This document shows, piece by piece, positions 1 to 64,000 of a stretch of DNA of 64,000 nucleotides. The DNA comes from Gammaproteobacteria bacterium (lineage in GTDB: Bacteria; Pseudomonadota; Gammaproteobacteria; Xanthomonadales; Wenzhouxiangellaceae): assembly GCA_003565625.1 (NCBI GenBank), contig PXBD01000031.1, positions 1 through 64,000 on the forward strand, in the 5' to 3' direction. The position numbers were made by a program, and so were the translations under genes. Numbering within the stretch: position 1 is the stretch's first letter; every line of letters begins with the position of its first letter. The notes beneath the pieces are model-generated. The model was not told the DNA's origin and searched no databases. It was given only the letters and a program-made list of their open reading frames with translations.

Positions 1-120
1 GCGCGCCTCCGCGCACACCTTCGTCAGCGCCGCCGTCAGCGTCGTCTTGCCGTGGTCCACGTGACCAATCGTGCCTACATTAACGTGCGGCTTGTTGCGT
101 TCAAACTTTGCCTTGGACAT
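1..120 (-). CDS. tuf: Elongation factor Tu, N-terminal fragment (cut by window edge)
   Basis: The first 40 codons of EF-Tu, the GTPase that delivers aminoacyl-tRNA to the ribosome. The reverse strand starts ATG at 118-120 and reads [20 protein letters not shown], followed by the P-loop VDHGKTTL, which is diagnostic. The rest of the gene lies beyond base 1. It sits 49 bp downstream of tRNA-Thr and is the last visible gene of a tRNA-Tyr/Gly/Thr–tuf transcription unit, the arrangement known for tufB in Escherichia coli. Expression is probably driven from the promoter at 518-546. Confidence 0.98.
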
Positions 121-169
121 GCCTAAAACACTCCGTTCCCTGTTGATTGAAACCTGTTTTTCAAAAATC

Positions 170-245
<76 letters not shown>

Positions 246-258
246 GCAATCCGTTTAT

Positions 259-332
<74 letters not shown>

Positions 333-377
333 TCAGCTTGGCGTTCCGAGTCACCTCCGACACACGCAGCCGATGAA

Positions 378-462
378 TGGTGGAGGGGGCAGGATTCGAA
401 CCTGCGAAGGCATAGCCAGCAGATTTACAGTCTGCCCTCGTTGACCGCTTGAGTACCCCTCC
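378..462 (-). tRNA. tRNA-Tyr (anticodon GTA)
   Basis: An 85-nt class II tRNA with a long variable arm. The acceptor stem is GGAGGGG/CCCCTCC, the anticodon loop CTGTAAA gives GTA, and CCA is encoded. It is the first gene of the tRNA-Tyr/Gly/Thr–tuf unit, about 50 nt downstream of the predicted transcription start. Confidence 0.97.
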
Positions 463-517
463 GCATGCATGGACGCTCCAAACCAGCAAATCACGTCAAA
501 TCCAGACGAAGCCCGCA

Positions 518-546
518 ATTGTCGCCCATCGAGCGGTGCTAGTCAA
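518..546 (-). promoter_or_regulatory. Sigma-70-type promoter of the tRNA–tuf operon
   Basis: On the reverse strand, TTGACT (541-546) is separated by 17 bp from GACAAT (518-523). The GC-rich stretch TGCGGGC follows the -10 element, a discriminator type common at stringently controlled stable-RNA promoters. It sits between the 3' end of ychF (stop at 564) and tRNA-Tyr. Confidence 0.65.
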
Positions 547-563
547 TACCCGATCTCTTCTGA

Positions 564-1655
564 TCACACATTGAAGCGGAAATGCATCACGTCACCTTCC
601 GCCACCCGGTAGTCGCGGCCCTCCAGGCGCAGTTTGCCCGCGGCCTTGGCGCCACTCTCGCCGCCGCAGGCGATGAAATCCTCGTAGCGGGTGACCTCTG
701 CGCGGATGAAACCTTTCTCGAAGTCGGTGTGAATCCGCCCGGCGGCCTGCGGCGCAGTCGAGCCGTGGCGCACCGTCCAGGCTCGCACCTCTTTCGGTCC
801 GGCAGTAAAAAACGTCAGCAAATCCAGGAGCGCGTAGCCTGCCCGGATCAGGCGGTGCAACCCAGGCTCGGTCTGTCCCAGATCGGCCAGGAATTCCTGC
901 TGCTCGCCCGGCGAGAGCTCGGCCAGTTCAGCCTCGAGCGCGGCACACAGGACCACTACCTCAGCCCCGTCCGCCGCGGCCCGCTCGCGCACCGCGCCAA
1001 CGCGCGGGTTGTCTGCAGCCGTCGAATCATCGACGTTGGCCACGTACAGCACCGGCTTGGCGGTAATGAACTGCCAGCTGCCGAGCTCAACCTGTTCGTC
1101 TGCCTCCAGCGTCAGCGTGCGCAGCGGCCGCCCGCCGCCCAGGTGCGCGACCACCCGCTCCAGTACATCCGCCAGCCGCCGCGCCTGCTTGTCGCCGGAT
1201 CGGGTCTGGCGCACGCTGCGCTCCAGCGCCTGCTCGGCCGTTTCCAGATCGGACAGCACCAGTTCGGTATCAATGGTCTCGATATCATCCACCGGGTCGA
1301 CCCGCCCGGCGACGTGGGTGACGTCGTCATCATCGAAGCAGCGAACGATATGGGCAATGGCATCGGTTTCGCGGATATGGGCCAGGAACTTGTTGCCCAG
1401 GCCCTCGCCGCGCGACGCGCCGGCCACCAGGCCAGCGATATCGACAAACTGCATCATGGTCGGAATGACTTTCTGCGGGCGGGCAATCGCGGCCAGCTCA
1501 TCGAGCCTGGGATCCGGCACCGGCACCATGCCGACGTTGGGCTCGATGGTACAGAACGGATAGTTTTCGGCCGCGATATGGCCACTGGTCAGGCAATTGA
1601 ACAAGGTCGACTTGCCCACGTTGGGCAGGCCGACGATCCCGCATTTGAAACCCAT
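564..1655 (-). CDS. ychF: Redox-regulated ATPase/GTPase YchF (Obg family)
   Basis: A 363-residue TRAFAC-class P-loop NTPase, the universal YchF/OLA1 protein that binds ribosomes and hydrolyses ATP. The P-loop GLPNVGKST is at residues 9-17, and the DIAGLVAGASRGEGLGN switch region and the C-terminal TGS domain (FFTAGPKEVRAW, then HTDFEKGFIRAEV) are intact. Length is normal for the family. The ATG start overlaps the last base of the pth stop codon, so pth and ychF are translationally linked, a common gammaproteobacterial pairing. The unit rplY–pth–ychF probably starts at the promoter near 3101-3130. Confidence 0.97.
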   Translation of the reverse strand: MGFKCGIVGLPNVGKSTLFNCLTSGHIAAENYPFCTIEPNVGMVPVPDPRLDELAAIARPQKVIPTMMQFVDIAGLVAGASRGEGLGNKFLAHIRETDAIAHIVRCFDDDDVTHVAGRVDPVDDIETIDTELVLSDLETAEQALERSVRQTRSGDKQARRLADVLERVVAHLGGGRPLRTLTLEADEQVELGSWQFITAKPVLYVANVDDSTAADNPRVGAVRERAAADGAEVVVLCAALEAELAELSPGEQQEFLADLGQTEPGLHRLIRAGYALLDLLTFFTAGPKEVRAWTVRHGSTAPQAAGRIHTDFEKGFIRAEVTRYEDFIACGGESGAKAAGKLRLEGRDYRVAEGDVMHFRFNV

Positions 1656-2245
1656 CAGTTGTTTTCTCCGGCAGTTGTATGCAGTGCCTGCTGAACGCGA
1701 CCGGCATCGCCGTGCAACAGCGGCTCGATCTCGGCCACCGAGCGCCCAATGGCGGCGCGGATGCAGCCCTCCTCTTCGGCTGAAGGCCGCGACAACACCC
1801 AGGGGGTCACGGCCTCGCGCACCCCCGGATGGCCGATGCCGATCCGCAGGCGCCAGAAACCCGGACCTCCGAGATGAGCAAACAGGCTGCGCAAACCGTT
1901 ATGCCCGCCGTGCCCGCCGCCGCTTTTCAGGCGCACCGTGCCCGGCGGCAGGTCCAGATCGTCATAGGCCACAAGCACCTGGTCGATCGGAATCCCGAAA
2001 TAGTCCGTTACCGCCCGCACGGCGCGGCCGGAGTCGTTCATGAAGGTGGCCGGACGCAGAGTCACCACACCGACGGCCGCGCGCCGGCAGCGCCCGACCT
2101 CACCATGGAACTTCTTGTCCGCCTTCTCACCCAACGCCCACCGGGCGTCGAGACCATCCAGAAACCAAAACCCGGCGTTGTGCCGGGTTTTGCCGTACTT
2201 CGTGCCGGGGTTACCCAGACCTGCAATCAGCCAGCGAACGCTCAC
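1655..2245 (-). CDS. pth: Peptidyl-tRNA hydrolase
   Basis: A 196-residue enzyme that frees tRNA from peptidyl-tRNA dropped by stalled ribosomes. Near the N-terminus GLGNPGTKYGKTRHNAGFW carries the conserved Asn and the catalytic His. The AYDDLDLPPG and GHNGLRS motifs follow. The start is GTG (2243-2245). The gene is 39 bp downstream of rplY and abuts ychF, so the three genes look like one operon for ribosome-related functions. Confidence 0.97.
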   Translation of the reverse strand: MSVRWLIAGLGNPGTKYGKTRHNAGFWFLDGLDARWALGEKADKKFHGEVGRCRRAAVGVVTLRPATFMNDSGRAVRAVTDYFGIPIDQVLVAYDDLDLPPGTVRLKSGGGHGGHNGLRSLFAHLGGPGFWRLRIGIGHPGVREAVTPWVLSRPSAEEEGCIRAAIGRSVAEIEPLLHGDAGRVQQALHTTAGENN

Positions 2246-2284
2246 CGCACATTCGTCCCGACCGCCATCGTCTCGGCACTCGAC

Positions 2285-3025
2285 TCAACGATCGCGCGCG
2301 CCGCTCTCTTCGTCGGCGTCACCGTCGGCTTCGTCTTCATCCGATGCCTCTTCGTCGGCCGATTCAGCCAGGGTTTCGACCTCGGATGCCACATCGGCCG
2401 CTTCATCAGCCGCGGCGGCCATTTCACCGGTGCCCTGGCCGGCGCGGATGTAAATCGCCGAGACCACAGCCGAATCGTTATCCTCAGAAACCTCCAGCGC
2501 CGGGATCGTGACCCCGGCCGGCAGGGGAATCTGGCTGATCAGCACGCTGTCGCCGGGCTCAAGGCCGGACAAATCGACCTCGAGGTACTCGGGGAGGTTT
2601 TCCGGCGTCGCTGAAATCTCGATCTCCGTGACCTGGTAGGACACGACCACGCCAGCCTGGCGCGCGGCCTCCGAGCGCTCCTCGTTGACAAAATGCAGCG
2701 GCACCTGCATGCGCAACTCCTGGCCGGCCGAGACCCGCAGAAAATCTATATGCGTGATCAGGGGCTTGAACGGATGTTGCTGCAGATCACGCAGCACCAC
2801 GCTCTGGCGCTTGTTGTCGTCGACCACCAGCTGGAGCACGGACGATCGAAAGGCTTCGTCCTCGATGGCGTGGATCATGAAGTTGTGGTCGACGGTCAGG
2901 CTGACCGGTTCACGGTCAGCGCCGTACAGGACAGCCGGAACCTTGCCGGCGCGACGCAGGCGGCGGCTCGCACCTTTCCCCACGTCGGCACGCAGTTCGG
3001 CCGCAATCTCGAAACTCTTGCTCAT
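2285..3025 (-). CDS. rplY: Ribosomal protein bL25, long form (Ctc/TL5 type)
   Basis: A 246-residue protein that binds 5S rRNA. The N-terminal L25 domain is followed by the Ctc/TL5 C-terminal β domain and a strongly acidic tail of about 50 residues rich in Ala, Asp and Glu. The ATG at 3023-3025 was chosen because the L25 domain begins immediately (MSKSFEIAAELRADVGKGAS). The open frame extends further upstream, but that part is not protein-like. The gene heads rplY–pth–ychF. I see no ribose-phosphate pyrophosphokinase gene immediately upstream, although prs is often there in relatives. Confidence 0.95.
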   Translation of the reverse strand: MSKSFEIAAELRADVGKGASRRLRRAGKVPAVLYGADREPVSLTVDHNFMIHAIEDEAFRSSVLQLVVDDNKRQSVVLRDLQQHPFKPLITHIDFLRVSAGQELRMQVPLHFVNEERSEAARQAGVVVSYQVTEIEISATPENLPEYLEVDLSGLEPGDSVLISQIPLPAGVTIPALEVSEDNDSAVVSAIYIRAGQGTGEMAAAADEAADVASEVETLAESADEEASDEDEADGDADEESGARDR

Positions 3026-3100
3026 GGCAGGACTCACTTGTTCGTCAATAGGTTGATGTTCCCCGACCGGTCCGCGACCAGACCAACGGGACAGCCCGCC

Positions 3101-3130
3101 ATTATAGCCCCAGATCAGCCTTGATGAAAA
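3101..3130 (-). promoter_or_regulatory. Promoter of rplY–pth–ychF
   Basis: The reverse strand has a perfect TATAAT (3101-3106) with TTTTCA (3125-3130) 18 bp upstream. It lies in the 236-bp divergent gap between rplY and the Bax-inhibitor-like gene. The predicted 5' leader is about 70 nt. Confidence 0.6.
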
Positions 3131-3261
3131 CCTCGTCAGCAACAGTGAAACCTTCCTGCTACCATTGCGGTCTGTAGTGGGGACGCGGCGCCGGGTCATC
3201 CGGACGCTGCGTTCGCACAAGCGTCGTACCCAACAACTGGTAACCAAGGACTGACCAAATC

Positions 3262-3945
3262 ATGAATGATCGTCTGAGAACTGCCTCCCTTCCCCGCAGC
3301 GCCGGCGTCGAAATCGACGAAAGCGCCCGCAAGGTGTTGCGCAACACCTGGAACCTGCTGGCCATGACGCTGCTGTTCAGTTCCTTCATGGCCTACATTG
3401 CCATGAGCAATGGCTGGCCCTACCCCGGCGTATTGCTGACGCTGGGCGGCTACTTCGGCCTGCTGTTTCTGACCATGGCGCTGCGCAACTCGGCCTGGGG
3501 TCTGCTTAGCGTCTTTGCCCTGACCGGTTTCATGGGCGCTACCTTCGGGCCCATCATCAACAGCTACCTGACCGTGTTCAGCAACGGCCACGAACTGGTG
3601 ATCGCCGCCTTTGGTGCCACCGCGGTTGCCTTCGTCGGTCTGTCGGGCTTTGCCATGGTGACGCGCCGTGACTTCAGCTTCCTGGGGCCGTTTCTTTTTG
3701 TGGGCATCCTGGTCGCTTTTCTCGCCGGGCTGGCGTCGATCTTCTTCCAGATGAGCGCGCTGGGGCTGGCGGTTTCGTCCATGTTTGCGCTCCTGATGTG
3801 CGGGCTGATTCTGTACCAAACCCAGCAGATCGTGCGCGGTGGCGAGCGCAACTACATCATGGCGACCGTTACGTTGTTCGTCTCGATTTACAACCTGTTT
3901 TCCAGCCTGCTGCACCTGTTTGGCTTTTTCATGGGCGAAGACTGA
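3262..3945 (+). CDS. Bax inhibitor-1/YccA-family membrane protein
   Basis: A 227-residue integral membrane protein with about seven hydrophobic segments, for example LLAMTLLFSSFMAYIAM and LGPFLFVGILVAFLAGLASI. The family arrangement ends in a tail with a cluster of polar and acidic residues (FFMGED). Bacterial relatives (YccA, YbhL, YetJ) are linked to FtsH modulation or to pH-sensitive calcium leak. Which role applies here cannot be read from sequence. The gene is transcribed alone, divergent from rplY, and is closed by the terminator at 3975-4003. Confidence 0.9.
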   Translation: MNDRLRTASLPRSAGVEIDESARKVLRNTWNLLAMTLLFSSFMAYIAMSNGWPYPGVLLTLGGYFGLLFLTMALRNSAWGLLSVFALTGFMGATFGPIINSYLTVFSNGHELVIAAFGATAVAFVGLSGFAMVTRRDFSFLGPFLFVGILVAFLAGLASIFFQMSALGLAVSSMFALLMCGLILYQTQQIVRGGERNYIMATVTLFVSIYNLFSSLLHLFGFFMGED

Positions 3946-3974
3946 CCCATCGGGGCGCAGAACTGCCCGACCCC

Positions 3975-4003
3975 AAAGCCCCGGCCAGTCCGGGGCTTTT
4001 TAT
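3975..4003 (+). terminator. Rho-independent terminator after the Bax-inhibitor-like gene
   Basis: A perfect GC-rich stem, AAGCCCCGG/CCGGGGCTT, with a 5-nt loop, followed by a T-run (TTTTTATTT). The stop codon of the upstream gene lies about 30 bp before it. The opposite orientation lacks a comparable T-run, so it mainly serves the + strand. Confidence 0.9.
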
Positions 4004-4024
4004 TTCCAGCTTCTGCAGAACGCT

Positions 4025-4525
4025 TCAGGCTTTCCCGCGCCGCGGAATAAAGCCTTCGATCAGGAGTAGAACAACACCGGTGACGATCACGCTGTCGGCA
4101 ACATTGAACGCCGGCCAGTGCCAGCCCTGGTAGTGAATATCAATGAAATCGACCACGTAACCCTGCCGAACGCGATCGACCAGGTTTCCCAGCGCACCAC
4201 CGAGCACCAGGGTCAGGGCAACCGGCAGCAGGCGGGCCCGGTGCGGCAGACGCTTGAGCCACACCATCAGCACCACGCTGACCACCACGGCGACCGCGCT
4301 GAAAAACCAGCGCTGCCAGCCGCCGGCCCCGGCCAGGAAGCTGAATGCCGCACCCTCGTTATGGGCCAGGGTCAGATTCAGCCAGGCGGTGACTGCCTGT
4401 GGCCGGTACAACTCCAGGTTCTGGCTGGCCAGGTGCTTGGTCCACAGGTCCAGCGCAACCAGCAGCGCCGCCAACGCGAGCCACAGCAGGTAGCGCCCCA
4501 GGCCCATGCCCTGGCCAAGACTCAC
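4025..4525 (-). CDS. lspA: Lipoprotein signal peptidase (signal peptidase II)
   Basis: A 166-residue inner-membrane aspartyl protease that cleaves prolipoprotein signal peptides. It has four transmembrane segments. The conserved blocks [21 protein letters not shown] and FNVADS hold the catalytic aspartates. The gene begins with GTG overlapping the ileS stop codon (GTGA); an internal ATG at 4507 is an alternative start. The order ribF–ileS–lspA is conserved in gammaproteobacteria. Confidence 0.96.
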
Positions 4526-7326
4526 GCCCAGCGCCTCGTTTCAGCCTGCCCGGAAATGTTGCCGACGCAACGGCCGCACAACTCGGGGTGATCAGCGGAC
4601 TGGCCCACGCTGTCGCGGTGATGCCAACAGCGCACGCACTTGGCATGGTCGGTGGCTCGCACCGAGAACTTCAGCGAATCGCCATCGATCATGGTTTGCC
4701 CGGATGCGGCATCCACCGGCCCCAGGTGCACGTCCGAAGACAGGAACAGAAAGCGCAGTTCCTCGCCGACCCGGGCCAGGTCTTCGGCCACCCCGCCGTC
4801 GGCCTCGAGGGTAATCTCGGCGGCCAGCGAAGATCCGATCGCCTTGGACCGGCGCAACTCCTCCAGGCGCGGCCCGACCACTTCGCGCACGGCCCGCAGG
4901 CGACGCCAGAAGGCGCGGTCCTCGGCCGGCATCTCGGCCAGCTGCTCGTACCAGGTCGCGAGCATGACCGACTCCGGTCGCTCGCCACGCATCTCGGCCC
5001 AGATTTCCTCGGCCGTGAAACAGCACAGCGGCGCCAGCCAGCGCACCAGCGCCTCGAGCACATGGTGCATGGCGGTCTGGGCCGAGCGCCGAGCGGGGTG
5101 GTCGGCCGGCAGGGTGTAGAGCCGATCCTTGATGATGTCGAGATAGAACGCTCCCATGTCCACGCTGCAGAAGTGGTGCAGGCGCTGGTAGATACTGAAA
5201 AACCGGTAATCCTTGTAGGCTGAGCGAATCTCGGCCTGCAGGCGGGCGGCCAGATCCACCGCATAACGATCCAGCGGCAGCAGTTCGCTCGGCGACAGCA
5301 GGTTGGTGGCCGGGTCGAAATCATGCAGGTTGCCCAGCAGGAAGCGAGCGGTGTTGCGAATTCGGCGGTAGGCGTCGGCCACGCGCTTGAGAATTTCGTC
5401 GGAGACCGACATCTCCTGACGGTAGTCGGCAGCCGCCACCCATAGCCGCAGGATGTCGGCGCCGAGGGTGTTCATGATCTGCTGCGGGGCCACCACATTG
5501 CCCTGCGACTTCGACATCTTCCGGCCCTCGCTGTCGACCGTGAAGCCATGGGTGAGGACCTGGCGATACGGCGCCGTGCCGTGCATGGCGACCGAGGTCA
5601 GCAAGGACGACTGGAACCAGCCGCGATGCTGATCCGAGCCTTCGAGGTACAGATCCGCCGGCCGGCCCAGCTCGGCATCCTGTTCGAGCACGCAGTGATG
5701 GCTGACACCCGAGTCGAACCAGACATCGAGAATGTCGCTGACCGCTTCATAGCGAGCCGGATCGGCACCCAGACGCTCGACAATATCGCCCCGATACCAC
5801 GCATCCACCCCTTCGCGCTCGACCAGGTCAGCCAACTGGGCCAGCAGTGCCGGCGATTGCGGATGAGGCTCCTGGGTTTCGCGGTCGATGAGCAGGCCCA
5901 GCGGCACGCCCCAGGTGCGCTGACGGGAAATGCACCAGTCCGGGCGGGTCTCGATCATGCTGCGGATTCGCGCCTGGCCCCAGTCCGGCACCCAGCGTAC
6001 GCGCTCGATCGCGGCCAGCGCGTCGGCGCGCAGATTGGCCTGGTCCATGGCAATAAACCACTGCGGGGTGGTCCGGAAAGCGGTCGGGGTCTTGTGTCGC
6101 CAGCAATGGGGATAGCTGTGCTCAAAGGGCTCCGCCGCCAGCAGGCTGCCCTGCGCGCGCATATGGTCGACCAGCGTCTGGTTGGCCGCCCATACAAACT
6201 GGCCGGCCACCACCGGGGTGTCGGCCACGAACACGCCACCGCCGTCGACCGGGTTGTACACTTCCAGTCCGTATTGCTGACCGACCTCGAAGTCTTCCTG
6301 GCCATGGCCCGGTGCGGTATGCACTGCACCGGTGCCGGCTTCCGTGGTGACGTGATCGCCAAGAATCACGGGCACTTCGCGGCCGTTGTAGGGGTGGCGC
6401 AACCGCAGGTGCTCCAGCGCCCCGCCGCGCACCCGACCCAGGCATTGGACCTGGTCCAGCCCCAGTCGCGCACTGACCGGCCCGCGCAACTCCGCGGCCA
6501 CGACCAGTTCCAGTACGCGACTGCCCTGGTGCGCACGAATGAGTTCGTACTCCAGTTCGCCGTGCAGACATACGGCCAGGTTGGCCGGAATCGTCCAGGG
6601 CGTGGTGGTCCAGATCACAACGCCGGCATCATCAGCCATGGCGTCGCTGCCAAAACGCTCGGCCAGGGCGCGCGGATCCACCGCCGGAAACAACACGTCG
6701 ATCGCCGTCGAGGTCTTGTCGCGGTACTCGATCTCGGCCTCGGCCAGCGCCGAGCCGCAGTCGAAACACCAGTGCACCGGCTTGACGCCGCGCTTGAGGT
6801 GGCCGCGCTCGACGATCCGGGCCAGGGCGCGCAGCATGTCGGCCTCGTACCGGAAATCGCGCGTTGCGTATCGGGCGTCCCAGTCACCGAGGCCGCCGAG
6901 GCGCTGAAAATCAGCCGACTGGCTGGCAATTTGGCGGTCGGCATATTCACGACACTTCTGCCGGAACGTTGCCGCATCCACTTTGTGGCCGACCTTGCCA
7001 ACTTTCTTTTCCACCTGCAGCTCAATCGGCAGGCCGTGGCAGTCCCAGCCCGGCACATACGGCGAGTGATACCCCGCCAATAGCGCCGATCGCACCACGA
7101 TGTCCTTGAGAATCTTGTTGACCGCATGGCCGATATGAATGTCACCGTTGGCATAAGGCGGGCCGTCATGCAGAACGAACTTTGGCCGTCCGGCGGTCGC
7201 CTGCTGGATCCGGCGATACAGGTTCTGCTCTTGCCAGCGCGCCAGCGCCTGCGGCTCGCGCGCGGCCAGCGATGCCTTCATCGGAAAGGCCGTTTGCGGC
7301 AAGTTGATCGTGTCCTTGTAATCCAT
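4522..7326 (-). CDS. ileS: Isoleucyl-tRNA synthetase
   Basis: A 934-residue class I aminoacyl-tRNA synthetase. The HIGH motif is at residues 64-67 and KMSKS occurs in the second half ([12 protein letters not shown]). The CP1 editing domain carries the [12 protein letters not shown] block. The C-terminal zinc-binding segment has two Cys pairs (CVRC and CGRC). Length is normal for the bacterial type. The start ATG is 3 bp after the ribF stop codon, and the end overlaps lspA. Confidence 0.98.
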
Positions 7327-7329
7327 GGG

Positions 7330-8283
7330 CTACGGGCCTGGTTGAGAGGGAGAGAAAACAGCGGGCGCTTGATCCAGCAGCCGGCGCGCCTGGCGGGCAT
7401 CTTCCTGCATCTGGCGGGTCAGCGCTGCCAGGTCGTCGAACCTGGCCTCGCCACGGAGACGCTCGACAAATTCCACTTCCAGCCGCCGGCCATACAGGTT
7501 GCCATCGTAATCGAACAGGTGCGCTTCGAGCAGCCAGCCGCTGCCGTTGACGGTCGGACGCCGGCCAAAGTTGGCCACGCCGGGGTGCCCCTGGAGTCCG
7601 GCACCGTGGACGCGGACGGCGAACACGCCGTGCAGGGCCGGCGGCACCGGCGGGCGCAGATTGGCCGTCGGAAACCCCAGCGACCGGCCAAGGCGCTGGC
7701 CGCGCAGGACCCGACCGCTCAGCGTGTACGGCCGGCCGAGCAGTTCGCTCGCCCGACCGACTGCACCCTCTGCCAGGAGCCGGCGCAGAGCGCTCGACGA
7801 GACTTTCGCGCCATCCACGCAGACCGGGTCGACCACCTCAACGGAAAAGCCGTGGCGCTCGCCAAGCCGGGCGAGGTAGTCGACATCGCCGGCGGCACGC
7901 GCGCCGAAGCGGAAATCCGCTCCAACCACCACGTGGCGGGCGGCGGCGGCGCCTGCCACCAGCTCGCCGGCAAACGCTTCGGGCGTGAGCGCGGCAAACC
8001 GGCGCGAGAAGCGCGGCATGAACATTCGCTGGATCCCGTAACGGGCCGCCCAGCACAGCCGGTCGGCTACGGCCATCAGGCGCACGGGCGGATCGTCCGG
8101 CCGAAACAACGCCATCGGCAGGGGCTCGAAACACATCAAAGCCGGCACCAGCGCAGGCGCTCGGGCCACAACGCGCTCGATCAGCGCCTGGTGGCCACGA
8201 TGCAGGCCATCGAAGTTGCCGATGGTCAAGGCACTGGGCGGGGCGCCGGGCGGGCGATCGTGTAGAAAGCGGATCAGATCCAT
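7330..8283 (-). CDS. ribF: Bifunctional riboflavin kinase/FAD synthetase
   Basis: A 317-residue enzyme that converts riboflavin to FMN and then FAD. The N-terminal nucleotidyltransferase domain shows TIGNFDGLHRGHQALI. The C-terminal flavokinase domain shows LGFPTANL followed by HGVFAVRV and NFGRRPTV. It is first in ribF–ileS–lspA, with a 3-bp gap to ileS, and lies 35 bp after murJ. Confidence 0.97.
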   Translation of the reverse strand: MDLIRFLHDRPPGAPPSALTIGNFDGLHRGHQALIERVVARAPALVPALMCFEPLPMALFRPDDPPVRLMAVADRLCWAARYGIQRMFMPRFSRRFAALTPEAFAGELVAGAAAARHVVVGADFRFGARAAGDVDYLARLGERHGFSVEVVDPVCVDGAKVSSSALRRLLAEGAVGRASELLGRPYTLSGRVLRGQRLGRSLGFPTANLRPPVPPALHGVFAVRVHGAGLQGHPGVANFGRRPTVNGSGWLLEAHLFDYDGNLYGRRLEVEFVERLRGEARFDDLAALTRQMQEDARQARRLLDQAPAVFSPSQPGP

Positions 8284-8318
8284 GATAAGAGCGGAATTCT
8301 ACCGGGTTTGGCAGCGCA

Positions 8319-9923
8319 TCAACCAACTTCTTCGGCCGGTCGGACCAGGCTGCGCGGGCGCAGGCCAAGCGCGTAGACGACCGTGGCATAGGTCACGGCA
8401 CCGAGCATGATGCCGGCACTGAGCCAGAGCGCGCGTCCGCCCGCACCGAGCTCGGCCAGGGTGGTCACGCCCGGCATGAACCAGGCAATCACCCCCAGCA
8501 TGGCCAGACAGCCCGGCACGACTCGCGCCAGATCGGCCCAGGGCAGCTGAGGCGCGAGACCAACCGGTTTGAGATTACGCCACAGCAGCGCCGCGTTGAT
8601 CCAGGCCGAAACACTGGAGGCCAGGGCCAGCGCCACGTGCGCGCCCGGGTGGGCGGCCAGTGTCGCCAGCAGTCCGGCGCTGAAATCGCCGTCGGCAAGG
8701 TGATGCGTCAGCGCCAGCACGAACACCACGTTGAGCAACATGTTGGCGACCAGCGCAATGATGGCGATGCGAACCGGAGTGCGGGTGTCCTGGCGCGAAA
8801 AATAGGCCGGCGCCAGGATCTTGACCCCGATAAAGGCGGGCAAGCCCAGGCAGTAGACCATCAAGGCAAGCGCCGCCATGGCGACATCATCCAGGCTGAA
8901 GGCGCCGTAGTGAAACAGGGTCACGGTCACGGCTTCGGCCAGAACACCGAGACCGACGGCAGCCGGCAGACCAATGACCAGCCCCAGCAACACCGCCCAG
9001 TTCAGGGTGGCGCGAAAGCGGTCGGCACGCCGGCGCGCGTGCAGGGCGGCAAGGCTGGGCAGAATAACCGTGGACAGGGCAACCCCAAACAGCCCGAGAG
9101 GGAATTCCATCAAGCGATCGGCGTAGTACAGCCAGGTCAGGCTGCCGGAAATCAGCAGCGATGCGATCAACACATCCAGCAGGAGGTTGATCTGGGCCAC
9201 CGAGGATCCGAACAAGGTCGGGATCATCAGGCGCAGAATGCGCTTCACGCCAGGATGGGCGAAGCCCGCTCGCGGTCGCGGCAGCACACCATGACGGGCC
9301 AGCAGCGGCAGTTGAACGGCCAATTGGACAACCCCGGCAACCAGCACCCCCCAGGCCAGGGCCTTGACCGGCTCGGCGAAAAACCCGCTGAAACCCAATG
9401 CCGCCACAATCAGGGAAATATTGAGCAGGGCCGGGGTGAGCGCCGGCAGCGCAAAGCGCCCCAAAGTATTGAGGATGCCGCCCGCCAGCGCGGTCAGGGC
9501 AATGAACAGCAGATACGTAAACGTGATCCGGAGCATATCGGCGGCCAGCGCCAGTTGCTCCGGCTCGGCCATGAAACCGGGCGCAAACAGGCGGATCACC
9601 CAGGGTGCGGCAGCCACCCCCAACGCGGTGATGACCAGCAAGACGGCCAGCAGGGTACCGGCGGTGGCATCGATCAGCGATTTCAGTGCCGCTTGGTCAC
9701 CGCGCTCGCGATACTCGGCGAGCACCGGCACAAAAGCCAGCGAAAACGAACCTTCGGCAAAAAGGCGGCGAAGGAAATTGGGGATCTTGAAGGCAACGAA
9801 GAAGGCATCGGTTGCGGCGCTGGCGCCGAACGCCCTGGCCAGCACCACGTCGCGGACAAACCCCAGGATGCGCGAAACCAAGGTCATGGAGCCGAAATGA
9901 AAGGTCGAGCGCAGCAAACTCAT
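8319..9923 (-). CDS. murJ: Lipid II flippase MurJ (MviN)
   Basis: A 534-residue polytopic membrane protein of the MOP exporter superfamily with about 14 hydrophobic segments. It translocates lipid II across the inner membrane. The N-terminal block FGSMTLVSRILGFVRDVVLA and FFVAFKIPNFLRRLFAEGSF are typical of MurJ. It lies upstream of ribF on the same strand and divergent from rpsT, a gene order widespread in gammaproteobacteria. Confidence 0.97.
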   Translation of the reverse strand: MSLLRSTFHFGSMTLVSRILGFVRDVVLARAFGASAATDAFFVAFKIPNFLRRLFAEGSFSLAFVPVLAEYRERGDQAALKSLIDATAGTLLAVLLVITALGVAAAPWVIRLFAPGFMAEPEQLALAADMLRITFTYLLFIALTALAGGILNTLGRFALPALTPALLNISLIVAALGFSGFFAEPVKALAWGVLVAGVVQLAVQLPLLARHGVLPRPRAGFAHPGVKRILRLMIPTLFGSSVAQINLLLDVLIASLLISGSLTWLYYADRLMEFPLGLFGVALSTVILPSLAALHARRRADRFRATLNWAVLLGLVIGLPAAVGLGVLAEAVTVTLFHYGAFSLDDVAMAALALMVYCLGLPAFIGVKILAPAYFSRQDTRTPVRIAIIALVANMLLNVVFVLALTHHLADGDFSAGLLATLAAHPGAHVALALASSVSAWINAALLWRNLKPVGLAPQLPWADLARVVPGCLAMLGVIAWFMPGVTTLAELGAGGRALWLSAGIMLGAVTYATVVYALGLRPRSLVRPAEEVG

Positions 9924-9955
9924 GCACTAAACCCGCCATCTGATGTGCAGCAGTC

Positions 9956-9984
9956 TTGACTGCGCCTCGTTTCCATCCGACAAT
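9956..9984 (+). promoter_or_regulatory. Promoter of rpsT
   Basis: TTGACT (9956-9961), a 17-bp spacer and GACAAT (9979-9984). The hexamers and spacing are identical to the tRNA–tuf promoter at 518-546. The predicted transcript starts near 9991, leaving a leader of about 50 nt made mostly of the duplicated 15-mer at 10001-10030. Confidence 0.6.
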
Positions 9985-10000
9985 ACTCTGCTAGATTTTT

Positions 10001-10030
10001 TGTCACCAGACCAATTGTCACCAGACCAAT
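10001..10030 (+). repeat. Perfect tandem duplication (15 bp x2) in the rpsT leader
   Basis: TGTCACCAGACCAAT occurs twice in direct succession, ending 2 bp before the AGGAG ribosome binding site of rpsT. Confidence 0.95.
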
Positions 10031-10042
10031 CAGGAGTACTTC

Positions 10043-10309
10043 GTGGCCAACAGCGTTTCTGCCCGCAAACGGGCCCGTCAGGCCGAGCGGCATCGCCAAC
10101 GCAACGCGTCGCTTCGCTCGCATGTCCGGACCCGGATCAAGCGGGTTCTGCGCGCCATTGAAGCCGGCGACAAGGCGGCTGCAGAGTCGGCCTACCAGGC
10201 CGCGGTTCCAGCAATCGACCGTTCGGTTTCGAAGGGCATTATGCACGCCAACAAGGCTGCCCGGCACAAGTCGCGGCTGAACCAGCACCTCCGGGGCATG
10301 TCCGGCTGA
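10043..10309 (+). CDS. rpsT: Ribosomal protein bS20
   Basis: An 88-residue basic protein binding 16S rRNA in the small subunit. The helical N-terminus MANSVSARKRARQAERHRQR and the C-terminal KGIMHANKAARHKSRL block are typical. The start is GTG, with AGGAG about 8 nt upstream. A non-ATG start is also known for E. coli rpsT, where it takes part in autoregulation. It is divergent from murJ, and 42 bp upstream of a universal-stress gene with no clear terminator between. Confidence 0.97.
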   Translation: MANSVSARKRARQAERHRQRNASLRSHVRTRIKRVLRAIEAGDKAAAESAYQAAVPAIDRSVSKGIMHANKAARHKSRLNQHLRGMSG

Positions 10310-10325
10310 GGCCGGACGTCCCGCG

Positions 10326-10351
10326 CAGTCTGCAAGCCAGTCTGCAAGCCA
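10326..10351 (+). repeat. Perfect tandem duplication (12 bp x2) between rpsT and the stress gene
   Basis: CAGTCTGCAAGC is repeated twice and followed by CA. The array touches the ATG of the universal-stress gene and occupies the place where a ribosome binding site would normally lie. Confidence 0.93.
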
Positions 10352-10774
10352 ATGAGCAGCCACATTCTTGTCGGCATTGACGGTTCACCGCAGGGGGACA
10401 AGGCATTCGCCTACGCCCTCAATCTTGCCGCTCGGGCAGCGGCTGTTCTGCATGCCTGCGCCGTGGTCTATGGACCAGACATCGAAATGGCCGAAGCCAG
10501 CGAGCGCGAAGCGTTGATTGAGCAGCGACGTGAACAGTTGCGCAAGAAGCTCGACTCGCTGGCCGCACAGGCGGGAGAGACCGGTGTGGAAATCCAGCTG
10601 CACATCCTCGAAGGCCAGCCGGTCGAACAATTGCTGGCCCTGGCCCAGAGCCAAAACGTCAGTCACATTGTCGTCGGTCATCGCAGCAAGGGCCTGTTCG
10701 AACAGCTGCTGATGGGCTCTGTGGCCAAGGGCGTGGTTGACCAGGCCCGCTGCAACGTCACCGTCGTGCGCTGA
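10352..10774 (+). CDS. Universal stress protein (UspA family)
   Basis: A 140-residue single-domain Usp. It begins ILVGIDGSPQGDKAFAYAL, the typical first β-strand. Near the end, VVGHRSKGLFEQLLMGSVAKGV contains the G-2x-G-9x-G-S pattern associated with ATP binding. Such proteins respond to starvation and stress, but the specific role is unknown. The ATG has no recognisable Shine-Dalgarno sequence because the upstream 25 bp are a tandem duplication. Cotranscription with rpsT is possible. Confidence 0.93.
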   Translation: MSSHILVGIDGSPQGDKAFAYALNLAARAAAVLHACAVVYGPDIEMAEASEREALIEQRREQLRKKLDSLAAQAGETGVEIQLHILEGQPVEQLLALAQSQNVSHIVVGHRSKGLFEQLLMGSVAKGVVDQARCNVTVVR

Positions 10775-10810
10775 AAGCACGGTGCGCCGTCCGGGCCCGG
10801 CCCGGTGCCC

Positions 10811-11410
10811 TCACTGCGACCGGTAGCGCCGGTGGAGAATCTGGACCCGGCGCACGTATTCGCGCGTTTCCGGAAACGGCGGCACGCCATCGTGGCGGCG
10901 CACGGCGTTTTCCCCGGCGTTGTAGGCTGCCAGAATGCGCACTAGGTCCTGATCGAACTGCTCCGACAACCAGGCCAGATAGGCGACTCCACCACTGATG
11001 TTGTCGACCGGATCCAGCGCATTGATCACCCCGAAGCGACGCGCGGTATCCGGCATCAACTGCATCAAGCCCTGGGCGCCGGCATGGGAGACCGCATCGA
11101 CCTCGAACCAGGACTCGGCGTGCACAACCGCGCGAACGAGCGCGGGATCGACACCAAAAACTTCGCTGGCGGCCTCGATTTCGGCCTGGAAATGCCCGTT
11201 GAACAGGGGCGTGCGCTCCCAGTCCACGCCCGTGCGGCAGGTGCCGTAACAGCCGAGATTGCGCACCTGATAGCGCGTGCTGTCGGGCTTGCGATCGGTG
11301 AACACGGTGATTCCGTTTTCATCGACATAGGTGTAAATCTGGGCCCGCGCGGCCTCCGGATGAGCCAGCATCCCGGCTACCGCCAGCAAGATCCAGCCGA
11401 CAACGCGCAC
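10811..11410 (-). CDS. Periplasmic lytic transglycosylase (SLT domain) with DUF4124-like N-terminus
   Basis: A protein of about 199 residues with a signal peptide ending near ARA-QIY. A short DUF4124-like segment (IYTYVDENGITVFTDRKP) comes first, then an SLT/goose-lysozyme-like domain. That domain contains HAESWFEVDAVSHAGAQGLMQLMP, whose ES is the catalytic glutamate motif, and later AYNAGE. It should cleave glycan strands of peptidoglycan. The GTG at 11408-11410 is taken as start; a TTG at 11416 is equally in frame. It follows the SDR gene by a few bases, as the last member of an msrA–phosphatase–SDR–transglycosylase run. Confidence 0.9.
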   Translation of the reverse strand: MRVVGWILLAVAGMLAHPEAARAQIYTYVDENGITVFTDRKPDSTRYQVRNLGCYGTCRTGVDWERTPLFNGHFQAEIEAASEVFGVDPALVRAVVHAESWFEVDAVSHAGAQGLMQLMPDTARRFGVINALDPVDNISGGVAYLAWLSEQFDQDLVRILAAYNAGENAVRRHDGVPPFPETREYVRRVQILHRRYRSQ

Positions 11411-11422
11411 GGTCAACAGGCC

Positions 11423-12178
11423 TCAGAACCCGCCGGTCACCGACAGCCCGCCGTCTGCGGTCAGCACCTGGCCTGACAGCCAGCCGGAGTCAGGACCGCA
11501 CAGGAAGGCAATCACACGCCCAATATCGACCGGCTCGGCCAAACGCTTCAGGGGCGTCGTGGTCTCGAAGTACCGCACCATGCGCTCGTTTTCCAGCAGG
11601 GCACGGGCGAAATCGGTCTTGACCAGTCCGGGCGCTACCGCATTGACGCGGATGCCATCTCCGCCCAGTTCCAGGGCGAGGTTGCGAACCAGTTGATTCT
11701 CGGCCGCCTTCGACATGCCGTAAACACCGATAAGCTTGTTGCCAAACTGACCGGCAATCGAAGACACCAACACCAGCGCCCCGTTGCCGGCTGCTTTCAG
11801 ATGCGGACGGGCGGCGTGGGCCAGGCGCATGGCGCTGAACACGTTATTGCGCATGATCAGGTCAAACGCCTGTTGGTCGACCTGATCAGACGGACCGTAG
11901 ACCGGGTTGCTGGCCGCATTCATGACTACCGCATCGAGGCGGCCAAACTGCTCGACGGCTCTACTGACCAGGGCTTCCAGCTGCTCTTCATGACCGATGT
12001 GGCAGGGTATGGCCACGGCCTGGCCGCCAGCGGCACGGATCGCTTCGGCGACCGGTTCGCAGCTGTCCTGCGAGCGGCTGGACACCACCACCCGGTAGCC
12101 GCGTTCGGCCATGACTTCGGCCGTAGCCTGACCGATGCCGCGGCTTGATCCGGTAATAATGACAACGGGCTCGCTCAC
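11423..12178 (-). CDS. Short-chain dehydrogenase/reductase
   Basis: A 251-residue classical SDR oxidoreductase. The NAD(P)-binding motif is TGSSRGIGQA, NAAS corresponds to the NNAG strand motif, the catalytic serine lies in LVSSIAG, and YGMSKAAENQL carries the Tyr-x-x-x-Lys pair. The substrate cannot be deduced. The GTG at 12176-12178 is supported by AGGGAG about 6 nt upstream. The much longer open frame upstream of it is not protein-like. The last codons nearly touch the transglycosylase gene. Confidence 0.92.
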   Translation of the reverse strand: MSEPVVIITGSSRGIGQATAEVMAERGYRVVVSSRSQDSCEPVAEAIRAAGGQAVAIPCHIGHEEQLEALVSRAVEQFGRLDAVVMNAASNPVYGPSDQVDQQAFDLIMRNNVFSAMRLAHAARPHLKAAGNGALVLVSSIAGQFGNKLIGVYGMSKAAENQLVRNLALELGGDGIRVNAVAPGLVKTDFARALLENERMVRYFETTTPLKRLAEPVDIGRVIAFLCGPDSGWLSGQVLTADGGLSVTGGF

Positions 12179-12213
12179 TGAATCTCCCTTGCAAAATTTT
12201 GACTTGATTGGCC

Positions 12214-12942
12214 TCAGGCCAGGGTTTGCAGACCGCGCTCGGCCAGATGTTCGACGCAGTTCAGGCGCGCTATGCGCCAGCACCGGTCGTGCTCCAGGCC
12301 CAGCTCGGTTACCGAGGCATTGTACAAGCTGACGTTGAGCCGGCGCTGCCATTCCAGATCATGACCGCACAACTCGGCCACCAGGGTGCTGATCACCCCG
12401 GCCGAAGTCACCACCACGACCGAGCGCCCCGCGCGCAAACATCGACGCCAGGCCGGCACGGCCAGCAGCACCCGGGTTTGAAACGCCGCCCAGGATCCGT
12501 TGATCGGATCACGCAAGACATCACGCTGCCAGTAGTCGAGCACCTCCGGGAACCAGGCCATGAACGTGGCCAGAAACGCGACCGGGTCGGCGAAAGCGGA
12601 TTCCGGCGGCGGACGCAAACCCAGATGGGACGCCTGCTCGCGGGCCGCCATCAGCAAATGATCGACCCGGTACTCGTTCAGGCAGGGATTGATCTGAACC
12701 ACGCCCGCGACAGGCAGCGCGTCAACGGTCTGGCGGTGGCGCCGCAGGGCGCCGCTCCAGACCGGCCATGACTCAATCCCCTCACCCGCCAGCCGCTGTC
12801 CAAGCAGCGCTGCCTGGACCAGGCCGGTCTCCGACAGGCGGTCGTAGTCTTGCGTGCCCAGCATGCCCTGGGCATGACGCAACAGAATCAGTCGGGGCCG
12901 GGCCGGGGGACCCGCTGGATCACAAGGCGCAGCTGCCACCAC
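12214..12942 (-). CDS. Histidine phosphatase family protein
   Basis: About 242 residues of the phosphoglycerate-mutase-like (histidine phosphatase) superfamily. LILLRHAQGMLG is the RHG-type catalytic motif. WPVWSGALRRHRQT is the second conserved block, and VVVTSAGVISTLVAEL matches the C-terminal His-motif region, although the usual second catalytic His (SHG) is replaced by TSAG. That makes activity uncertain. The start is uncertain: GTG at 12940-12942 overlaps the end of msrA by about 20 nt, and no ATG lies before the motif. Confidence 0.82.
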   Translation of the reverse strand: MVAAAPCDPAGPPARPRLILLRHAQGMLGTQDYDRLSETGLVQAALLGQRLAGEGIESWPVWSGALRRHRQTVDALPVAGVVQINPCLNEYRVDHLLMAAREQASHLGLRPPPESAFADPVAFLATFMAWFPEVLDYWQRDVLRDPINGSWAAFQTRVLLAVPAWRRCLRAGRSVVVVTSAGVISTLVAELCGHDLEWQRRLNVSLYNASVTELGLEHDRCWRIARLNCVEHLAERGLQTLA

Positions 12943-13390
12943 GACGGGCCAGATACTGCTGATGGTAATCCTCGGCCTTCCAGAAGGTCGCCGCTGGCTC
13001 GATCCGGGTCGCGATCGGGCCGGGGAAGCGACCGGAGGCATTCATTTCGCCCAGCACCTGCTCGGCCAGTTCGCGCTGTTGTTCATCGTGGTAAAAAATC
13101 ACCGAGCGATACTGGCGCCCAGCATCCGGGCCCTGGCGATCGACCTGGGTTGGGTCATGCATCGCGAAAAAAGCACGCAGGAGGCGATCGTAGCCCACCG
13201 CATCCGGATCGTAATCCAGTTGCACCACCTCGACGTGGCCCGTTTGGTCGGTACAGACCTGCTGGTAGCTGGGCTCATCGACGTGCCCACCCATGTAGCC
13301 GACCAGCGCGTCCGCGACACCTGGCACCTGACGAAATCTCGCCTCTACACCCCAAAAGCAACCTGCGCCGAACGTGGCCTTGTTGGTCAT
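12920..13390 (-). CDS. msrA: Peptide methionine sulfoxide reductase A
   Basis: A 156-residue enzyme that reduces methionine-S-sulfoxide in oxidised proteins. The GAGCFWGVEA motif puts the catalytic Cys at residue 11, and YRSVIFYHDEQQ and FWKAEDYHQQY are further family blocks. A C-terminal Cys near the end (GGSCAL) could resolve the disulfide. The ATG at 13388-13390 was chosen because MsrA starts right at this motif. It is divergent from sbcB. Confidence 0.96.
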   Translation of the reverse strand: MTNKATFGAGCFWGVEARFRQVPGVADALVGYMGGHVDEPSYQQVCTDQTGHVEVVQLDYDPDAVGYDRLLRAFFAMHDPTQVDRQGPDAGRQYRSVIFYHDEQQRELAEQVLGEMNASGRFPGPIATRIEPAATFWKAEDYHQQYLARRGGSCAL

Positions 13391-13490
13391 ATCCCGTCCA
13401 TGAGTAAAAATCTGTCGAAATGGTACCCGAGCCGTGCGCTCGATCGTGCGAAGATTCTTCCTTCCACCCACCGCCCGTACGAGCCTGGCC

Positions 13491-14921
13491 ATGGCTGAGA
13501 GCTTCCTCTGGCACGACTACGAAACCTTTGGCGCTGATCCGCGCCGGGACCGGCCGGCCCAGTTTGCCGCCATCCGCACCGACGCCGACCTGGAGCCAGT
13601 GGGTGAGCCGGTGATGCTGTACTGCCAGCCGGCCAGCGATCTGCTGCCGCAGCCCGATGCCTGCCTGATCACCGGCATCACGCCGCAGCAGGCCCGGGCC
13701 GAGGGTTTGCCGGAAAACGAGTTCGCCGGCGCCATCGCGGTCCAGATGCATCAGCCAGGCACCTGCAGCGTTGGCTACAACAGCCTGCGCTTCGACGATG
13801 AATTTACCCGGCATCTGTTCTGGCGCAACTTTTTCGATCCCTATGCGCGCGAGTACGCCAACGGCAACAGCCGCTTCGACCTGATCGATCTGGCCCGCAT
13901 GATGCGGGCCCTGCGGCCCGACGGTCTGGCCTGGCCGGACCGCGAGGACGGCAGCCCCGGCTTCCGGCTCGAAGCGCTTGCGGCAGCCAATGGCCTCGAT
14001 ACCCGCAATGCCCACGACGCCATGGCCGACGTTGAGGCCACCCTGGGCCTGGCCCGACGGATGCGTGCCGCCCAACCACGGTTATGGCAATGGGCCCTGC
14101 GCATGCGCGAGCGTCACACCGTCAGCGCGCTGCTGGCGCAGCGCCGGCCGCTGCTGCACGCCAGCTCCCGCCTGCCGGCCCGCTACAGCGCCACCGCCCC
14201 GGTCCTGCCGCTGGCCGAGCATCCCGCCATTCGCTCACAGTGGCTGGTCTGGAACCTGCGCAAGGATCCGTACCCTTTCCTTGAGCTGGACGCCGACCAG
14301 CTCGCCGATCTGCTCTGGACGCCGGCGGCTGATCTTCCGGAGGGTCTGCAACGCCTCCCGGTCAAGATCGTGCGCAGCAATCGTTGCCCGATGCTTGCGC
14401 CGATGACCGTGCTCGATGAAGCGGCAACAGAGCGCCTGGAACTTGACCTCCCCCAGGTTGAGGCGCACGCCGCCGTGCTGCACGACCACCCCGACTTCAT
14501 CGTCAGGCTCAAGGCACTGTTCCAGCGCCCGCCGGGTACTGCCATCGACCCGGAACTCGATCTCTATGGCGGCTTCGTGCGCGGATCCGACGCAAGCCTG
14601 CGCGATCGCATCCGCGAACTCTCTCCGGACCAGCTCAACGAGTTATCCACCCCGTTCGAAGACGAGCGGCTCAACACCCTGTTGTTTCGCTACCGGGCGC
14701 GGCTATGGCCGGAGCGACTCGACGAAAGCGAACTGGCGCGGTGGCAGGCCTACCGCCGCCGGCGCTTGCTGCATGACCCGGAGCTTGCCAGTATTCAGCT
14801 GGCCGAATACCAGCAGCGCCTGACCGAATTGTTCCAGCAACACCCGGAACGGCGCGAGCTGCTGGAGCACCTGGCCCAATGGCCGGCGGAGATCGGGGCC
14901 GACGAGCTGCGCGAGCCCTGA
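13491..14921 (+). CDS. sbcB: Exodeoxyribonuclease I
   Basis: A 476-residue 3'-5' single-strand DNA exonuclease of the DEDD family. WHDYETFGADPRRDRPAQFA contains the first DxE motif, GYNSLRFDDEFTRHLF the second, and NAHDAMADVEAT the last Asp motif. Exonuclease I acts in mismatch repair and recombination. The ATG at 13491 matches the family N-terminus; the frame also contains an upstream ATG at 13434. It is followed by a 267-bp spacer with DnaA boxes. Confidence 0.96.
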   Translation: MAESFLWHDYETFGADPRRDRPAQFAAIRTDADLEPVGEPVMLYCQPASDLLPQPDACLITGITPQQARAEGLPENEFAGAIAVQMHQPGTCSVGYNSLRFDDEFTRHLFWRNFFDPYAREYANGNSRFDLIDLARMMRALRPDGLAWPDREDGSPGFRLEALAAANGLDTRNAHDAMADVEATLGLARRMRAAQPRLWQWALRMRERHTVSALLAQRRPLLHASSRLPARYSATAPVLPLAEHPAIRSQWLVWNLRKDPYPFLELDADQLADLLWTPAADLPEGLQRLPVKIVRSNRCPMLAPMTVLDEAATERLELDLPQVEAHAAVLHDHPDFIVRLKALFQRPPGTAIDPELDLYGGFVRGSDASLRDRIRELSPDQLNELSTPFEDERLNTLLFRYRARLWPERLDESELARWQAYRRRRLLHDPELASIQLAEYQQRLTELFQQHPERRELLEHLAQWPAEIGADELREP

Positions 14922-14964
14922 TTCAAGCACTTAAGCCTTATTGCTGAAGTGTGGCCTGCGGTTG

Positions 14965-15165
14965 TTATGCACAACTGCCTGATTCATGGTTTGACCAATC
15001 CCTCACGCCGACCACGCCCTGCAAGACCGCTCGAAAAAATCGTACGTACCTGATTTTATAGGTACTTTTATTTCTGGACAAAATTTACCCAAAACGGAAA
15101 AGAGCAGGCTGCGGAGACCGTAGCGCCGATTCGCACACAACCTTATCCACAACGCGTGTGGATAA
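14965..15165. promoter_or_regulatory. DnaA-box cluster with AT-rich core (candidate replication-initiator binding region)
   Basis: The spacer after sbcB contains three perfect matches to the DnaA box TTATNCACA. They are TTATGCACA at 14965-14973, TTATCCACA at 15143-15151, and its exact inverse TGTGGATAA at 15157-15165, the last two separated by 5 bp. Between them, about 15034-15100 is clearly AT-rich for this genome. It also holds a small inverted repeat, GTACCT(8)AGGTAC at 15046-15065, followed by TTTTATTT, which could alternatively be a weak sbcB terminator. No gene is visible in 14922-15188. Confidence 0.6.
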
Positions 15166-15188
15166 ACGCAGGGCGGCATAGTCGGCAG

Positions 15189-15506
15189 TCAACAGCGATG
15201 TACCGGCGAGACCAGAGCGCGCTCTTCCACCGCGCCAGTCGGGAGTAGGCCCTCCAGCGTCATTTGCGGCCCGATGCCCCCGGAATGCGGACCCGGCACG
15301 GCCGGCAGTGCCTGGGTTTGGGTCAGCGCAGCGCGGATCAGACGATCGCTGCGCGGGGAGACAAACTCGACCACGCTGCCGTCGTCAAAGCGCATCATCA
15401 GCACTACGGGTGGCTCTCCTCCCCGACCCGGGCGGGCGATCACGCCGGTGATGGTGCGCCCGACGATCTGGTCACGAAACTGGCGCGAACTGGCGCTTTG
15501 TTGCAT
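15189..15506 (-). CDS. Conserved-looking hypothetical protein, 105 aa
   Basis: I do not recognise a family. The ATG at 15504-15506 has AGGAG at a good distance (AGGAGATTTTCCATG), which supports a real gene. The protein has no signal peptide or membrane segment. The middle part alternates like a small β-rich fold (VVLMMRFDDGSVVEFVSP), and the last third is Pro/Gly-rich with one Cys near the end. A possible promoter lies at 15539-15566. It lies between the DnaA-box region and comEA. Confidence 0.6.
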   Translation of the reverse strand: MQQSASSRQFRDQIVGRTITGVIARPGRGGEPPVVLMMRFDDGSVVEFVSPRSDRLIRAALTQTQALPAVPGPHSGGIGPQMTLEGLLPTGAVEERALVSPVHRC

Positions 15507-15538
15507 GGAAAATCTCCTACAGGTTGTCTTGAGTCTGG

Positions 15539-15566
15539 ACTACATTCCAGCACGCCGTTTTCTCAA
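15539..15566 (-). promoter_or_regulatory. Possible promoter and operator of the 105-aa hypothetical gene
   Basis: On the reverse strand, TTGAGA (15561-15566) is followed after 16 bp by TGTAGT (15539-15544). The -35 element overlaps the inverted repeat TTCTCA(5)TGAGAA at 15560-15576, which could be an operator. The rest of the 250-bp gap up to 15756 shows nothing else I can name. Confidence 0.35.
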
Positions 15567-15756
15567 AACCTGAGAAGCGTTTTTCCCCCGGATCGAAACT
15601 TCGATTTCCTACCGATTCCCGGTCGCCTTTCCCACTGCGCAAAAAAGCCGTGATTTCTATTCTGTTGTCAACGTCGGACGGGCGTCCGGCGGGTCCCGGA
15701 ATCACCGGGAATCACAACTGAAACTACTTTGATAACCATTGAAAAGGAGATTGACC

Positions 15757-16038
15757 ATGATCAAGAACACCATTGCCGCCCTGCTGCTGTGCTTTGCCCT
15801 GACCGGCCTGGCCCACGCCGAAAACATGACGGTCAACGTCAATACCGCCACGGCCGAACAACTGGCCGAGGCCCTGACCGGCATCGGTGAAGCCCGCGCC
15901 GAAGCCATCATTGCCTACCGCGAGGAGCACGGCGGCTTCGACCACATCGACGAGTTGGTCAATGTGCGCGGCATCGGCCTGGCCACCGTCGATCGCAACC
16001 GCGACCGCATTGTGCTGGAGGAGCCGGCCCGCGACTAG
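15757..16038 (+). CDS. ComEA-like helix-hairpin-helix protein (secreted)
   Basis: A 93-residue protein with a signal peptide (TIAALLLCFALTGLAHA). The mature part is essentially one ComEA-type helix-hairpin-helix repeat (VNVNTATAEQLAEALTGIGE, then IDELVNVRGIG), expected to bind double-stranded DNA in the periplasm. Related proteins aid DNA uptake during transformation; that role here is inference. AGGAG precedes the ATG by about 7 nt. The gene stands alone and ends in the hairpin at 16051-16090. Confidence 0.9.
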   Translation: MIKNTIAALLLCFALTGLAHAENMTVNVNTATAEQLAEALTGIGEARAEAIIAYREEHGGFDHIDELVNVRGIGLATVDRNRDRIVLEEPARD

Positions 16039-16050
16039 CCGGCAACCGAT

Positions 16051-16090
16051 AACGGGCCGCCGGTTGCTGCGATCCGGCGGCCCGTTTCCT
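16051..16090 (+). terminator. Terminator-like hairpin after comEA-like gene
   Basis: A perfect 13-bp stem, AACGGGCCGCCGG/CCGGCGGCCCGTT, with a 10-nt loop. The following tract is TCCTT rather than a long T-run, so termination efficiency is uncertain. It lies between convergent genes. Confidence 0.7.
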
Positions 16091-16097
16091 TACCCGG

Positions 16098-17018
16098 TCA
16101 CGACCCCAGGTCGGCCGGCTGAATACCGCCGCTGCCGCGGTAACGCAATTCCCCCGCTTCGATGCGCACATCGAGGCGGTTTTCCGGTGGTGGAAGCGGG
16201 CAGGTGGTGTAGGCGTTGAACGCGCACGGAGGGTTATAGCTGCGATTGAAGTCCAGCACTACCCGGCCGTCGGACGGCAACTCCGAGTACAGATAGCGTC
16301 CCAGTCCATAAGTCTCCCGACCCGAAGTCCGGTCAGCGACGATAAAGAAAAGTGCATCATCGGCCGCCAGCGCTTCCAGGGCAAAGGTTTGACCATCGAA
16401 TTCAAACACGGCCCGACCGGGATTGGGCTGATCACGCAACTCACCGAGTACATCGGCAATGGGAATGGTCGCGCCCTCGGGGTGCGCTTCCCAGCGCGCT
16501 TCAACCCGCCAATCCGGGTTGAATTCGAAGTAGTCCAGGCCCTGGAAATCGCGCCGGGTTTCGGCCTCGCGGTCGCGCGCCCGAAACACCAGGCGATCGC
16601 CGCGGCGCGCAATTTCAAACCAGCCACTGCCGGCGCTGACCCGGGTCGCCGGCTCATCTCCGGCCACGGTCAACTCCAGGCCCTCAGCAAGCAGCTCACC
16701 CTCCACGGCAATGCCATCAGCGGCCGGCTCAAACCAGGCCCGCGTTCCGCGCAAACTCAGCGTACCCCAGTGGTCCGGCCCGGAAATCAGGCCCAGATCA
16801 CTGCCCTCATCGCTGCCGACGAGCCAGTCGCCGTCGCCGGGGAAACTCAGCGCGACCAGGCTCAGCCAACCGAATGGAGCCGTCAGACGCTCCAGACGCT
16901 GCTCGCGCCACTCGTGCGCCTCGGCCTCCCATTGCCCGACATCCTCGGCGGCCAGCGCCGCGGCCGCGCACAGCAACCCGAAAGCAAGCGTCATACGTCG
17001 CCAGTTACACCCTTCCAT
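16098..17018 (-). CDS. DUF1684 family protein (exported)
   Basis: A 306-residue protein with a signal peptide (MTLAFGLLCAAAALAAEDVG region). It shows the DUF1684 pattern: FGWLSLVALSFPGDGDWLVG early, DYFEFNPDWRVEARWEAHPE in the middle, and VVLDFNRSYNPPCAFNAYTT and CPLPPPENRLDVRIEAGE near the end. The molecular function of the family is unknown. The ATG at 17016-17018 has GGAGG 7 nt upstream and overlaps the end of manC by 14 nt, so the gene is probably cotranscribed with the sugar-nucleotide genes. Confidence 0.88.
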   Translation of the reverse strand: MEGCNWRRMTLAFGLLCAAAALAAEDVGQWEAEAHEWREQRLERLTAPFGWLSLVALSFPGDGDWLVGSDEGSDLGLISGPDHWGTLSLRGTRAWFEPAADGIAVEGELLAEGLELTVAGDEPATRVSAGSGWFEIARRGDRLVFRARDREAETRRDFQGLDYFEFNPDWRVEARWEAHPEGATIPIADVLGELRDQPNPGRAVFEFDGQTFALEALAADDALFFIVADRTSGRETYGLGRYLYSELPSDGRVVLDFNRSYNPPCAFNAYTTCPLPPPENRLDVRIEAGELRYRGSGGIQPADLGS

Positions 17019-18417
17019 ACCTGTCCTCCAAGCGTTCAATGTCGTCTTCGCCGAAATACGTTCCGGTTTGAACCTCGATAATATGCACTTCTTCTTCGCC
17101 CCGGTTCTCCAGGCGGTGCAGTTGCCCGACCCGGATTTGCGTGGCTTGTCCCGGCCCCAGCGTGAACTCCTGGTCATCCAGACGCACGCTGGCCTGTCCC
17201 GATACGACCGTCCAGTGTTCACTTCGCTGACGGTGGCGCTGAAGCGAAAGCACGCCGCCCGGGCGAACCACCAGGCGCTTGACCTTGCAGTCCTGACCGT
17301 CCTCCAGCACCGTGTAACGGCCCCACGGCCGATGCACGGTGCGGTGATGAACGGCAGAATCGTGCTTGGTGCGGGTCAGTTCATCGACCACGGCCTTGAC
17401 ATCCTGGGCCCGTTCGCGGCCGGCCACAAGGACTGCATCCCCGGTATCCACAATCACCAGATCGTCCACGCCGACCGCTGCAACCAGGCGCTGCTCGCCC
17501 TGGACAAACGTGTTGCGCGAATCAACCAGTACGGCTTCACCACTGACCCGGTTGCCGTGCGAATCGCCCTCGTACAATTCGCTGATGGCCTGCCAGGATC
17601 CGATATCGCTCCAGCCGCAACTGACCGGCACCACGGCACGCCGACGCGCTTTTTCCATCACCGCGAAGTCGATCGAATCGGAGCGCAGATCGGCAAAACT
17701 GGCCGGATCCAGCTCCACCGGCTCAGCGCGCGTTGCGGTCGCCTGCCAGACCCGCTCCACGCCGTGCGCGATGTCCGGACTGTGCTCGGCCAGGGCAGCC
17801 AGAATTGCGCCGGCCCGGAAACAGAACATGCCCCCGTTCCAGAGATACTGGCCGGATTCGTAGTAGCGCTGGGCGGTAGCCGCATCCGGCTTCTCGACGA
17901 AGGCCTCGATCGTCTGCCCGCCGCCCTCGGTCCGTCCGGCCCGAATGTATCCGTAGCCGGTCTCGGCGTGCGTGGGATGCACCCCCAGACAAGTCAACCA
18001 GTCGTCGGCGGCCAGCGCCGCGGCCGCGGCAACAGCCGCGGCAAATGCCTCCTGGTCGCGAATCAAATGGTCGGCCGGCAACACCAGCAGGCAGGCCTCC
18101 GGCCCGAAGCGTTCCTGCACCCAGTGTGCCGCCGCGGCAATCGCCGGGGCGGTGTTGCGACCGACCGGCTCGAGCAGGAAGTGGTGATCCCCGGCCGGCG
18201 CGGCTTCACGATACAGGTCCCGGGTCAGAAAATAATAGTCGCGCGAGGTTACGGTCAGCGTCACCTCGCTGGAGCCTACTTTTGCCGCACGCTCAATGGT
18301 GCTCGCAGCCAGGGTCTTGCCGTCGGCCAGGCGCATGAACGGTTTCGGGTGGGCCTTGCGCGAAACCGGCCACAGGCGGGTCCCGGCGCCACCAGACAAA
18401 ATCACGGGTATCAGCAT
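17005..18417 (-). CDS. manC: Mannose-1-phosphate guanylyltransferase / mannose-6-phosphate isomerase
   Basis: A 470-residue bifunctional type II enzyme (ManC/AlgA/CpsB-like). The N-terminal nucleotidyltransferase signature is ILSGGAGTRLWPVSRKAHPK. The C-terminal cupin domain (RPWGRYTVLEDGQ, then RPGGVLSLQRHRQRSEHWTV) performs the isomerase step. The products feed GDP-mannose for polysaccharide. The ATG at 18415-18417 overlaps the region of the rmlD stop codon, and AGAGG lies just upstream. It follows the dTDP-rhamnose genes directly. Confidence 0.95.
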   Translation of the reverse strand: MLIPVILSGGAGTRLWPVSRKAHPKPFMRLADGKTLAASTIERAAKVGSSEVTLTVTSRDYYFLTRDLYREAAPAGDHHFLLEPVGRNTAPAIAAAAHWVQERFGPEACLLVLPADHLIRDQEAFAAAVAAAAALAADDWLTCLGVHPTHAETGYGYIRAGRTEGGGQTIEAFVEKPDAATAQRYYESGQYLWNGGMFCFRAGAILAALAEHSPDIAHGVERVWQATATRAEPVELDPASFADLRSDSIDFAVMEKARRRAVVPVSCGWSDIGSWQAISELYEGDSHGNRVSGEAVLVDSRNTFVQGEQRLVAAVGVDDLVIVDTGDAVLVAGRERAQDVKAVVDELTRTKHDSAVHHRTVHRPWGRYTVLEDGQDCKVKRLVVRPGGVLSLQRHRQRSEHWTVVSGQASVRLDDQEFTLGPGQATQIRVGQLHRLENRGEEEVHIIEVQTGTYFGEDDIERLEDRYGRV

Positions 18418-19304
18418 GCCTCTTCCTTCCACTCCTCAAGACAGGTCGCCAGCGCCTGCCGGGTAGTCCAGGCGGTGCAACCGGTGCATTGTTCCAGGGC
18501 CTCGACATCGAGCACCGACCAGCTCGGCCGACGCGCCTTCTGCGGCCACTCGGCCGAATCGATCGCCGCAACCGGCACCACTTCATCGATCAGACCGCGC
18601 TCGGCCGCCATAGTTACCGCCAACTCGGCAAATGCATGCCAGCTGACACAGCCACGGTCGACGGCATGCAGCGTCACCGGTTCCGGCCTGGGCAAGCAGT
18701 CGCCCAGCGCTGCCACGGTCATGCGCGCCAGGCTGCCGGCCCAGGTTGGGGAACCAATCTGATCGGATACAACCCGCAACGGCTCCCCACTCGCGGCGCG
18801 ACGCAGAATCGCGCTCAGGAAATTTCCCGGCAGGCGGCTGTAGAGCCAGGCGGTGCGCAAAATGAGAGCGTGGGCTCCGGAACGGCGGATCGCCTCTTCG
18901 CCGGCCAGCTTGGTGCGGCCGTAGACGCTTACCGGCGAGGTTGGATCGAACTCGTTCCAGGCTCGTCCGGGCTCGCCGTCAAATACGTAGTCGGTGGAGA
19001 AATGCACCAGGCGCGCGCCGTGGGCCGCACACCAGGCCGCCAGCCGGGTCGGGAGCTCAACATTCAGCGCCGCGGCCGCGGCCGGCTCGTCCTCGGCCGC
19101 GTCGACGGCGGTCCATGCCGCCGGGTTGATGATCACATCCGGCCTGGCCCCGTCGAGCAGATCATCCAGGGCCTCGGTCTCGGTCAAGTCGCACGGCCAG
19201 TCGCCGCCCCTGCGAGTGCTGGTAATGACTTCTCCCAGCACCTCAAGCCGCGGTGTCAGGTGGCGGCCAAGTTGACCGTCGGCACCGGTCAGCAGAATCC
19301 TCAC
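18411..19304 (-). CDS. rfbD: dTDP-4-dehydrorhamnose reductase
   Basis: A 297-residue extended SDR that completes dTDP-L-rhamnose synthesis. LLTGADGQLGRHL is the nucleotide-binding motif, FSTDYVFDG follows, and VYGRTKLAGE contains the Tyr-x-x-x-Lys pair. The GTG start overlaps the rmlC stop codon as GTGA. It is the third gene of rmlA–rmlC–rmlD–manC. Confidence 0.96.
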   Translation of the reverse strand: MRILLTGADGQLGRHLTPRLEVLGEVITSTRRGGDWPCDLTETEALDDLLDGARPDVIINPAAWTAVDAAEDEPAAAAALNVELPTRLAAWCAAHGARLVHFSTDYVFDGEPGRAWNEFDPTSPVSVYGRTKLAGEEAIRRSGAHALILRTAWLYSRLPGNFLSAILRRAASGEPLRVVSDQIGSPTWAGSLARMTVAALGDCLPRPEPVTLHAVDRGCVSWHAFAELAVTMAAERGLIDEVVPVAAIDSAEWPQKARRPSWSVLDVEALEQCTGCTAWTTRQALATCLEEWKEEAC

Positions 19305-19849
19305 GCCGGCAGCCGGCTGCGCTCGACCTCGCTCAAGCGAGGCGCGGCGGCGTCCTTGGCCGACAGCCCGGCCGGCGGCAGCGGCCAGTCAACCGCGATG
19401 GTGGGATCATTCCAGGCCAGGGCGGCATCATATTCGCCCCGATAGGGCCGGGTGCACAGGTAATGGAACGTGGCCTGCTCGCTGAGGACCTGGAATCCAT
19501 GCGCAAAACCTTCGGGAATCCAGAGCTGCTGGTGCTGCTCGCCGTCCAGCTCGATCCCCGCCCAGCGGCCGAAGTCAGGCGAATCCGGACGGATATCCAC
19601 GGCCACATCCAGCACCCGCCCGGCGCTGACCCAGACCAGCTTTCCCTGCGGCTCGGGCCACTGGTAGTGCAAACCGCGCAGCACGCCGCGCGTTGAACAG
19701 GAGGCGTTACCCTGCACGAAATCCGGCCCGATCCCGTGGGCCAGGTAGCGCTCCCGGCGCCAGGTCTCCAGGAACCAGCCGCGCTCGTCGGTGAACACCT
19801 GCGGGGTGATCAGCAACACACCCGGCAACTCGGTGGCCTCGACCTTCAT
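19301..19849 (-). CDS. rfbC: dTDP-4-dehydrorhamnose 3,5-epimerase
   Basis: A 182-residue cupin epimerase. The family blocks [19 protein letters not shown] (with the catalytic His), [16 protein letters not shown] and the tyrosine of FHYLCTRPY are all visible. The ATG overlaps the rmlA stop codon as ATGA, so translation is coupled. Confidence 0.96.
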
Positions 19850-20733
19850 GGTCCGAACCGGCTGTCGGCAACCATGCGGAGATAATCCCCGTAGCCACTC
19901 TTGGCCAGCGGTCCGGCCAGTTCCAGCAGCTGATCGCGATCGATCCAGCCCTGGCGGTAGGCAATCTCTTCAGGACAAGCCACGCGCAGGCCCTGACGCG
20001 ATTCCAGGGTCTCGATATAGCTGGCCGCCTGCTGCAAAGAGGCATGGGTACCGGTATCCAGCCAGGCATAGCCGCGCCCCATGCGCTCGACCGTCAGATC
20101 CCCGGCCTCCAGGTAGAGGCGGTTCAAATCGGTGATTTCCAGCTCGCCGCGCGGCGAGGGCTTGAGTTCTGCGGCCAAGTCGCAGACGCGCTCATCGTAG
20201 AAATACAGGCCGGTAACCGCATAGTTCGATTTCGGCTGTTCCGGTTTTTCCTCCAGCGCAATTGCCCCGCCCGCTTCATCCATCTCTACCACCCCGTAAC
20301 GTTCGGGATCAGAGACCCAGTATCCGAACACGGTCGCACCGTGTTGCCGGGCGGCCGCGCGGGCCAGCAATTCACGCAGGCCGCCGCCATGGAAGATGTT
20401 GTCGCCGAGAATCAGGCAGGACGGCTTGCCGGCAACAAACTCGCGCCCGATCAGAAACGCCTGGGCCAGACCACCGGGGTGCGGCTGGGCGGCATACGCC
20501 AGGCGTAGCCCCCACTGGCTGCCGTCGCCCAGCAACTGCTGGAACAGGTGCTGTTCATGCGGCGTGGTAATCAGAAGAATCTCGTCCATCCCGGCCATCA
20601 TCAACGTGGTCAGCGGGTAATAGATCATCGGCTTGTCGTAGACCGGAAGCAGTTGCTTGCTGATCACCTGGGTCAGCGGGTAGAGCCGGGTACCGGAACC
20701 GCCGGCAAGGATGATGCCTTTTCTGTTATCCAC
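19846..20733 (-). CDS. rfbA: Glucose-1-phosphate thymidylyltransferase
   Basis: A 295-residue enzyme that makes dTDP-glucose, the first step of dTDP-rhamnose synthesis. [20 protein letters not shown] is the signature, and [10 protein letters not shown] and [12 protein letters not shown] are further family blocks. The start is GTG with AGGA about 6 nt upstream. A 205-bp gap separates it from rmlB, so it may have its own promoter. Confidence 0.97.
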
Positions 20734-20765
20734 TCTCCATCCTTAGACAAGAAACTGACATCAGG

Positions 20766-20783
20766 GCAGAGTACCGCAGATGA
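20766..20783 (+). repeat. Dispersed GCAGATGA intergenic repeat, copy 1
   Basis: GCAGAGTACCGCAGATGA matches the copy at 52583-52600 in 17 of 18 positions. It lies in the 205-bp rmlB–rmlA gap (20734-20938), which contains no gene I can support. Confidence 0.6.
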
Positions 20784-20938
20784 GCGTGCCACGGGGCGCG
20801 AGTGCTGACACGGCTGCGGTGGTTGCGGCGGAAGGCCTCGCCACGCGTCGAACTGAAGCCGGAACCACCGCAGTCGCGCCCCGCCCCCACGCAACCGAGG
20901 CCACCCCGGCAGCGCCTTGTGCCCAGGATTGGAGCTCG

Positions 20939-21982
20939 CTATGTTCTGCCGATGCCGAGGCGCTCCGACCGGTAACTGCCATCGCGGATACGCTGCCACC
21001 AGTCGCGGTTGTCCAGGTACCAGTCGACGGTCTGGGCAAGGCCAGTGGCGAAGTCAACCGAAGGTTCCCAGCCCAGTTCGGCCCTGATGCGCTCGGCATT
21101 GATCGCGTAGCGCCGGTCGTGGCCGGGGCGGTCGGTCACGTACTCGATCAGTTCGCGCCGCGGACGGGCGCCCGGCACACGCTCGTCGAGCAGATCACAG
21201 AGCAAGTGGACCACATCCAGGTTGGCCATCTCGGCGTTGCCGCCAATGTTGTACACCCGGCCCGGCTCACCCCCCTCCAATACCCGCAAAATGGCCTTGC
21301 AATGGTCGATCACGAACAGCCAGTCGCGCCGCTGCTGGCCGTCACCGTAAACCGGCAGGCGCTCGCCCTCCAGCGCGTTGCCCAACATCAAGGGAATCAA
21401 CTTTTCCGGAAACTGGTAGGGGCCGTAGTTGTTGGAACAGTTGGTGATCATCACCGGCAGACCATAGGTCCGGTGCCAGGCCCGGGCCAGATGATCGGCC
21501 GCTGCCTTCGAGGCCGCGTAGGGAGAATTGGGGGCGTAGCGATGCCGTTCAGTGAACTCCGGCTCGCCCACTTTCAGAGTGCCGTACACCTCGTCGGTAG
21601 AGACATGAACAAAGCGAAAATCATCGGCACCGCTTTTCCAGTAGTCCAGCGCGGCATCCAGCAAAGTCTGGGTGCCGATCACGTTGGTGCGGATAAAAGC
21701 GCCCGGGTCATCAATCGAGCGATCGACATGGCTTTCGGCGGCAAAATGCACCAGGCCGTCGGGACGATGCTCGGCAAGCAGCCGCCGGACCAGTTCGGCA
21801 TCGCAAATATCACCGTGCACGAACCGATGGCGTTCCGGATCCAGCCCGGCCAGCGACTCACGGTTGCCGGCGTAGGTCAGGAAGTCAAGGTTGACGACCG
21901 TATGATCGAATCCCGCCAAGACATGGCGAACAAAGTTCGAGCCGATGAAACCGGCACCGCCGGTAACAAGCAGTTTGGACAT
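20939..21982 (-). CDS. rfbB: dTDP-glucose 4,6-dehydratase
   Basis: A 347-residue extended SDR. LVTGGAGFIGSNFVRHVL is the NAD motif, HFAAESHVDRSI the substrate block, STDEVYGTL the catalytic region and YAASKAAADH the Tyr-x-x-x-Lys. The ATG at 21980-21982 is the family start; a TTG further upstream sits against the ssb stop codon. It lies 39 bp downstream of ssb and upstream of the rmlACD group, so the four rhamnose genes are split by a 205-bp spacer. Confidence 0.96.
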   Translation of the reverse strand: MSKLLVTGGAGFIGSNFVRHVLAGFDHTVVNLDFLTYAGNRESLAGLDPERHRFVHGDICDAELVRRLLAEHRPDGLVHFAAESHVDRSIDDPGAFIRTNVIGTQTLLDAALDYWKSGADDFRFVHVSTDEVYGTLKVGEPEFTERHRYAPNSPYAASKAAADHLARAWHRTYGLPVMITNCSNNYGPYQFPEKLIPLMLGNALEGERLPVYGDGQQRRDWLFVIDHCKAILRVLEGGEPGRVYNIGGNAEMANLDVVHLLCDLLDERVPGARPRRELIEYVTDRPGHDRRYAINAERIRAELGWEPSVDFATGLAQTVDWYLDNRDWWQRIRDGSYRSERLGIGRT

Positions 21983-22021
21983 TCGCTTAAGCTCTGTAGA
22001 CGTTGCCTGGATTGCAGGCAA

Positions 22022-22480
22022 TCAGAACGGGATATCGTCTTCCAGGCCGCCGCCGGACGGCGCGGCATCCTGGGCCTGGGACGGACGCGCCGACTCCGAG
22101 CGCCCGTAGCTGTCGCGACCCTGGTCCATGGGTGCGCTGCCACCGCGGGTATCCAGCATCTGCATTTCGTTGGCAATCACCTCGGTGGTGTAGCGGTCGT
22201 TACCGTCTCGATCCTGCCACTTGCGGGTCTGAAGGCGGCCTTCCAGGTACACCTTGCTGCCCTTGCGCAGATATTCACCGGCGATTTCACCGAGGCGGCC
22301 GAACAGCACCACGTTATGCCACTCGGTGTTCTCGCGCTGCTCGCCGGACTGACGGTCGCGCCAGGTCTCGGAAGTCGCCACCCGCAGGTTGGCCACCGCG
22401 TTGCCGCCGGCGGTGTGCCGGGTCTCCGGATCGGCTCCGAGATTACCGATGAGAATGACCTTGTTGATCCCTCGCGCCAT
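22022..22480 (-). CDS. ssb: Single-stranded DNA-binding protein
   Basis: A 152-residue SSB. The OB fold starts [19 protein letters not shown] and contains [21 protein letters not shown] flexible Gly/Ser/Asp linker leads to the acidic tip DDIPF, which recruits repair proteins. AGGAG lies upstream of the ATG. It is divergent from ispB, and the 121-bp gap contains the palindrome at 22541-22557. Confidence 0.97.
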
Positions 22481-22540
22481 GTTGTTGCCCGCTCCTGTTG
22501 ACGTTGATTCAATGAAAAAAGTCTAGCACAGCAGACCCAC

Positions 22541-22557
22541 TTTGCCCCTGGGGCAAA
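22541..22557. promoter_or_regulatory. Perfect 17-bp palindrome between ssb and ispB
   Basis: TTTGCCCC-T-GGGGCAAA, two perfect 8-bp arms around one base, in the divergent control region. With a single-base centre it looks like a dimeric-regulator site rather than an RNA hairpin. No matching regulator is known to me. Confidence 0.45.
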
Positions 22558-22587
22558 TTTCTTGTCTTGCTGTAGGAAAGCGCCTCG

Positions 22588-22593
22588 TATAAT
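22588..22593 (+). promoter_or_regulatory. -10 element of ispB very close to the start codon
   Basis: A perfect TATAAT ends 8 bp before the ispB ATG. TTGTCT or TTGCTG lie upstream as weak -35 candidates at unusual spacings. The expected transcription start would be within a base or two of the ATG. Confidence 0.5.
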
Positions 22594-22601
22594 GGCCGCC
22601 C

Positions 22602-23600
22602 ATGAATGATGTCTCCCTGGTTTCCCCACCGCAGTCGCTCGACGATGTGCTGGCCCTGGCCGATCGCGACCGGCAGGCGGTGAATCGGCTGATCCAGGCG
22701 CGGCTGGCCTCCGAGGTGGTTCTGGTCAACCAGATCGGCCATCACATCATTCACGGTGGCGGCAAGCGCCTGCGGCCGCTGCTGCACGTGCTGTGCGCGC
22801 GCGCCGCCGGTTACCATGGCGATGACCATATTCAGCTGGCCGTGGTCATCGAGTTCATCCACACCGCAACCCTGCTGCACGACGACGTCATTGATGAATC
22901 CGGGCTGCGGCGGGGCCGCGAGACAGCCCACCGGATCTGGGGCAACGCCGCATCGGTTCTGGTCGGCGACTTTCTCTACTCACGAAGTTTCCAGCTCATG
23001 GTCGAGCTCGACCGGCTGGAAGTCATGCGCATTCTCGCCGACACCACCAACACCATCGCCGAGGGCGAAGTGCTGCAGCTGATGCAGATGGGCAATCTCG
23101 AGCTGACCGAGCAGGACTATTTCCGGGTCATTTCCGACAAGACCGCGTGCCTATTTGCCGCCAGTGCCCGGCTGGGCGCAGTCGTCGCCGACCTGCCCCC
23201 GGCCAGCTGCGACCGACTGGCCGATTTCGGATTGCTGCTCGGGCAGGCCTTCCAGATTGCCGATGACGTGCTGGACTACCAGGCCGACGGCGATCAACTG
23301 GGCAAGAACCTGGGCGATGATCTCGCGGAAGGCAAGGTGACCCTGCCCCTGATTCTCGCCCTGCAGCAGGCGCCAGCTGCCGATGCCGAGCGCTTGCGCG
23401 GCATCATCGCCGGCCAGGATCCAGCCGGGCTCGGCGAGGTCCAGCGCATTCTGCGCACGACCGGGGCACTGGAGCAGTCGCTGGACAAGGCGCGCAGCCT
23501 GGCCGCACAGGCCGGGGCGGTGCTCGAGCTTCTGCCCGATACGCCGCAGCGCTGCGCCCTGGAGATTCTGTCGCGCTACGCGGTGGATCGGTCCCTGTAG
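22602..23600 (+). CDS. ispB: Polyprenyl (octaprenyl-type) diphosphate synthase
   Basis: A 332-residue all-helical trans-prenyltransferase providing the ubiquinone side chain. The first Asp-rich motif is LLHDDVIDESGLRRG, the second is QIADDVLDYQADG, and GGGKRLRPLL is the N-terminal IPP-binding block. Chain length cannot be read reliably. The ATG at 22602 agrees with the family N-terminus, but there is no Shine-Dalgarno sequence, and a TATAAT lies only 8 bp upstream. Its 3' end overlaps convergent murD2 by 25 bp. Confidence 0.94.
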   Translation: MNDVSLVSPPQSLDDVLALADRDRQAVNRLIQARLASEVVLVNQIGHHIIHGGGKRLRPLLHVLCARAAGYHGDDHIQLAVVIEFIHTATLLHDDVIDESGLRRGRETAHRIWGNAASVLVGDFLYSRSFQLMVELDRLEVMRILADTTNTIAEGEVLQLMQMGNLELTEQDYFRVISDKTACLFAASARLGAVVADLPPASCDRLADFGLLLGQAFQIADDVLDYQADGDQLGKNLGDDLAEGKVTLPLILALQQAPAADAERLRGIIAGQDPAGLGEVQRILRTTGALEQSLDKARSLAAQAGAVLELLPDTPQRCALEILSRYAVDRSL

Positions 23601-24901
23601 GCGGCCACGGCGCGGCGGAATTGCTCACCGCGATCTTCAAAGTCCCTGAACTGCGGGAAGCTGGCCGCACCGGGGCTGAGCACGATACAGGCTCTTTCCC
23701 CGGCCAGACTCGCCGCCGCTACCACCGCCTCCACCAGATCAGCGGCGTGGAGCATGGGAATGGCGCAATCGCTTCCAGCCGCAGCGAACTCCTGTGCGAT
23801 TCCGGGCCCGCTATTCGGCAACAGCACCAGGCCGGCCAGCGGACGAGACCGGCAATACTCAATCACGACCCCCCAGTCGGCCGGTCGCACATAGCCTCCG
23901 GCGATCAGGACAATGGGTTCGGCATGCAGCGCCTGCAGCGCGGCCAGAGTGGCGTGCGGGGTGGTTGCGATCGAGTCGTTGATCCAGCGCTGGGCACCGT
24001 CGGCAGCGACGATTTCCAGCCGGTGCGGCAGGGGACGAAACGAGCGCAGCGCAGCCACGATCGTATCGGCCGAAAGACCAAGCTCAAGCGCCGCCTCGAA
24101 CGCCAACGCGGCGTTGTCGAGATTGTGCTGCCCGAGCAATGCCCAGTCCGAGGCCTGCAGTATGTCCACGCCTGCATGCACCAAGCCATTGCCACAGCGA
24201 TGAGATCGCGGCGGCCGATTGGCCAGCACCCGCCCCGGCACCGCTTCAGTGGCCGCGACCAGGACCGGGTCTGCCGCGTTGATCAGCAAGGGGTTACCGC
24301 CCAGCAAATCGGCCATGCGCAGCTTGCTGGCGTAGTAGTGCTCGACCCCACCATGCCAGTCGCCGTGCTCGGGAAACAGGCGCGTCATCAGGCCCAGCGC
24401 CAGGCGCCCCTGCAGGTCGGCCAGTTGATAGCTCGACAACTCCAGGACCGCGATATCGATCTCGTCTGCCAAGTGTTCCAGAGCCGGGGAGCCGATATTT
24501 CCGGCCAGCAGGACGCGCCGCCCGCCCGCGCGCAAAGCGTGCGCAAGCAGCGACGCCGTGGTGCTCTTGCCCTTCGAGCCGGTCACCGCCACAACCGGGA
24601 TGTCTGGCCTTTCGGCCAGCCAGATCGAGGTTGGATTGACGATCGGCCGGCCGGTGGCGCGGAACCGCTCCAGGGCCGGGTGCAACACCGGAACCCCCGG
24701 CGAGCGAATCAGCAGGTCAAAATCCAGTAATTGCTCGTCGAACGGCCCGATGCGCACCGGGACATCGGCCGGCACAGCGCCCGATTCCGCGCAGACCGTC
24801 GGCTGCAGTCCGCGCGCGCGCAACACCGCTTGGACGGCCGCACCTTCCCGGCCGTACCCCAGCACCGCAATCCGCCGATTGAGCAGTTGCTCAATTCGCA
24901 C
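23576..24901 (-). CDS. murD2: MurD2-type UDP-MurNAc-L-Ala–L-glutamate ligase
   Basis: A 441-residue Mur ligase. The ATP loop is TGSKGKST (residues 107-114), ELSSYQL and the SK pair near residue 193 are conserved, and the C-terminal domain ends LSPGAASFPQFRDFEDRG. It differs from classical MurD: FPEHGDWHGG (residues 176-185) replaces the NVTEDHMDRY-like segment, and the DSKAT block reads DSIATTP. These features, and the adjacent MurL gene, fit the MurD2 type described in Xanthomonas, which adds L-Glu instead of D-Glu to UDP-MurNAc-L-Ala. The GTG start overlaps the end of murL by 11 nt, with GGAG 8 nt upstream. Confidence 0.85.
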   Translation of the reverse strand: MRIEQLLNRRIAVLGYGREGAAVQAVLRARGLQPTVCAESGAVPADVPVRIGPFDEQLLDFDLLIRSPGVPVLHPALERFRATGRPIVNPTSIWLAERPDIPVVAVTGSKGKSTTASLLAHALRAGGRRVLLAGNIGSPALEHLADEIDIAVLELSSYQLADLQGRLALGLMTRLFPEHGDWHGGVEHYYASKLRMADLLGGNPLLINAADPVLVAATEAVPGRVLANRPPRSHRCGNGLVHAGVDILQASDWALLGQHNLDNAALAFEAALELGLSADTIVAALRSFRPLPHRLEIVAADGAQRWINDSIATTPHATLAALQALHAEPIVLIAGGYVRPADWGVVIEYCRSRPLAGLVLLPNSGPGIAQEFAAAGSDCAIPMLHAADLVEAVVAAASLAGERACIVLSPGAASFPQFRDFEDRGEQFRRAVAAYRDRSTA

Positions 24902-26201
24902 CGAGTAACTCCGCGGGCAGCAAATGATCCCCGTCGGGCTGACACAGTTCTTCGAGATCGGCCACCTCGATCCCGTTCAGACGCGCCTGGAGTGCCTGCA
25001 CGACGACGTGACCCTGCCAGCAAGCACTGCGGGTCAGCGCGACCAGGGCCGAGCGCGCCTCGGCGGCCTCGCCCACGCATTCGAAGGGCTTTTGACCGTC
25101 GAGCGCCAGCAGACGGGCGAAACCTTCGATCTGGGCCGGATCATCCAGCAAATCCGCGCCGAAGATGCCGGCAAGGCGTTGCGGAGACAGAAACGGGGCC
25201 AGGCCGAGAAAAACAAAGTGGCACTTCGGGCACTGGCCGCACCAGCGCGAGGTGCGCGGCCCGTCGAGGTGGAAATTGCGGTTGCAGGAAGAAAACACGT
25301 CGTGAAACTCTTCCAGGAGCGCAAATTCGCGGCAGATGGCCAGTTCGCGCTCGCGCCGAAGCACGGAAAAGACCGCCAGGTCGGGGGCAATGTAATACCG
25401 AACCCAGGCATCGAGCATCCGCTCGAACGCCAGCGTCTTGGCGAACTGATGGTTGACCGCCTGCCCGTGCCGGTTGAACAAGGTCGGCTCTTCGGCCGAA
25501 CGCTCGTTGGCAAATGCGACCCCCCCGTAACCGTGCAGCAGCGCCAGAACAATCAGGGCCGCGGCATTGATGGCCGTGATCGGCACATGCCCATTGAAGG
25601 CTCCGGCCGCATTGAGTTCAGCCAGCTTCGGATCAAGCTGGCGCCGGATGACCAGGTGCCGGCTGCCGGTGCGCGCCGCGACTTGGCCGATCAGGCGCGA
25701 TGATCCAACCTGAACCGTTGCCCCGACCCGACCCCGGCGCGCCAGTCGGGCCCAGGCAACCAGCGAATCCTTGCCCCCACCCATCGGCACCAGCAGTTCG
25801 GCCCCGAGACCCGCCCCCGCCACGGGGCCGGCTGCCGGCCGGTCCGAGCGAAACGGGGAGAACCACGCCGCCGGCAATTCCTCGCGGAAGGCGAATTCGG
25901 CCAGACCCTTGCTGTAGAGCTGGTTCAGCCAGTCGGCCTGCCAGTGATCAGGGCCCGGCGAACAAAACGACACCTGCTGCGGGCAAGCGGCCTTCCAGTA
26001 GCTGACTCCGGCCACCCAGTGCAGCAAATCCAGCGCCGCAGTCAGCCCCGGACCGGTCCGGCCCTGATGTTCCGGCAGCGGGAAGTCAAACGCTTCCGTC
26101 AGGGCGAGATCATCGATTCGGTAGCGCAACCGGAGCCGTCCAGTCTGCGGCTGCCAATCATGGCCGTCAAACAGAAACTCGCTGCAGGCGCGCGCATCCA
26201 T
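24891..26201 (-). CDS. murL: MurL, UDP-MurNAc-L-Ala–L-Glu epimerase
   Basis: A 436-residue protein matching the MurL family. In Xanthomonas, MurL activates the terminal L-glutamate of UDP-MurNAc-L-Ala-L-Glu with ATP and inverts it to D-Glu. An ATP-pyrophosphatase-like loop, PMGGGKDSLVAW, lies at residues 139-150. FANERSAEEPTLFN and the Cys cluster RWCGQCPKC (Cys 321, 324, 327) are further conserved-looking parts, the latter a possible metal site. Together with MurD2 it would make a separate glutamate racemase unnecessary for the wall. It is 29 bp downstream of the AI-2E-type permease gene and likely in the same operon. Confidence 0.87.
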   Translation of the reverse strand: MDARACSEFLFDGHDWQPQTGRLRLRYRIDDLALTEAFDFPLPEHQGRTGPGLTAALDLLHWVAGVSYWKAACPQQVSFCSPGPDHWQADWLNQLYSKGLAEFAFREELPAAWFSPFRSDRPAAGPVAGAGLGAELLVPMGGGKDSLVAWARLARRGRVGATVQVGSSRLIGQVAARTGSRHLVIRRQLDPKLAELNAAGAFNGHVPITAINAAALIVLALLHGYGGVAFANERSAEEPTLFNRHGQAVNHQFAKTLAFERMLDAWVRYYIAPDLAVFSVLRRERELAICREFALLEEFHDVFSSCNRNFHLDGPRTSRWCGQCPKCHFVFLGLAPFLSPQRLAGIFGADLLDDPAQIEGFARLLALDGQKPFECVGEAAEARSALVALTRSACWQGHVVVQALQARLNGIEVADLEELCQPDGDHLLPAELLGAN

Positions 26202-26230
26202 TGGGCCGAGTTATCAGGATGCAGGGCCGG

Positions 26231-27391
26231 TCACGCGGCCGCGACGCTGTCGGATTCCGGCGCATCCTCGTGCCGGGCCCGCGGCCAAGCGCGCAGCACG
26301 GCGTTGACCAGCGTTGCCAGCGGGATGGCAAAGAACACGCCCCAGAACCCCCACAGTCCGCCGAAAACCAGAATGGCGGTAATGATGGCGACCGGATGCA
26401 GATCGACCACCTCGGAAAACAGGATCGGTACCAGGACGTTGCCGTCCAGCGCCTGGATGATCGCGTAGGCGATGATCACGTACCAGAACGCCGCGGTAAA
26501 ACCGCCAAAGGCAATCAGCGCAACCAGCGCCACCGGAATGGTCACCACCGCTGCCCCGATGTAGGGAATGATCACCGAAAACCCGACCAGCATCGAAAGC
26601 AGCATGGCGAAGGGCATGCCAAGCACGGAAAAGACCAGGTAGGTCACGATCCAGACGATCAGGATTTCCAGCACCTTGCCGCGCACGTAGTTGGCGATCT
26701 GCAGATCCACCTCTTTCCAGACCGTCGCCACCAGCGCCCGATCGCGCGGCAGGTAGCCGGCAAACCAGGCGATCAGCTTGTCCTTGTCCTTGAGGAAGAA
26801 AAACACCAGGACCGGCATGATGACCAGGAAGATCAGCAGGCTGACGATGCCCAGAACCCCGGAAAAAGACACCAGTTCGGTGCCATATCGGCCCAGTTCG
26901 GTGCCAAGATTGTCGAGCAATTCCGATAACTGTTCCTGGGAAATCACGGCCATGGCCTCGGTCTCCTCGCCCATGCCCATTTCACCGTCGGGAGACGGCA
27001 GGTCGGCGCCTGAAGAGACCAGCTGCGGATAGCGCTCCGGCAGCGTAGCCAGCCACTCCTGGGCGGTACGGATGTAGCGCGGCAGTTCGGCAACGATGGC
27101 GGTCAGCTGTCGCGTCAGCATCGGCAACAGGCCAAACAGCAGGAAAAACAATGCCGCCATGAACGCCGCGAACACGCCAACCACGCTCATCAGGCGCGGC
27201 AGACCCCAGCGCTGCAGGCGCTGCACCGCACCCTCCAGCAGATAGGCGATGATCAGGCTGGCCACCACCGGGGTGAGCATGCGGCCAAACATCAGCACCA
27301 GGACCAGGCCCAGCACCAGAAACAGCGCCAGAATGACCACTTGCGGGTCAGAAAAATGACGCTGATACCAGTCGTTTATTCGACTCAACAT
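26231..27391 (-). CDS. AI-2E/PerM-family inner-membrane permease
   Basis: A 386-residue protein with paired hydrophobic segments at the N-terminus (VVILALFLVLGLVLVLMF), a soluble central stretch rich in acidic residues, and four or more membrane segments towards the end. IIPYIGAAVVTIPVALVA and DLHPVAIITAILVFGGLWG are characteristic of the AI-2E/PerM family. Family members export varied substrates, so the name does not prove autoinducer transport. The ATG has TATACT only 7 bp upstream. Position in front of murL–murD2 may be chance or may suggest an envelope role. Confidence 0.88.
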   Translation of the reverse strand: MLSRINDWYQRHFSDPQVVILALFLVLGLVLVLMFGRMLTPVVASLIIAYLLEGAVQRLQRWGLPRLMSVVGVFAAFMAALFFLLFGLLPMLTRQLTAIVAELPRYIRTAQEWLATLPERYPQLVSSGADLPSPDGEMGMGEETEAMAVISQEQLSELLDNLGTELGRYGTELVSFSGVLGIVSLLIFLVIMPVLVFFFLKDKDKLIAWFAGYLPRDRALVATVWKEVDLQIANYVRGKVLEILIVWIVTYLVFSVLGMPFAMLLSMLVGFSVIIPYIGAAVVTIPVALVALIAFGGFTAAFWYVIIAYAIIQALDGNVLVPILFSEVVDLHPVAIITAILVFGGLWGFWGVFFAIPLATLVNAVLRAWPRARHEDAPESDSVAAA

Positions 27392-27398
27392 GCTGGAT

Positions 27399-27404
27399 AG
27401 TATA
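27399..27404 (-). promoter_or_regulatory. -10 element of the AI-2E–murL–murD2 unit close to the start codon
   Basis: The reverse strand reads TATACT, 7 bp before the ATG at 27389-27391. No good -35 element or Shine-Dalgarno sequence is visible. Confidence 0.4.
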
Positions 27405-27420
27405 AGGCCTGAAGAAAGGC

Positions 27421-27460
27421 GACCTCACCCCCGGCGGACCTCTCCCCGCGGGAGGCCACC
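27421..27460. repeat. GC-rich palindromic intergenic element
   Basis: The segment contains CCTCTCCCCGCGGGAGG, an imperfect inverted repeat. It resembles the short CCTCTCCC-type hairpin repeats scattered between genes of many GC-rich proteobacteria. It lies in the 111-bp gap between the AI-2E gene and the unknown membrane-barrel gene. Confidence 0.35.
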
Positions 27461-27502
27461 GGGTCCACGATCAAACAGGAGTGTTGTGTTGCGGGGAATG
27501 AA

Positions 27503-28672
27503 TCAGAACTGGAAACTCCAGGTTGCCTGGACTTCCAGGCTTCGGTCGAGGCGATCGGACACCACCCCGAGCACGTTGCCGCCAAAAGCGAACTCCGAAG
27601 GCGCATAGGCTGCATCGAGCAGCAAACGCGAGCGCGGCGACATGGATTTCTGAACTCCGACCAACAGCGCCTCCCGAGACATCTCCGGGTTGAGTGCCGA
27701 AGCGAGCAAAGGCGAGCTTGGCCGGGGCTGCGATCGGGTCAGGTAATCAACGTTGAACTGAAGGTCGTTGAGGGGCTGCCACGACCAACCGATGTTGTAA
27801 ACCAACAGGTCGTCCCAGCCAAACTGCGGGCTGGTGCTGTCGCCAAGCAACGCGTTGAAACGCGCCGGCAGGGCCCGCGAGGGGAAGGCCCCAACCTCGC
27901 TGTAGAAAATCTGCTCCAGACCAACACTCAAGCCACTGCGCGCCCCGGTCTGCCACTGCATTGCCAGCTGAATCCGCGACGGAATGTCCAGCTCGGCCCG
28001 ACTGCCGTGAACGCCGATCAGCGAGGCGAACTCACCCATCTCGATGCGCGACTGGAACGCAGCCTCAACGTTGAGTCCGTCGAGCAGTTCGCTGGTCAAC
28101 GCAAAGCGCAGGCCGGCCCCGCGCAAGCGCTCAGGCTGGTTCCAGCCACCCGATCGCTGTGCCCAGGCATGCTGCTCGGAAGTCTCATCGAGATTCATTC
28201 CGGCGGCGACAAACTGCTGCGTGGCCAGCACCGCCGATACCGTAACCGCGCCCCTGTTGGTCACCGGAGCAGAAATTCCGGGCAGCAGCAGGCTGCGCTC
28301 GAGGCGGCCCAGGTCAACCCGAGCCGAACCGGCGAGATCCACCGCCATGTGCTGGCGAACCAGGCGCAAACTGGGCAGGCGCTGCTCATGACCCATCAGT
28401 TCGGCGGCGAAATCAGGCAGGATCAGGGTTTCGTCCAGGCCAAAGCGACTGATGGTCGGCAAGCTTCGGTCACTGAGCCGCTCCAGTTCCGGGGTCAGCT
28501 CCTGGATCAGGTACTCTTCCCACGGTCCCAGCTCGAACGCAATCAGGAACCAGGCCAGATTGTGGTAGGACGGAGCCACACTCACCGGGGCGGCACGCGT
28601 GGCCGACGGGGTCCCCGTCAGCAGGACTGCGGTAACGAAGACCAGAATCAGCAGATGAACCCGACGGATCAC
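27503..28672 (-). CDS. Predicted outer-membrane β-barrel-like protein, unknown family
   Basis: About 389 residues. The N-terminus is a clear signal peptide (RRVHLLILVFVTAVLLTG, cleavage near TRA-APV). The second half is a succession of alternating amphipathic strands, for example LRFALTSELLDGLNVEAAFQ and RIQLAMQWQTGARSGLSVGL. The chain ends WSFQF, the aromatic C-terminus usual for outer-membrane proteins. I do not recognise the family. GTG at 28670-28672 gives a normal signal peptide; another GTG at 28714 would lengthen the N-terminus by 14 residues. Confidence 0.75.
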   Translation of the reverse strand: MIRRVHLLILVFVTAVLLTGTPSATRAAPVSVAPSYHNLAWFLIAFELGPWEEYLIQELTPELERLSDRSLPTISRFGLDETLILPDFAAELMGHEQRLPSLRLVRQHMAVDLAGSARVDLGRLERSLLLPGISAPVTNRGAVTVSAVLATQQFVAAGMNLDETSEQHAWAQRSGGWNQPERLRGAGLRFALTSELLDGLNVEAAFQSRIEMGEFASLIGVHGSRAELDIPSRIQLAMQWQTGARSGLSVGLEQIFYSEVGAFPSRALPARFNALLGDSTSPQFGWDDLLVYNIGWSWQPLNDLQFNVDYLTRSQPRPSSPLLASALNPEMSREALLVGVQKSMSPRSRLLLDAAYAPSEFAFGGNVLGVVSDRLDRSLEVQATWSFQF

Positions 28673-28848
28673 AACGCATTGCCAGACGAAAAGCCTACTG
28701 CGGAGTGTACCCACTTTTTTGGCGTCGATACAACGCTGATCTGAAATTTTCGTAAAAACTTCACCGAAAGCCCCGGTGTTCGGCCTCCCGAACCTGACCC
28801 AGGCCGGCCAAACTGTTGTAAATTCGAGACAGTTCTATGAAGTGCGCC

Positions 28849-29856
28849 TCAACTCACCCGCTCACACAAGGCATCGGCAAAGCCTTCGGTTGTGCCCTTG
28901 CCGCCCAGGTCGGGGGTCGTGCGATCGCCCGCGGCGATGGCATCCCCGATCGCGACCCGCAACCGTCTTGCCTTGTCGTGTTTCTCCATGTGTTCCAGCA
29001 TCTGGGTCGCGGCCAGCAGCAGGGCGGATGGATTGGCAATGCCGCGCCCGGCGATGTCTGGCGCCGAACCATGGACCGCCTCGAACATCGCGGTGTTCTG
29101 ACCGATATTGGCTCCGGGCGCCAACCCGAGGCCGCCGACCAGCCCGGCACACAGATCGGACAGGATGTCACCGAACAGGTTGGTGGTGACGATGACATCG
29201 AAGCGCTCCGGCCGCATGACCAGCTGCATGCAGGCGTTGTCGACGATCATGTCGTCGCAGTCGATATCAACGTAATCAGACGCCACCTCCCGGGCGACGC
29301 GCAGAAACATGCCGGTCACGTCCTTGAGAATATTGGCCTTGTGAACCACGGTCACTCGCTTGCGACCGGCCCGGCGAGCGAGCTCGAAGGCAAAGCGCAC
29401 GATCCGCTCGCAGCCGGCACGGGTGGCGATCATCTTGGATTCTGCCCGACTGCCATCCGGGGCCGTGTAGGCGCCCTCACCGAGATAGGCGCCCTCGGTG
29501 TTTTCGCGCACGGTGATCAAGTCGACGTTGTCATAGCGCGATTGCGAGCCGCGGAAGCTGATCGCCGGGCGCACATTGGCGTACAGGTCGAAATGCTTGC
29601 GCAAGGCCACGTTGAGCGATTTGAAACCACCACCGACCGGGGTGGTCAACGGTGCCTTGAGGGCAACACCGGTGCGCGCAATCGAATCCAGCGTAGCCTC
29701 GGGCAACAGCTCTCCGGTGGCATCCTGTGCCGCCAATCCGGCCAGCTGGAAGTCGAATTCCAGGTTCGCCCCCAGTGCGTCGAGCACCCGCAAAGAGGCA
29801 TCCATGATTTCCGGGCCGATACCATCGCCCCTGATGACTGTAATCTGTTCGGTCAC
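28849..29856 (-). CDS. icd: Isocitrate dehydrogenase, NAD-type (β-decarboxylating dehydrogenase family)
   Basis: A 335-residue enzyme of the isocitrate/isopropylmalate dehydrogenase family. [20 protein letters not shown] starts it, [12 protein letters not shown] carries the substrate Ser/Thr region, [20 protein letters not shown] the metal-binding aspartates, and [12 protein letters not shown] the cofactor region. Short length and the sequence pattern suggest the NAD-dependent type found in Xanthomonas relatives rather than the longer NADP E. coli Icd. The 3-isopropylmalate or tartrate enzymes are alternatives. The start is GTG. Confidence 0.87.
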
Positions 29857-29913
29857 AAGCCGTTTCCGTAGGGTAAGTAAAGAGCAGCCTGCAAGTGTAG
29901 CCGGAGCAGGCCT

Positions 29914-30180
29914 TCAGCTGATGTCGCTGAGCAAACGATCCAGTCCGCCTTCACGCTCCAGCCGGTCCAGATCATCGAATCCGCCCACGTGCTGATCACC
30001 GATAAAGATCTGCGGCACCGTGTGGCGGCCGGCACGCTGCATCATCTCGGCGCGTTTTTCGGTCTGCTGATCCACCGCCACCTCAGTCCAGCGCACCCCC
30101 TTGGAATGCAACAGGTTGCGGGCGGCCACACAGAAGGGACATGACGCCGTTGCATACATCACTACTGCGGATTGATTCAT
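29914..30180 (-). CDS. grxC: Glutaredoxin 3
   Basis: An 88-residue dithiol glutaredoxin. The active site is YATASCPFCVAARNLL, the cis-proline lies in HTVPQIFIG, and the glutathione site is VGGFDDL. The ATG at 30178-30180 has AGGAG 8 nt upstream. It ends the run tusD–tusC–dsrC–grxC, about 23 bp after dsrC, so it may belong to the same thiol/sulfur-relay operon. Confidence 0.93.
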   Translation of the reverse strand: MNQSAVVMYATASCPFCVAARNLLHSKGVRWTEVAVDQQTEKRAEMMQRAGRHTVPQIFIGDQHVGGFDDLDRLEREGGLDRLLSDIS

Positions 30181-30203
30181 CGACTCATCTCCTGAAATTC
30201 GCA

Positions 30204-30533
30204 TCAAATACACCAGTCGGGCTTGGGCAACCCGCCATACTTGCAGGCCAGCCGAACCGGCCCGTCGGGAAACAGGCGGTACAGGTCGCGACTACCCGCC
30301 CCGGGCCCGCGCTCGGCGCGAAGGGCCTGGATGACCGTGCGCATCAGCGGCGGATTGCCGTAGCGATCATGGTAACCGCGCACGAACTCAATCAGCCACC
30401 AGTGGCCCGAATCGAGCACAATCCCGTCGCGCTCGGCCATTTTCTGCCCGACCGCCGGCGTCCAGGCGGCGCTGTCGGCCAGATGTCCATCTGCGTCCTG
30501 GTCGGGCAGCACGTCGCAGCCACCACTTTTCAT
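30204..30533 (-). CDS. DsrC/TusE-family sulfur carrier with both arm cysteines
   Basis: A 109-residue protein of the DsrC/TusE family, sulfur acceptors from TusBCD/DsrEFH or dissimilatory sulfite reductase. HWWLIEFVRGYHDRYGNPP and RDLYRLFPDGP are family blocks. The C-terminal arm reads LACKYGGLPKPDWCI with Cys97 and the penultimate Cys108, exactly 11 residues apart. True DsrC proteins carry both cysteines at this distance, whereas E. coli TusE keeps only the last one. The ATG overlaps the tusC-like stop codon (ATGA). Confidence 0.9.
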   Translation of the reverse strand: MKSGGCDVLPDQDADGHLADSAAWTPAVGQKMAERDGIVLDSGHWWLIEFVRGYHDRYGNPPLMRTVIQALRAERGPGAGSRDLYRLFPDGPVRLACKYGGLPKPDWCI

Positions 30534-30847
30534 GGTCTGATGATCACCGTGCCGCGCTCCAATTCCAGCACATCACCCGGATCAAGCGGCTCCACGCCGT
30601 CGGGGATCGCTCCGTGTGACCCGTCCGGACAGTCGCTTGCGCAGACCCGGGCCAGGTCATGGTCGATCAGCTGCTGCCAGCCATGCCGATCTGGCCCGGT
30701 CAGCACACCCAGGGCCGTCCCGCGCAACCAGACGGTCAGATCCAGCTCCAGGCTGGCCGCCGCCAGCACCAGCTCCAGCAACTCAGCGCTCTCGGACCGG
30801 TCCGGACAGCGCTCGACCGGAACAACAAAGCGGCGCTCAGCCATCAT
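30530..30847 (-). CDS. TusC/DsrF-like sulfur-relay subunit
   Basis: About 105 residues. The overall pattern parallels E. coli TusC: a helix then LLELVLAAASLELDLTVWLR, ALGVLTG, a cysteine segment LARVCASDCPDG (Cys69, Cys73), and an end of the type DVLELERGTVIIRP. The call rests on weak but consistent similarity and on position between a TusD-like and a DsrC gene. The start is uncertain (ATG at 30845-30847 or 30842-30844). Its 5' end overlaps the end of the TusD-like gene by 11 nt. Confidence 0.7.
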   Translation of the reverse strand: MMAERRFVVPVERCPDRSESAELLELVLAAASLELDLTVWLRGTALGVLTGPDRHGWQQLIDHDLARVCASDCPDGSHGAIPDGVEPLDPGDVLELERGTVIIRP

Positions 30848-31172
30848 CCATGACACCGAATGAAGCCACCTCTGTTGCGCTTGTTGCCGCCGACCAGAAC
30901 TGTACCAGAGAGCCGAATTGGAACGGTGGCGGCAGCGCCAGGCCGCTGCGCCGTCGCCAGCCGCCGCTGCAGGCGCTCAGGGCGAGCCCGGAACCGGCCA
31001 GCCCGGCGAAGGCCGACTCTGAGCCCGCCTCAACATGATCCAAACCGGGCCCCTGGAAAAACAGCAGAACTCTTTCAGGCAGCCGCCGCCAGCGCACGGC
31101 CAGCCGGTGGGCCGCTTCCGCGGCCGCGCTGCCCGGGGGGCAGCGGATCAGCATCACCCGTTCAGCTCGCAC
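30837..31172 (-). CDS. TusD/DsrE-like sulfurtransferase subunit
   Basis: A 111-residue protein. RVLLFFQGPGLDHVEAG matches the FFYREGV-type strand and loop of TusD. ALSACSGGWRRRSG places Cys68 where TusD/DsrE keep the persulfide cysteine, and GSLVQFWSAATSATEVASFG matches the C-terminal family end. The start is GTG at 31170-31172 with GAGGA about 6 nt upstream. It is first in tusD–tusC–dsrC–grxC and divergent from the BepA-like protease gene across 60 bp. A third TusB/DsrH-like subunit is not present in this operon. Confidence 0.75.
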   Translation of the reverse strand: MRAERVMLIRCPPGSAAAEAAHRLAVRWRRLPERVLLFFQGPGLDHVEAGSESAFAGLAGSGLALSACSGGWRRRSGLALPPPFQFGSLVQFWSAATSATEVASFGVMDDG

Positions 31173-31232
31173 CGGGTATCCTCATCGATGGCATTCGAAA
31201 CATTTACCCGGCAGGCCTGTCCTACGTTCACC

Positions 31233-32699
31233 ATGATTCGATGTATTCATCAACTGCTTGTGGTTGTCGGCACTGCACTGTTGAGCCTGAGTGTAGCCGC
31301 ACAACAGCCCGTGCGCCTGCCCGATATGGGCAGCACCACGACCCGCGTGCTCAGCCCGGACCAGGAAAAGAGCTTCGCGCGGGATTTCGAGCGTTTCCTG
31401 CGGGCCAACAATCTGCTGATTGAAGATCCGCTGATCACCGATTATTTCAACGAAATGGGCTTTCGACTGGTCTCGTTTTCCAGCCGCAGCAACGCCCCAT
31501 TCCGGTTTTTCATCATTCGCGAGCCCAGCATCAATGCCTTCGCAGCACCCGCTGGCGTAATCGGCCTGCATTCGGGACTGATCCTGACCGCGCACACCGA
31601 AGCCGAAGTCGCCGGCGTGGTCGCCCACGAAATCGCCCACATTACCCAGGATCATCTGGCGCGTGCCATGGAGACCCAGCAGGCCACCTCGCTGCCCACC
31701 ATGCTGGCGACGCTGGCGCTGGCGGTTGCTGCCGGCGCCGCCGGCAACGCGGAAGCCAGCCAGGCGGTGTTGATGAGCGGTATGGGGCTGGCCCAGCAGT
31801 TCGCCATCAACCACACCCGCCAGGCCGAGGCGGAAGCCGACCGCGTCGGCATCAGTCTGCTGGCCGCGGCCGGCTTCGACCCGCACGGCATGGCCGCCTT
31901 TTTCGAGCGCCTGAACGTGGCCTCGCGTGCCATGGGGCAAGGTCCGCCGGAATATCTCCGCACCCACCCACTGACCGTCAATCGGGTCGCCGAGGCGCGC
32001 GCCAGGGCCGAGCAGATGAACGTCCGCGACGTGCGCGACGAGTCCCGCTTTCATTTTATCCAGTCCCGGCTTCGAGTCCTGATGAGCCAGCGCACGGAGC
32101 AGTCCATAGACTGGTTCCGGCTGCGGCTGCAACAAGGCGACCGGCCGGCTGATGCGATGCGCTACGGGCTGGTACTCGCCTTTATCCAGGCACGCCGCTT
32201 CGACGAAGCCCGGGCCGAAATGACCCGCCTGCTCGAACCGGCGCCTGACGATCAGCTCTACCGTTTGCTCGAAGCAGAACTGCTCCTGGCCGAGGGCAAA
32301 AGCGATGAGGCGGTCGACAGCCTGGCCTACCTGTATCGAGCGTATCCGGGCAGCCGCCAGGTCACCACCCAGTACGCCCAGACCTTGATGCACGACAGCG
32401 ACCCGGAACGGGCTGCACGGGCTGCCACCATCATCCGGGCCCATCTTCGCGACCATCCGCATGACCTGCGCATGACCGAACTCCTGGCGCGCGCTGCCGA
32501 TCGTTCCGGTGACCCGGTCCGCGCCACCGAAGCGCTGGCCGAAAGCTATTACCTGCGCGGAGGCGTTGCCGAAGCCATCGATCAGCTGGAAAAAGTGCTT
32601 GAGCGCAGTGACCTCGATTTCTACCAGCGCGCCCGCATCCGCGCCCGCCTCAACGAGCTCAGGGCGATCCACCTGCGCCGTCTCAATACCGGCCGTTAA
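31233..32699 (+). CDS. bepA: Periplasmic M48 metalloprotease with TPR domain (BepA/YfgC-like)
   Basis: A 488-residue protein with a signal peptide (IHQLLVVVGTALLSLSVAAQ). The M48 zinc motif is HEIAH (AEVAGVVAHEIAHITQDHLA), with the third ligand in AEAEADRVG. LRTHPLTVNRVAEARARAEQ closes the protease part and TPR-like helices fill the C-terminal half. E. coli BepA is a chaperone/protease for LptD assembly in the outer membrane. The ATG at 31233 gives a standard signal peptide; the frame is open further upstream. Confidence 0.9.
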   Translation: MIRCIHQLLVVVGTALLSLSVAAQQPVRLPDMGSTTTRVLSPDQEKSFARDFERFLRANNLLIEDPLITDYFNEMGFRLVSFSSRSNAPFRFFIIREPSINAFAAPAGVIGLHSGLILTAHTEAEVAGVVAHEIAHITQDHLARAMETQQATSLPTMLATLALAVAAGAAGNAEASQAVLMSGMGLAQQFAINHTRQAEAEADRVGISLLAAAGFDPHGMAAFFERLNVASRAMGQGPPEYLRTHPLTVNRVAEARARAEQMNVRDVRDESRFHFIQSRLRVLMSQRTEQSIDWFRLRLQQGDRPADAMRYGLVLAFIQARRFDEARAEMTRLLEPAPDDQLYRLLEAELLLAEGKSDEAVDSLAYLYRAYPGSRQVTTQYAQTLMHDSDPERAARAATIIRAHLRDHPHDLRMTELLARAADRSGDPVRATEALAESYYLRGGVAEAIDQLEKVLERSDLDFYQRARIRARLNELRAIHLRRLNTGR

Positions 32700-32770
32700 C
32701 AAGGCACCAGCCAGGCGGGCTTTGGTGTAGAGTCAGGCAGAGACTTCCTGTAATTATCAAGGCCCGGCGC

Positions 32771-34909
32771 ATGTCGATTCTCTCCTCTGCCACCCTGCGT
32801 TCCGTCACCCAGCAGGCGCCCGATCTTCCCGGCTGGTCGGCCGATGAACTTGATGCCCCCGAGCTGCTGCTCAACCGCGAACTGAGCCTGCTGGCGTTTA
32901 CCCGGCGGGTGCTGGAACTGGCCCGTGATCAGCGTTTGCCGCTGCTGGAGCGACTCCGGTTTTTATGCATTTCCTGCACCAACCTGGACGAATTCTTCGA
33001 GGTCCGGGTCGCCTCGGTGCGCCAGCGCATGCAGCACGGCGCCACCCAGCCGGGACCGGACGGCCTGACCCCCAAAGCCGCGCTCGAAGCCATCCGCAGC
33101 GCCGTGCTGGAAATGGTCGAACAGCAGTACTGGGTGATGAACGAAGAATTGACGCCGGCCCTGGCCGAGCAGGAAATTCGCATCTTGCGGCGGTCGGAAT
33201 GGAAACGGCGCCAGCGTCGCTGGCTACACCAGCATTTCCGCCAGGAAATCCTGCCTGTACTCAGCCCGCTCGGGCTGGACCCGGCCCACCCGTTTCCGCG
33301 CATTCTCAACAAAAGCCTCAATTTCGCCGTGTCGCTGGAGGGCCAGGATGCCTTCGGTCGCGACAGCGGCATGGCCCTGGTCCGCGCACCGCGCTCCCTG
33401 CCGCGCATTATCCGGGTCCCGAAAAGCTATACCCGCGGGCCCAATGATTTCGTCTTTCTCTCTTCGGTCATTCACGCTTTCATCGACGAACTGTTTCCGG
33501 GCATGCGGGTACGCGGCTGCTATCAGTTCCGGGTTACCCGCAACAGCGAATTGTTCGTCGACGAGGAAGAAATCGAAGACCTGGCCCGGGCCCTGGAAGG
33601 AGAATTGATGGAGCGCGGCTTCGCCGAAGCCGTGCGCCTGGAAGTGGCCACCAACTGCCCCGACCCGATCGCCCGCTTTCTCGGCAGCAAGTTCGGCCTG
33701 ACCGAAAACAGCATCTATCGCTGCGACGGGCCGGTCAACCTCAACCGGATGAGCGCAATCTGCGACCTGGCCGACCGGCCCGACCTGAAATTCACCACCT
33801 TCCAGCCGCATACTCCCAAGGCCCTGGCCTCCAGCAGCAACCTGTTTGCCGCCATGCGCCGCCGTGACTGGGTTCTGCATCATCCCTACGACAGTTTTCA
33901 GCCGGTGGTCGACTTGCTGCGCGAGGCGGTCAGCGACCCGTCGGTGCTGGCGATCAAACAGACCCTGTACCGCACCGGAGTGGACTCCGTGCTGGTCGGC
34001 CTGCTGGTCGAGGCCGCCCGCGCAGGCAAGGACGTCACCGTGATCGTGGAACTGCGCGCGCGCTTTGACGAACAGGCCAACATCACCCTGGCCACCCGCC
34101 TGCAGGAGGCCGGCGTGCAGGTGGTCTACGGAGTGGTCGGCCACAAGACGCACGCCAAGATGATGCTGCTCGTGCGTCGCGAGCGCGGCCATCTGCACCG
34201 CTATGTCCACCTGGGAACCGGCAACTATCACCAGGGCACAGCCAAGGCCTATACCGACTGGAGCCTGCTGAGCGCGAATGCCGACCTGGCCCAGGACGTC
34301 CATCGCATCTTCCAGCAGCTGTCCGGACTGGGTCGCGTCCAAACGCTCAACCGGCTCATCCAGTCGCCGTTCGGGCTGCATCGGTTCCTGCTGGAAATGA
34401 TCAGGCGCGAGACCGAGCATTCCCGGGCCGGCCACAGCGCCCGCATCTGCGCGAAGATGAATTCACTCACCGAGCCCGACATCATCCGCGCGCTTTACGA
34501 GGCGGCGCGAGCCGGGGTCGAAGTGCGCCTGGTGGTGCGCGGCATCTGCTGCCTGCGACCGGGTGTCCCGGGCCTGTCCGACACCATCCGGGTGCGTTCC
34601 ATCCTCGGCCGCTTTCTTGAGCATAGCCGGGTCTATCACTTCGACAACGCCGGCCAGCCTGAAACCTATGCCGCCAGCGCCGACTGGATGGAACGCAACC
34701 TGTTCCAGCGCGTGGAGACCTGCTTCCCGATTCTGGACGCGCGCGCCGCCGCGCGCGTGCTTCGCGAATCCATCGAACTGGCCTTTGCCGATAACCGCAG
34801 CGCTTGGGAACTGGGACCGGGCGGCGATTATCATCTGGTCTATCCGAACGAGGGCGAGACCGAACTCGCAATCCAGGACGTGCTGATCGCTGAAGCCGGC
34901 GATGTCTGA
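32771..34909 (+). CDS. ppk1: Polyphosphate kinase 1
   Basis: A 712-residue enzyme that reversibly polymerises ATP γ-phosphate into polyphosphate. LLNRELSLLAFTRRVLELA and FLCISCTNLDEFFEVRV are N-terminal blocks, GPVNLNRMSAICDLADRPDL is in the head domain, and GHKTHAKMMLLVRRE and YVHLGTGNYHQGTAKAYTD hold the PLD-like catalytic histidine segments. Length is normal. The end overlaps ppx by 8 nt, as in the classical ppk–ppx operon. Confidence 0.97.
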   Translation: MSILSSATLRSVTQQAPDLPGWSADELDAPELLLNRELSLLAFTRRVLELARDQRLPLLERLRFLCISCTNLDEFFEVRVASVRQRMQHGATQPGPDGLTPKAALEAIRSAVLEMVEQQYWVMNEELTPALAEQEIRILRRSEWKRRQRRWLHQHFRQEILPVLSPLGLDPAHPFPRILNKSLNFAVSLEGQDAFGRDSGMALVRAPRSLPRIIRVPKSYTRGPNDFVFLSSVIHAFIDELFPGMRVRGCYQFRVTRNSELFVDEEEIEDLARALEGELMERGFAEAVRLEVATNCPDPIARFLGSKFGLTENSIYRCDGPVNLNRMSAICDLADRPDLKFTTFQPHTPKALASSSNLFAAMRRRDWVLHHPYDSFQPVVDLLREAVSDPSVLAIKQTLYRTGVDSVLVGLLVEAARAGKDVTVIVELRARFDEQANITLATRLQEAGVQVVYGVVGHKTHAKMMLLVRRERGHLHRYVHLGTGNYHQGTAKAYTDWSLLSANADLAQDVHRIFQQLSGLGRVQTLNRLIQSPFGLHRFLLEMIRRETEHSRAGHSARICAKMNSLTEPDIIRALYEAARAGVEVRLVVRGICCLRPGVPGLSDTIRVRSILGRFLEHSRVYHFDNAGQPETYAASADWMERNLFQRVETCFPILDARAAARVLRESIELAFADNRSAWELGPGGDYHLVYPNEGETELAIQDVLIAEAGDV

Positions 34910-36419
34910 GCGGAAGATGTTCGCTGCCGTGGATCTCGGCAGCAACAGTTTCCACATGGTCGTGGCTCGCGCCGAACACGATCAGCTGCGCATCATCGAC
35001 CGGATCAAGGAAATGGTCCGCCTCGGTGGCGGCCTCGACGCCGACGGTCGCCTCGACCGGGCCACGCGCGAGGCTGCGCTGGCCTGCCTGGCGCGCTTTG
35101 GCCAGCGCCTGGCGGGCATTCCGGCCTGCAACCTGCGCGCGGTCGGCACCCAGACCTTCCGCCGCCTGCACAATCCGGCCGGATTCCTGGTGGTCGCCGA
35201 AACCGCGCTGGGCTGCGCGATCGACATCGTCAGCGGTCGTGAAGAGGCGCGCCTGGTCTATACCGGGGTCAGCCAGGGCATGCCGGCCGCCGCCGGTCGC
35301 CGTCTGGTCATCGATATCGGTGGCGGCTCGACCGAACTGGTCGCCGGTGAATCCACCGCGCCGGCGCTGACCGAAAGCCTTCCGTTTGGCTGCGTGGTGA
35401 CCACCCGCGGGGCGTTTCCGGACGGCCGCATCACGGCCGAGCGCTGGCGCCGGGCCAAGCGCAGCGTCCTCAGCGCACTGCGTCCCTTCGCTCCTGCATT
35501 CCGGGTCCACGGCTGGGAACAGGCGGTAGGCTCCTCAGGCACCATGCGGGCGGTGGAATCCATGGTCCACCACCTTAAGCCGGACCAGGCGGGCGGCTTT
35601 ACCCGGGCCGATGTCGTCGACCTGCGCTCACGGCTGTTCGCCGCCGGTCACGTGGACGCCATCGATCTGGACGGACTGTCGGAGCGCCGTCGGCCGGTGA
35701 TTGCCGGTGGCCTGGTGATCATCGATGCGCTGATGAAAGCGCTGGCCATCGAACGTCTGCAGGCCTCGGATTTCGCCCTGCGCGAAGGCCTGCTGTTCGA
35801 CCTGATGGGTCGGCTCAGCGCACAAGACCCGCGCGCCCAAACCGTCACCGCCATGGTCAGGCGCTACGACTGCGACCTGGAGCAAGCCGAACGCGTTGCC
35901 GACTGGGTCAGCCGCGCCTTTGCCCAGGTCCGGGAACGCTGGGATCTGGGCCAGGCTCACGCCAACCTGCTGCTGTGGGCAGCCCGGCTGCACGAAGTCG
36001 GTCTGGCCATCGCCCATGACCGCCACCCGGCTCATGGGGCTTACATCATCGGTCAGGCCGATCTGCCGGGTTTCGGGCGCCAGGAGCAGGCCCTGATGGC
36101 CGTGCTGATCGGCCAGCAACGCGACGCGCCGGACACCAGCGCGATTCTTGAGCTGCCACCGCGCCTGCATCCGGCGGCCCGGCGCTTGCTGGCCCTGCTT
36201 CGACTCGGGGTGCTGATGTGCCGGGCACGCTCGGATGCCGACCTGTGTGACTTCCAGATCAGGGCCGGCAGGCGGCGCGGCCTGCGCCTGGTTCTCCCCG
36301 CCGGCTGGCTCGACTCCCATCCCCTCACCGCCCAGGACCTGGCCGAAGAGAAAAGACATCTCCAGGCGCTGGACCTGTCGCTCAAGATGGATCAACAGCC
36401 GCAATCAGCCGGTCAATGA
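34902..36419 (+). CDS. ppx: Exopolyphosphatase (Ppx/GppA family)
   Basis: A 505-residue member of the actin-like ATPase fold. It begins FAAVDLGSNSFHMVVARAEH, followed by VIDIGGGSTELVAGE and GSSGTMRAVESMV. The second half contains an HD-type helical domain. It degrades polyphosphate from the end; some homologues also hydrolyse pppGpp. It overlaps both neighbours (8 nt with ppk1, ATGA with epmA), so the three genes are translationally coupled. Confidence 0.95.
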   Translation: MSERKMFAAVDLGSNSFHMVVARAEHDQLRIIDRIKEMVRLGGGLDADGRLDRATREAALACLARFGQRLAGIPACNLRAVGTQTFRRLHNPAGFLVVAETALGCAIDIVSGREEARLVYTGVSQGMPAAAGRRLVIDIGGGSTELVAGESTAPALTESLPFGCVVTTRGAFPDGRITAERWRRAKRSVLSALRPFAPAFRVHGWEQAVGSSGTMRAVESMVHHLKPDQAGGFTRADVVDLRSRLFAAGHVDAIDLDGLSERRRPVIAGGLVIIDALMKALAIERLQASDFALREGLLFDLMGRLSAQDPRAQTVTAMVRRYDCDLEQAERVADWVSRAFAQVRERWDLGQAHANLLLWAARLHEVGLAIAHDRHPAHGAYIIGQADLPGFGRQEQALMAVLIGQQRDAPDTSAILELPPRLHPAARRLLALLRLGVLMCRARSDADLCDFQIRAGRRRGLRLVLPAGWLDSHPLTAQDLAEEKRHLQALDLSLKMDQQPQSAGQ

Positions 36420-37351
36420 CGAAATGGCAACCGAGCGCCTCGCCCGCCGGCCTGCGCTTTCGCGCCGAAGTCGTTCGCGCCATTCGTGCCTTCATGGACC
36501 AGCGAGGGGTGATCGAAGTCGCGACCCCGCTGATCACCGATGCCGGCGTCACCGAGCCGCACATCGACAGCCTGGAAGTCGGCCGCGCACTCGGCTACCT
36601 GCGCACGTCCCCGGAATATTTCCACAAGCGCCTGCTCGCAGCTGGCGTTGGCGACCTGTACGAACTCGGGCCGGTGTTCCGGGCCGGAGAACATGGCCTT
36701 GAACACCGAACCGAGTTCACCCTGCTGGAGTGGTATCGCGTGGGCCAGGACTGGCAAACGCTTGCCCAGGAAACACTGGACCTGGTTCAGGCCTGCACGC
36801 CACCGCTCACCCGACCCTGGCGCATCCGCCGGACCGCCTGGTCGGACTGCTTTCGCGAAAGACTGGGATTCGACCCGCTCATCGACGCCCGGCCAGCCCT
36901 TGATCTGACCCGAACCGAGTTGCCGGTCGACTGCGATACGACCATGCGCCTGGACTACCTGTTCGCCCGACGGATTCAGAAAAGCTTTCCGCCCGACCAG
37001 CTGACCGTGGTCCATGGCTATCCGGCCGCCCAGGCCGCACTGGCCATGCTGGAGCCTGGCGACCCGCGTCGGGCCTGCCGCTTCGAGGTGTTCGCCGGAG
37101 CGCTGGAGTTGGCCAACGGCTACCAGGAACTGACCGATGCCAGCGAGCAGCGGAGGCGCTTCGAACGCGATAACCAGCGCCGCCAGCAACTGGCCCTGGC
37201 GGCCATGCCAATCGATGAGGCGCTGCTGGCTGCGCTGAGCGCCGGCCTGCCCGAATGTTCCGGCGTGGCCCTGGGCCTGGAGCGGCTCCTGCTGGCCCTG
37301 AGCGGGGCTGACGACATCAGCGCCGTGATGGCGTTCGGCGGAACAGGTTGA
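36416..37351 (+). CDS. epmA: Elongation factor P β-lysyltransferase EpmA
   Basis: A 311-residue class II lysyl-tRNA-synthetase-like enzyme without the tRNA-binding domain. It attaches β-lysine to EF-P. Motif 2 is FRAGEHGLEHRTEFTLLEWY, RTSPEYFHKRLLAAGVGDLY precedes it, and motif 3 is GVALGLERLLLALSGADD. The gene overlaps ppx by 4 nt. Its 3' end overlaps a convergent small gene by 35 bp. The partner EpmB and efp are not in the window. Confidence 0.95.
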   Translation: MTKWQPSASPAGLRFRAEVVRAIRAFMDQRGVIEVATPLITDAGVTEPHIDSLEVGRALGYLRTSPEYFHKRLLAAGVGDLYELGPVFRAGEHGLEHRTEFTLLEWYRVGQDWQTLAQETLDLVQACTPPLTRPWRIRRTAWSDCFRERLGFDPLIDARPALDLTRTELPVDCDTTMRLDYLFARRIQKSFPPDQLTVVHGYPAAQAALAMLEPGDPRRACRFEVFAGALELANGYQELTDASEQRRRFERDNQRRQQLALAAMPIDEALLAALSAGLPECSGVALGLERLLLALSGADDISAVMAFGGTG

Positions 37352-37748
37352 CGATGGCAAGTCGCGCCCGCTGCCCGGCATTGAGCGCGTTGGGATGATA
37401 TCGGGCCTCAATGTCAGAAGCGCTGAACTGGACTTCCCGATCCGGTGCCGTCAACAACAGCAGCCCGTCTTCCCGGCTATCCGGCGCCTGCAGGACAAAG
37501 CCGTAGCGCAGGCTGCCGTCGCTGTGGCGCACGGCGAGCAAGCTGAGCGGCCGGCTTCGGGCGAGCACTTCGGCAGCGCCCAGCGATGGGCCCGGAGCGG
37601 CTGCCGACTGCAGCACCCATTGCCCATCGGCCAGCACGATTTCATCGACCCGTGGCGGCCAGATGGACTCCAGTACCGGACGCGCGGGCAGCAAGGCGAC
37701 GCTCCATCCGAGCACCACCAGGGCGATCGTGGCGGCAAACCGGCCCAT
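37317..37748 (-). CDS. Hypothetical membrane-anchored small protein, 143 aa
   Basis: I do not recognise a family. An N-terminal hydrophobic segment (FAATIALVVLGWSVALLPA) looks like a signal anchor or signal peptide. The rest is a soluble domain with β-like segments (LSLLAVRHSDGSLRYGFVLQ) ending in a basic tail. The ATG at 37746-37748 has GGAG about 8 nt upstream. It is convergent with epmA (35-bp overlap) and divergent from the GNAT–VanY gene. Confidence 0.65.
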   Translation of the reverse strand: MGRFAATIALVVLGWSVALLPARPVLESIWPPRVDEIVLADGQWVLQSAAAPGPSLGAAEVLARSRPLSLLAVRHSDGSLRYGFVLQAPDSREDGLLLLTAPDREVQFSASDIEARYHPNALNAGQRARLAIVNLFRRTPSRR

Positions 37749-37828
37749 GTGCGATCTCCGGGGGCTTGGCAACATGGCCGAAATGTAGCACGATGCCAGA
37801 ACACGCCAGCCATGGAACCACTCGCCCA

Positions 37829-38809
37829 ATGAAAAGCGCCCATCCGGTCCGACCCGTGCAGCGCCGCGAGATGGATTCGCTGCTGGCCTTATTGCAAACC
37901 GGCCTGCCAAACGTGGTTCATGGAGGGCCGTCGCTGCAGGCATTGGAGCAGCGCATGGCAACCCTGATCGAAGACGGCTGCCTGGTCGCAGCGACGACCA
38001 GCACGGAGCCTGCCGGCGTGATTGCGCTTGATCTGTTCGATCGCCGGGTCAGCGCCTGCTATCTTCATCCCGGCCTGGCTACCGCGGCCACGCCCAAAGC
38101 CCTGTTTCCGGCGATTGAGCAGCGCGCCCTGGCCTACGGCCTCCGGACGCTGGAATGCCGTGTGCGGCCCGAAGCCCTGGGCCTGATGTGGGAACTGGGA
38201 TTCGTGCCCGCCTCCGAGCCAAGCGACGACGAGCAGCCGATCCTCATGCGCAAGGACCTGGTCGCCGACGCCGAGGCCTGGCAGCGCGAAATCTTTACCC
38301 TGCTCGACGAACTCGGCATCAGCCCCGACTACGGACCGCGCCATCGCCTGGAGATGGTGCGCGACTGCGACCGGCTCGTTTCGATCGGTTTCGATATCTA
38401 CGATCGTGAACAATGGCTGGCCCCCGAAGCGGCCGAAGCCTGGCAGGCCCTGCACGAAGCGGCCACTCACCAGGGCATCACCCTGCAGGTTGTCTCCGCC
38501 TTCCGTGGGCTCAAGTACCAGGCCGGCATCATCCGGGCCAAGCGGGAAAAAGGCCTGAACCTGGAGCGCATTCTCTCGGTCTCGGCCGCGCCCGGCTTCA
38601 GCGAGCACCACAGTGGCCGGGCGCTGGACCTGAAGTCACCGGGCGAGCCAGCACTGGAAGAAAGCTTTGCCGCAACCGCCGCCTACCGCTGGCTGGGCGC
38701 CAACGCGCGGTTTTTTGGCTTCCGCGAGTCGTTCGGCCGCCGCAACCGGCACGGCCTGATCTGGGAACCATGGCACTGGTGCTTCCACCCTGAAGCCCTG
38801 CATCACTGA
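37829..38809 (+). CDS. Fusion of a GNAT-like domain and a VanY-type D,D-carboxypeptidase
   Basis: About 326 residues. Residues 1-140 resemble a small acyltransferase (GNAT-like) fold, ending ECRVRPEALGLMWELGFVPA. Residues about 200-326 are a VanY/LD-carboxypeptidase domain: VVSAFRGLKYQAGIIRAK, then the zinc motif FSEHHSGRALDL (His and Asp) and WEPWHWCFHP with the last His. No signal peptide is seen, so the enzyme may act on cytoplasmic muropeptides or need another export route. The start is uncertain (ATG at 37829 or 37793). Its end overlaps convergent phrB by 7 bp. Confidence 0.8.
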   Translation: MKSAHPVRPVQRREMDSLLALLQTGLPNVVHGGPSLQALEQRMATLIEDGCLVAATTSTEPAGVIALDLFDRRVSACYLHPGLATAATPKALFPAIEQRALAYGLRTLECRVRPEALGLMWELGFVPASEPSDDEQPILMRKDLVADAEAWQREIFTLLDELGISPDYGPRHRLEMVRDCDRLVSIGFDIYDREQWLAPEAAEAWQALHEAATHQGITLQVVSAFRGLKYQAGIIRAKREKGLNLERILSVSAAPGFSEHHSGRALDLKSPGEPALEESFAATAAYRWLGANARFFGFRESFGRRNRHGLIWEPWHWCFHPEALHH

Positions 38810-40194
38810 GACTTGATCGCCTCGTAGGCGCTCAGAGCGCGGCGGCGGCTGGCTTTCAGATCCACGATCGCCGCAGTCGCGACCGGTTCATGCAGCTGCT
38901 TGCGCTCACGGTCGCGCAACTCCGGGCACCAGCGGCCGACATAGGCCCCATCGGGATCAAACTTCTGCCCCTGCAACACCGGGTTGAAGACCCGGAAATA
39001 CGGTGCGGCATCGGCACCGCAGCCAGCAGTCCACTGCCAGCCGGCGGTGTTGTTGGCCAGATCGGCATCGACCAGCGTATCCCAGAACCATTTCGCGCCT
39101 TCCTGCCAGGGAATGAGCAGGTTCTTGGTCAGGAACGAAGCCACGATCATGCGCACCCGGTTGTGCATCCAGCCAGTCGTCCACAGTTCGCGCATTCCCG
39201 CATCGACCATGGGAATCCCCGTACGGCCCTGTTGCCAGGCACGCAGATCCTCGGCGTAGGCAGCCGGCTCACGCCAAGGGAAGTGATCAAATGGCCGCTT
39301 GAGGGCCCGATCGGGCAGGCTGGGATGATGAAACAAGAGATGGGCCGAAAACTCGCGCCAGGCAATTTCGCGCAGGAAGGACCAGCACCCCTTGCCGGTC
39401 GGCATGGCCCCAGACGCATCCAGCGCCAGGGCAACCTGAGCGGGAGACAGTTCGCCGAAATGCAGGTGCGGCGACAGCCGCGAGGTGCCGTGATCGCCGG
39501 GGCGATCGCGGCCTTGTTCGTAGGCGCTCACGCTGCGCTCTACAAACTGGTTCAGGCGCCGGCGGGCTGCGAGCTCGCCCGGCTCCCAGCGCTGGCTGAA
39601 GCCGTCGGCCCAATTGCGCTCGGGCAACAGCCCGAGGTCGGCCAGAGGCATCGAGGCGGGCCAGCGCGCCGGGGCCTCCAGCCGACGCGGCTCAGGTGCC
39701 GCCTGAGGTGTTGCCCAGCGTTTCTGCATCTGTTTCCAGAACGGCGTGAACACCAGGTAGGGGGTCTGATCGCTTTTGAGCAGTTGCCAGGGTTCAAACA
39801 ACAGCGCGCCACCACAGCTGACCGCCTCCAGCCCCTGCCCTCGCAGAGCGGCCTTCAAGGCCTTGTCCCGCTCAACGAAGGCCGGTTCATACAGTCGGTT
39901 CCAGTACACCGCTTCGGCCGAGCAGGCTCGGACAATCCGCTCCAGTTCGGCGTTGGTATCGCCCTGGGCGATGATCAGTCGACTGCCGCGCTGGCGCAGA
40001 CGCGCATCGAGTTCGACCAGGGCATGGTGCAGCCACCAGCGGCTGGCTGCCCCCGGTGCCCAGGCACCCTCGGCGTCCGGGTCCCAGACAAACACCGGAA
40101 CAATCTGCTGGTGGGCGTTGCGCGCGCGCTCCAGGGCGAGATTGTCGGCCAGGCGCAGGTCGCGCCGAAACCAGACCAGAGCGGTCGAAGACAT
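38803..40194 (-). CDS. phrB: Deoxyribodipyrimidine photolyase (class I)
   Basis: A 463-residue light-driven DNA repair enzyme of the cryptochrome/photolyase family. It starts TALVWFRRDLRLADNLAL. The FAD-binding half contains TSRLSPHLHFGELSP, WREFSAHLLFHHP, MRELWTTGWMHNRVRMIVAS and DLANNTAGWQWTAGCG. The ATG at 40192-40194 lies 5 bp after the purF stop codon, so it appears as the distal member of the long asd–purF block, an uncommon attachment. Confidence 0.96.
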   Translation of the reverse strand: MSSTALVWFRRDLRLADNLALERARNAHQQIVPVFVWDPDAEGAWAPGAASRWWLHHALVELDARLRQRGSRLIIAQGDTNAELERIVRACSAEAVYWNRLYEPAFVERDKALKAALRGQGLEAVSCGGALLFEPWQLLKSDQTPYLVFTPFWKQMQKRWATPQAAPEPRRLEAPARWPASMPLADLGLLPERNWADGFSQRWEPGELAARRRLNQFVERSVSAYEQGRDRPGDHGTSRLSPHLHFGELSPAQVALALDASGAMPTGKGCWSFLREIAWREFSAHLLFHHPSLPDRALKRPFDHFPWREPAAYAEDLRAWQQGRTGIPMVDAGMRELWTTGWMHNRVRMIVASFLTKNLLIPWQEGAKWFWDTLVDADLANNTAGWQWTAGCGADAAPYFRVFNPVLQGQKFDPDGAYVGRWCPELRDRERKQLHEPVATAAIVDLKASRRRALSAYEAIKSQ

Positions 40195-40199
40195 TCTGC

Positions 40200-41675
40200 C
40201 TAGCCCGCCCGTCGCTCCTGGCGAACCGCATCGGTGCGCCGGGCCTCGAGCCGTTCCAGGTAGCCGTCGGCCAGCCCGGTCACGTACTGGCCGCTGAAGC
40301 ATGAGGAATCGAAACCGGCCAGGCGACGGTTCTTGCCGAGGACCGCTTTTTCCAGATCGGCCAGGTCCTGGTAGATCAGGCGATCAGCGCCGATCCGCGC
40401 ACACACTTCCTGGTCGGTGCGGCCGGCGGCGACCAGTTCGCTGGCCGCGGGCATGTCTATGCCATAGACATTGGGGTAGCGCACCGGCGGCGAGGCCGAG
40501 GCCAGGTAGACCTTGCGCGCGCCGGCCTCGCGCGCCATCTGGATGATCTGTTTCGAGGTGGTCCCGCGCACGATCGAGTCATCGACCAGCAGCACATTCT
40601 TGTTGCGAAATTCCAGCGATATGGTGTTGAGTTTGCGCCGCACCGAGCGCGCCCGCTCTTCCTGGCCGGGCATGATGAACGTACGCCCGATATAGCGATT
40701 CTTGATCAGACCCTCGCGGTATTTCACCCCGAGCATGTGCGACAGCGGCAGGCAGGCCGTACGGCTGGTGTCCGGCACCGGGATCACGGCATCGATATCG
40801 TGGTCGGGCCACTCGCGCAGGATCCTTTCGGCCAGCGCCTCGCCCATGCGCAGACGCGCCTTGTAGACCGACAGGTCATCGATCATGGAGTCAGGCCGGG
40901 CGAAGTAGACATACTCGAACAAACAAGGCGTGTGCGGCCGAGCACGGCTACTGACCTGGCGGTGCAACTCGCCGTCGAGCGTGACCAGAACGCTCTCTCC
41001 CGGCGCCAGATCGGCCACCAGGTCGAAGCCCAGAATATCGAGCACGACCGACTCCGAGGCCAGAATGTACTCGCGCCCCTGCGGCGCTTCACGCTGGCCA
41101 AGCACCACCGGCCGAATGCCGTGCAGATCACGAAAGCCCAGCAGACCCACACCGGCGATCAAGGCGACCGTGGCGTAGCCTCCGCGACAGCGTCGGTGGA
41201 CGCCGTCGACGGCGTCGAACACCTCGGCCGGGCCGACCTGCCCGCCGCCGCGAGCCACGAGTTCGTGGGCGAGGATATTGAGCAAGACCTCCGAGTCGGA
41301 TTCGGTGTTGATGTGGCGCCGATCGCGGGCGAACAACTCGGCGCTCAACTCATCGGAATTGATCAGATTGCCGTTATGGCCCAAAGCAATGCCGCAGGGG
41401 GCATTGACATACATGGGCTGGGCCTCGTCGGGCCGATCACAGCCTGCCGTCGGGTAGCGCACGTGGCCAATGCCGATGTCGCCGGTCAGACCCGACACGG
41501 CGCGCTCGCCGAACACGTCGCGCACCAGACCCAGCCCGCGCGCCGAACGCATGCGGTTGTGATCCAGAATGGTCATGCCGGCCGCATCCTGGCCGCGGTG
41601 CTGCAGGATGGTCATGGCGTCATACAATCGAGCGGCAACGGCGCCACGACCAAAAATTCCAACGATTCCGCACAT
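40200..41675 (-). CDS. purF: Amidophosphoribosyltransferase
   Basis: A 491-residue first enzyme of purine synthesis. Cys2 of MCGIVGIFG is the glutaminase nucleophile after Met removal. The PRPP-binding motif is VLLVDDSIVRGTTSKQII. Its position after cvpA is the classical cvpA–purF order. Confidence 0.98.
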   Translation of the reverse strand: MCGIVGIFGRGAVAARLYDAMTILQHRGQDAAGMTILDHNRMRSARGLGLVRDVFGERAVSGLTGDIGIGHVRYPTAGCDRPDEAQPMYVNAPCGIALGHNGNLINSDELSAELFARDRRHINTESDSEVLLNILAHELVARGGGQVGPAEVFDAVDGVHRRCRGGYATVALIAGVGLLGFRDLHGIRPVVLGQREAPQGREYILASESVVLDILGFDLVADLAPGESVLVTLDGELHRQVSSRARPHTPCLFEYVYFARPDSMIDDLSVYKARLRMGEALAERILREWPDHDIDAVIPVPDTSRTACLPLSHMLGVKYREGLIKNRYIGRTFIMPGQEERARSVRRKLNTISLEFRNKNVLLVDDSIVRGTTSKQIIQMAREAGARKVYLASASPPVRYPNVYGIDMPAASELVAAGRTDQEVCARIGADRLIYQDLADLEKAVLGKNRRLAGFDSSCFSGQYVTGLADGYLERLEARRTDAVRQERRAG

Positions 41676-41678
41676 GCT

Positions 41679-42188
41679 TCAGGGGTCCTCGGTCGCAGGG
41701 TGGGGAGGCACGTATTCTCGCACCGATTCGGGGAAATGGCCGAGAGCCAACACCGCCAGGCGCTCGAATTCAGGCAACAGACGAGACTCCTGCCACCAGG
41801 GGTCTTCGGGAAACGGGGTGAAGCGAGCCACCAGAACCGCCACCAGAACGATGGCCGCGCCGCGCAGTGCGCCGAACAGCGCCCCGACCAGACGATCAGT
41901 ACCGCTCAGACCGGTCCCGGAAACCAGCTTGCCGAGCAGGTAGTTGATCAAGCCTCCAACCACCAGCACAAGGATGAAGACGCCGACAAAGGCAATGATG
42001 ACGCGCACCGAGGGCATCTCGATCCACGGCTGCATGCGCTCGGACAGTGGATCGGCCGCGAGCAGGCCGGCATAAATGGCCAGAAACCAGACGACCAGTG
42101 AAAAAGCCTCGCGAATGAAGCCCCGGAACAGGCTGACCAGCATGGACACCAGGCAGATTCCGAGGATTACCAGATCGGCGATGCTCAT
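41679..42188 (-). CDS. cvpA: CvpA family membrane protein
   Basis: A 169-residue inner-membrane protein with four hydrophobic segments (LVILGICLVSMLVSLFRGF at the start). It is named for colicin V production in E. coli; its exact function is unknown. It precedes purF by 3 bp. The ATG at 42186-42188 follows dedD closely. Confidence 0.94.
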   Translation of the reverse strand: MSIADLVILGICLVSMLVSLFRGFIREAFSLVVWFLAIYAGLLAADPLSERMQPWIEMPSVRVIIAFVGVFILVLVVGGLINYLLGKLVSGTGLSGTDRLVGALFGALRGAAIVLVAVLVARFTPFPEDPWWQESRLLPEFERLAVLALGHFPESVREYVPPHPATEDP

Positions 42189-42198
42189 TGGCCACGCA

Positions 42199-43161
42199 TC
42201 ACGGGTGGCTGACCACCAGGCCTTCCAGACCGGCGACTTCAACCAGTTCGCGCTGCAGCGCAACAGCCTGCGAACGCGCCCCGAACAGACCCACCCGCAC
42301 CCTCCAGATCGCCCGGGAACCGGTCTCGTCAGGGTGGATGAACGCCTCGTACCCGCGTTCGGTCAACTGGGCCAGCTGTCGGTCTGCGTTGGCGCGCTCG
42401 GCAAACGAACCCACCTGCACCGAATAGCCCGACTCGACCGGCGCAGAAGCGGGAGCAGTCAGGCCGGGCTGCTGGCGAACCACCGGTTCCACGCCGCTGA
42501 CCGTAGCGGCAATCTGCGACCGGGCCCGCTCAGCTCCGGCCCGGTCTGCGTAGGGGCCAGTGCGCAGCCGGTGCAGGCGGGTCTCGCCACGCACCAGCGT
42601 ATCCATGCCGACCGAGTGTCCGAGACGCTCCAGCTGCTCGCCAATGCGTTCCGCGGTTTCAGCCGAACTGAAGCTGGCCACCTGGACTACCCAGTCTCCA
42701 GCCGACACATCTTCGGCCTCTTCGGCCTCTTCAGCCGGCACAGGCTCAGGCTCGGCTTCCGGCTCCGGGGCCGGTTCCGGAGGCGCGGGCTGTTCAGTAG
42801 CGGTAATGGATTCAGCGGGCGGCTCGGGCTGCGCTTCAGCAGGCGCTGGCGCATCATCCATCGGCGCTGGACGGTCTTCCTGCGCCGGTGCCAGCAGGGC
42901 GATCTCGTCGGGTTCGGCCGGCGCTTCAGGTTCGATGACCGGTTCGGGCTCGGCCACTGGCTCAGGCTCGGTCACCCGCCCGGGGTCGAGCGGCAGGCGC
43001 CGGACTTCGCGCCGATCGGCGGGCGGCGGCGGCAAATCCAGCGCGCTGTCACGCCGGATGTCGCGCTCGTCGCCCCCATCGAACAGCATGGGCACAAAAA
43101 TCACCGCCAGCGCGATCAGGATCGCCGCCCCGACGAGTCGCTGTTTCAGCACCTTGTCCAT
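42199..43161 (-). CDS. dedD: SPOR-domain protein, DedD-like, with two SPOR domains
   Basis: A 320-residue protein. A short cytoplasmic tail and one transmembrane segment (LVGAAILIALAVIFVPMLFD) are followed by a long Pro/Glu/Ala linker. Then come two SPOR-like domains, DWVVQVASFSSAETAERI at about residue 170 and YSVQVGSFAERANADRQL at about 250. SPOR domains bind denuded glycan strands at the septum. E. coli DedD has a single SPOR domain, so the duplication is a variation. The ATG at 43159-43161 has GGGAG upstream. Confidence 0.9.
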   Translation of the reverse strand: MDKVLKQRLVGAAILIALAVIFVPMLFDGGDERDIRRDSALDLPPPPADRREVRRLPLDPGRVTEPEPVAEPEPVIEPEAPAEPDEIALLAPAQEDRPAPMDDAPAPAEAQPEPPAESITATEQPAPPEPAPEPEAEPEPVPAEEAEEAEDVSAGDWVVQVASFSSAETAERIGEQLERLGHSVGMDTLVRGETRLHRLRTGPYADRAGAERARSQIAATVSGVEPVVRQQPGLTAPASAPVESGYSVQVGSFAERANADRQLAQLTERGYEAFIHPDETGSRAIWRVRVGLFGARSQAVALQRELVEVAGLEGLVVSHP

Positions 43162-43167
43162 TTGCAA

Positions 43168-44430
43168 TCACTCCCGCTGCTGGATCAATCGCATGGCCTC
43201 AGCAACAACACGAAACGAGCCGAACACCACGATGCGCGCGCAAGCATCTGCATCGGCCCGGGCCGATGCAAGCGCTCCCGCCACCGATTCTACCGTTTCA
43301 ACCGCGCCCGTGACAGGCAGCTGGTGCAGAATCGCGGCCACTTCTGCTGCCGGGCGCGACCGATCACCAACCAGTTCGGGCACCAGCCAACGCTCAAAGC
43401 GGTCCGCCAGGGCCTGGCCAATGGCACTCACATCCTTCCCGGCAAGGGCGGTAAACACCGCCACCGTCGGTCCCGGGGCTGACGCCAGGGCCGCGGCCAG
43501 AGCGGCGGCGGCGTCCGCGTTGTGAGCCACGTCCAGCCAGATTTCCGGCGCACCGGGAATTTGCTGCAGGCGCCCGGGAAGCGCGGCGGCCTTGAGCCCG
43601 GCGGCCATGGCCGCCACCGGCACCGGCAATTGTTGGTCCAGCGCCCGCAGCGCCATGCAAGCGGTGGCGGCATTGCCGGCCTGCCAGGCACCAGCCAGGC
43701 CCGGTAGCGGCAGCGACAGGAGGTGTTGGTCGATTTCAATCCGCAGGCGCATGCCATCGCGGCGCCAGCGAAAGTCCCGCCCGACCGCCTCGACCCGGGC
43801 GCCAAGGCGTTCGATTTCCTCCAGCCAGCCGCGCGGCGGATCGGCTTCGCCAACGATCAGCGGTTTCCCGGGCCGGGCAATCCCTGCTTTTTCGCGCCCG
43901 ATGGCCAAACGCGTAGTGCCCAGCCACTCGACATGATCCAGGCCGATGGAAGAAATCACGGCGACGTCCGGATCGACCGCGTTGACCGCGTCCAGTCGCC
44001 CCCCCAGTCCGACTTCCAGCAGGATGACCTCGGGCCGGACCGCGGCGGCCACGATCAGCGCAGCCAGGGTGACATGTTCGAAATAGGTCAGATCCAGGCC
44101 CTGTCGATGATCCTCAACCTGCTGCAGGGCATCGACCAGCGGCGCGGGCTCGACCGATTGACCGTCGATGCGAACGCGTTCGACAAAGCTCAGCAGATGG
44201 GGCGAGGTGTAGGCCACGGTGCGGTAGCCGGCAGCCCGGTAGATCGCTTCCAGCAAAGCGACCACCGAGCCCTTGCCGTTGGTGCCGCCCACGGTGACGA
44301 CCGGGCAGCGGGGACGGGCATGGGGCAAACGATCGAGCAGGGCCAGGACGCGCTCCAGCCCCAGATGGACACGGGCCTCGGGCGTGCGCTGCTCGAGCCG
44401 CGCCAGCCAGGCCTCTAGAGCGTCACTCAA
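43168..44430 (-). CDS. folC: Folylpolyglutamate synthase / dihydrofolate synthase
   Basis: A 420-residue Mur-ligase-like enzyme that adds glutamate to folates. The P-loop is TVGGTNGKGSVVALLE, TSPHLLSFVERVRIDG is the folate site, and EVGLGGRLDAVN follows. The only early in-frame start I find is TTG at 44428-44430. It lies between accD and dedD in the conserved order. Confidence 0.96.
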   Translation of the reverse strand: MSDALEAWLARLEQRTPEARVHLGLERVLALLDRLPHARPRCPVVTVGGTNGKGSVVALLEAIYRAAGYRTVAYTSPHLLSFVERVRIDGQSVEPAPLVDALQQVEDHRQGLDLTYFEHVTLAALIVAAAVRPEVILLEVGLGGRLDAVNAVDPDVAVISSIGLDHVEWLGTTRLAIGREKAGIARPGKPLIVGEADPPRGWLEEIERLGARVEAVGRDFRWRRDGMRLRIEIDQHLLSLPLPGLAGAWQAGNAATACMALRALDQQLPVPVAAMAAGLKAAALPGRLQQIPGAPEIWLDVAHNADAAAALAAALASAPGPTVAVFTALAGKDVSAIGQALADRFERWLVPELVGDRSRPAAEVAAILHQLPVTGAVETVESVAGALASARADADACARIVVFGSFRVVAEAMRLIQQRE

Positions 44431-44439
44431 GGGGCCGGG

Positions 44440-45450
44440 TCACTGGGGTTCCGGCGCGGCCGGCTCGATCTCGGCTTGCGGGTCTGGCTGCAGGTCAGGC
44501 CCTGGGTCTGGCTGCAGGTCAGGCCCTGGGTCCGGCGCCTGCTCCGGATCGGAAGGCGGATCCGGATCCAGCAACTCACCCTCCCGAACCGGTGGCGGGC
44601 GCCCACCGAGCAAAAGGCTCAGCAATCGATGGACGCGCTGACGCAGGTCGCGCCGGTCCACGATCTGGTCGATGGCGCCCTTGGCGAGCAGGAATTCACT
44701 GCGCTGGAACCCGTCCGGCAGCTTCTCGCGCACGGTCTGCTCGATGACCCGCGGACCGGCAAAACCGATCAGAGCATTCGGCTCGGCCAGGTTGACGTCG
44801 CCCAACATGCCCAGGCTGGCCGAGACCCCACCGGTGGTAGGGTGGGTGAGGACGGAAATATAGGGCAGCCGGGCCTCGGCCATGCGCGCAAGACCAGCCG
44901 CGGTCTTGGACATCTGCAGCAGGGAAAACAGCCCTTCTTGCATGCGTGCCCCGCCGGATGCGGAAAAACAGACCAGCGGCAGCTCGTGTTCGAGGCAGGC
45001 ATTGACGCCCGTTATGAATCGCTCGCCGACCACCGAGCCCATCGAGCCGGCCATGAAGCGGAAATCGAACGCGCAGGCGACCAGCTCCAGGTCCAGCAAA
45101 CGCCCCCGCATGACCACCAGCGCGTCCTTTTCGCCGGTGGCCTTCTGGGTCGAGACCAGGCGCTCGCGGTACTTGCGCGTATCGCGGAACCGAAGCACAT
45201 CGACCGGCGCCAGCGCTGCCCCGAGTTCCACGCCGCTGTCTGCGTCCAGAAAAGTCTGCAGACGCGCCCGACCCGACAACGCCATATGATGGTTGCACTT
45301 GGGGCAGACCTGCAGATTGCGCTCCAGCTCAGGCTGATACAACACCGCATCACAGGCCTTGCATTTGGTCCATAGACCATCCGGCACCTTGCGGCTGCTG
45401 CCGCCTTCGGTGCGAATGCGGCCGGGCATCAGTTTCTGGAACCAGCTCAT
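44440..45450 (-). CDS. accD: Acetyl-CoA carboxylase carboxyltransferase subunit β
   Basis: A 336-residue subunit of the enzyme making malonyl-CoA for fatty acids. The zinc ribbon is [23 protein letters not shown], and [14 protein letters not shown] and [17 protein letters not shown] are catalytic-domain blocks. Beyond the usual end of the family the protein carries about 40 extra residues rich in Pro, Asp and Glu with the duplicated unit PGPDLQPD. The gene follows trpA by 1 bp and precedes folC. Confidence 0.97.
44480..44527 (-). repeat. 24-bp tandem duplication inside accD
   Basis: Two identical 24-bp units, in frame, encode the repeated PGPDLQPD-type motif in the C-terminal tail of AccD. 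Confidence 0.95.
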
Positions 45451-45451
45451 C

Positions 45452-46281
45452 TCAGGCGCTGACCACGCGTTCCTCGGAAGCTGCGACCGCATCCATGGCC
45501 GATCGCACCGCGCCCAGGTACTCGCGGGTGATTTCGGCGGCCTGTTCCGGGCTGTCGCAGGCATCCAGCCGATCGACCAGGGCCGAACCAATGACCACAC
45601 CGTCGGCGCAGCGTGCAACCGCCGCGGCCTGTTCCGGCTCGCGGATGCCGAAACCCACCGCAACCGGTAGCTCGGTAGCCTGGCGAATCCGCTTCACGGC
45701 AGGATCAAGAGAAGCCAGGTCCAGGGTCGCGGCGCCGGTCACGCCCTTGATGGAGACGTAGTACACAAAGCCTCCAGCGAGTCGGGCAGTCCGGGCCAGG
45801 CGGCGATCCGTGGTGGTCGGGGCGACCAGAAACACCTGGTGCAAGCCCCGCCCGGCCAGCTCGGCGCGAAGCTCATCGGCCTCATCGGCCGGGCAGTCGA
45901 CGATGAGGAGAGCATCCACGCCGGCCTGCGCCGCTTCCTGGGCAAAGCGGGCCACACCGCGGCGTTCGATGGGATTGGTGTAGCCCATGAGCACGATCGG
46001 GGTGTCGCAGTCCCGTTGCCGGAACTCGGCCACCATCTCCAGCACCCGATCCAGGTTCATGCCCTGATCGAGCGCGCGCGCGCACGCGTTCTGGATCACC
46101 GGGCCGTCCGCCATGACGTCGGAGAACGGCATGCCGAGCTCCAGCAGGTCCGCGCCCGCGGCCACGGCGGCATGGAGGATGGCCACCGAGGCCTCCGGGC
46201 TGGGATGACCGGCGGTGATGTAGGGAATAAGAGCCGTGCGACCGCTGTCGGCCAGGGCCCGGAAACGTTGGTCAATGCGGT

Positions 46282-46285
<4 letters not shown>
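45452..46285 (-). CDS. trpA: Tryptophan synthase α subunit
   Basis: A 277-residue TIM-barrel subunit. [32 protein letters not shown] (with the catalytic Glu and Asp) and [14 protein letters not shown] are diagnostic. The start is TTG at 46283-46285, overlapping the trpB stop codon (TTGA). Confidence 0.97.
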
Positions 46286-47497
<1,212 letters not shown>

Positions 47498-47505
<8 letters not shown>

Positions 47506-48103
47506 GTCTGACCGCCTTGATGAATTCCTGCATTTGCTTATGATCCTTGATTCCGGCCGCAATCTCCACCCCGCTGGACACATCCACGGCATCGGGACAA
47601 AGCCGTCGGCATGCCTCGGCCACGTTCTGCGGGGCCAGTCCGCCAGCCAGAATCCAGGGCCTGTCCAGTGGTGGCACCCGATCCCAGTCAAATACCTTCC
47701 CAGACCCGCCCAGCTTGCCTTCACCGTGTGAATCAAGCAACAAGGCATCGGCCTGGCGGTAGCGTTTCCAGTCCGGCAGCGCGTCACCGCCCATCGCCAG
47801 GGCCTTGATCCAGGGTCGGCCGAACTGGCGACAGTAATCTGGCTCTTCGTCGCCGTGAAACTGCAGACAGTCCAGCGCCACCTCGGCCAGCACTTGAGCG
47901 ACTTGGTCGGCAGCGGCATCCACGAACAAACCCACCCTGGTCACGAATGGCGGCAAGGCACGGCAGATACGGTCCGCCTGCTCGATCGTTACCGCGCGCG
48001 AACTGGCGCGGACAAAGACCAGGCCGATCGCGTCTGCGCCGGCCGCAGCAGCGGCTTGCGCGTCCTCTCGCCGGGTGATACCGCAAATCTTGATTCGAAT
48101 CAT
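47498..48103 (-). CDS. trpF: Phosphoribosylanthranilate isomerase
   Basis: A 201-residue TIM barrel. It starts [15 protein letters not shown] with the catalytic Cys, and [19 protein letters not shown] is the phosphate-binding end. It is a stand-alone TrpF, not fused to TrpC, and is the first gene of trpFBA. Confidence 0.97.
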
Positions 48104-48116
48104 GAGGGCCTACATT

Positions 48117-48893
48117 CTACGGAAAACCGACTTCGATGCCGGTCGGCAGTTCCGGAAAATCGGGGTAGGCGGGAGCGAGGAAATACAAGCCCTCGGCCGG
48201 CGCCGTGACCGCTGCGGCTGAACGACCTCGCTGGGCCAGCAGCTCGCTGATCCACTGCGGTGGTTTCTGCCCCTGGCCCACGGCAATCAACGCACCGGCC
48301 AGGTTGCGCACCATGTGATACACAAACGCATTGGCTTCGATCTCGAACCGGATTTCGTGACCCTGGCGAGCCACGCTGGCGGAATACACCGTCCGCACCG
48401 GCGAGCGTGCCTGGCACCCGGCCGCCCGGAAACTGGAAAAATCCTGCTCTCCGAGCAGACGCTGGGCTGCTGCGTGCATTAACGCGGCATCGAGCGGCCG
48501 CCGCACCCAGGCCACGCGGCCGCGCTCGATGGCGGGGCGGACCCAGCGGTTGAGAATGCGATATCGATAAGCCCGTCTGCGGGCCGAAAAACGCGCGTGG
48601 AACTGTTCCGGCACCGGCCGAACCCAAAGGACCGTGATGCCCGCCCGCAAGACGGTATTGGCGCCCAGCACCCAGCTGCGCTCGGAGCGCTGAGCGTGGG
48701 TTTCGAAGTGCACCACCTGGCAGCGGGCATGCACGCCGGTGTCGGTGCGCCCGGCACAGTGAACCTGCAGCGAATGATCAGCGACCCGGCCCAGCGCCTC
48801 TTCCAGACATTCCTGCACCGTCGGCGCCTGACGCTGGCGTTGCCAGCCGTAAAAACCACTGCCGTCGTATTCCACTCCGGCAGCCAGACGCAT
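48117..48893 (-). CDS. truA: tRNA pseudouridine(38-40) synthase
   Basis: A 258-residue enzyme that modifies the anticodon stem. The catalytic Asp is in CAGRTDTGVHA, the start is GVEYDGSGFYGWQRQ, and YRYRILNR and MVRNLAGALIAVG are further family blocks. It lies 4 bp after fimV and 13 bp before trpF. Confidence 0.97.
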   Translation of the reverse strand: MRLAAGVEYDGSGFYGWQRQRQAPTVQECLEEALGRVADHSLQVHCAGRTDTGVHARCQVVHFETHAQRSERSWVLGANTVLRAGITVLWVRPVPEQFHARFSARRRAYRYRILNRWVRPAIERGRVAWVRRPLDAALMHAAAQRLLGEQDFSSFRAAGCQARSPVRTVYSASVARQGHEIRFEIEANAFVYHMVRNLAGALIAVGQGQKPPQWISELLAQRGRSAAAVTAPAEGLYFLAPAYPDFPELPTGIEVGFP

Positions 48894-48897
48894 GGAT

Positions 48898-51381
48898 TCA
48901 GGCCAGCCGATCGATCAGCTTCTGGGCCTGCTCGCGCTGTGCATCGGAACCATCGGCCAGGATTTCCTCGAGCAGCGTGCGCGCAGAGTCCGGATCCTCC
49001 ATGGAGATATAGGCCCGGGCCAGGTCGAGCTTGACCTCCGCATCCTCGTCGCTGAGCGCGGCCTCCTCGGCCTTGGCTGGTTCCTCTACCTCGTCGGTAG
49101 CGGTTGATTCGGCCGGCAGGGATGCATCCAGTTCCGGCGTGGACGGCTCATCCGCGCTTACCTCAAGGCCGTCTGAGTCTTCTGGGCCCTCAGGAGCCGC
49201 ACCGTCGTCGGCCGAGTCCTCCATTTCGAACGACTCCAGGAAAGCATCCAGGCTCCGTTCATCGTCGAGCCCTTCCTCGTTTTGGCCGGCGTTTTCATCA
49301 GCGTTTTGGCCGGCGTTTTCATCAGCGGAAAACGTTGGCGATTCAGTCTCCGCGGCTGAGGGTGAGGCCGAATCCGGGTCTGCCTCAGTGGCGTCCAGCG
49401 CATCCTGCCCGTCGGTTTTTTCGTCAAAGCCGTCGAGGTCGAAATCCAGGGTCAGGGGCTCATGGTCCTCGACCGGCCGCTCGGACTCTGCACCCGAATC
49501 ACCCGCCTCGTCCTCGGAGAACAATGCATTCAGATCGTCATCCTCGAGGGTAAGACCAGAGCTTTGCGGTGCTTTCGGGCCCGGTTCAGTCTCGTCGCGT
49601 TCGTCGGGATCGAGCCGGTTGGACAAGCGCGCCAGATCAAGAGCTTCCTCCTCATCAGGCTCGGACGCCTCCATATCGAATACTGGCTCGTCCGGCGCTT
49701 TCTGTTCAGGCTCTTCTGACCGCCCCAGTATGCCGGCCAGCGCGGCCGATTCGACCCCGGAGTCCGATTTCGGCGGATCGGCGGCGGCCTCTTCCTCGGA
49801 CCAGGCCGGCTCTGGCTCAGGCATCGGCGCCGCGACGGGCCGGGCCGGCGACGGCGCCGGTTGCGTCGGTACCGGAGGCGGCTCGGAAGCCGGCTCCTGT
49901 TCTGCGCTCAGCGCCGCCCGGCGACGGCGCAGGACCATCGCGACCAGCAGCACAACGAACACGGCGGCCAGCGCAGCGGCCAGATGCCACATCCAGCGCT
50001 CGAGGAAGGTCTGCGGCGCTTCGGTCGGCTGCTCGGCAGGTGCGGGTTCCGCCTGCGGCGGGTCGGCCAGGGCGGCTTCCCGAGCCGCGATCTGCTCGGC
50101 TTCACGGGCCTGGCGGGCCTGACGCAACTGCTGTTCGAATAGCGCCAGATCCTCGCTGGCAACCATCAGGCCACCGGCGTCGGCCGACTCGATCGCCTGG
50201 CGTATGCGTTCTGCCAACGCTTCGGTTGTGGCCGTCTCCAGCCCTTCGGCGGCCATGGCACTCTCGATTTCCTGCAAACGACCAGCCAGACGCTCGCGCT
50301 CTGCGCCCAGCGCCGCTGCCTCGGCGACAATGTCTTCGTCCGGCGGGGTCAGTTCCAGTCGCGGCATGGATTCCACATCCACCCCCGGTTCAGACTCCGC
50401 GCTTTCAGTCACCGCGGGCTCTTCTTCCACCATCGGCGCAACATCACCAGGTTCGGCTTCCGCGGCCTCCGTCTCGGCTTGGGCCGGTGCCTCGGGCTCA
50501 GGCTCCAGCGCTGGCGCTGGTTCATCAATCTCTGGCGGCGGCGGAGCCGCACGCCCGGCCCGCCAGGCGTCGGTCTGGGCCTGCATTCTGCGCGCAGCCT
50601 CGGATGCCGGGATGGCGCGCGCCGCAGCGGCCTCCGGCATAGCCAGGCGCGCACCCTGACGCAGACGGTTGACATTGGCATTCATGAACGCATCCGGGTT
50701 GCGCTCGAAAATGGCCAGCATGGCCTGGTTCATGGTCAGTTCGGGGTCCGGGCGCCAGTCGGCAGCGATGGCCCACAGCGTCTGCCCACGCTGTACCACC
50801 ATCGCCGCCGCAGGGTAACGCTCCGGCATCGGTTCCGGTCGGGCCGGGCTGGCCGGTTCAGTCTCCGGGACGACCGACGGGGCCGGTTCCGGCGGTCGCG
50901 CGGGCTCGGTCGGGATCGACGGGGCCGGCTCTTCGCGACGCCGAATGGTCGGGGCTACCGGCACCGCCGGCGGGTCGAGGAACATGGTGTACTCACGCAG
51001 CATGCGGCCGCTGGACCAGCGCACGTTGACCAGCACCTGGACAAAGGGATCAGCGACCGGTCGTTGCGATCGCAGGCGCAGCACGGGCGGGTCGAGGCTG
51101 TCGTCTACAACGAGGCTGAGCCCCAGTGCCAGCGCCTCGGTGGGCACACCCAGGCGGGCATGATCTTCGGCCGAAGCAACCGAGGCCTCGAGACTGTCAA
51201 GCGCCGACGGACTGGGTTGCAGCAGCGAAATCCGTGCCTCCAAGGTCTGTCCCAGGAACGAATCCACCCTCGCCTCACCAAGCCCCAGACCAGCCCATCC
51301 CGACGGACTCAAGGCCAGCAGGATCGCCACCAGAACGACCGGCCATGCCGGAGTCTTGCATCGTGCGGCGACTTGTTTCAT
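48898..51381 (-). CDS. fimV: FimV-like cell-pole/peptidoglycan-binding protein
   Basis: An 827-residue protein. A signal peptide (PAWPVVLVAILLALSPSGWA) leads into the FimV N-terminal domain (LGLGEARVDSFLGQTLEARI). A LysM-like segment (VVQRGQTLWAIAADWRPDPE), a coiled-coil stretch, one transmembrane segment (MWHLAAALAAVFVVLLVAMV), a long acidic cytoplasmic region and a C-terminal FimV helix-turn-helix (EVKLDLARAYISMEDPDSAR) follow. In Pseudomonas, FimV organises the pole for type IV pili. The position asd–fimV–truA is conserved. Confidence 0.95.
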   Translation of the reverse strand: MKQVAARCKTPAWPVVLVAILLALSPSGWAGLGLGEARVDSFLGQTLEARISLLQPSPSALDSLEASVASAEDHARLGVPTEALALGLSLVVDDSLDPPVLRLRSQRPVADPFVQVLVNVRWSSGRMLREYTMFLDPPAVPVAPTIRRREEPAPSIPTEPARPPEPAPSVVPETEPASPARPEPMPERYPAAAMVVQRGQTLWAIAADWRPDPELTMNQAMLAIFERNPDAFMNANVNRLRQGARLAMPEAAAARAIPASEAARRMQAQTDAWRAGRAAPPPPEIDEPAPALEPEPEAPAQAETEAAEAEPGDVAPMVEEEPAVTESAESEPGVDVESMPRLELTPPDEDIVAEAAALGAERERLAGRLQEIESAMAAEGLETATTEALAERIRQAIESADAGGLMVASEDLALFEQQLRQARQAREAEQIAAREAALADPPQAEPAPAEQPTEAPQTFLERWMWHLAAALAAVFVVLLVAMVLRRRRAALSAEQEPASEPPPVPTQPAPSPARPVAAPMPEPEPAWSEEEAAADPPKSDSGVESAALAGILGRSEEPEQKAPDEPVFDMEASEPDEEEALDLARLSNRLDPDERDETEPGPKAPQSSGLTLEDDDLNALFSEDEAGDSGAESERPVEDHEPLTLDFDLDGFDEKTDGQDALDATEADPDSASPSAAETESPTFSADENAGQNADENAGQNEEGLDDERSLDAFLESFEMEDSADDGAAPEGPEDSDGLEVSADEPSTPELDASLPAESTATDEVEEPAKAEEAALSDEDAEVKLDLARAYISMEDPDSARTLLEEILADGSDAQREQAQKLIDRLA
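49278..49325 (-). repeat. 24-bp tandem duplication inside fimV
   Basis: Two identical 24-bp units encode the repeated DENAGQNA motif in the acidic region. Confidence 0.95.
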
Positions 51382-51424
51382 TTTCTGATCACCCTGTCGG
51401 ACAGCCCCTTGAGCATACCGTGCG

Positions 51425-51433
51425 AGTATAGCA
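51425..51433 (-). promoter_or_regulatory. Extended -10 promoter of fimV
   Basis: The reverse strand reads TGCTATACT, an extended -10 element (TGn-TATACT), about 44 bp before the fimV ATG. No good -35 element is seen. AGGG lies about 8 nt before the start codon. Confidence 0.5.
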
Positions 51434-51514
51434 ATCCCGGCACTCAAGACTCATGCCCGGTTTCAACATCTTTCCGAAGGGCCAAAAGACTGGATCCGGA
51501 AGTGCCGCGACAGG

Positions 51515-52543
51515 CTACTGGCCAAGGCCCCTGGCGGCCAGGTATTCGGCGATCTGAACGGCATTGAGTGCCGCCCCCTTGCGCACGTTATCGGCCACCA
51601 CCCACAGATCCAGACCCTGCGGATGCGACAGGTCACGCCGGATTCTGCCGACGAATACACCGTCCTTGCCGGCCGCGTGGGTCAGCGGCGTGACGCGCTC
51701 GGGCGCATCAGCCAGCACGACACCGGGGGCATCAGCGAGCACCTGGCGAACTTCATCAAGTTCGAACGGCTGATCCGTTTCCAGGTGCACGGCTTCGCCA
51801 TGGCCCATGAAAACCGGCACCCGAACCGCGGTGGCGTTGACCGCGATGTCTTCATCGCCGAAAATCTTGCGCGTTTCGCGGTGCATCTTCATTTCTTCCC
51901 TGGTGTAGCCGTTGTCTTCAAGGACGTCGATTTCGGCGATGATATTAAAAGCGATCGGGGCCTTGAACACCTTGGGCTCGGGCTCGCGGAAATTGAAGCG
52001 GTCTGCGCTCTGGCGACCGAGCTCCTCCATGGCACTCTTGCCGGCACCGGAGACCGACTGGTAGGTCGCCACGTTGATGCGGCGAATACCCCAGCGCCGG
52101 TAAATCGGCGCAATCGCCACCAGCATCTGGATGGTTGAGCAGTTGGGATTGGCAATGATGCCGCCGCCCTGGAAATCATCCAGGATGGCGCCGTTGACTT
52201 CCGGCACCACCAGCGGCACGGCCGGAGCCAGGCGAAAATGGGACGTATTGTCAATCACGACACAGCCGGCTTCGGCCGCGCGCGGGGCGTGTTCGGCCGA
52301 AACCGAGCCGCCGGCCGAAAACAAGGCGAAGTCGCAGCCGGAAAAATCAAACTCTGCCAGGTCGTCAACGACCAGCGACCGGCGCCCGAAACTGACTTCA
52401 CGCCCGACCGAACGCGCGCTGGCCAGTGCCACGACCTCGGCCGCCGGAAATTTGCGCTCGGCCAGAATATCGAGCATCGCTTCGCCGACGGCGCCGGTGG
52501 CACCGACCACGGCAACACGGTAAGCGTCTTTGCGGGTTGTCAT
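51515..52543 (-). CDS. asd: Aspartate-semialdehyde dehydrogenase
   Basis: A 342-residue NADPH enzyme shared by lysine, threonine and methionine synthesis and by diaminopimelate for the cell wall. It starts RVAVVGATGAVGEAMLDIL; the catalytic Cys is in IANPNCSTIQMLVA. GAGGT precedes the ATG. It is the first gene of the asd–fimV–…–purF block, with 133 bp before fimV. Confidence 0.97.
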   Translation of the reverse strand: MTTRKDAYRVAVVGATGAVGEAMLDILAERKFPAAEVVALASARSVGREVSFGRRSLVVDDLAEFDFSGCDFALFSAGGSVSAEHAPRAAEAGCVVIDNTSHFRLAPAVPLVVPEVNGAILDDFQGGGIIANPNCSTIQMLVAIAPIYRRWGIRRINVATYQSVSGAGKSAMEELGRQSADRFNFREPEPKVFKAPIAFNIIAEIDVLEDNGYTREEMKMHRETRKIFGDEDIAVNATAVRVPVFMGHGEAVHLETDQPFELDEVRQVLADAPGVVLADAPERVTPLTHAAGKDGVFVGRIRRDLSHPQGLDLWVVADNVRKGAALNAVQIAEYLAARGLGQ

Positions 52544-52582
52544 GAATGGACCTCAAATGAACTTCTGATGTAAGGAAGAACC

Positions 52583-52600
52583 GCAGAGTAACGCAGATGA
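52583..52600 (+). repeat. Dispersed GCAGATGA intergenic repeat, copy 2
   Basis: GCAGAGTAACGCAGATGA, 17 of 18 bases identical to 20766-20783, between asd and aroC. Confidence 0.6.
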
Positions 52601-52640
52601 AGGCCAATTGTTCGCTCAGGCGCGGTCCGGCCGTGCCCGA

Positions 52641-53732
52641 TCAGGTTGGGATGCGCGGCTCTTGCGCTGCCACGTCGCCGCACTGGGCCCGATGCAGCAG
52701 GTAATGATCCATCAGCGTGAGCGCCAGCATGGCCTCGACGATCGGAATGGCGCGGATTCCTACGCACGGATCATGCCGTCCGGTGGTGATGATCTCGGCC
52801 GGTTCGCCTTCGGTATTCACAGTCCGGCCCGGCAGTCGCAGCGAGGACGTCGGCTTGAAAGCCACCGCCACCTCGACCGGCTGCCCGGTCGCAATACCGC
52901 CCAGCACCCCACCGGCGTGATTGGACAGAAAACCATCAGGCGTGATCTCATCGCGATGTTCGGTACCCAACTGCGAAACCGAGTCAAAGCCCGCGCCGAT
53001 CTCTACCCCCTTGACCGCGTTGATGCTCATCATGGCCGCGGCCAGGTCGCCGTCGAGCTTGGCATAAACCGGGGCACCAAGCCCAATCGGCACGCCGGTG
53101 GCACGGGCCTTGACCAGCGCTCCAACCGAATCACCGGACTTCCACAGGCGCTTCATGTAGTCCTCCAGCTCCGGCACACGATCGGCATCCGGGCAGAAAA
53201 ACGGGTTGGTGTTGATGACCGCGGGATCGAATCGGGCATCGCAGACCTCCTCACCGATCTGGGCCAGCCAGCCGGTGATCTCCACCCCCAGGTGGCTTTT
53301 TAGCCACCTGCGCGCCAGCGCCGCGGCGGCCACGCGCATGGCGGTCTCACGAGCCGAGGATCGACCGCCACCGCGGTAGTCGCGAATCCCGTACTTGTGG
53401 TGATAGGTGTAGTCGGCATGACCGGGGCGGAACTGCGCGGCGATCTTCGAGTAATCCTTCGAGCGGGCATCGGTGTTGTAGATCACCAGCGCAATCGGGG
53501 TGCCGGTGGTCTTGCCCTCGAACATTCCGGACAGGATCTGGACCTCTTCTTCCTCGCGCCGCTGCGAGGTCCAGCGGCTTTGGCCAGTCGCGCGGCGCAT
53601 CAGTTCGGCGCGAATTTCCTCGGGCGTGATTTCCAGGCCCGGCGGGAAACCGTCGATCACGCAGCCGATCGCCGGGCCGTGGCTTTCGCCGAAAGTGGTC
53701 ACGCACAGGACTCGGCCGAATGTGTTGCTCAT
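52641..53732 (-). CDS. aroC: Chorismate synthase
   Basis: A 363-residue FMN-dependent last enzyme of the shikimate pathway. [19 protein letters not shown] starts it, [20 protein letters not shown] and [18 protein letters not shown] are signatures, and [20 protein letters not shown] lies near the end. The ATG at 53730-53732 fits the family; the upstream open frame is non-coding repeat sequence. It is flanked on both sides by copies of the GCAGATGA repeat. Confidence 0.98.
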
Positions 53733-53760
53733 GCTTTGGGCTCGGTAAAGGAAGGAAAGC

Positions 53761-53790
53761 GCAGATGAACGCGGGGAAATGCAGATGAAA
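53761..53790 (+). repeat. Dispersed GCAGATGA intergenic repeat, copies 3 and 4
   Basis: GCAGATGAACGC at 53761 and GCAGATGAAA at 53781 lie in tandem in the 190-bp gap upstream of aroC. Confidence 0.6.
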
Positions 53791-53880
53791 AACCTTTTGC
53801 GGGACGAGAGTGACAAAAGTCAGCGCCGTTAATTCCAACCACCAAACGGGAAGTTATCGCCTGGACTACCAATCCGCGTT

Positions 53881-53902
53881 CCTCAGCGTTCATCTGCGGT
53901 TC
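53881..53902 (-). repeat. Dispersed GCAGATGA intergenic repeat, copy 5 (inverted)
   Basis: The reverse strand reads GAACCGCAGATGAACGCTGA, facing the copies at 53761-53790 in the same gap. Confidence 0.6.
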
Positions 53903-53922
53903 CTCTTCATTTTCCGCCAAGC

Positions 53923-55518
53923 TCACAAATTCGAGTAGTTCGGTCCCGAGCCACCTTCCGGGGTGACCCAGTTGATCACCTGGTAGGGATCAGCGATATC
54001 ACAGGTCTTGCAGTGCACGCAGTTGGCGGCGTTGATCTGAATCCGCTTGCCGTTCTCGTCCTCGACCTTTTCGTAGACATTGGCCGGGCAGAACCGGGTG
54101 CAGGGGTTGCCGTATTCACTCTCACAGCGCGAAAAGCAGACGTCCGGCTCGATGATTTTCAGGTGGATCGGCTGATCCTCGTCATGCTCGGTGGAGGCGA
54201 AATACACCGAGGCCGGGCGATCGCGCGGCGGCAGGTCCCGCTCTACCCAGTCGAAGTCGAACCCGCCCTGCTCGAGCGTGCGGTACTGCGCGTGGTCAGC
54301 GTGATTGGCCAGCGTGCGCGGCAGCTTGCCGGCGGTGACGGTTTCGACCGCAGCAGTGAACATGCCGCGCCACAGACCTTTCTGGAAGCCGGGCCGGATG
54401 TTGCGCACTTTTTTCAGCTCCGCGACCACGGGTGAGGCGCGCAGGCGCGCATCAAAACCCTCGCTGGACAAGTTTTCGGCCAGGTGCTCGGCGGCCAGCA
54501 TGCCCGACCGAAGAGCCTGATGAGTACCCTTGATCTTGGGAACGTTGAGCAACCCGGCCGCGTCACCAATCAGCAGCGCGCCGGGCATTTCAACCCTCGG
54601 CAGCGACTGGTAGCCGCCCTCGACCAGGGCCCGCGCACCAGATGACAGGATCTCGCCACCTTCGAGCAGCGCGTGCATGCTCGGGTGGTGCTTGAACTGC
54701 TGAAAAGCCTCGAACGGAGTAAAGCCGGGGTCCTGGTAGTCCAGGGCGCAGACAAAGCCGACCGCAACGCGGTCTTTGTCGAGGTGGTAGACAAAGCTGC
54801 CGCCGTAGATCGGTTTCGGCAGCGGCCAGCCAACGCTGTGCTGAACCAGGCCCGGCTCGACCCGACCGGCAGGCAACTGCCAGAGCTCCTTCATGCCAAT
54901 GGCATAGGTTTGCGGGTCGGACTCGGCATCCAGGGCGTAACGTGCGATGGCGCGCTTGGTCAAGTGGCCGCGACAGCCTTCGCCCAGCACCGTTACCCGG
55001 GCCCGGATCTCGATCCCCTGGACGTAGCTGTCTTTTTCCTGACCGTCGCGATCCACGCCCATATCGCCAATGACCACACCGCGCACCGCGCCGTGGTCGT
55101 CGTAGCTCAGATCGGCTGCGGCAAAGCCGGGAAACAGGTCGACCCCCAGGGCCTCGGCCTTGGGCGCCAGCCAGGCGCAGGTCGCTCCCAGCGAGACAAT
55201 GAAATTGCCGTGATTGTTCTGCTGCGGCGGAGTGGGCAGCTTGCGCCGGCCGGTTTTCGACAGCAGCAGGAATTCGTCGCGGCCGGCCGGTACGCAGATT
55301 GGCGGTGGGTCATCGCGCCAGCCGGGTACCAGTTCGTCCAGCGGTTCGGGTTCGATCACCGCACCCGACAGGATCTGGGCCCCGATTTCCGAGGCTTTCT
55401 CGATGACGCACACGGCCAGGTCTTCCCGCTTCTGCTTCAAATGCAGGGCGCAGGCGAGACCGGCCGGGCCGGCACCCACCACGACCACGTCGTATTCCAT
55501 GATTTCGCGTTCGCTCAT
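53923..55518 (-). CDS. etfD: Electron transfer flavoprotein–ubiquinone oxidoreductase
   Basis: A 531-residue inner-membrane-associated enzyme passing electrons from ETF to ubiquinone. FAD binding is seen in YDVVVVGAGPAGLACALHLK and LIGDAAGLLNVPKIKG. The C-terminal ferredoxin-like part supplies the 4Fe-4S cysteines (CESEYGNPC, FCPANVYE, CVHCKTC). The end GGSGPNYSNL is typical. An inner ATG six codons downstream is an alternative start. ETF subunit genes are not nearby. Confidence 0.95.
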   Translation of the reverse strand: MSEREIMEYDVVVVGAGPAGLACALHLKQKREDLAVCVIEKASEIGAQILSGAVIEPEPLDELVPGWRDDPPPICVPAGRDEFLLLSKTGRRKLPTPPQQNNHGNFIVSLGATCAWLAPKAEALGVDLFPGFAAADLSYDDHGAVRGVVIGDMGVDRDGQEKDSYVQGIEIRARVTVLGEGCRGHLTKRAIARYALDAESDPQTYAIGMKELWQLPAGRVEPGLVQHSVGWPLPKPIYGGSFVYHLDKDRVAVGFVCALDYQDPGFTPFEAFQQFKHHPSMHALLEGGEILSSGARALVEGGYQSLPRVEMPGALLIGDAAGLLNVPKIKGTHQALRSGMLAAEHLAENLSSEGFDARLRASPVVAELKKVRNIRPGFQKGLWRGMFTAAVETVTAGKLPRTLANHADHAQYRTLEQGGFDFDWVERDLPPRDRPASVYFASTEHDEDQPIHLKIIEPDVCFSRCESEYGNPCTRFCPANVYEKVEDENGKRIQINAANCVHCKTCDIADPYQVINWVTPEGGSGPNYSNL

Positions 55519-55565
55519 AAGGCGGGGACTCTCGCGTTTTTAAACTGGGGGGTCGTCTGAGCCGT

Positions 55566-56219
55566 TCATTCCAGGTCCGGATCGGCCTGCAACTCGGCCT
55601 GCAACTCGCCGTTCAACCAGGCCTGCAGCGCCGGCCAGATTTCATCCAGCATCAGGGGCTGAGCGGCTTCGGTCGGGTGAATGCCATCGGCCATCATCAT
55701 ACCCGGCTCTTCGAACAGGGTTTCGAGGAAAAACGGCAGCAGGGGCACGTTGAGCTCATCGGCCAGATCCTGGTACAGACCCTCGAAACGACGCAGGTAG
55801 GCCGGGCCGAGGTTGGGCGGCAGGCGAATCTGCATCAGCGCAACGGCAACCCCGGCGGCCTCGGCCTGCTCGATGATTCGGGCCAGATTGGCGCGCACCT
55901 GGGCCGGGCTGAGCGCACGCAGGCCATCATTGCCCCCCAGAATGACCAGCAAGCGGTCGGCTTCGTGGGTTGTAAGCAGGTCCTCCAGCCGACTGACCGC
56001 ACCGGCCGTGGTTTCGCCGGAAATACTGGCGTTAATGACTTCGTAATCCGGCCCCAGGCGCTCGCTCAACAGAAACGCCCAGCCCGATTCACGCGCCATC
56101 CCATAGTGATCTGACAAACTATCGCCCAGTATCAGCAGGCTGTCGGCGCTCCGGGCCGCAGCCGGCATCACGCTTCCAGCCAGCAGCAGACTGGCACACA
56201 GGGCAACTCGAATTCGCAT
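55566..56219 (-). CDS. tesA: Arylesterase/lysophospholipase TesA-like (SGNH hydrolase)
   Basis: A 217-residue periplasmic esterase. A signal peptide (VALCASLLLAGSVMPAAARS) precedes the SGNH blocks: LLILGDSLSDHYG (Ser), INASISGETTAG (Gly), VILGGNDGLRAL (Asn) and MMADGIHPTEAA (Asp/His). A 12-bp tandem duplication (55582-55605) encodes ELQAELQA in the tail. GGAAG lies 6 nt before the ATG. The start codon overlaps that of the divergent ABC gene. Confidence 0.93.
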   Translation of the reverse strand: MRIRVALCASLLLAGSVMPAAARSADSLLILGDSLSDHYGMARESGWAFLLSERLGPDYEVINASISGETTAGAVSRLEDLLTTHEADRLLVILGGNDGLRALSPAQVRANLARIIEQAEAAGVAVALMQIRLPPNLGPAYLRRFEGLYQDLADELNVPLLPFFLETLFEEPGMMMADGIHPTEAAQPLMLDEIWPALQAWLNGELQAELQADPDLE

Positions 56220-56955
56220 GACTACTTCCAATGGTTCCATCCTGGTTTGTCGCCGGGTCGACTTTTCCGTCCAGGCGCCGGGCGGTCATCTTGACATTCT
56301 CAACGATATCAGCCTCGACCTGAACAAAGGGGAAACGCTGGCGATTGTCGGCGCATCCGGCTCGGGCAAAACCACCCTGCTGGGGCTGCTGGCCGGTCTG
56401 GAGCAGCCAACCGCCGGTGAAGTCTGGCTGGCCGGTGAGAACATGAAGACCCTTGACGAGAATGCGCGCGCGCGGCTGCGGCGGCGCAACGTCGGCTTCG
56501 TGTTCCAGTCCTTTCACCTGCTGCCCAGTCTGACGGCGGTGGAAAACGTCATGCTGGCACTGGAAATCGCCGGACTGGACCGGGTGCGGGAGCGTGCCCT
56601 GGAGGCCCTGGAGCAGGTCGGATTGAGCCATCGTCTCGACCACTATCCGCGCCAGATGTCCGGGGGCGAACAGCAGCGCGTGGCCATCGCCCGGGCCTTT
56701 TCCAGCGACCCGGTGATCCTGTTTGCCGACGAGCCGACCGGCAATCTCGACCGCCAGACCGGCCAGGCCATCGCCGACCTGCTGTTCGGCATCAACCGCG
56801 ACCGCGGCACCGCACTGGTCCTGGTCACCCACGACCTGCAGCTGGCCGGACGCTGCGGTCGAATCGAGGAAATCGAGGATGGCCGCCTGGTTCGCTCGAC
56901 CACGCCGGATCCAGGCAACCGCCTGCAGCTCATCGAGGGCGGCCAGCGCCAGTGA
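56218..56955 (+). CDS. ybbA: ABC transporter ATP-binding protein (YbbA/LolD-like)
   Basis: A 245-residue ATPase of the MacB/LolD type. Walker A is GASGSGKTTLLGLLAGLE, the signature is MSGGEQQRVAIARAF, and Walker B is VILFADEPTGNLDRQT. It pairs with the following 819-residue permease, overlapping by GTGA. The tesA–ybbA–ybbP head-to-head order also occurs in E. coli. The substrate is unknown. Confidence 0.95.
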   Translation: MTTSNGSILVCRRVDFSVQAPGGHLDILNDISLDLNKGETLAIVGASGSGKTTLLGLLAGLEQPTAGEVWLAGENMKTLDENARARLRRRNVGFVFQSFHLLPSLTAVENVMLALEIAGLDRVRERALEALEQVGLSHRLDHYPRQMSGGEQQRVAIARAFSSDPVILFADEPTGNLDRQTGQAIADLLFGINRDRGTALVLVTHDLQLAGRCGRIEEIEDGRLVRSTTPDPGNRLQLIEGGQRQ

Positions 56956-59411
56956 ATGCGTTTTCCCTATCTGCCCGGCTGTTGCTGCGCCAGGGCCGCT
57001 CCGGTGCCCTGCTCATCCTCGCCAGCGGGCTGATCGTGGCCACTGCCGCCCTGGTCGCAGTCGGCAGTTTCACCGACCGTGTCGGGCGCGCCCTGGAACG
57101 CCAGGCCGGCGAGGCCCTGGCCGCTGATCTGGTGATCGCGGGTGGGGAAAGAATTCCCGCCGCCTTCTTCGATCACGCCGAGTCCCTCGGGCTGGCGACC
57201 GCCGAGGTGATCAGCGTCAGCACCGCCCTGTTCGTTGGCGAAGACAGCCAGCTGGTGGATGTCAAGGCGGTCAGCAAGAGCTATCCGCTGCGCGGCCAGC
57301 TGCGTTTGGCCGACGAGGCTGCAGCCGAGGACAGCGCTCGCAGCCATGGACCGGAACGCGGGAGCGCCTGGATGGACCCGCGGGCCCAGCGCGCGCTCGA
57401 TGCCGAGGTCGGTGATCGGGCCGAGCTGGGTGTGCTGGAGCTGCCGCTGACGGCAATTCTTACCTACGAACCCGACCGCGCCGGGGGCGGTTTCGGCTTT
57501 GCCCCACGCCTGATGATTCACCTTGATGATCTGCTCGCCAGCGAGCTGCTCGGTCCGGGCTCGCGCGCCCGCTACCGGTTACTCCTGGCCGGCGAGGAGC
57601 GCGCGCTGGCTTCGTTCCGGCAGTGGTTTGCCGACCAGCGTCTTGACGGGCAGCGCCTGATCACGGTCGGTGATGCGGAAGATCAGACCGGGCTGGCGCT
57701 GACCCAAGCGCGCCGCTTCCTGGGCATCGCCGCGCTGACCTCGGTCATCCTGGCCGCCGTGGCTATCCTGCTCTCTGCATTGCGCTTTGCCAACGCCCAA
57801 CGCGATCTGGTGGCGTTACTGAAGACCTTTGGCGCTGGCGCCGGTCGCATCATGACCGCCCTGAGCCTGCTTCTGTTCTATCTCGTGGGTCTGTCCATCC
57901 TGATCGGCGGTGTCCTGGGCTGGGTCGCGCAGGGGCTGATCGGGCAGATCCTGGCCGAAGGTCCGGAGACCGCCCTGCCGGCGGCCAGAGCCTGGCCCGT
58001 GTTGAGCAGCGGCCTGTTCACCCTGCTGCTGGCTGCCGCCTTTGCCCTGCCGCCGTTGCTGAGTCTGCGGCGGGTGCCCACCATGCGCATCCTCAACCGC
58101 TCGCTGGACACTCGTCCCGGCCTGGCCGGCGCGCTCTGGCTGATCCCGGTGATCGGAGCGCTGACCATCCCCGTGGTGCAGCTTGGCGATACCCGGCTGG
58201 CGGTGATCGTCCTCGGCGGCAGCGCCGCCCTGGCTGGCTGCCTGGCCCTGGCCGGTTGGCTGGCAATGCTGGGAACCGGAGCGCTGGCCCGGCGCGCGCG
58301 CGCCAGCTGGCGCTTCGGCCTGGCCGGGCTACAGCGCCGACGCGCCGGCGGCATCGTCCAAGTCACTGCGCTGGGGCTGGGGCTGATGGCGCTGCTGCTG
58401 CTGGTGATTGTGCGGGCCGAGCTGCTCGAGCAGTGGCGCGGCAGCCTGCCAGCGGATACGCCGGACCACTTCATCATCAATATCCAGCCCGACCAGGTGG
58501 AATCGGCCCGCAGCGCGCTGCTGGAGCAGGGAGCAGACAACCTGCAGCTGCGGCCCATGGCAACAATCAATCTGGCTGCCGTCAATGAACAGCCGCCGCC
58601 CGACCACCGCATGGCCGGCCAGGTCAACGTCTCCTGGATCGATCACCTGCCGCCAGCCAACGAGATCGTTGCCGGATCATTTTTTCGCAGCGATGCCCGC
58701 GGCGAAACCTCGCTGGCGCAGATGTGGGCCGACAACCTCGGCGTACAACTCGGCGATGAACTGACGTTCGAGTCTGGCGCCCAGCGTTTCAGCGCGCGTG
58801 TGACCAGCATTCGCGAAGTCGACTGGAATTCCTTCAACGTCAATTTCTTCATTCTGCTGACTCCGGAGGCTGCGGATTTCCTGCCTCACCAGTTCATTGC
58901 CAGCTTTTACCTGCCCGACCCGAAGGCCGCAGATTTGCGCGCGGTCAGCCGCAGTCTGCCGAACCTGTCGATCATCGATGTCGGCGCCATCATCGAGCGC
59001 GTTGGCGAAATCATCGACCAGGTCAGCCGCGCGGCGCAGGTCGTGTTTGCCTTCACCCTACTGGCCGGTCTGGTCGTACTGCTGGCCGCTTTGGAATCGA
59101 CCCGCGACGAACGCCGTCACGAGTCTGCCCTGATCCGCACCCTCGGCGCCGACAACGCCATGGTCCGGCGCGGGCTGCTGATCGAGTACGGCGTCATGGC
59201 CATGATCGCCGCCCTGCTGGCCACCCTGGCATCGGCGTTGACCGGCTGGCTGCTGGCCGCCGAACTGTTCGGCTTTGCCTACCGTCCCTCGCCGATGCTG
59301 TTCGTGCTCGGTTTCAGCGCGGCCGCAGTGCTAGTGGTGGGCAGCGGCTGGATCGGCAACCGCAGCGTTCTGGCAACCCCGCCGGTGCGTATTCTGCGAA
59401 CCGGCAACTGA
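56952..59411 (+). CDS. ybbP: FtsX-like ABC permease (YbbP family)
   Basis: An 819-residue permease. An N-terminal membrane segment (SGALLILASGLIVATAALVA) and a large periplasmic domain come before two FtsX-type membrane blocks (for example AALTSVILAAVAILLSALRF and VVFAFTLLAGLVVLLAALES) with further segments between. The length and ten or so hydrophobic segments match YbbP. The start is GTG, overlapping the ybbA stop codon. It probably forms a lipoprotein- or lipid-handling complex with YbbA. Confidence 0.94.
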   Translation: MNAFSLSARLLLRQGRSGALLILASGLIVATAALVAVGSFTDRVGRALERQAGEALAADLVIAGGERIPAAFFDHAESLGLATAEVISVSTALFVGEDSQLVDVKAVSKSYPLRGQLRLADEAAAEDSARSHGPERGSAWMDPRAQRALDAEVGDRAELGVLELPLTAILTYEPDRAGGGFGFAPRLMIHLDDLLASELLGPGSRARYRLLLAGEERALASFRQWFADQRLDGQRLITVGDAEDQTGLALTQARRFLGIAALTSVILAAVAILLSALRFANAQRDLVALLKTFGAGAGRIMTALSLLLFYLVGLSILIGGVLGWVAQGLIGQILAEGPETALPAARAWPVLSSGLFTLLLAAAFALPPLLSLRRVPTMRILNRSLDTRPGLAGALWLIPVIGALTIPVVQLGDTRLAVIVLGGSAALAGCLALAGWLAMLGTGALARRARASWRFGLAGLQRRRAGGIVQVTALGLGLMALLLLVIVRAELLEQWRGSLPADTPDHFIINIQPDQVESARSALLEQGADNLQLRPMATINLAAVNEQPPPDHRMAGQVNVSWIDHLPPANEIVAGSFFRSDARGETSLAQMWADNLGVQLGDELTFESGAQRFSARVTSIREVDWNSFNVNFFILLTPEAADFLPHQFIASFYLPDPKAADLRAVSRSLPNLSIIDVGAIIERVGEIIDQVSRAAQVVFAFTLLAGLVVLLAALESTRDERRHESALIRTLGADNAMVRRGLLIEYGVMAMIAALLATLASALTGWLLAAELFGFAYRPSPMLFVLGFSAAAVLVVGSGWIGNRSVLATPPVRILRTGN

Positions 59412-59429
59412 TTCCACGCGGCCGCAGCC

Positions 59430-60806
59430 ATGGCGCGTAATGACCCCCAGGCCGACCTGATACTGCGCGGCCATCCCTGGCGGGTGGCGTGGGGAATGAG
59501 CTGGCCGGCCGTGCTGGCCATCACCCTGTTTGGATTCAACGCCGTGCTTGATGCGGTCTATATCGGTCGGCTGCTGGGCGAACAGGCGCTGGCCGGCGCG
59601 GTGATGGCCTATCCGCTGACCCAGATCACCCTGGGCCTGGGTTCCCTGGCCGGCATCGGCGGTGCTGTCGCCTTGTCCATCGCGCTGGGCCGCGGCGACC
59701 ATGACAGCCTGCGCCGGCTGCCCGGTACGGCCTTGACCATTTCCGCCGGGCTCGCCCTGGTATATGGCCTGATCGGCGGCCTGTTTGCCGAGCCCCTGGT
59801 GCGCGGCATGGGTGCCCGCGGCGAGTTGGTTGTGATCGCGGCCGACTACTTGCGCGCGGCCGCGCTGGGCAGCATCGGCGCCATCGCCGGGATGACGCTG
59901 AACATGTTGCTGCGGGGCGAAGGCCGGATGAAGCTGGCCGCGTTCTACATGGGCGTGGGCCTGGTGGTCAACCTGATCCTCACGCCGGTCCTGATTGTCG
60001 GATTCGACTTTGGCGTTGCCGGGGCAGCCTGGGCCACCAACATCGGCAGTGCGGTAGGCGGCTGGCTGGTCTGGCGGCGCTATGTGCGCGGTCAGTCGAG
60101 CTACCCGGTGGATGCCTGGTACGTAGGCCTGCCGGATACGCTGAGCCGGCGCATCGTCCGTCTGGGCGCACCGGCCATGATCATGAGCAGTATGGGCGTG
60201 ATCCAGGCCGTGGTGGTATTCAACGTCTTGAGCCGGGTCGGCAATGAGTCGGATATCGCCTTCTATGGCGCGGCCTGGCGGGTCGTTCTGTTCATGCTCA
60301 CCCCGCTGTTCGGGATGATGCGCGCCTTCCAGCCGGTGGCCGGCTTCAACTACGGCGCCGGTCAGTGGGAGCGCGTCGAGCGCTGCTTCTGGACGTTCGT
60401 TCAGGCCGGGGCTTTGCTGATCGTGCCGATCTGGCTGTTCATGACGCTGTTTCCGGCCCAGACGCTCTCGCTGATGCTGCCGGGAGCGACTTTTTCCGGC
60501 AACGAACTCCACCTGTTCCGGATTCTGATCCTGCCGCTGCCGCTGCTGCCGCTGGTGTTCACCGCCCTGGCCCTGCTGCCGGCCATCGAACAACCCCACA
60601 AGGCCACCGTGGTGTCGGTCTCCCGCCAGCTGTTGTTGTACGTTCCGGTGATGCTGTTGTTACCCCCCCTGATCGGCGTCCCGGGCGTGTACTACGGGTC
60701 GATGGCGATCGAGCTGGTTTGCGCAAGCTGGCTTTTGCTTACCGTGATCCTGGTTTTCCGGCGCCCGGCGCAGAACGGGGCTACGGCCGGCGAGACTCGC
60801 ACCTGA
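59430..60806 (+). CDS. MATE-family efflux transporter
   Basis: A 458-residue membrane protein with about 12 hydrophobic segments. It has MATE-type blocks such as LDAVYIGRLLGEQALAGAVM and the mid-protein GAPAMIMSSMGVIQAVVVFN and YGAAWRVVLFMLTPLFGMMR. It likely exports drugs or metabolites by Na+ or H+ exchange. It follows ybbP by 18 bp, so cotranscription is possible. Confidence 0.92.
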   Translation: MARNDPQADLILRGHPWRVAWGMSWPAVLAITLFGFNAVLDAVYIGRLLGEQALAGAVMAYPLTQITLGLGSLAGIGGAVALSIALGRGDHDSLRRLPGTALTISAGLALVYGLIGGLFAEPLVRGMGARGELVVIAADYLRAAALGSIGAIAGMTLNMLLRGEGRMKLAAFYMGVGLVVNLILTPVLIVGFDFGVAGAAWATNIGSAVGGWLVWRRYVRGQSSYPVDAWYVGLPDTLSRRIVRLGAPAMIMSSMGVIQAVVVFNVLSRVGNESDIAFYGAAWRVVLFMLTPLFGMMRAFQPVAGFNYGAGQWERVERCFWTFVQAGALLIVPIWLFMTLFPAQTLSLMLPGATFSGNELHLFRILILPLPLLPLVFTALALLPAIEQPHKATVVSVSRQLLLYVPVMLLLPPLIGVPGVYYGSMAIELVCASWLLLTVILVFRRPAQNGATAGETRT

Positions 60807-60835
60807 TCACCCGGCATCGAATAGCGCAGGTATTT

Positions 60836-60877
60836 CGTCGCCGATGAACTGAATCGGGCGATGGTTCAGCGGCGACG
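60836..60877. terminator. Long stem-loop at the MATE / hypothetical-gene junction
   Basis: CGTCGCCG(A)TGAAC pairs with GTTCA(G)CGGCGACG around a 14-nt loop. No T-run follows, so it may be a Rho-type or bidirectional end rather than a classical terminator. It overlaps the last codons of the minus-strand gene at 60866. Confidence 0.4.
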
Positions 60878-61264
60878 GACGTCGCGCAGAATGTCGAAAA
60901 GGGCAAACCTGCGCTGATCGGCGTCCACCTCACGCCGCCCCCGCCGCCCGGCATGCATCCGGCCGACGTAGCGTCGACTGTCACCCGGGGGCACCTTGAA
61001 AACGAGCAGACCGTTGCCGGTGGCGGGCAAGGCAGTGTCGCTGATCACGGTCAGCCACGGCTGGCCGCCAATGTCAGCCACCGTAACCGGGAACTGACGG
61101 TGGGCGAGAGAATCCAGATCGGTGAAGGCGCCGTTGTAGAAAGCCGCCTCGCCGCGCTTGTCAATATTGAGCGAACTCGACAGCGAACGGCACATGTCCT
61201 CGGCCTTGCGGACGACATCCTCGCCTACCCCTTCGACCGGATCCATGGCATCTTTGTCTTTCAT
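60866..61264 (-). CDS. Unknown small protein A of a tandem paralogous pair, 132 aa
   Basis: I do not recognise a family. It is soluble and charged, with a Cys at DMCRSLSSSLNIDKRGE, the block PWLTVISDTALPATGNGLLV in the middle, and a basic tail (HAGRRGRREVDADQRR). The same succession of blocks occurs in the neighbouring gene at 61299-61694, so the two arose by duplication. The ATG at 61262-61264 lies 34 bp after that gene, in a probable two-gene operon; AGGGA is 11 nt upstream. Confidence 0.65.
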   Translation of the reverse strand: MKDKDAMDPVEGVGEDVVRKAEDMCRSLSSSLNIDKRGEAAFYNGAFTDLDSLAHRQFPVTVADIGGQPWLTVISDTALPATGNGLLVFKVPPGDSRRYVGRMHAGRRGRREVDADQRRFALFDILRDVRRR

Positions 61265-61298
61265 GTCGATCGTCCCTACCGTCGCCCTGCCACTCGCC

Positions 61299-61694
61299 TC
61301 AACCTTCAATATTGCTGCTGACGGCAAAAGAGGCAAAGAATTTATCGGGCGGATCATCGCCCCGCCGGCCGGGGCGCGAGGCGTCGTGCCGCCCGAGCAT
61401 CTTGCGTATGCCGCCCTGCTCTTGCCGGCAGACCAGGAGCGCGTGCGAGCAATGGGCCAGCGCGGTGTCGCTGATCACTGTCAGTACCGCCTGGCCAGGC
61501 ATCAACGCGATCTGTACCGGCCGCGCGCGCGAACCCATTGAGTTCAGATCGTCCAGCATGGCCGGCAACAGAGACACTTCACCCCGCTTTTCGATCGAAA
61601 CCGATAGCGCCAGGCTGCCGCATAACTCGTCGGCCCGCTTCCGAGTCTCCTCGGACAGGGCGACTTCCACGGCACGATCCTCATTCAACGGCAT
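61299..61694 (-). CDS. Unknown small protein B of a tandem paralogous pair, 131 aa
   Basis: Paralogue of the downstream gene. Shared blocks are RKRADELCGSLALSVSIEKRGE, DDLNS, AVLTVISDTALA–ALLVC, and a basic GRHDASRPGRR segment followed by FASF near the end. The ATG at 61692-61694 has AGGAG 9 nt upstream. No signal peptide or membrane segment is seen. A short AT-rich gap upstream (61695-61773) separates it from the YihY-type gene. Confidence 0.68.
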   Translation of the reverse strand: MPLNEDRAVEVALSEETRKRADELCGSLALSVSIEKRGEVSLLPAMLDDLNSMGSRARPVQIALMPGQAVLTVISDTALAHCSHALLVCRQEQGGIRKMLGRHDASRPGRRGDDPPDKFFASFAVSSNIEG

Positions 61695-61773
61695 CGACAG
61701 GAACTCCTGCAAGCAACCCCAATAATGCAATGCTATAACAAAATAGGCTGAAAAATCAAGTCATTTGAGGCGA

Positions 61774-62685
61774 CTAGCGGTCCTCTACAAAACGCCGCTG
61801 GACGCCGACGGCAGTATCGCGCGGCGGCACCTGGACGCCTCTTGCCTGGCAGTGGGCGCGGGTGACGGCAGCGCCGAACAGCAGGATCAGCGACGAATAG
61901 TTGACCCAGAGCAGCAGCATGACCAGTGAACCGGCCGCGCCGTAGGTCGAGGCAGTTGCGGTGTAGGCCAGATAAATCGCGATCAGCGAACGCCCGGTGG
62001 TAAACAGCAGCGCGGTCACGAACGCGCCGGCGAGCACGTCGCGCCAGCTCAGCACCACGTCGGGCAGGATACGAAAGATGGCGGCGAACAGCAGCGTGAC
62101 AACCGTCAGCGACAGGGTGATCTCGAGCGCGACCATGGTCCAGCCGGGCACAGGCAGCCATTGATCGGCAAACGCGATCGCCGCGCGCAGCGCCACGCTG
62201 AGCAGCAGCGATACCATCAACACAAAGCCGATGGCCAGAACGATGGTCAACGACAGCACGCGGGCGCGAATGAACAGCCACAGGCTGTTGCGCGAGGGAC
62301 GCGGCGCGACATCCCAGATCTGGTTGAGCGACTGCTGCATCTGGGCAAAAACCGTTGTTGCGCCAACCACGGTCGCTCCCAGACCAATCAGCATCGGTAC
62401 CAGCCCGCTCTGATCGACCTGCGAGTTGATCACCGCCGTCTCGATCACTTCGGCCGCCTCAGCGCCCAGCACCTCGTTCAACTGCTCGAAAATCTGGCCG
62501 CGCGCGGCCATCTCGCCGAGGAACACGCCGGCGACGGCAACCACCACGATCACTACCGGGGCAATCGAAAACACGGTAAAGAAAGCCAGCGCCGCGGCAT
62601 AGATAAAAGCCTGGCTTTCCAGCCAGTTGGAAAACGCTGACTGGAATATCCCCAGCCAGTATCGTGCGATCCGGACTACCATCAT
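61774..62685 (-). CDS. YihY/BrkB-family inner-membrane protein
   Basis: A 303-residue protein with six hydrophobic segments. The family blocks AAALAFFTVFSIAPVVIVVV, RILPDVVLSWRDVLAGAFVT and YGAAGSLVMLLLWVNYSSLI are all visible. The biological role is not established despite the older ribonuclease BN annotation. It is transcribed alone or with the two small genes downstream. Confidence 0.92.
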   Translation of the reverse strand: MMVVRIARYWLGIFQSAFSNWLESQAFIYAAALAFFTVFSIAPVVIVVVAVAGVFLGEMAARGQIFEQLNEVLGAEAAEVIETAVINSQVDQSGLVPMLIGLGATVVGATTVFAQMQQSLNQIWDVAPRPSRNSLWLFIRARVLSLTIVLAIGFVLMVSLLLSVALRAAIAFADQWLPVPGWTMVALEITLSLTVVTLLFAAIFRILPDVVLSWRDVLAGAFVTALLFTTGRSLIAIYLAYTATASTYGAAGSLVMLLLWVNYSSLILLFGAAVTRAHCQARGVQVPPRDTAVGVQRRFVEDR

Positions 62686-62773
62686 CCCGCTGCCGTTCGG
62701 GTTTTACTCGAGCAGCAGTATGCCCCATCGCCAGCTTCTCCATGGGCCAGCGAGCCAACCAGGGTCTGTCGGC

Positions 62774-64000
62774 TCAATCCAGCCCCATTCGCTCCCGGCT
62801 CAGCGCCGCCGAGCCCGGCACCGGAGCGAAACGGCGGTCAGGGCCCAGTTCGGCCTGCTCGGCCAGCACCTCGAACAAGTGATCGATACCGACCCAGCCA
62901 TAGGGCAGGATCGGCACCAGGCGATCCGCAACGCCGGGGACGTTCAAAAACGCATCGAAGTGCTGAGCCCGATCAATCTCCCAGTAGGCCAGGCGTTGGG
63001 CACCGCCGGCGCGCGCTGAGGCCACGTAGGGCCGACTGGACAGAGCCGCCGGGATCAAGCCGTCTTCGCGGCCATGAATCAGGAGCACGGGGATGTCGGC
63101 CAGTTGCGCCGTGGCCCGAGTCTGTTCGACCGCCGTGCGCAGGGCCACAGACTCCTCGGACTCTCCCGTCCACAGCTCGCGCAGGCACAGCAAGCCGGGC
63201 AGGGCCGAGTCGCCGCCGGCCTCGGTGGCCAGCGTATCGATGAGTTCGATGCCGCCACCGGGGCCAACGCCGGAGTGGCTCGCCCACCAGGCCGCGCGCT
63301 GGGCTTCTTCGGCCGCAGTCGCGCGCAAGCCGTAACCACACGGCATGTCATCCGGACCGCGCCGCAGGTAGGCCGAGGCATAGCTGCCGGCCACTGCCCG
63401 CCACAGATCCAGGGCCACGTTCCCGGCGCCCAGGCGCAAGGCCGGCCCGTCAAACCCGGCATCGAGCAACAGCCCCCGGGCGGCCTCCGGCGCGGCCGCG
63501 TCGAGAACTCCGGCATCGACCAGGCTGGCACAGCGCTGCTCGCCCAGGGCCACCAGCAGCGGACTGCCCAGCGGCTTGGCCAGCGTGCGCTCGCCATCCC
63601 CCAGGGCACAGGGCTGCAACAGCGCAGCCAGAGTGGCGTAGTCGTACAACGGCGCCACGCCGGGACCGGTGATGTTGGGCATGACCGCGACCACAGCGTT
63701 CAGCAAGCCGGCATGATCAATCTCGGCGGCCCGAAGCACCGCCGCCGCGCCGTTGGACAAACCCACCGCCAGGATTTGCAGTTCGGTATCCGGGGCCAGC
63801 CTGGCTCGCAGCTGTTGCTGGCCGAACCGCGCCGCCGCCAGCACGTGGCGACCCCAGTCGGCTTCGGGATGGTCTCCGGAATGGGCGTGCTTCATGGCCA
63901 GTGCACCCGGGGCAGCCTCCCCCTCGACCCGGAACGGCGCCGGATCAGATTCATTGGCGACGCGCACGCCGGACAGAGTCGGCGTCCGATCGTCGTCCAG
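62774..64000 (-). CDS. D-(-)-3-hydroxybutyrate oligomer hydrolase, C-terminal part (5' end outside window)
   Basis: 409 codons stay open to the window edge, so the start is beyond base 64000. The sequence matches the 3HB-oligomer hydrolase family, which degrades oligomers from polyhydroxybutyrate. Evidence is AMKHAHSGDHPEADWGRHVL, the nucleophile motif AVGLSNGAAAVLRAAE, PLYDYATLAALLQPCALG, IPVLLIHGREDGLIP and the C-terminal FDAFLNVPGVADRLVPILPY. Family members are about 700 residues long, so roughly 300 are missing. An alternative family would be another α/β-hydrolase, but the pattern fits well. Confidence 0.85.
   Translation of the reverse strand: MDDDRTPTLSGVRVANESDPAPFRVEGEAAPGALAMKHAHSGDHPEADWGRHVLAAARFGQQQLRARLAPDTELQILAVGLSNGAAAVLRAAEIDHAGLLNAVVAVMPNITGPGVAPLYDYATLAALLQPCALGDGERTLAKPLGSPLLVALGEQRCASLVDAGVLDAAAPEAARGLLLDAGFDGPALRLGAGNVALDLWRAVAGSYASAYLRRGPDDMPCGYGLRATAAEEAQRAAWWASHSGVGPGGGIELIDTLATEAGGDSALPGLLCLRELWTGESEESVALRTAVEQTRATAQLADIPVLLIHGREDGLIPAALSSRPYVASARAGGAQRLAYWEIDRAQHFDAFLNVPGVADRLVPILPYGWVGIDHLFEVLAEQAELGPDRRFAPVPGSAALSRERMGLD

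Follow-up and report, generated by a model that had tools for sequence, protein, structure and literature searches.

The gene pair at the locus

The window, that is, the whole stretch of 64,000 nucleotides under analysis, contains two overlapping genes on its minus strand, of which the upstream one encodes MurL and the downstream one a MurD-type ligase. The features on which the following argument draws are:

24891..26201, minus strand: murL, 436 aa, ATG start
23576..24901, minus strand: MurD-type ligase gene (murD2), 441 aa, GTG start; MurD family with E178, I311, and R339
24891..24901, minus strand: 11-nt overlap between murL, ending in TGA, and murD2, starting with GTG
25764..25781, minus strand: GGGKDS PP-loop of MurL, residues 141–146, within the part that aligns to QueC and QatC
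25221..25286, minus strand: four-cysteine, zinc-site-like region of MurL (C306, C321, C324, C327)
25077..25079, minus strand: C375 of MurL, within an invariant ECVG
24353..24376, minus strand: FPEHGDWH block of MurD2, which holds E178 (E197 in X. oryzae, D182 in E. coli; role from PMC8788868)
23957..23977, minus strand: DSIATTP block of MurD2 with I311 (E. coli K319 position)
23885..23887, minus strand: R339 of MurD2 (X. oryzae R358, E. coli K348; role from PMC8788868)

The coordinates bear out the 11-nt overlap that an earlier note on this DNA had described. Inspection of the open reading frames at the window locus revealed a GGAG directly upstream of the murD2 GTG start, and a candidate murD2 start overlaps the end of murL by 1–23 nt in all 16 related loci that gave a result (17 were submitted; L017 gave none).

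MurL matches the NCBIfam model for MurL, NF041275, over its full length (protein residues 4–433 to positions 5–440 of 447, E 8.8e-131, 436 bits). The score lies below the curated cut-off of 700, which only weakens an NCBI-grade equivalog call: this cut-off is reached in 9 of 61 genomes (the organism's own and 60 relatives) while 59 of them match the model, and we read it as tuned to a core of the order. The PP-loop and cysteine cluster that the earlier note had seen in the upstream gene are both present. GGGKDS, the four cysteines, and C375 are found in 107 of 107 distinct MurLs, a conservation that for the motifs stems partly from selection, because the patterns FSSCNRNF and WCGxCPKC, by which 80 contig loci were found (the best 80 of at least 571), and the extraction filter, which required a GGK[DE][ST]-like motif and the Cys motif, demanded parts of them. 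L226, whose MurL was not parsed, was left out of these counts. With a spacing of C-x14-C-x2-C-x2-C, the cysteines conform to the C-x(n)-CxxCxxC zinc motif of the QueC family and may form a metal site; C375 is one candidate for a catalytic residue. An internal TGA in the MurLs of G046 and G055 was considered as recoding and rejected, as the reading frame shows a terminal stop.

Specificity positions of the ligase

The FPEHGDWH and DSIATTP blocks, in which the ligase had been noted to depart from classical MurD, indeed hold the discriminating residues E178 and I311. At the positions of X. oryzae 197 and 358 the window ligase carries the Glu and Arg of MurD2 (E178 and R339) instead of the classical Asp182/Lys348 pair (E. 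coli numbering). This Glu/Arg pair occurs in 105 of 107 distinct ligases, both exceptions coming from MurL-less, racemase-bearing genomes, and 106 of the 107 have Ile or Leu at the position of E. coli K319. The E. coli MurD variant K319T accepts L-Glu (PMC8788868), and we read a residue other than Lys at this position as a probable mark of MurD2. The 107 ligases derive from a 142-row set after removal of E. coli and duplicates; L172–L175 are not included, L143 was dropped for its short ligase, and L174 was read in a separate comparison.

The same gene pair with the same ligase Glu/Arg, and likewise with no murI found, is known from X. oryzae (XOO_1320/XOO_1319), and the window ligase also shares the Phe at the X. 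oryzae F435 position. X. oryzae Pro433 is replaced by Ala, as in E. coli; the P433A variant of X. oryzae MurD2 keeps wild-type stereospecificity (PMC8788868). E. coli MurD, which works together with MurI, belongs to the same ligase family and catalyzes the equivalent step, but its D182/K348/K319 correspond to E/R/I in the window ligase. MurL of the window is 42% identical to MurL of Xanthomonas albilineans (L156) and 41–46% identical to the MurLs compared from other families in the order. The MurD2–MurL pathway itself is already known and the window provides a further member; Wenzhouxiangella, the probable genus of this bacterium, is absent from the genus list given for it in PMC8788868.

A profile search of both proteins, proposed in the earlier note, gave a divided answer: MurL was matched over its full length, whereas the best NCBIfam match of the ligase is the classical murD model TIGR01087 (288.9 bits, cut-off 211.95), which the note had named as one half of its refutation. 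Since this cut-off is exceeded in 60 of 61 genomes, MurL-bearing ones included, TIGR01087 cannot separate MurD from MurD2; the separation comes from the specificity residues.

Sources of D-glutamate in the organism and its relatives

A profile search of the assembly identified the window ligase as the single murD over the cut-off and no glutamate racemase gene (murI), although an assembly that is 89.5% complete may have missed a murI. The contig of the window also carries a dcw cluster composed, in our reading of its open reading frames, of rsmH-ftsI-murE-murF-mraY-ftsW-murG-murC-ddl-ftsQ-ftsA-ftsZ-lpxC, with no murD between mraY and ftsW. Among the 61 genomes, MurL is matched in 59 and a racemase over the cut-off is found in two, which are exactly the two MurL-less genomes; a racemase-family match of some kind at E 0.001 occurs in 20 genomes, 18 of them below the cut-off. 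The order-wide figures are 391 of 397 for MurL and 6 of 397 for the racemase, the racemase search, like the class-wide ones, being limited to E 1e-20, which hides weaker matches. In the four order genomes with neither gene, no murD is matched at E 1e-40 either, and the linked locus is therefore probably missing from those assemblies. MurL and MurI are thus nearly mutually exclusive among the relatives, although the Fisher tests ignore the relatedness of the genomes, and the counts suggest that most of the order uses the MurD2–MurL route.

Lack of murI alone proves nothing, since both MurL and a racemase over the cut-off are absent from 230 of 377 genomes in a class-wide sample, and other sources of D-Glu must therefore exist. 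One might accordingly suppose that the ligase is a classical MurD supplied with D-Glu from elsewhere, for example by an aminotransferase, while its PP-loop neighbor does something else; the match to TIGR01087 and the many class members without MurL and MurI would fit this, as would a class-IV aminotransferase encoded in the genome. That enzyme, however, reaches 137 bits against the D-amino-acid transaminase model TIGR01121 (cut-off 277), lower than against branched-chain models; lying below every listed cut-off and nearest to the branched-chain subfamily, it was rejected as a D-Glu source, and no D-amino-acid transaminase over the cut-off was found in 15 genomes tested, the organism's own included. 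Together with the MurD2-type residues at all three reported specificity positions and the way in which the Glu/Arg set tracks MurL, this makes a classical MurD very improbable.

Hardly more probable is a working MurD2–MurL pair alongside which a racemase or transaminase that escaped the draft assembly also supplies D-Glu. The incompleteness of the assembly and the four of 397 order genomes that combine MurL with a racemase over the cut-off leave some room for such a second route, but the near-complete genus members G018, G026, and G027 (one contig each, 95–99% complete) carry MurL without a racemase over the cut-off, the racemase match in G026 being far below it at 23 bits, and with a single ligase of MurD2 type it is hard to see what the cell would need free D-Glu for. 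We therefore prefer to read the window genes as a MurD2–MurL pair that is very probably the sole source of peptidoglycan D-Glu in this organism, with a probability of roughly 0.88. The absence of murI, of a second murD over the cut-off, and of a dcw murD from the assembly, together with the near-exclusive occurrence of MurL and MurI in relatives, supports the earlier proposal that, failing a classical murD and murI, the wall is made by this route only.

G036, one of the two MurL-less genomes, retains a ligase of the MurD2 lineage at the same locus, in which the key Arg (position of R339) is changed to Lys; murL is gone, with no remnant found beside the ligase (best E 0.46), and murI is present. 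This is an apparent natural reversion, in which one lineage would have left the pathway by an in-place Arg-to-Lys change.

Predicted fold and proposed mechanism of MurL

According to its 2018 description, MurL contains no known conserved domains. When 26 MurLs were scanned against Pfam with an E limit of 1, none matched QueC (PF06508); the 11 families that were matched (best E 0.011) include Zn_ribbon_LapB (8 members), DUF4081, DUF6395, and, for a single MurL, the PP-loop family PAPS_reduct (E 0.25), and the window MurL matched Zn_ribbon_LapB only (E 0.78). A PADLOC scan of three MurLs returned no match. Fold comparison (VIA) of the AlphaFold model of MurL (pLDDT 92.4) gave QatC as the best match (Z 18.4, rmsd 3.8, 310 residues aligned across residues 6–387), besides QueC (Z 13.9, 202 residues, rmsd 3.7) and Cap9 (Z 13.3, 168 residues, rmsd 2.4); Foldseek placed the model with the QueC structure 2pg3 at E 3.8e-4. 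When the N-terminal domain was folded by itself (pLDDT 85.7), its matches reached Z 6.4 at most, many of them RNase H-like; QatC is absent among the 50 matches listed, and Foldseek gave no match at E 0.001 or better.

In profile–profile alignment the MurL cysteines align to those of QueC. The scores are weak for QueC (hhalign probability 14–18%, P 0.0013–0.002) and QatC (P 0.03, 118 columns) while the positive control QatC–QueC is strong (P 5e-12), so that the link is drawn from the fold comparison; a MurL profile search of PDB sequences gave PP-loop-region matches to TtuA as its best result (E 0.03). We found no paper in the literature that makes this link. QueC, Cap9, and QatC share with MurL the PP-loop and the sequential order of the four cysteines, the QatC cysteines being reported zinc ligands, but the QueC family loop reads SGGxDS instead of the GGGKDS of all 107 MurLs.

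Both overall reactions, ligation of L-Glu and its subsequent epimerization on the nucleotide, have been shown for X. oryzae (PMC8788868), as the earlier note had stated; an adenylate step is the hypothesis of that review. We infer that both steps run in the window organism: MurD2 would attach L-Glu to the cell-wall precursor, whereupon the PP-loop of MurL would adenylate the α-carboxylate of the attached residue. The adenylate would render the α-proton acidic, so that the α-carbon could be deprotonated on one face and reprotonated on the other to give the D form. In contrast to QueC-like enzymes, MurL would finish its reaction by hydrolysis rather than by forming an amide. The predicted QueC-like PP-loop core with its four cysteines fits the published adenylate-first proposal, and this core presumably serves adenylation. 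That MurL is a QueC-like adenylating PP-loop enzyme of QatC-like predicted architecture, and that natural lineages can abandon the pathway again, is a joint proposal that we put forward tentatively, at slightly less than even odds.

With these results the alternative wall pathway, which has been suggested as a target for narrow-spectrum antibiotics (PMC8788868), is extended to Wenzhouxiangella and to the sampled genomes of its order. Function can now be approached from three sides, through the residue set, through the presence or absence of the genes, and through the apparent natural revertant. Should MurL, for which we found no fold assignment in the literature, indeed be QueC-like, it would gain an active site open to testing, and this enzyme of wall synthesis would be tied structurally to the anti-phage protein QatC. 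QueC chemistry, that is, carboxylate adenylation, would then also serve peptide epimerization, and the candidate reactions of QatC would include peptide-carboxylate adenylation or epimerization besides deazaguanine transfer.

MurL–MurD2 pair and its neighborhood

Two overlapping genes, read in the earlier note from sequence alone as a MurD2–MurL pair that would be the only route to the cell wall if classical murD and murI are lacking, very probably constitute the organism's sole source of peptidoglycan D-Glu (probability roughly 0.88), and residue, profile, and genome evidence bears out the identity of both genes as well as the pathway:

24891-26201, minus strand: murL, 436 aa, ATG start
23576-24901, minus strand: murD2, 441 aa, GTG start

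The end of murL and the start of murD2 overlap by 11 nt, and a GGAG lies directly 5′ of the murD2 GTG. A candidate murD2 start overlapping the murL end by 1–23 nt was present at 16/16 related loci giving a result (17 were entered; L081 and L082 are apparently second copies of counted genomes). An AI-2E-type transporter gene precedes the pair on the same strand after a gap of 29 nt, the end of a convergent polyprenyl synthase gene overlaps the murD2 end by 25 nt, and the gene order around the pair is identical in G018, a genome of the same genus. Close by on the minus strand lies a dTDP-rhamnose-like set (18411-22021; rfbB, rfbA, rfbC, and rfbD by eye). Two congeneric relatives, G046 (contigs C1 and C12) and G055 (C46 and C8), carry MurL and MurD2 on separate contigs away from the contig ends, so that the pair is split in that genus.

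In an NCBIfam profile search, residues 4–433 of the window MurL matched the MurL model NF041275 (436 bits, E 8.8e-131), and no other NCBIfam family appeared at E up to 1. This score lies below the cut-off of 700 bits, as in most relatives: 59 of 61 genomes (our own and 60 relatives) matched, nine of them above the cut-off; none of 14 control genomes matched.

Ligase specificity and sources of D-Glu

MurL is matched by its profile over its full length. The ligase matches the classical murD model TIGR01087 (289 bits), which does not separate D-Glu from L-Glu ligases. According to a review (PMC8788868), X. oryzae MurD2 carries Glu197 and Arg358 at the positions of E. coli Asp182 and Lys348, reversion of both yields a D-Glu ligase, E197D and R358K each alter specificity on their own, and E. 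coli MurD K319T takes L-Glu. When the window ligase is aligned with E. coli MurD, whose numbers rise by one if the initiator Met is included, E178, I311, and R339 fall at positions 182, 319, and 348; the FPEHGDWH and DSIATTP blocks, which had been flagged as departures from classical MurD, indeed carry positions 182 and 319, respectively. Among 107 distinct ligases, the three positions read E/I/R in 103, E/L/R in two, D/K/K in one (genome G054), and E/I/K in one (G036). MurL homologues also occur on MAG contigs labelled Actinomycetota (L134) and Dormiibacterota (L144, L148), and the ligases in L134 and L144 are likewise E/I/R.

The organism's own assembly (2.8 Mb, 95 contigs, 89.5% complete) holds a single murD-type gene over the cut-off; eight more matches score too low, which is what other Mur ligases and FolC-like genes would give. 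In its dcw cluster, located on the same contig (L075), ftsW directly follows mraY, whereas E. coli has murD between the two. Neither PF01177 nor TIGR00067 detected a glutamate racemase, and the lack of murI and classical murD, on which the note made the sole route conditional, thus holds for this 89.5% complete assembly. In 15 genomes scanned for a D-amino-acid transaminase, no gene exceeded the cut-off. The organism's class-IV aminotransferase scores 137 on that model (cut-off 277) and stands nearer a branched-chain subfamily (236, cut-off 363).

MurL and racemase across relatives

Within the 61 genomes, a racemase over the cut-off was found in exactly the two that lack MurL, G036 and G054 (Fisher p 0.0005, a statistic that ignores relatedness); 18 more genomes have racemase-family matches below the cut-off. 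Across 397 genomes of the order, MurL occurs in 391 and racemase in six, which divides into 387 with MurL only, four with both, two with racemase only, and four with neither. The four with both (G138, G359, G378, G411) have MurL/MurD2 and a racemase over the cut-off, and all retain the ligase Glu and Arg. The four with neither gave no murD match at E 1e-40; hence, the whole linked locus is probably missing from those assemblies. In a class-wide sample of 377 genomes, MurL was present in 11 (six from this order, our own included; among the others, G709 is a partial match of 107 bits) and racemase in 136, with none shared (p 0.009). Since 230 of the 377 lack MurL and also any racemase that passes the TIGR00067 cut-off, a missing racemase alone proves nothing.

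The two MurL-less genomes differ from each other. G036, a member of the same family whose assembly is 98% complete with 3% contamination, encodes its ligase on contig C4 (L158: 7045-8394) near polyprenyl synthase, SSB, and rfbB, as in the window and in its genus mate G032, and murL has been lost from this native locus. The ligase is sister to G032 MurD2 inside the MurD2 group (support 0.998) and retains Glu but has Lys in place of Arg; a racemase (220 bits) is encoded on another contig (C12, L039; 492 kb). The nested ligase, the loss of murL, the racemase, and the Arg-to-Lys exchange, which as R358K alters specificity in X. oryzae according to PMC8788868, suggest that the G036 lineage went back to D-Glu use, an apparent natural reversion. 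In G054, by contrast, the D/K/K ligase is sited in the dcw cluster.

Predicted fold and putative mechanism of MurL

One review describes MurL as devoid of known conserved domains (PMC5808125), and another proposes adenylation of the α-carboxylate, epimerization, and then hydrolysis, calling the mechanism unclear (PMC8788868). An AlphaFold model of MurL built from 26 sequences (mean pLDDT 92.4, pTM 0.93) retrieved QueC as the top two Foldseek matches in the PDB, one below an E of 0.001 (3.8e-4) and the other above it (1.5e-3). VIA-align placed the model with the PP-loop enzymes QatC (9y02_B; Z 18.4, 310 residues, rmsd 3.8), QueC (2pg3; Z 13.9, 202 residues, rmsd 3.7), and Cap9 (9nto_B; Z 13.3, 168 residues, rmsd 2.4), followed by argininosuccinate synthase (Z 10.2, 146 residues, rmsd 4.2); the N-terminal domain alone (residues 1–131) bears a middling RNase H-like resemblance (Z ≤6.4). 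Profile comparison brought the PP-loop and cysteine cluster of MurL and QueC into register, albeit weakly (P 0.0013, probability 18%), and gave P 0.03 for MurL–QatC; the QatC–QueC positive control reached P 5e-12. Invariant in 107 distinct MurLs are GGGKDS, NGH 203–205, H251, K255, four cysteines, and C375, although the extraction asked for a GGK[DE][ST]-like plus Cys motif, so that invariance there is partly due to selection. MurL may accordingly be pictured as adenylating its substrate on a QueC-like core, with H205, E233, H251, K255, E374, and C375 as candidates for base and acid. The match to QatC is worth testing because, according to PMC13279940, the reaction of QatC is unresolved, its QueC core is extended at both the N and the C terminus, and four of its cysteines bind zinc.

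We found no literature joining MurL with PP-loop enzymes or QueC, in a search mostly outside subscription journals, where such a link may exist, and the word epimerase is absent from the available parts of the 2026 QueC-family papers PMC13329287 and PMC13279940. Among the matches listed for the MurL/MurD2 pathway, only the two reviews PMC8788868 and PMC5808125 were on topic, and no title found for Wenzhouxiangella and peptidoglycan concerned it. The pathway itself is already known; the host genus, presumably Wenzhouxiangella, is absent from what is available of both reviews. What our analysis adds is the tracking of the ligase residues with MurL presence, an apparent reversion, and, at the level of a structure model, a QueC-like fold predicted for MurL.
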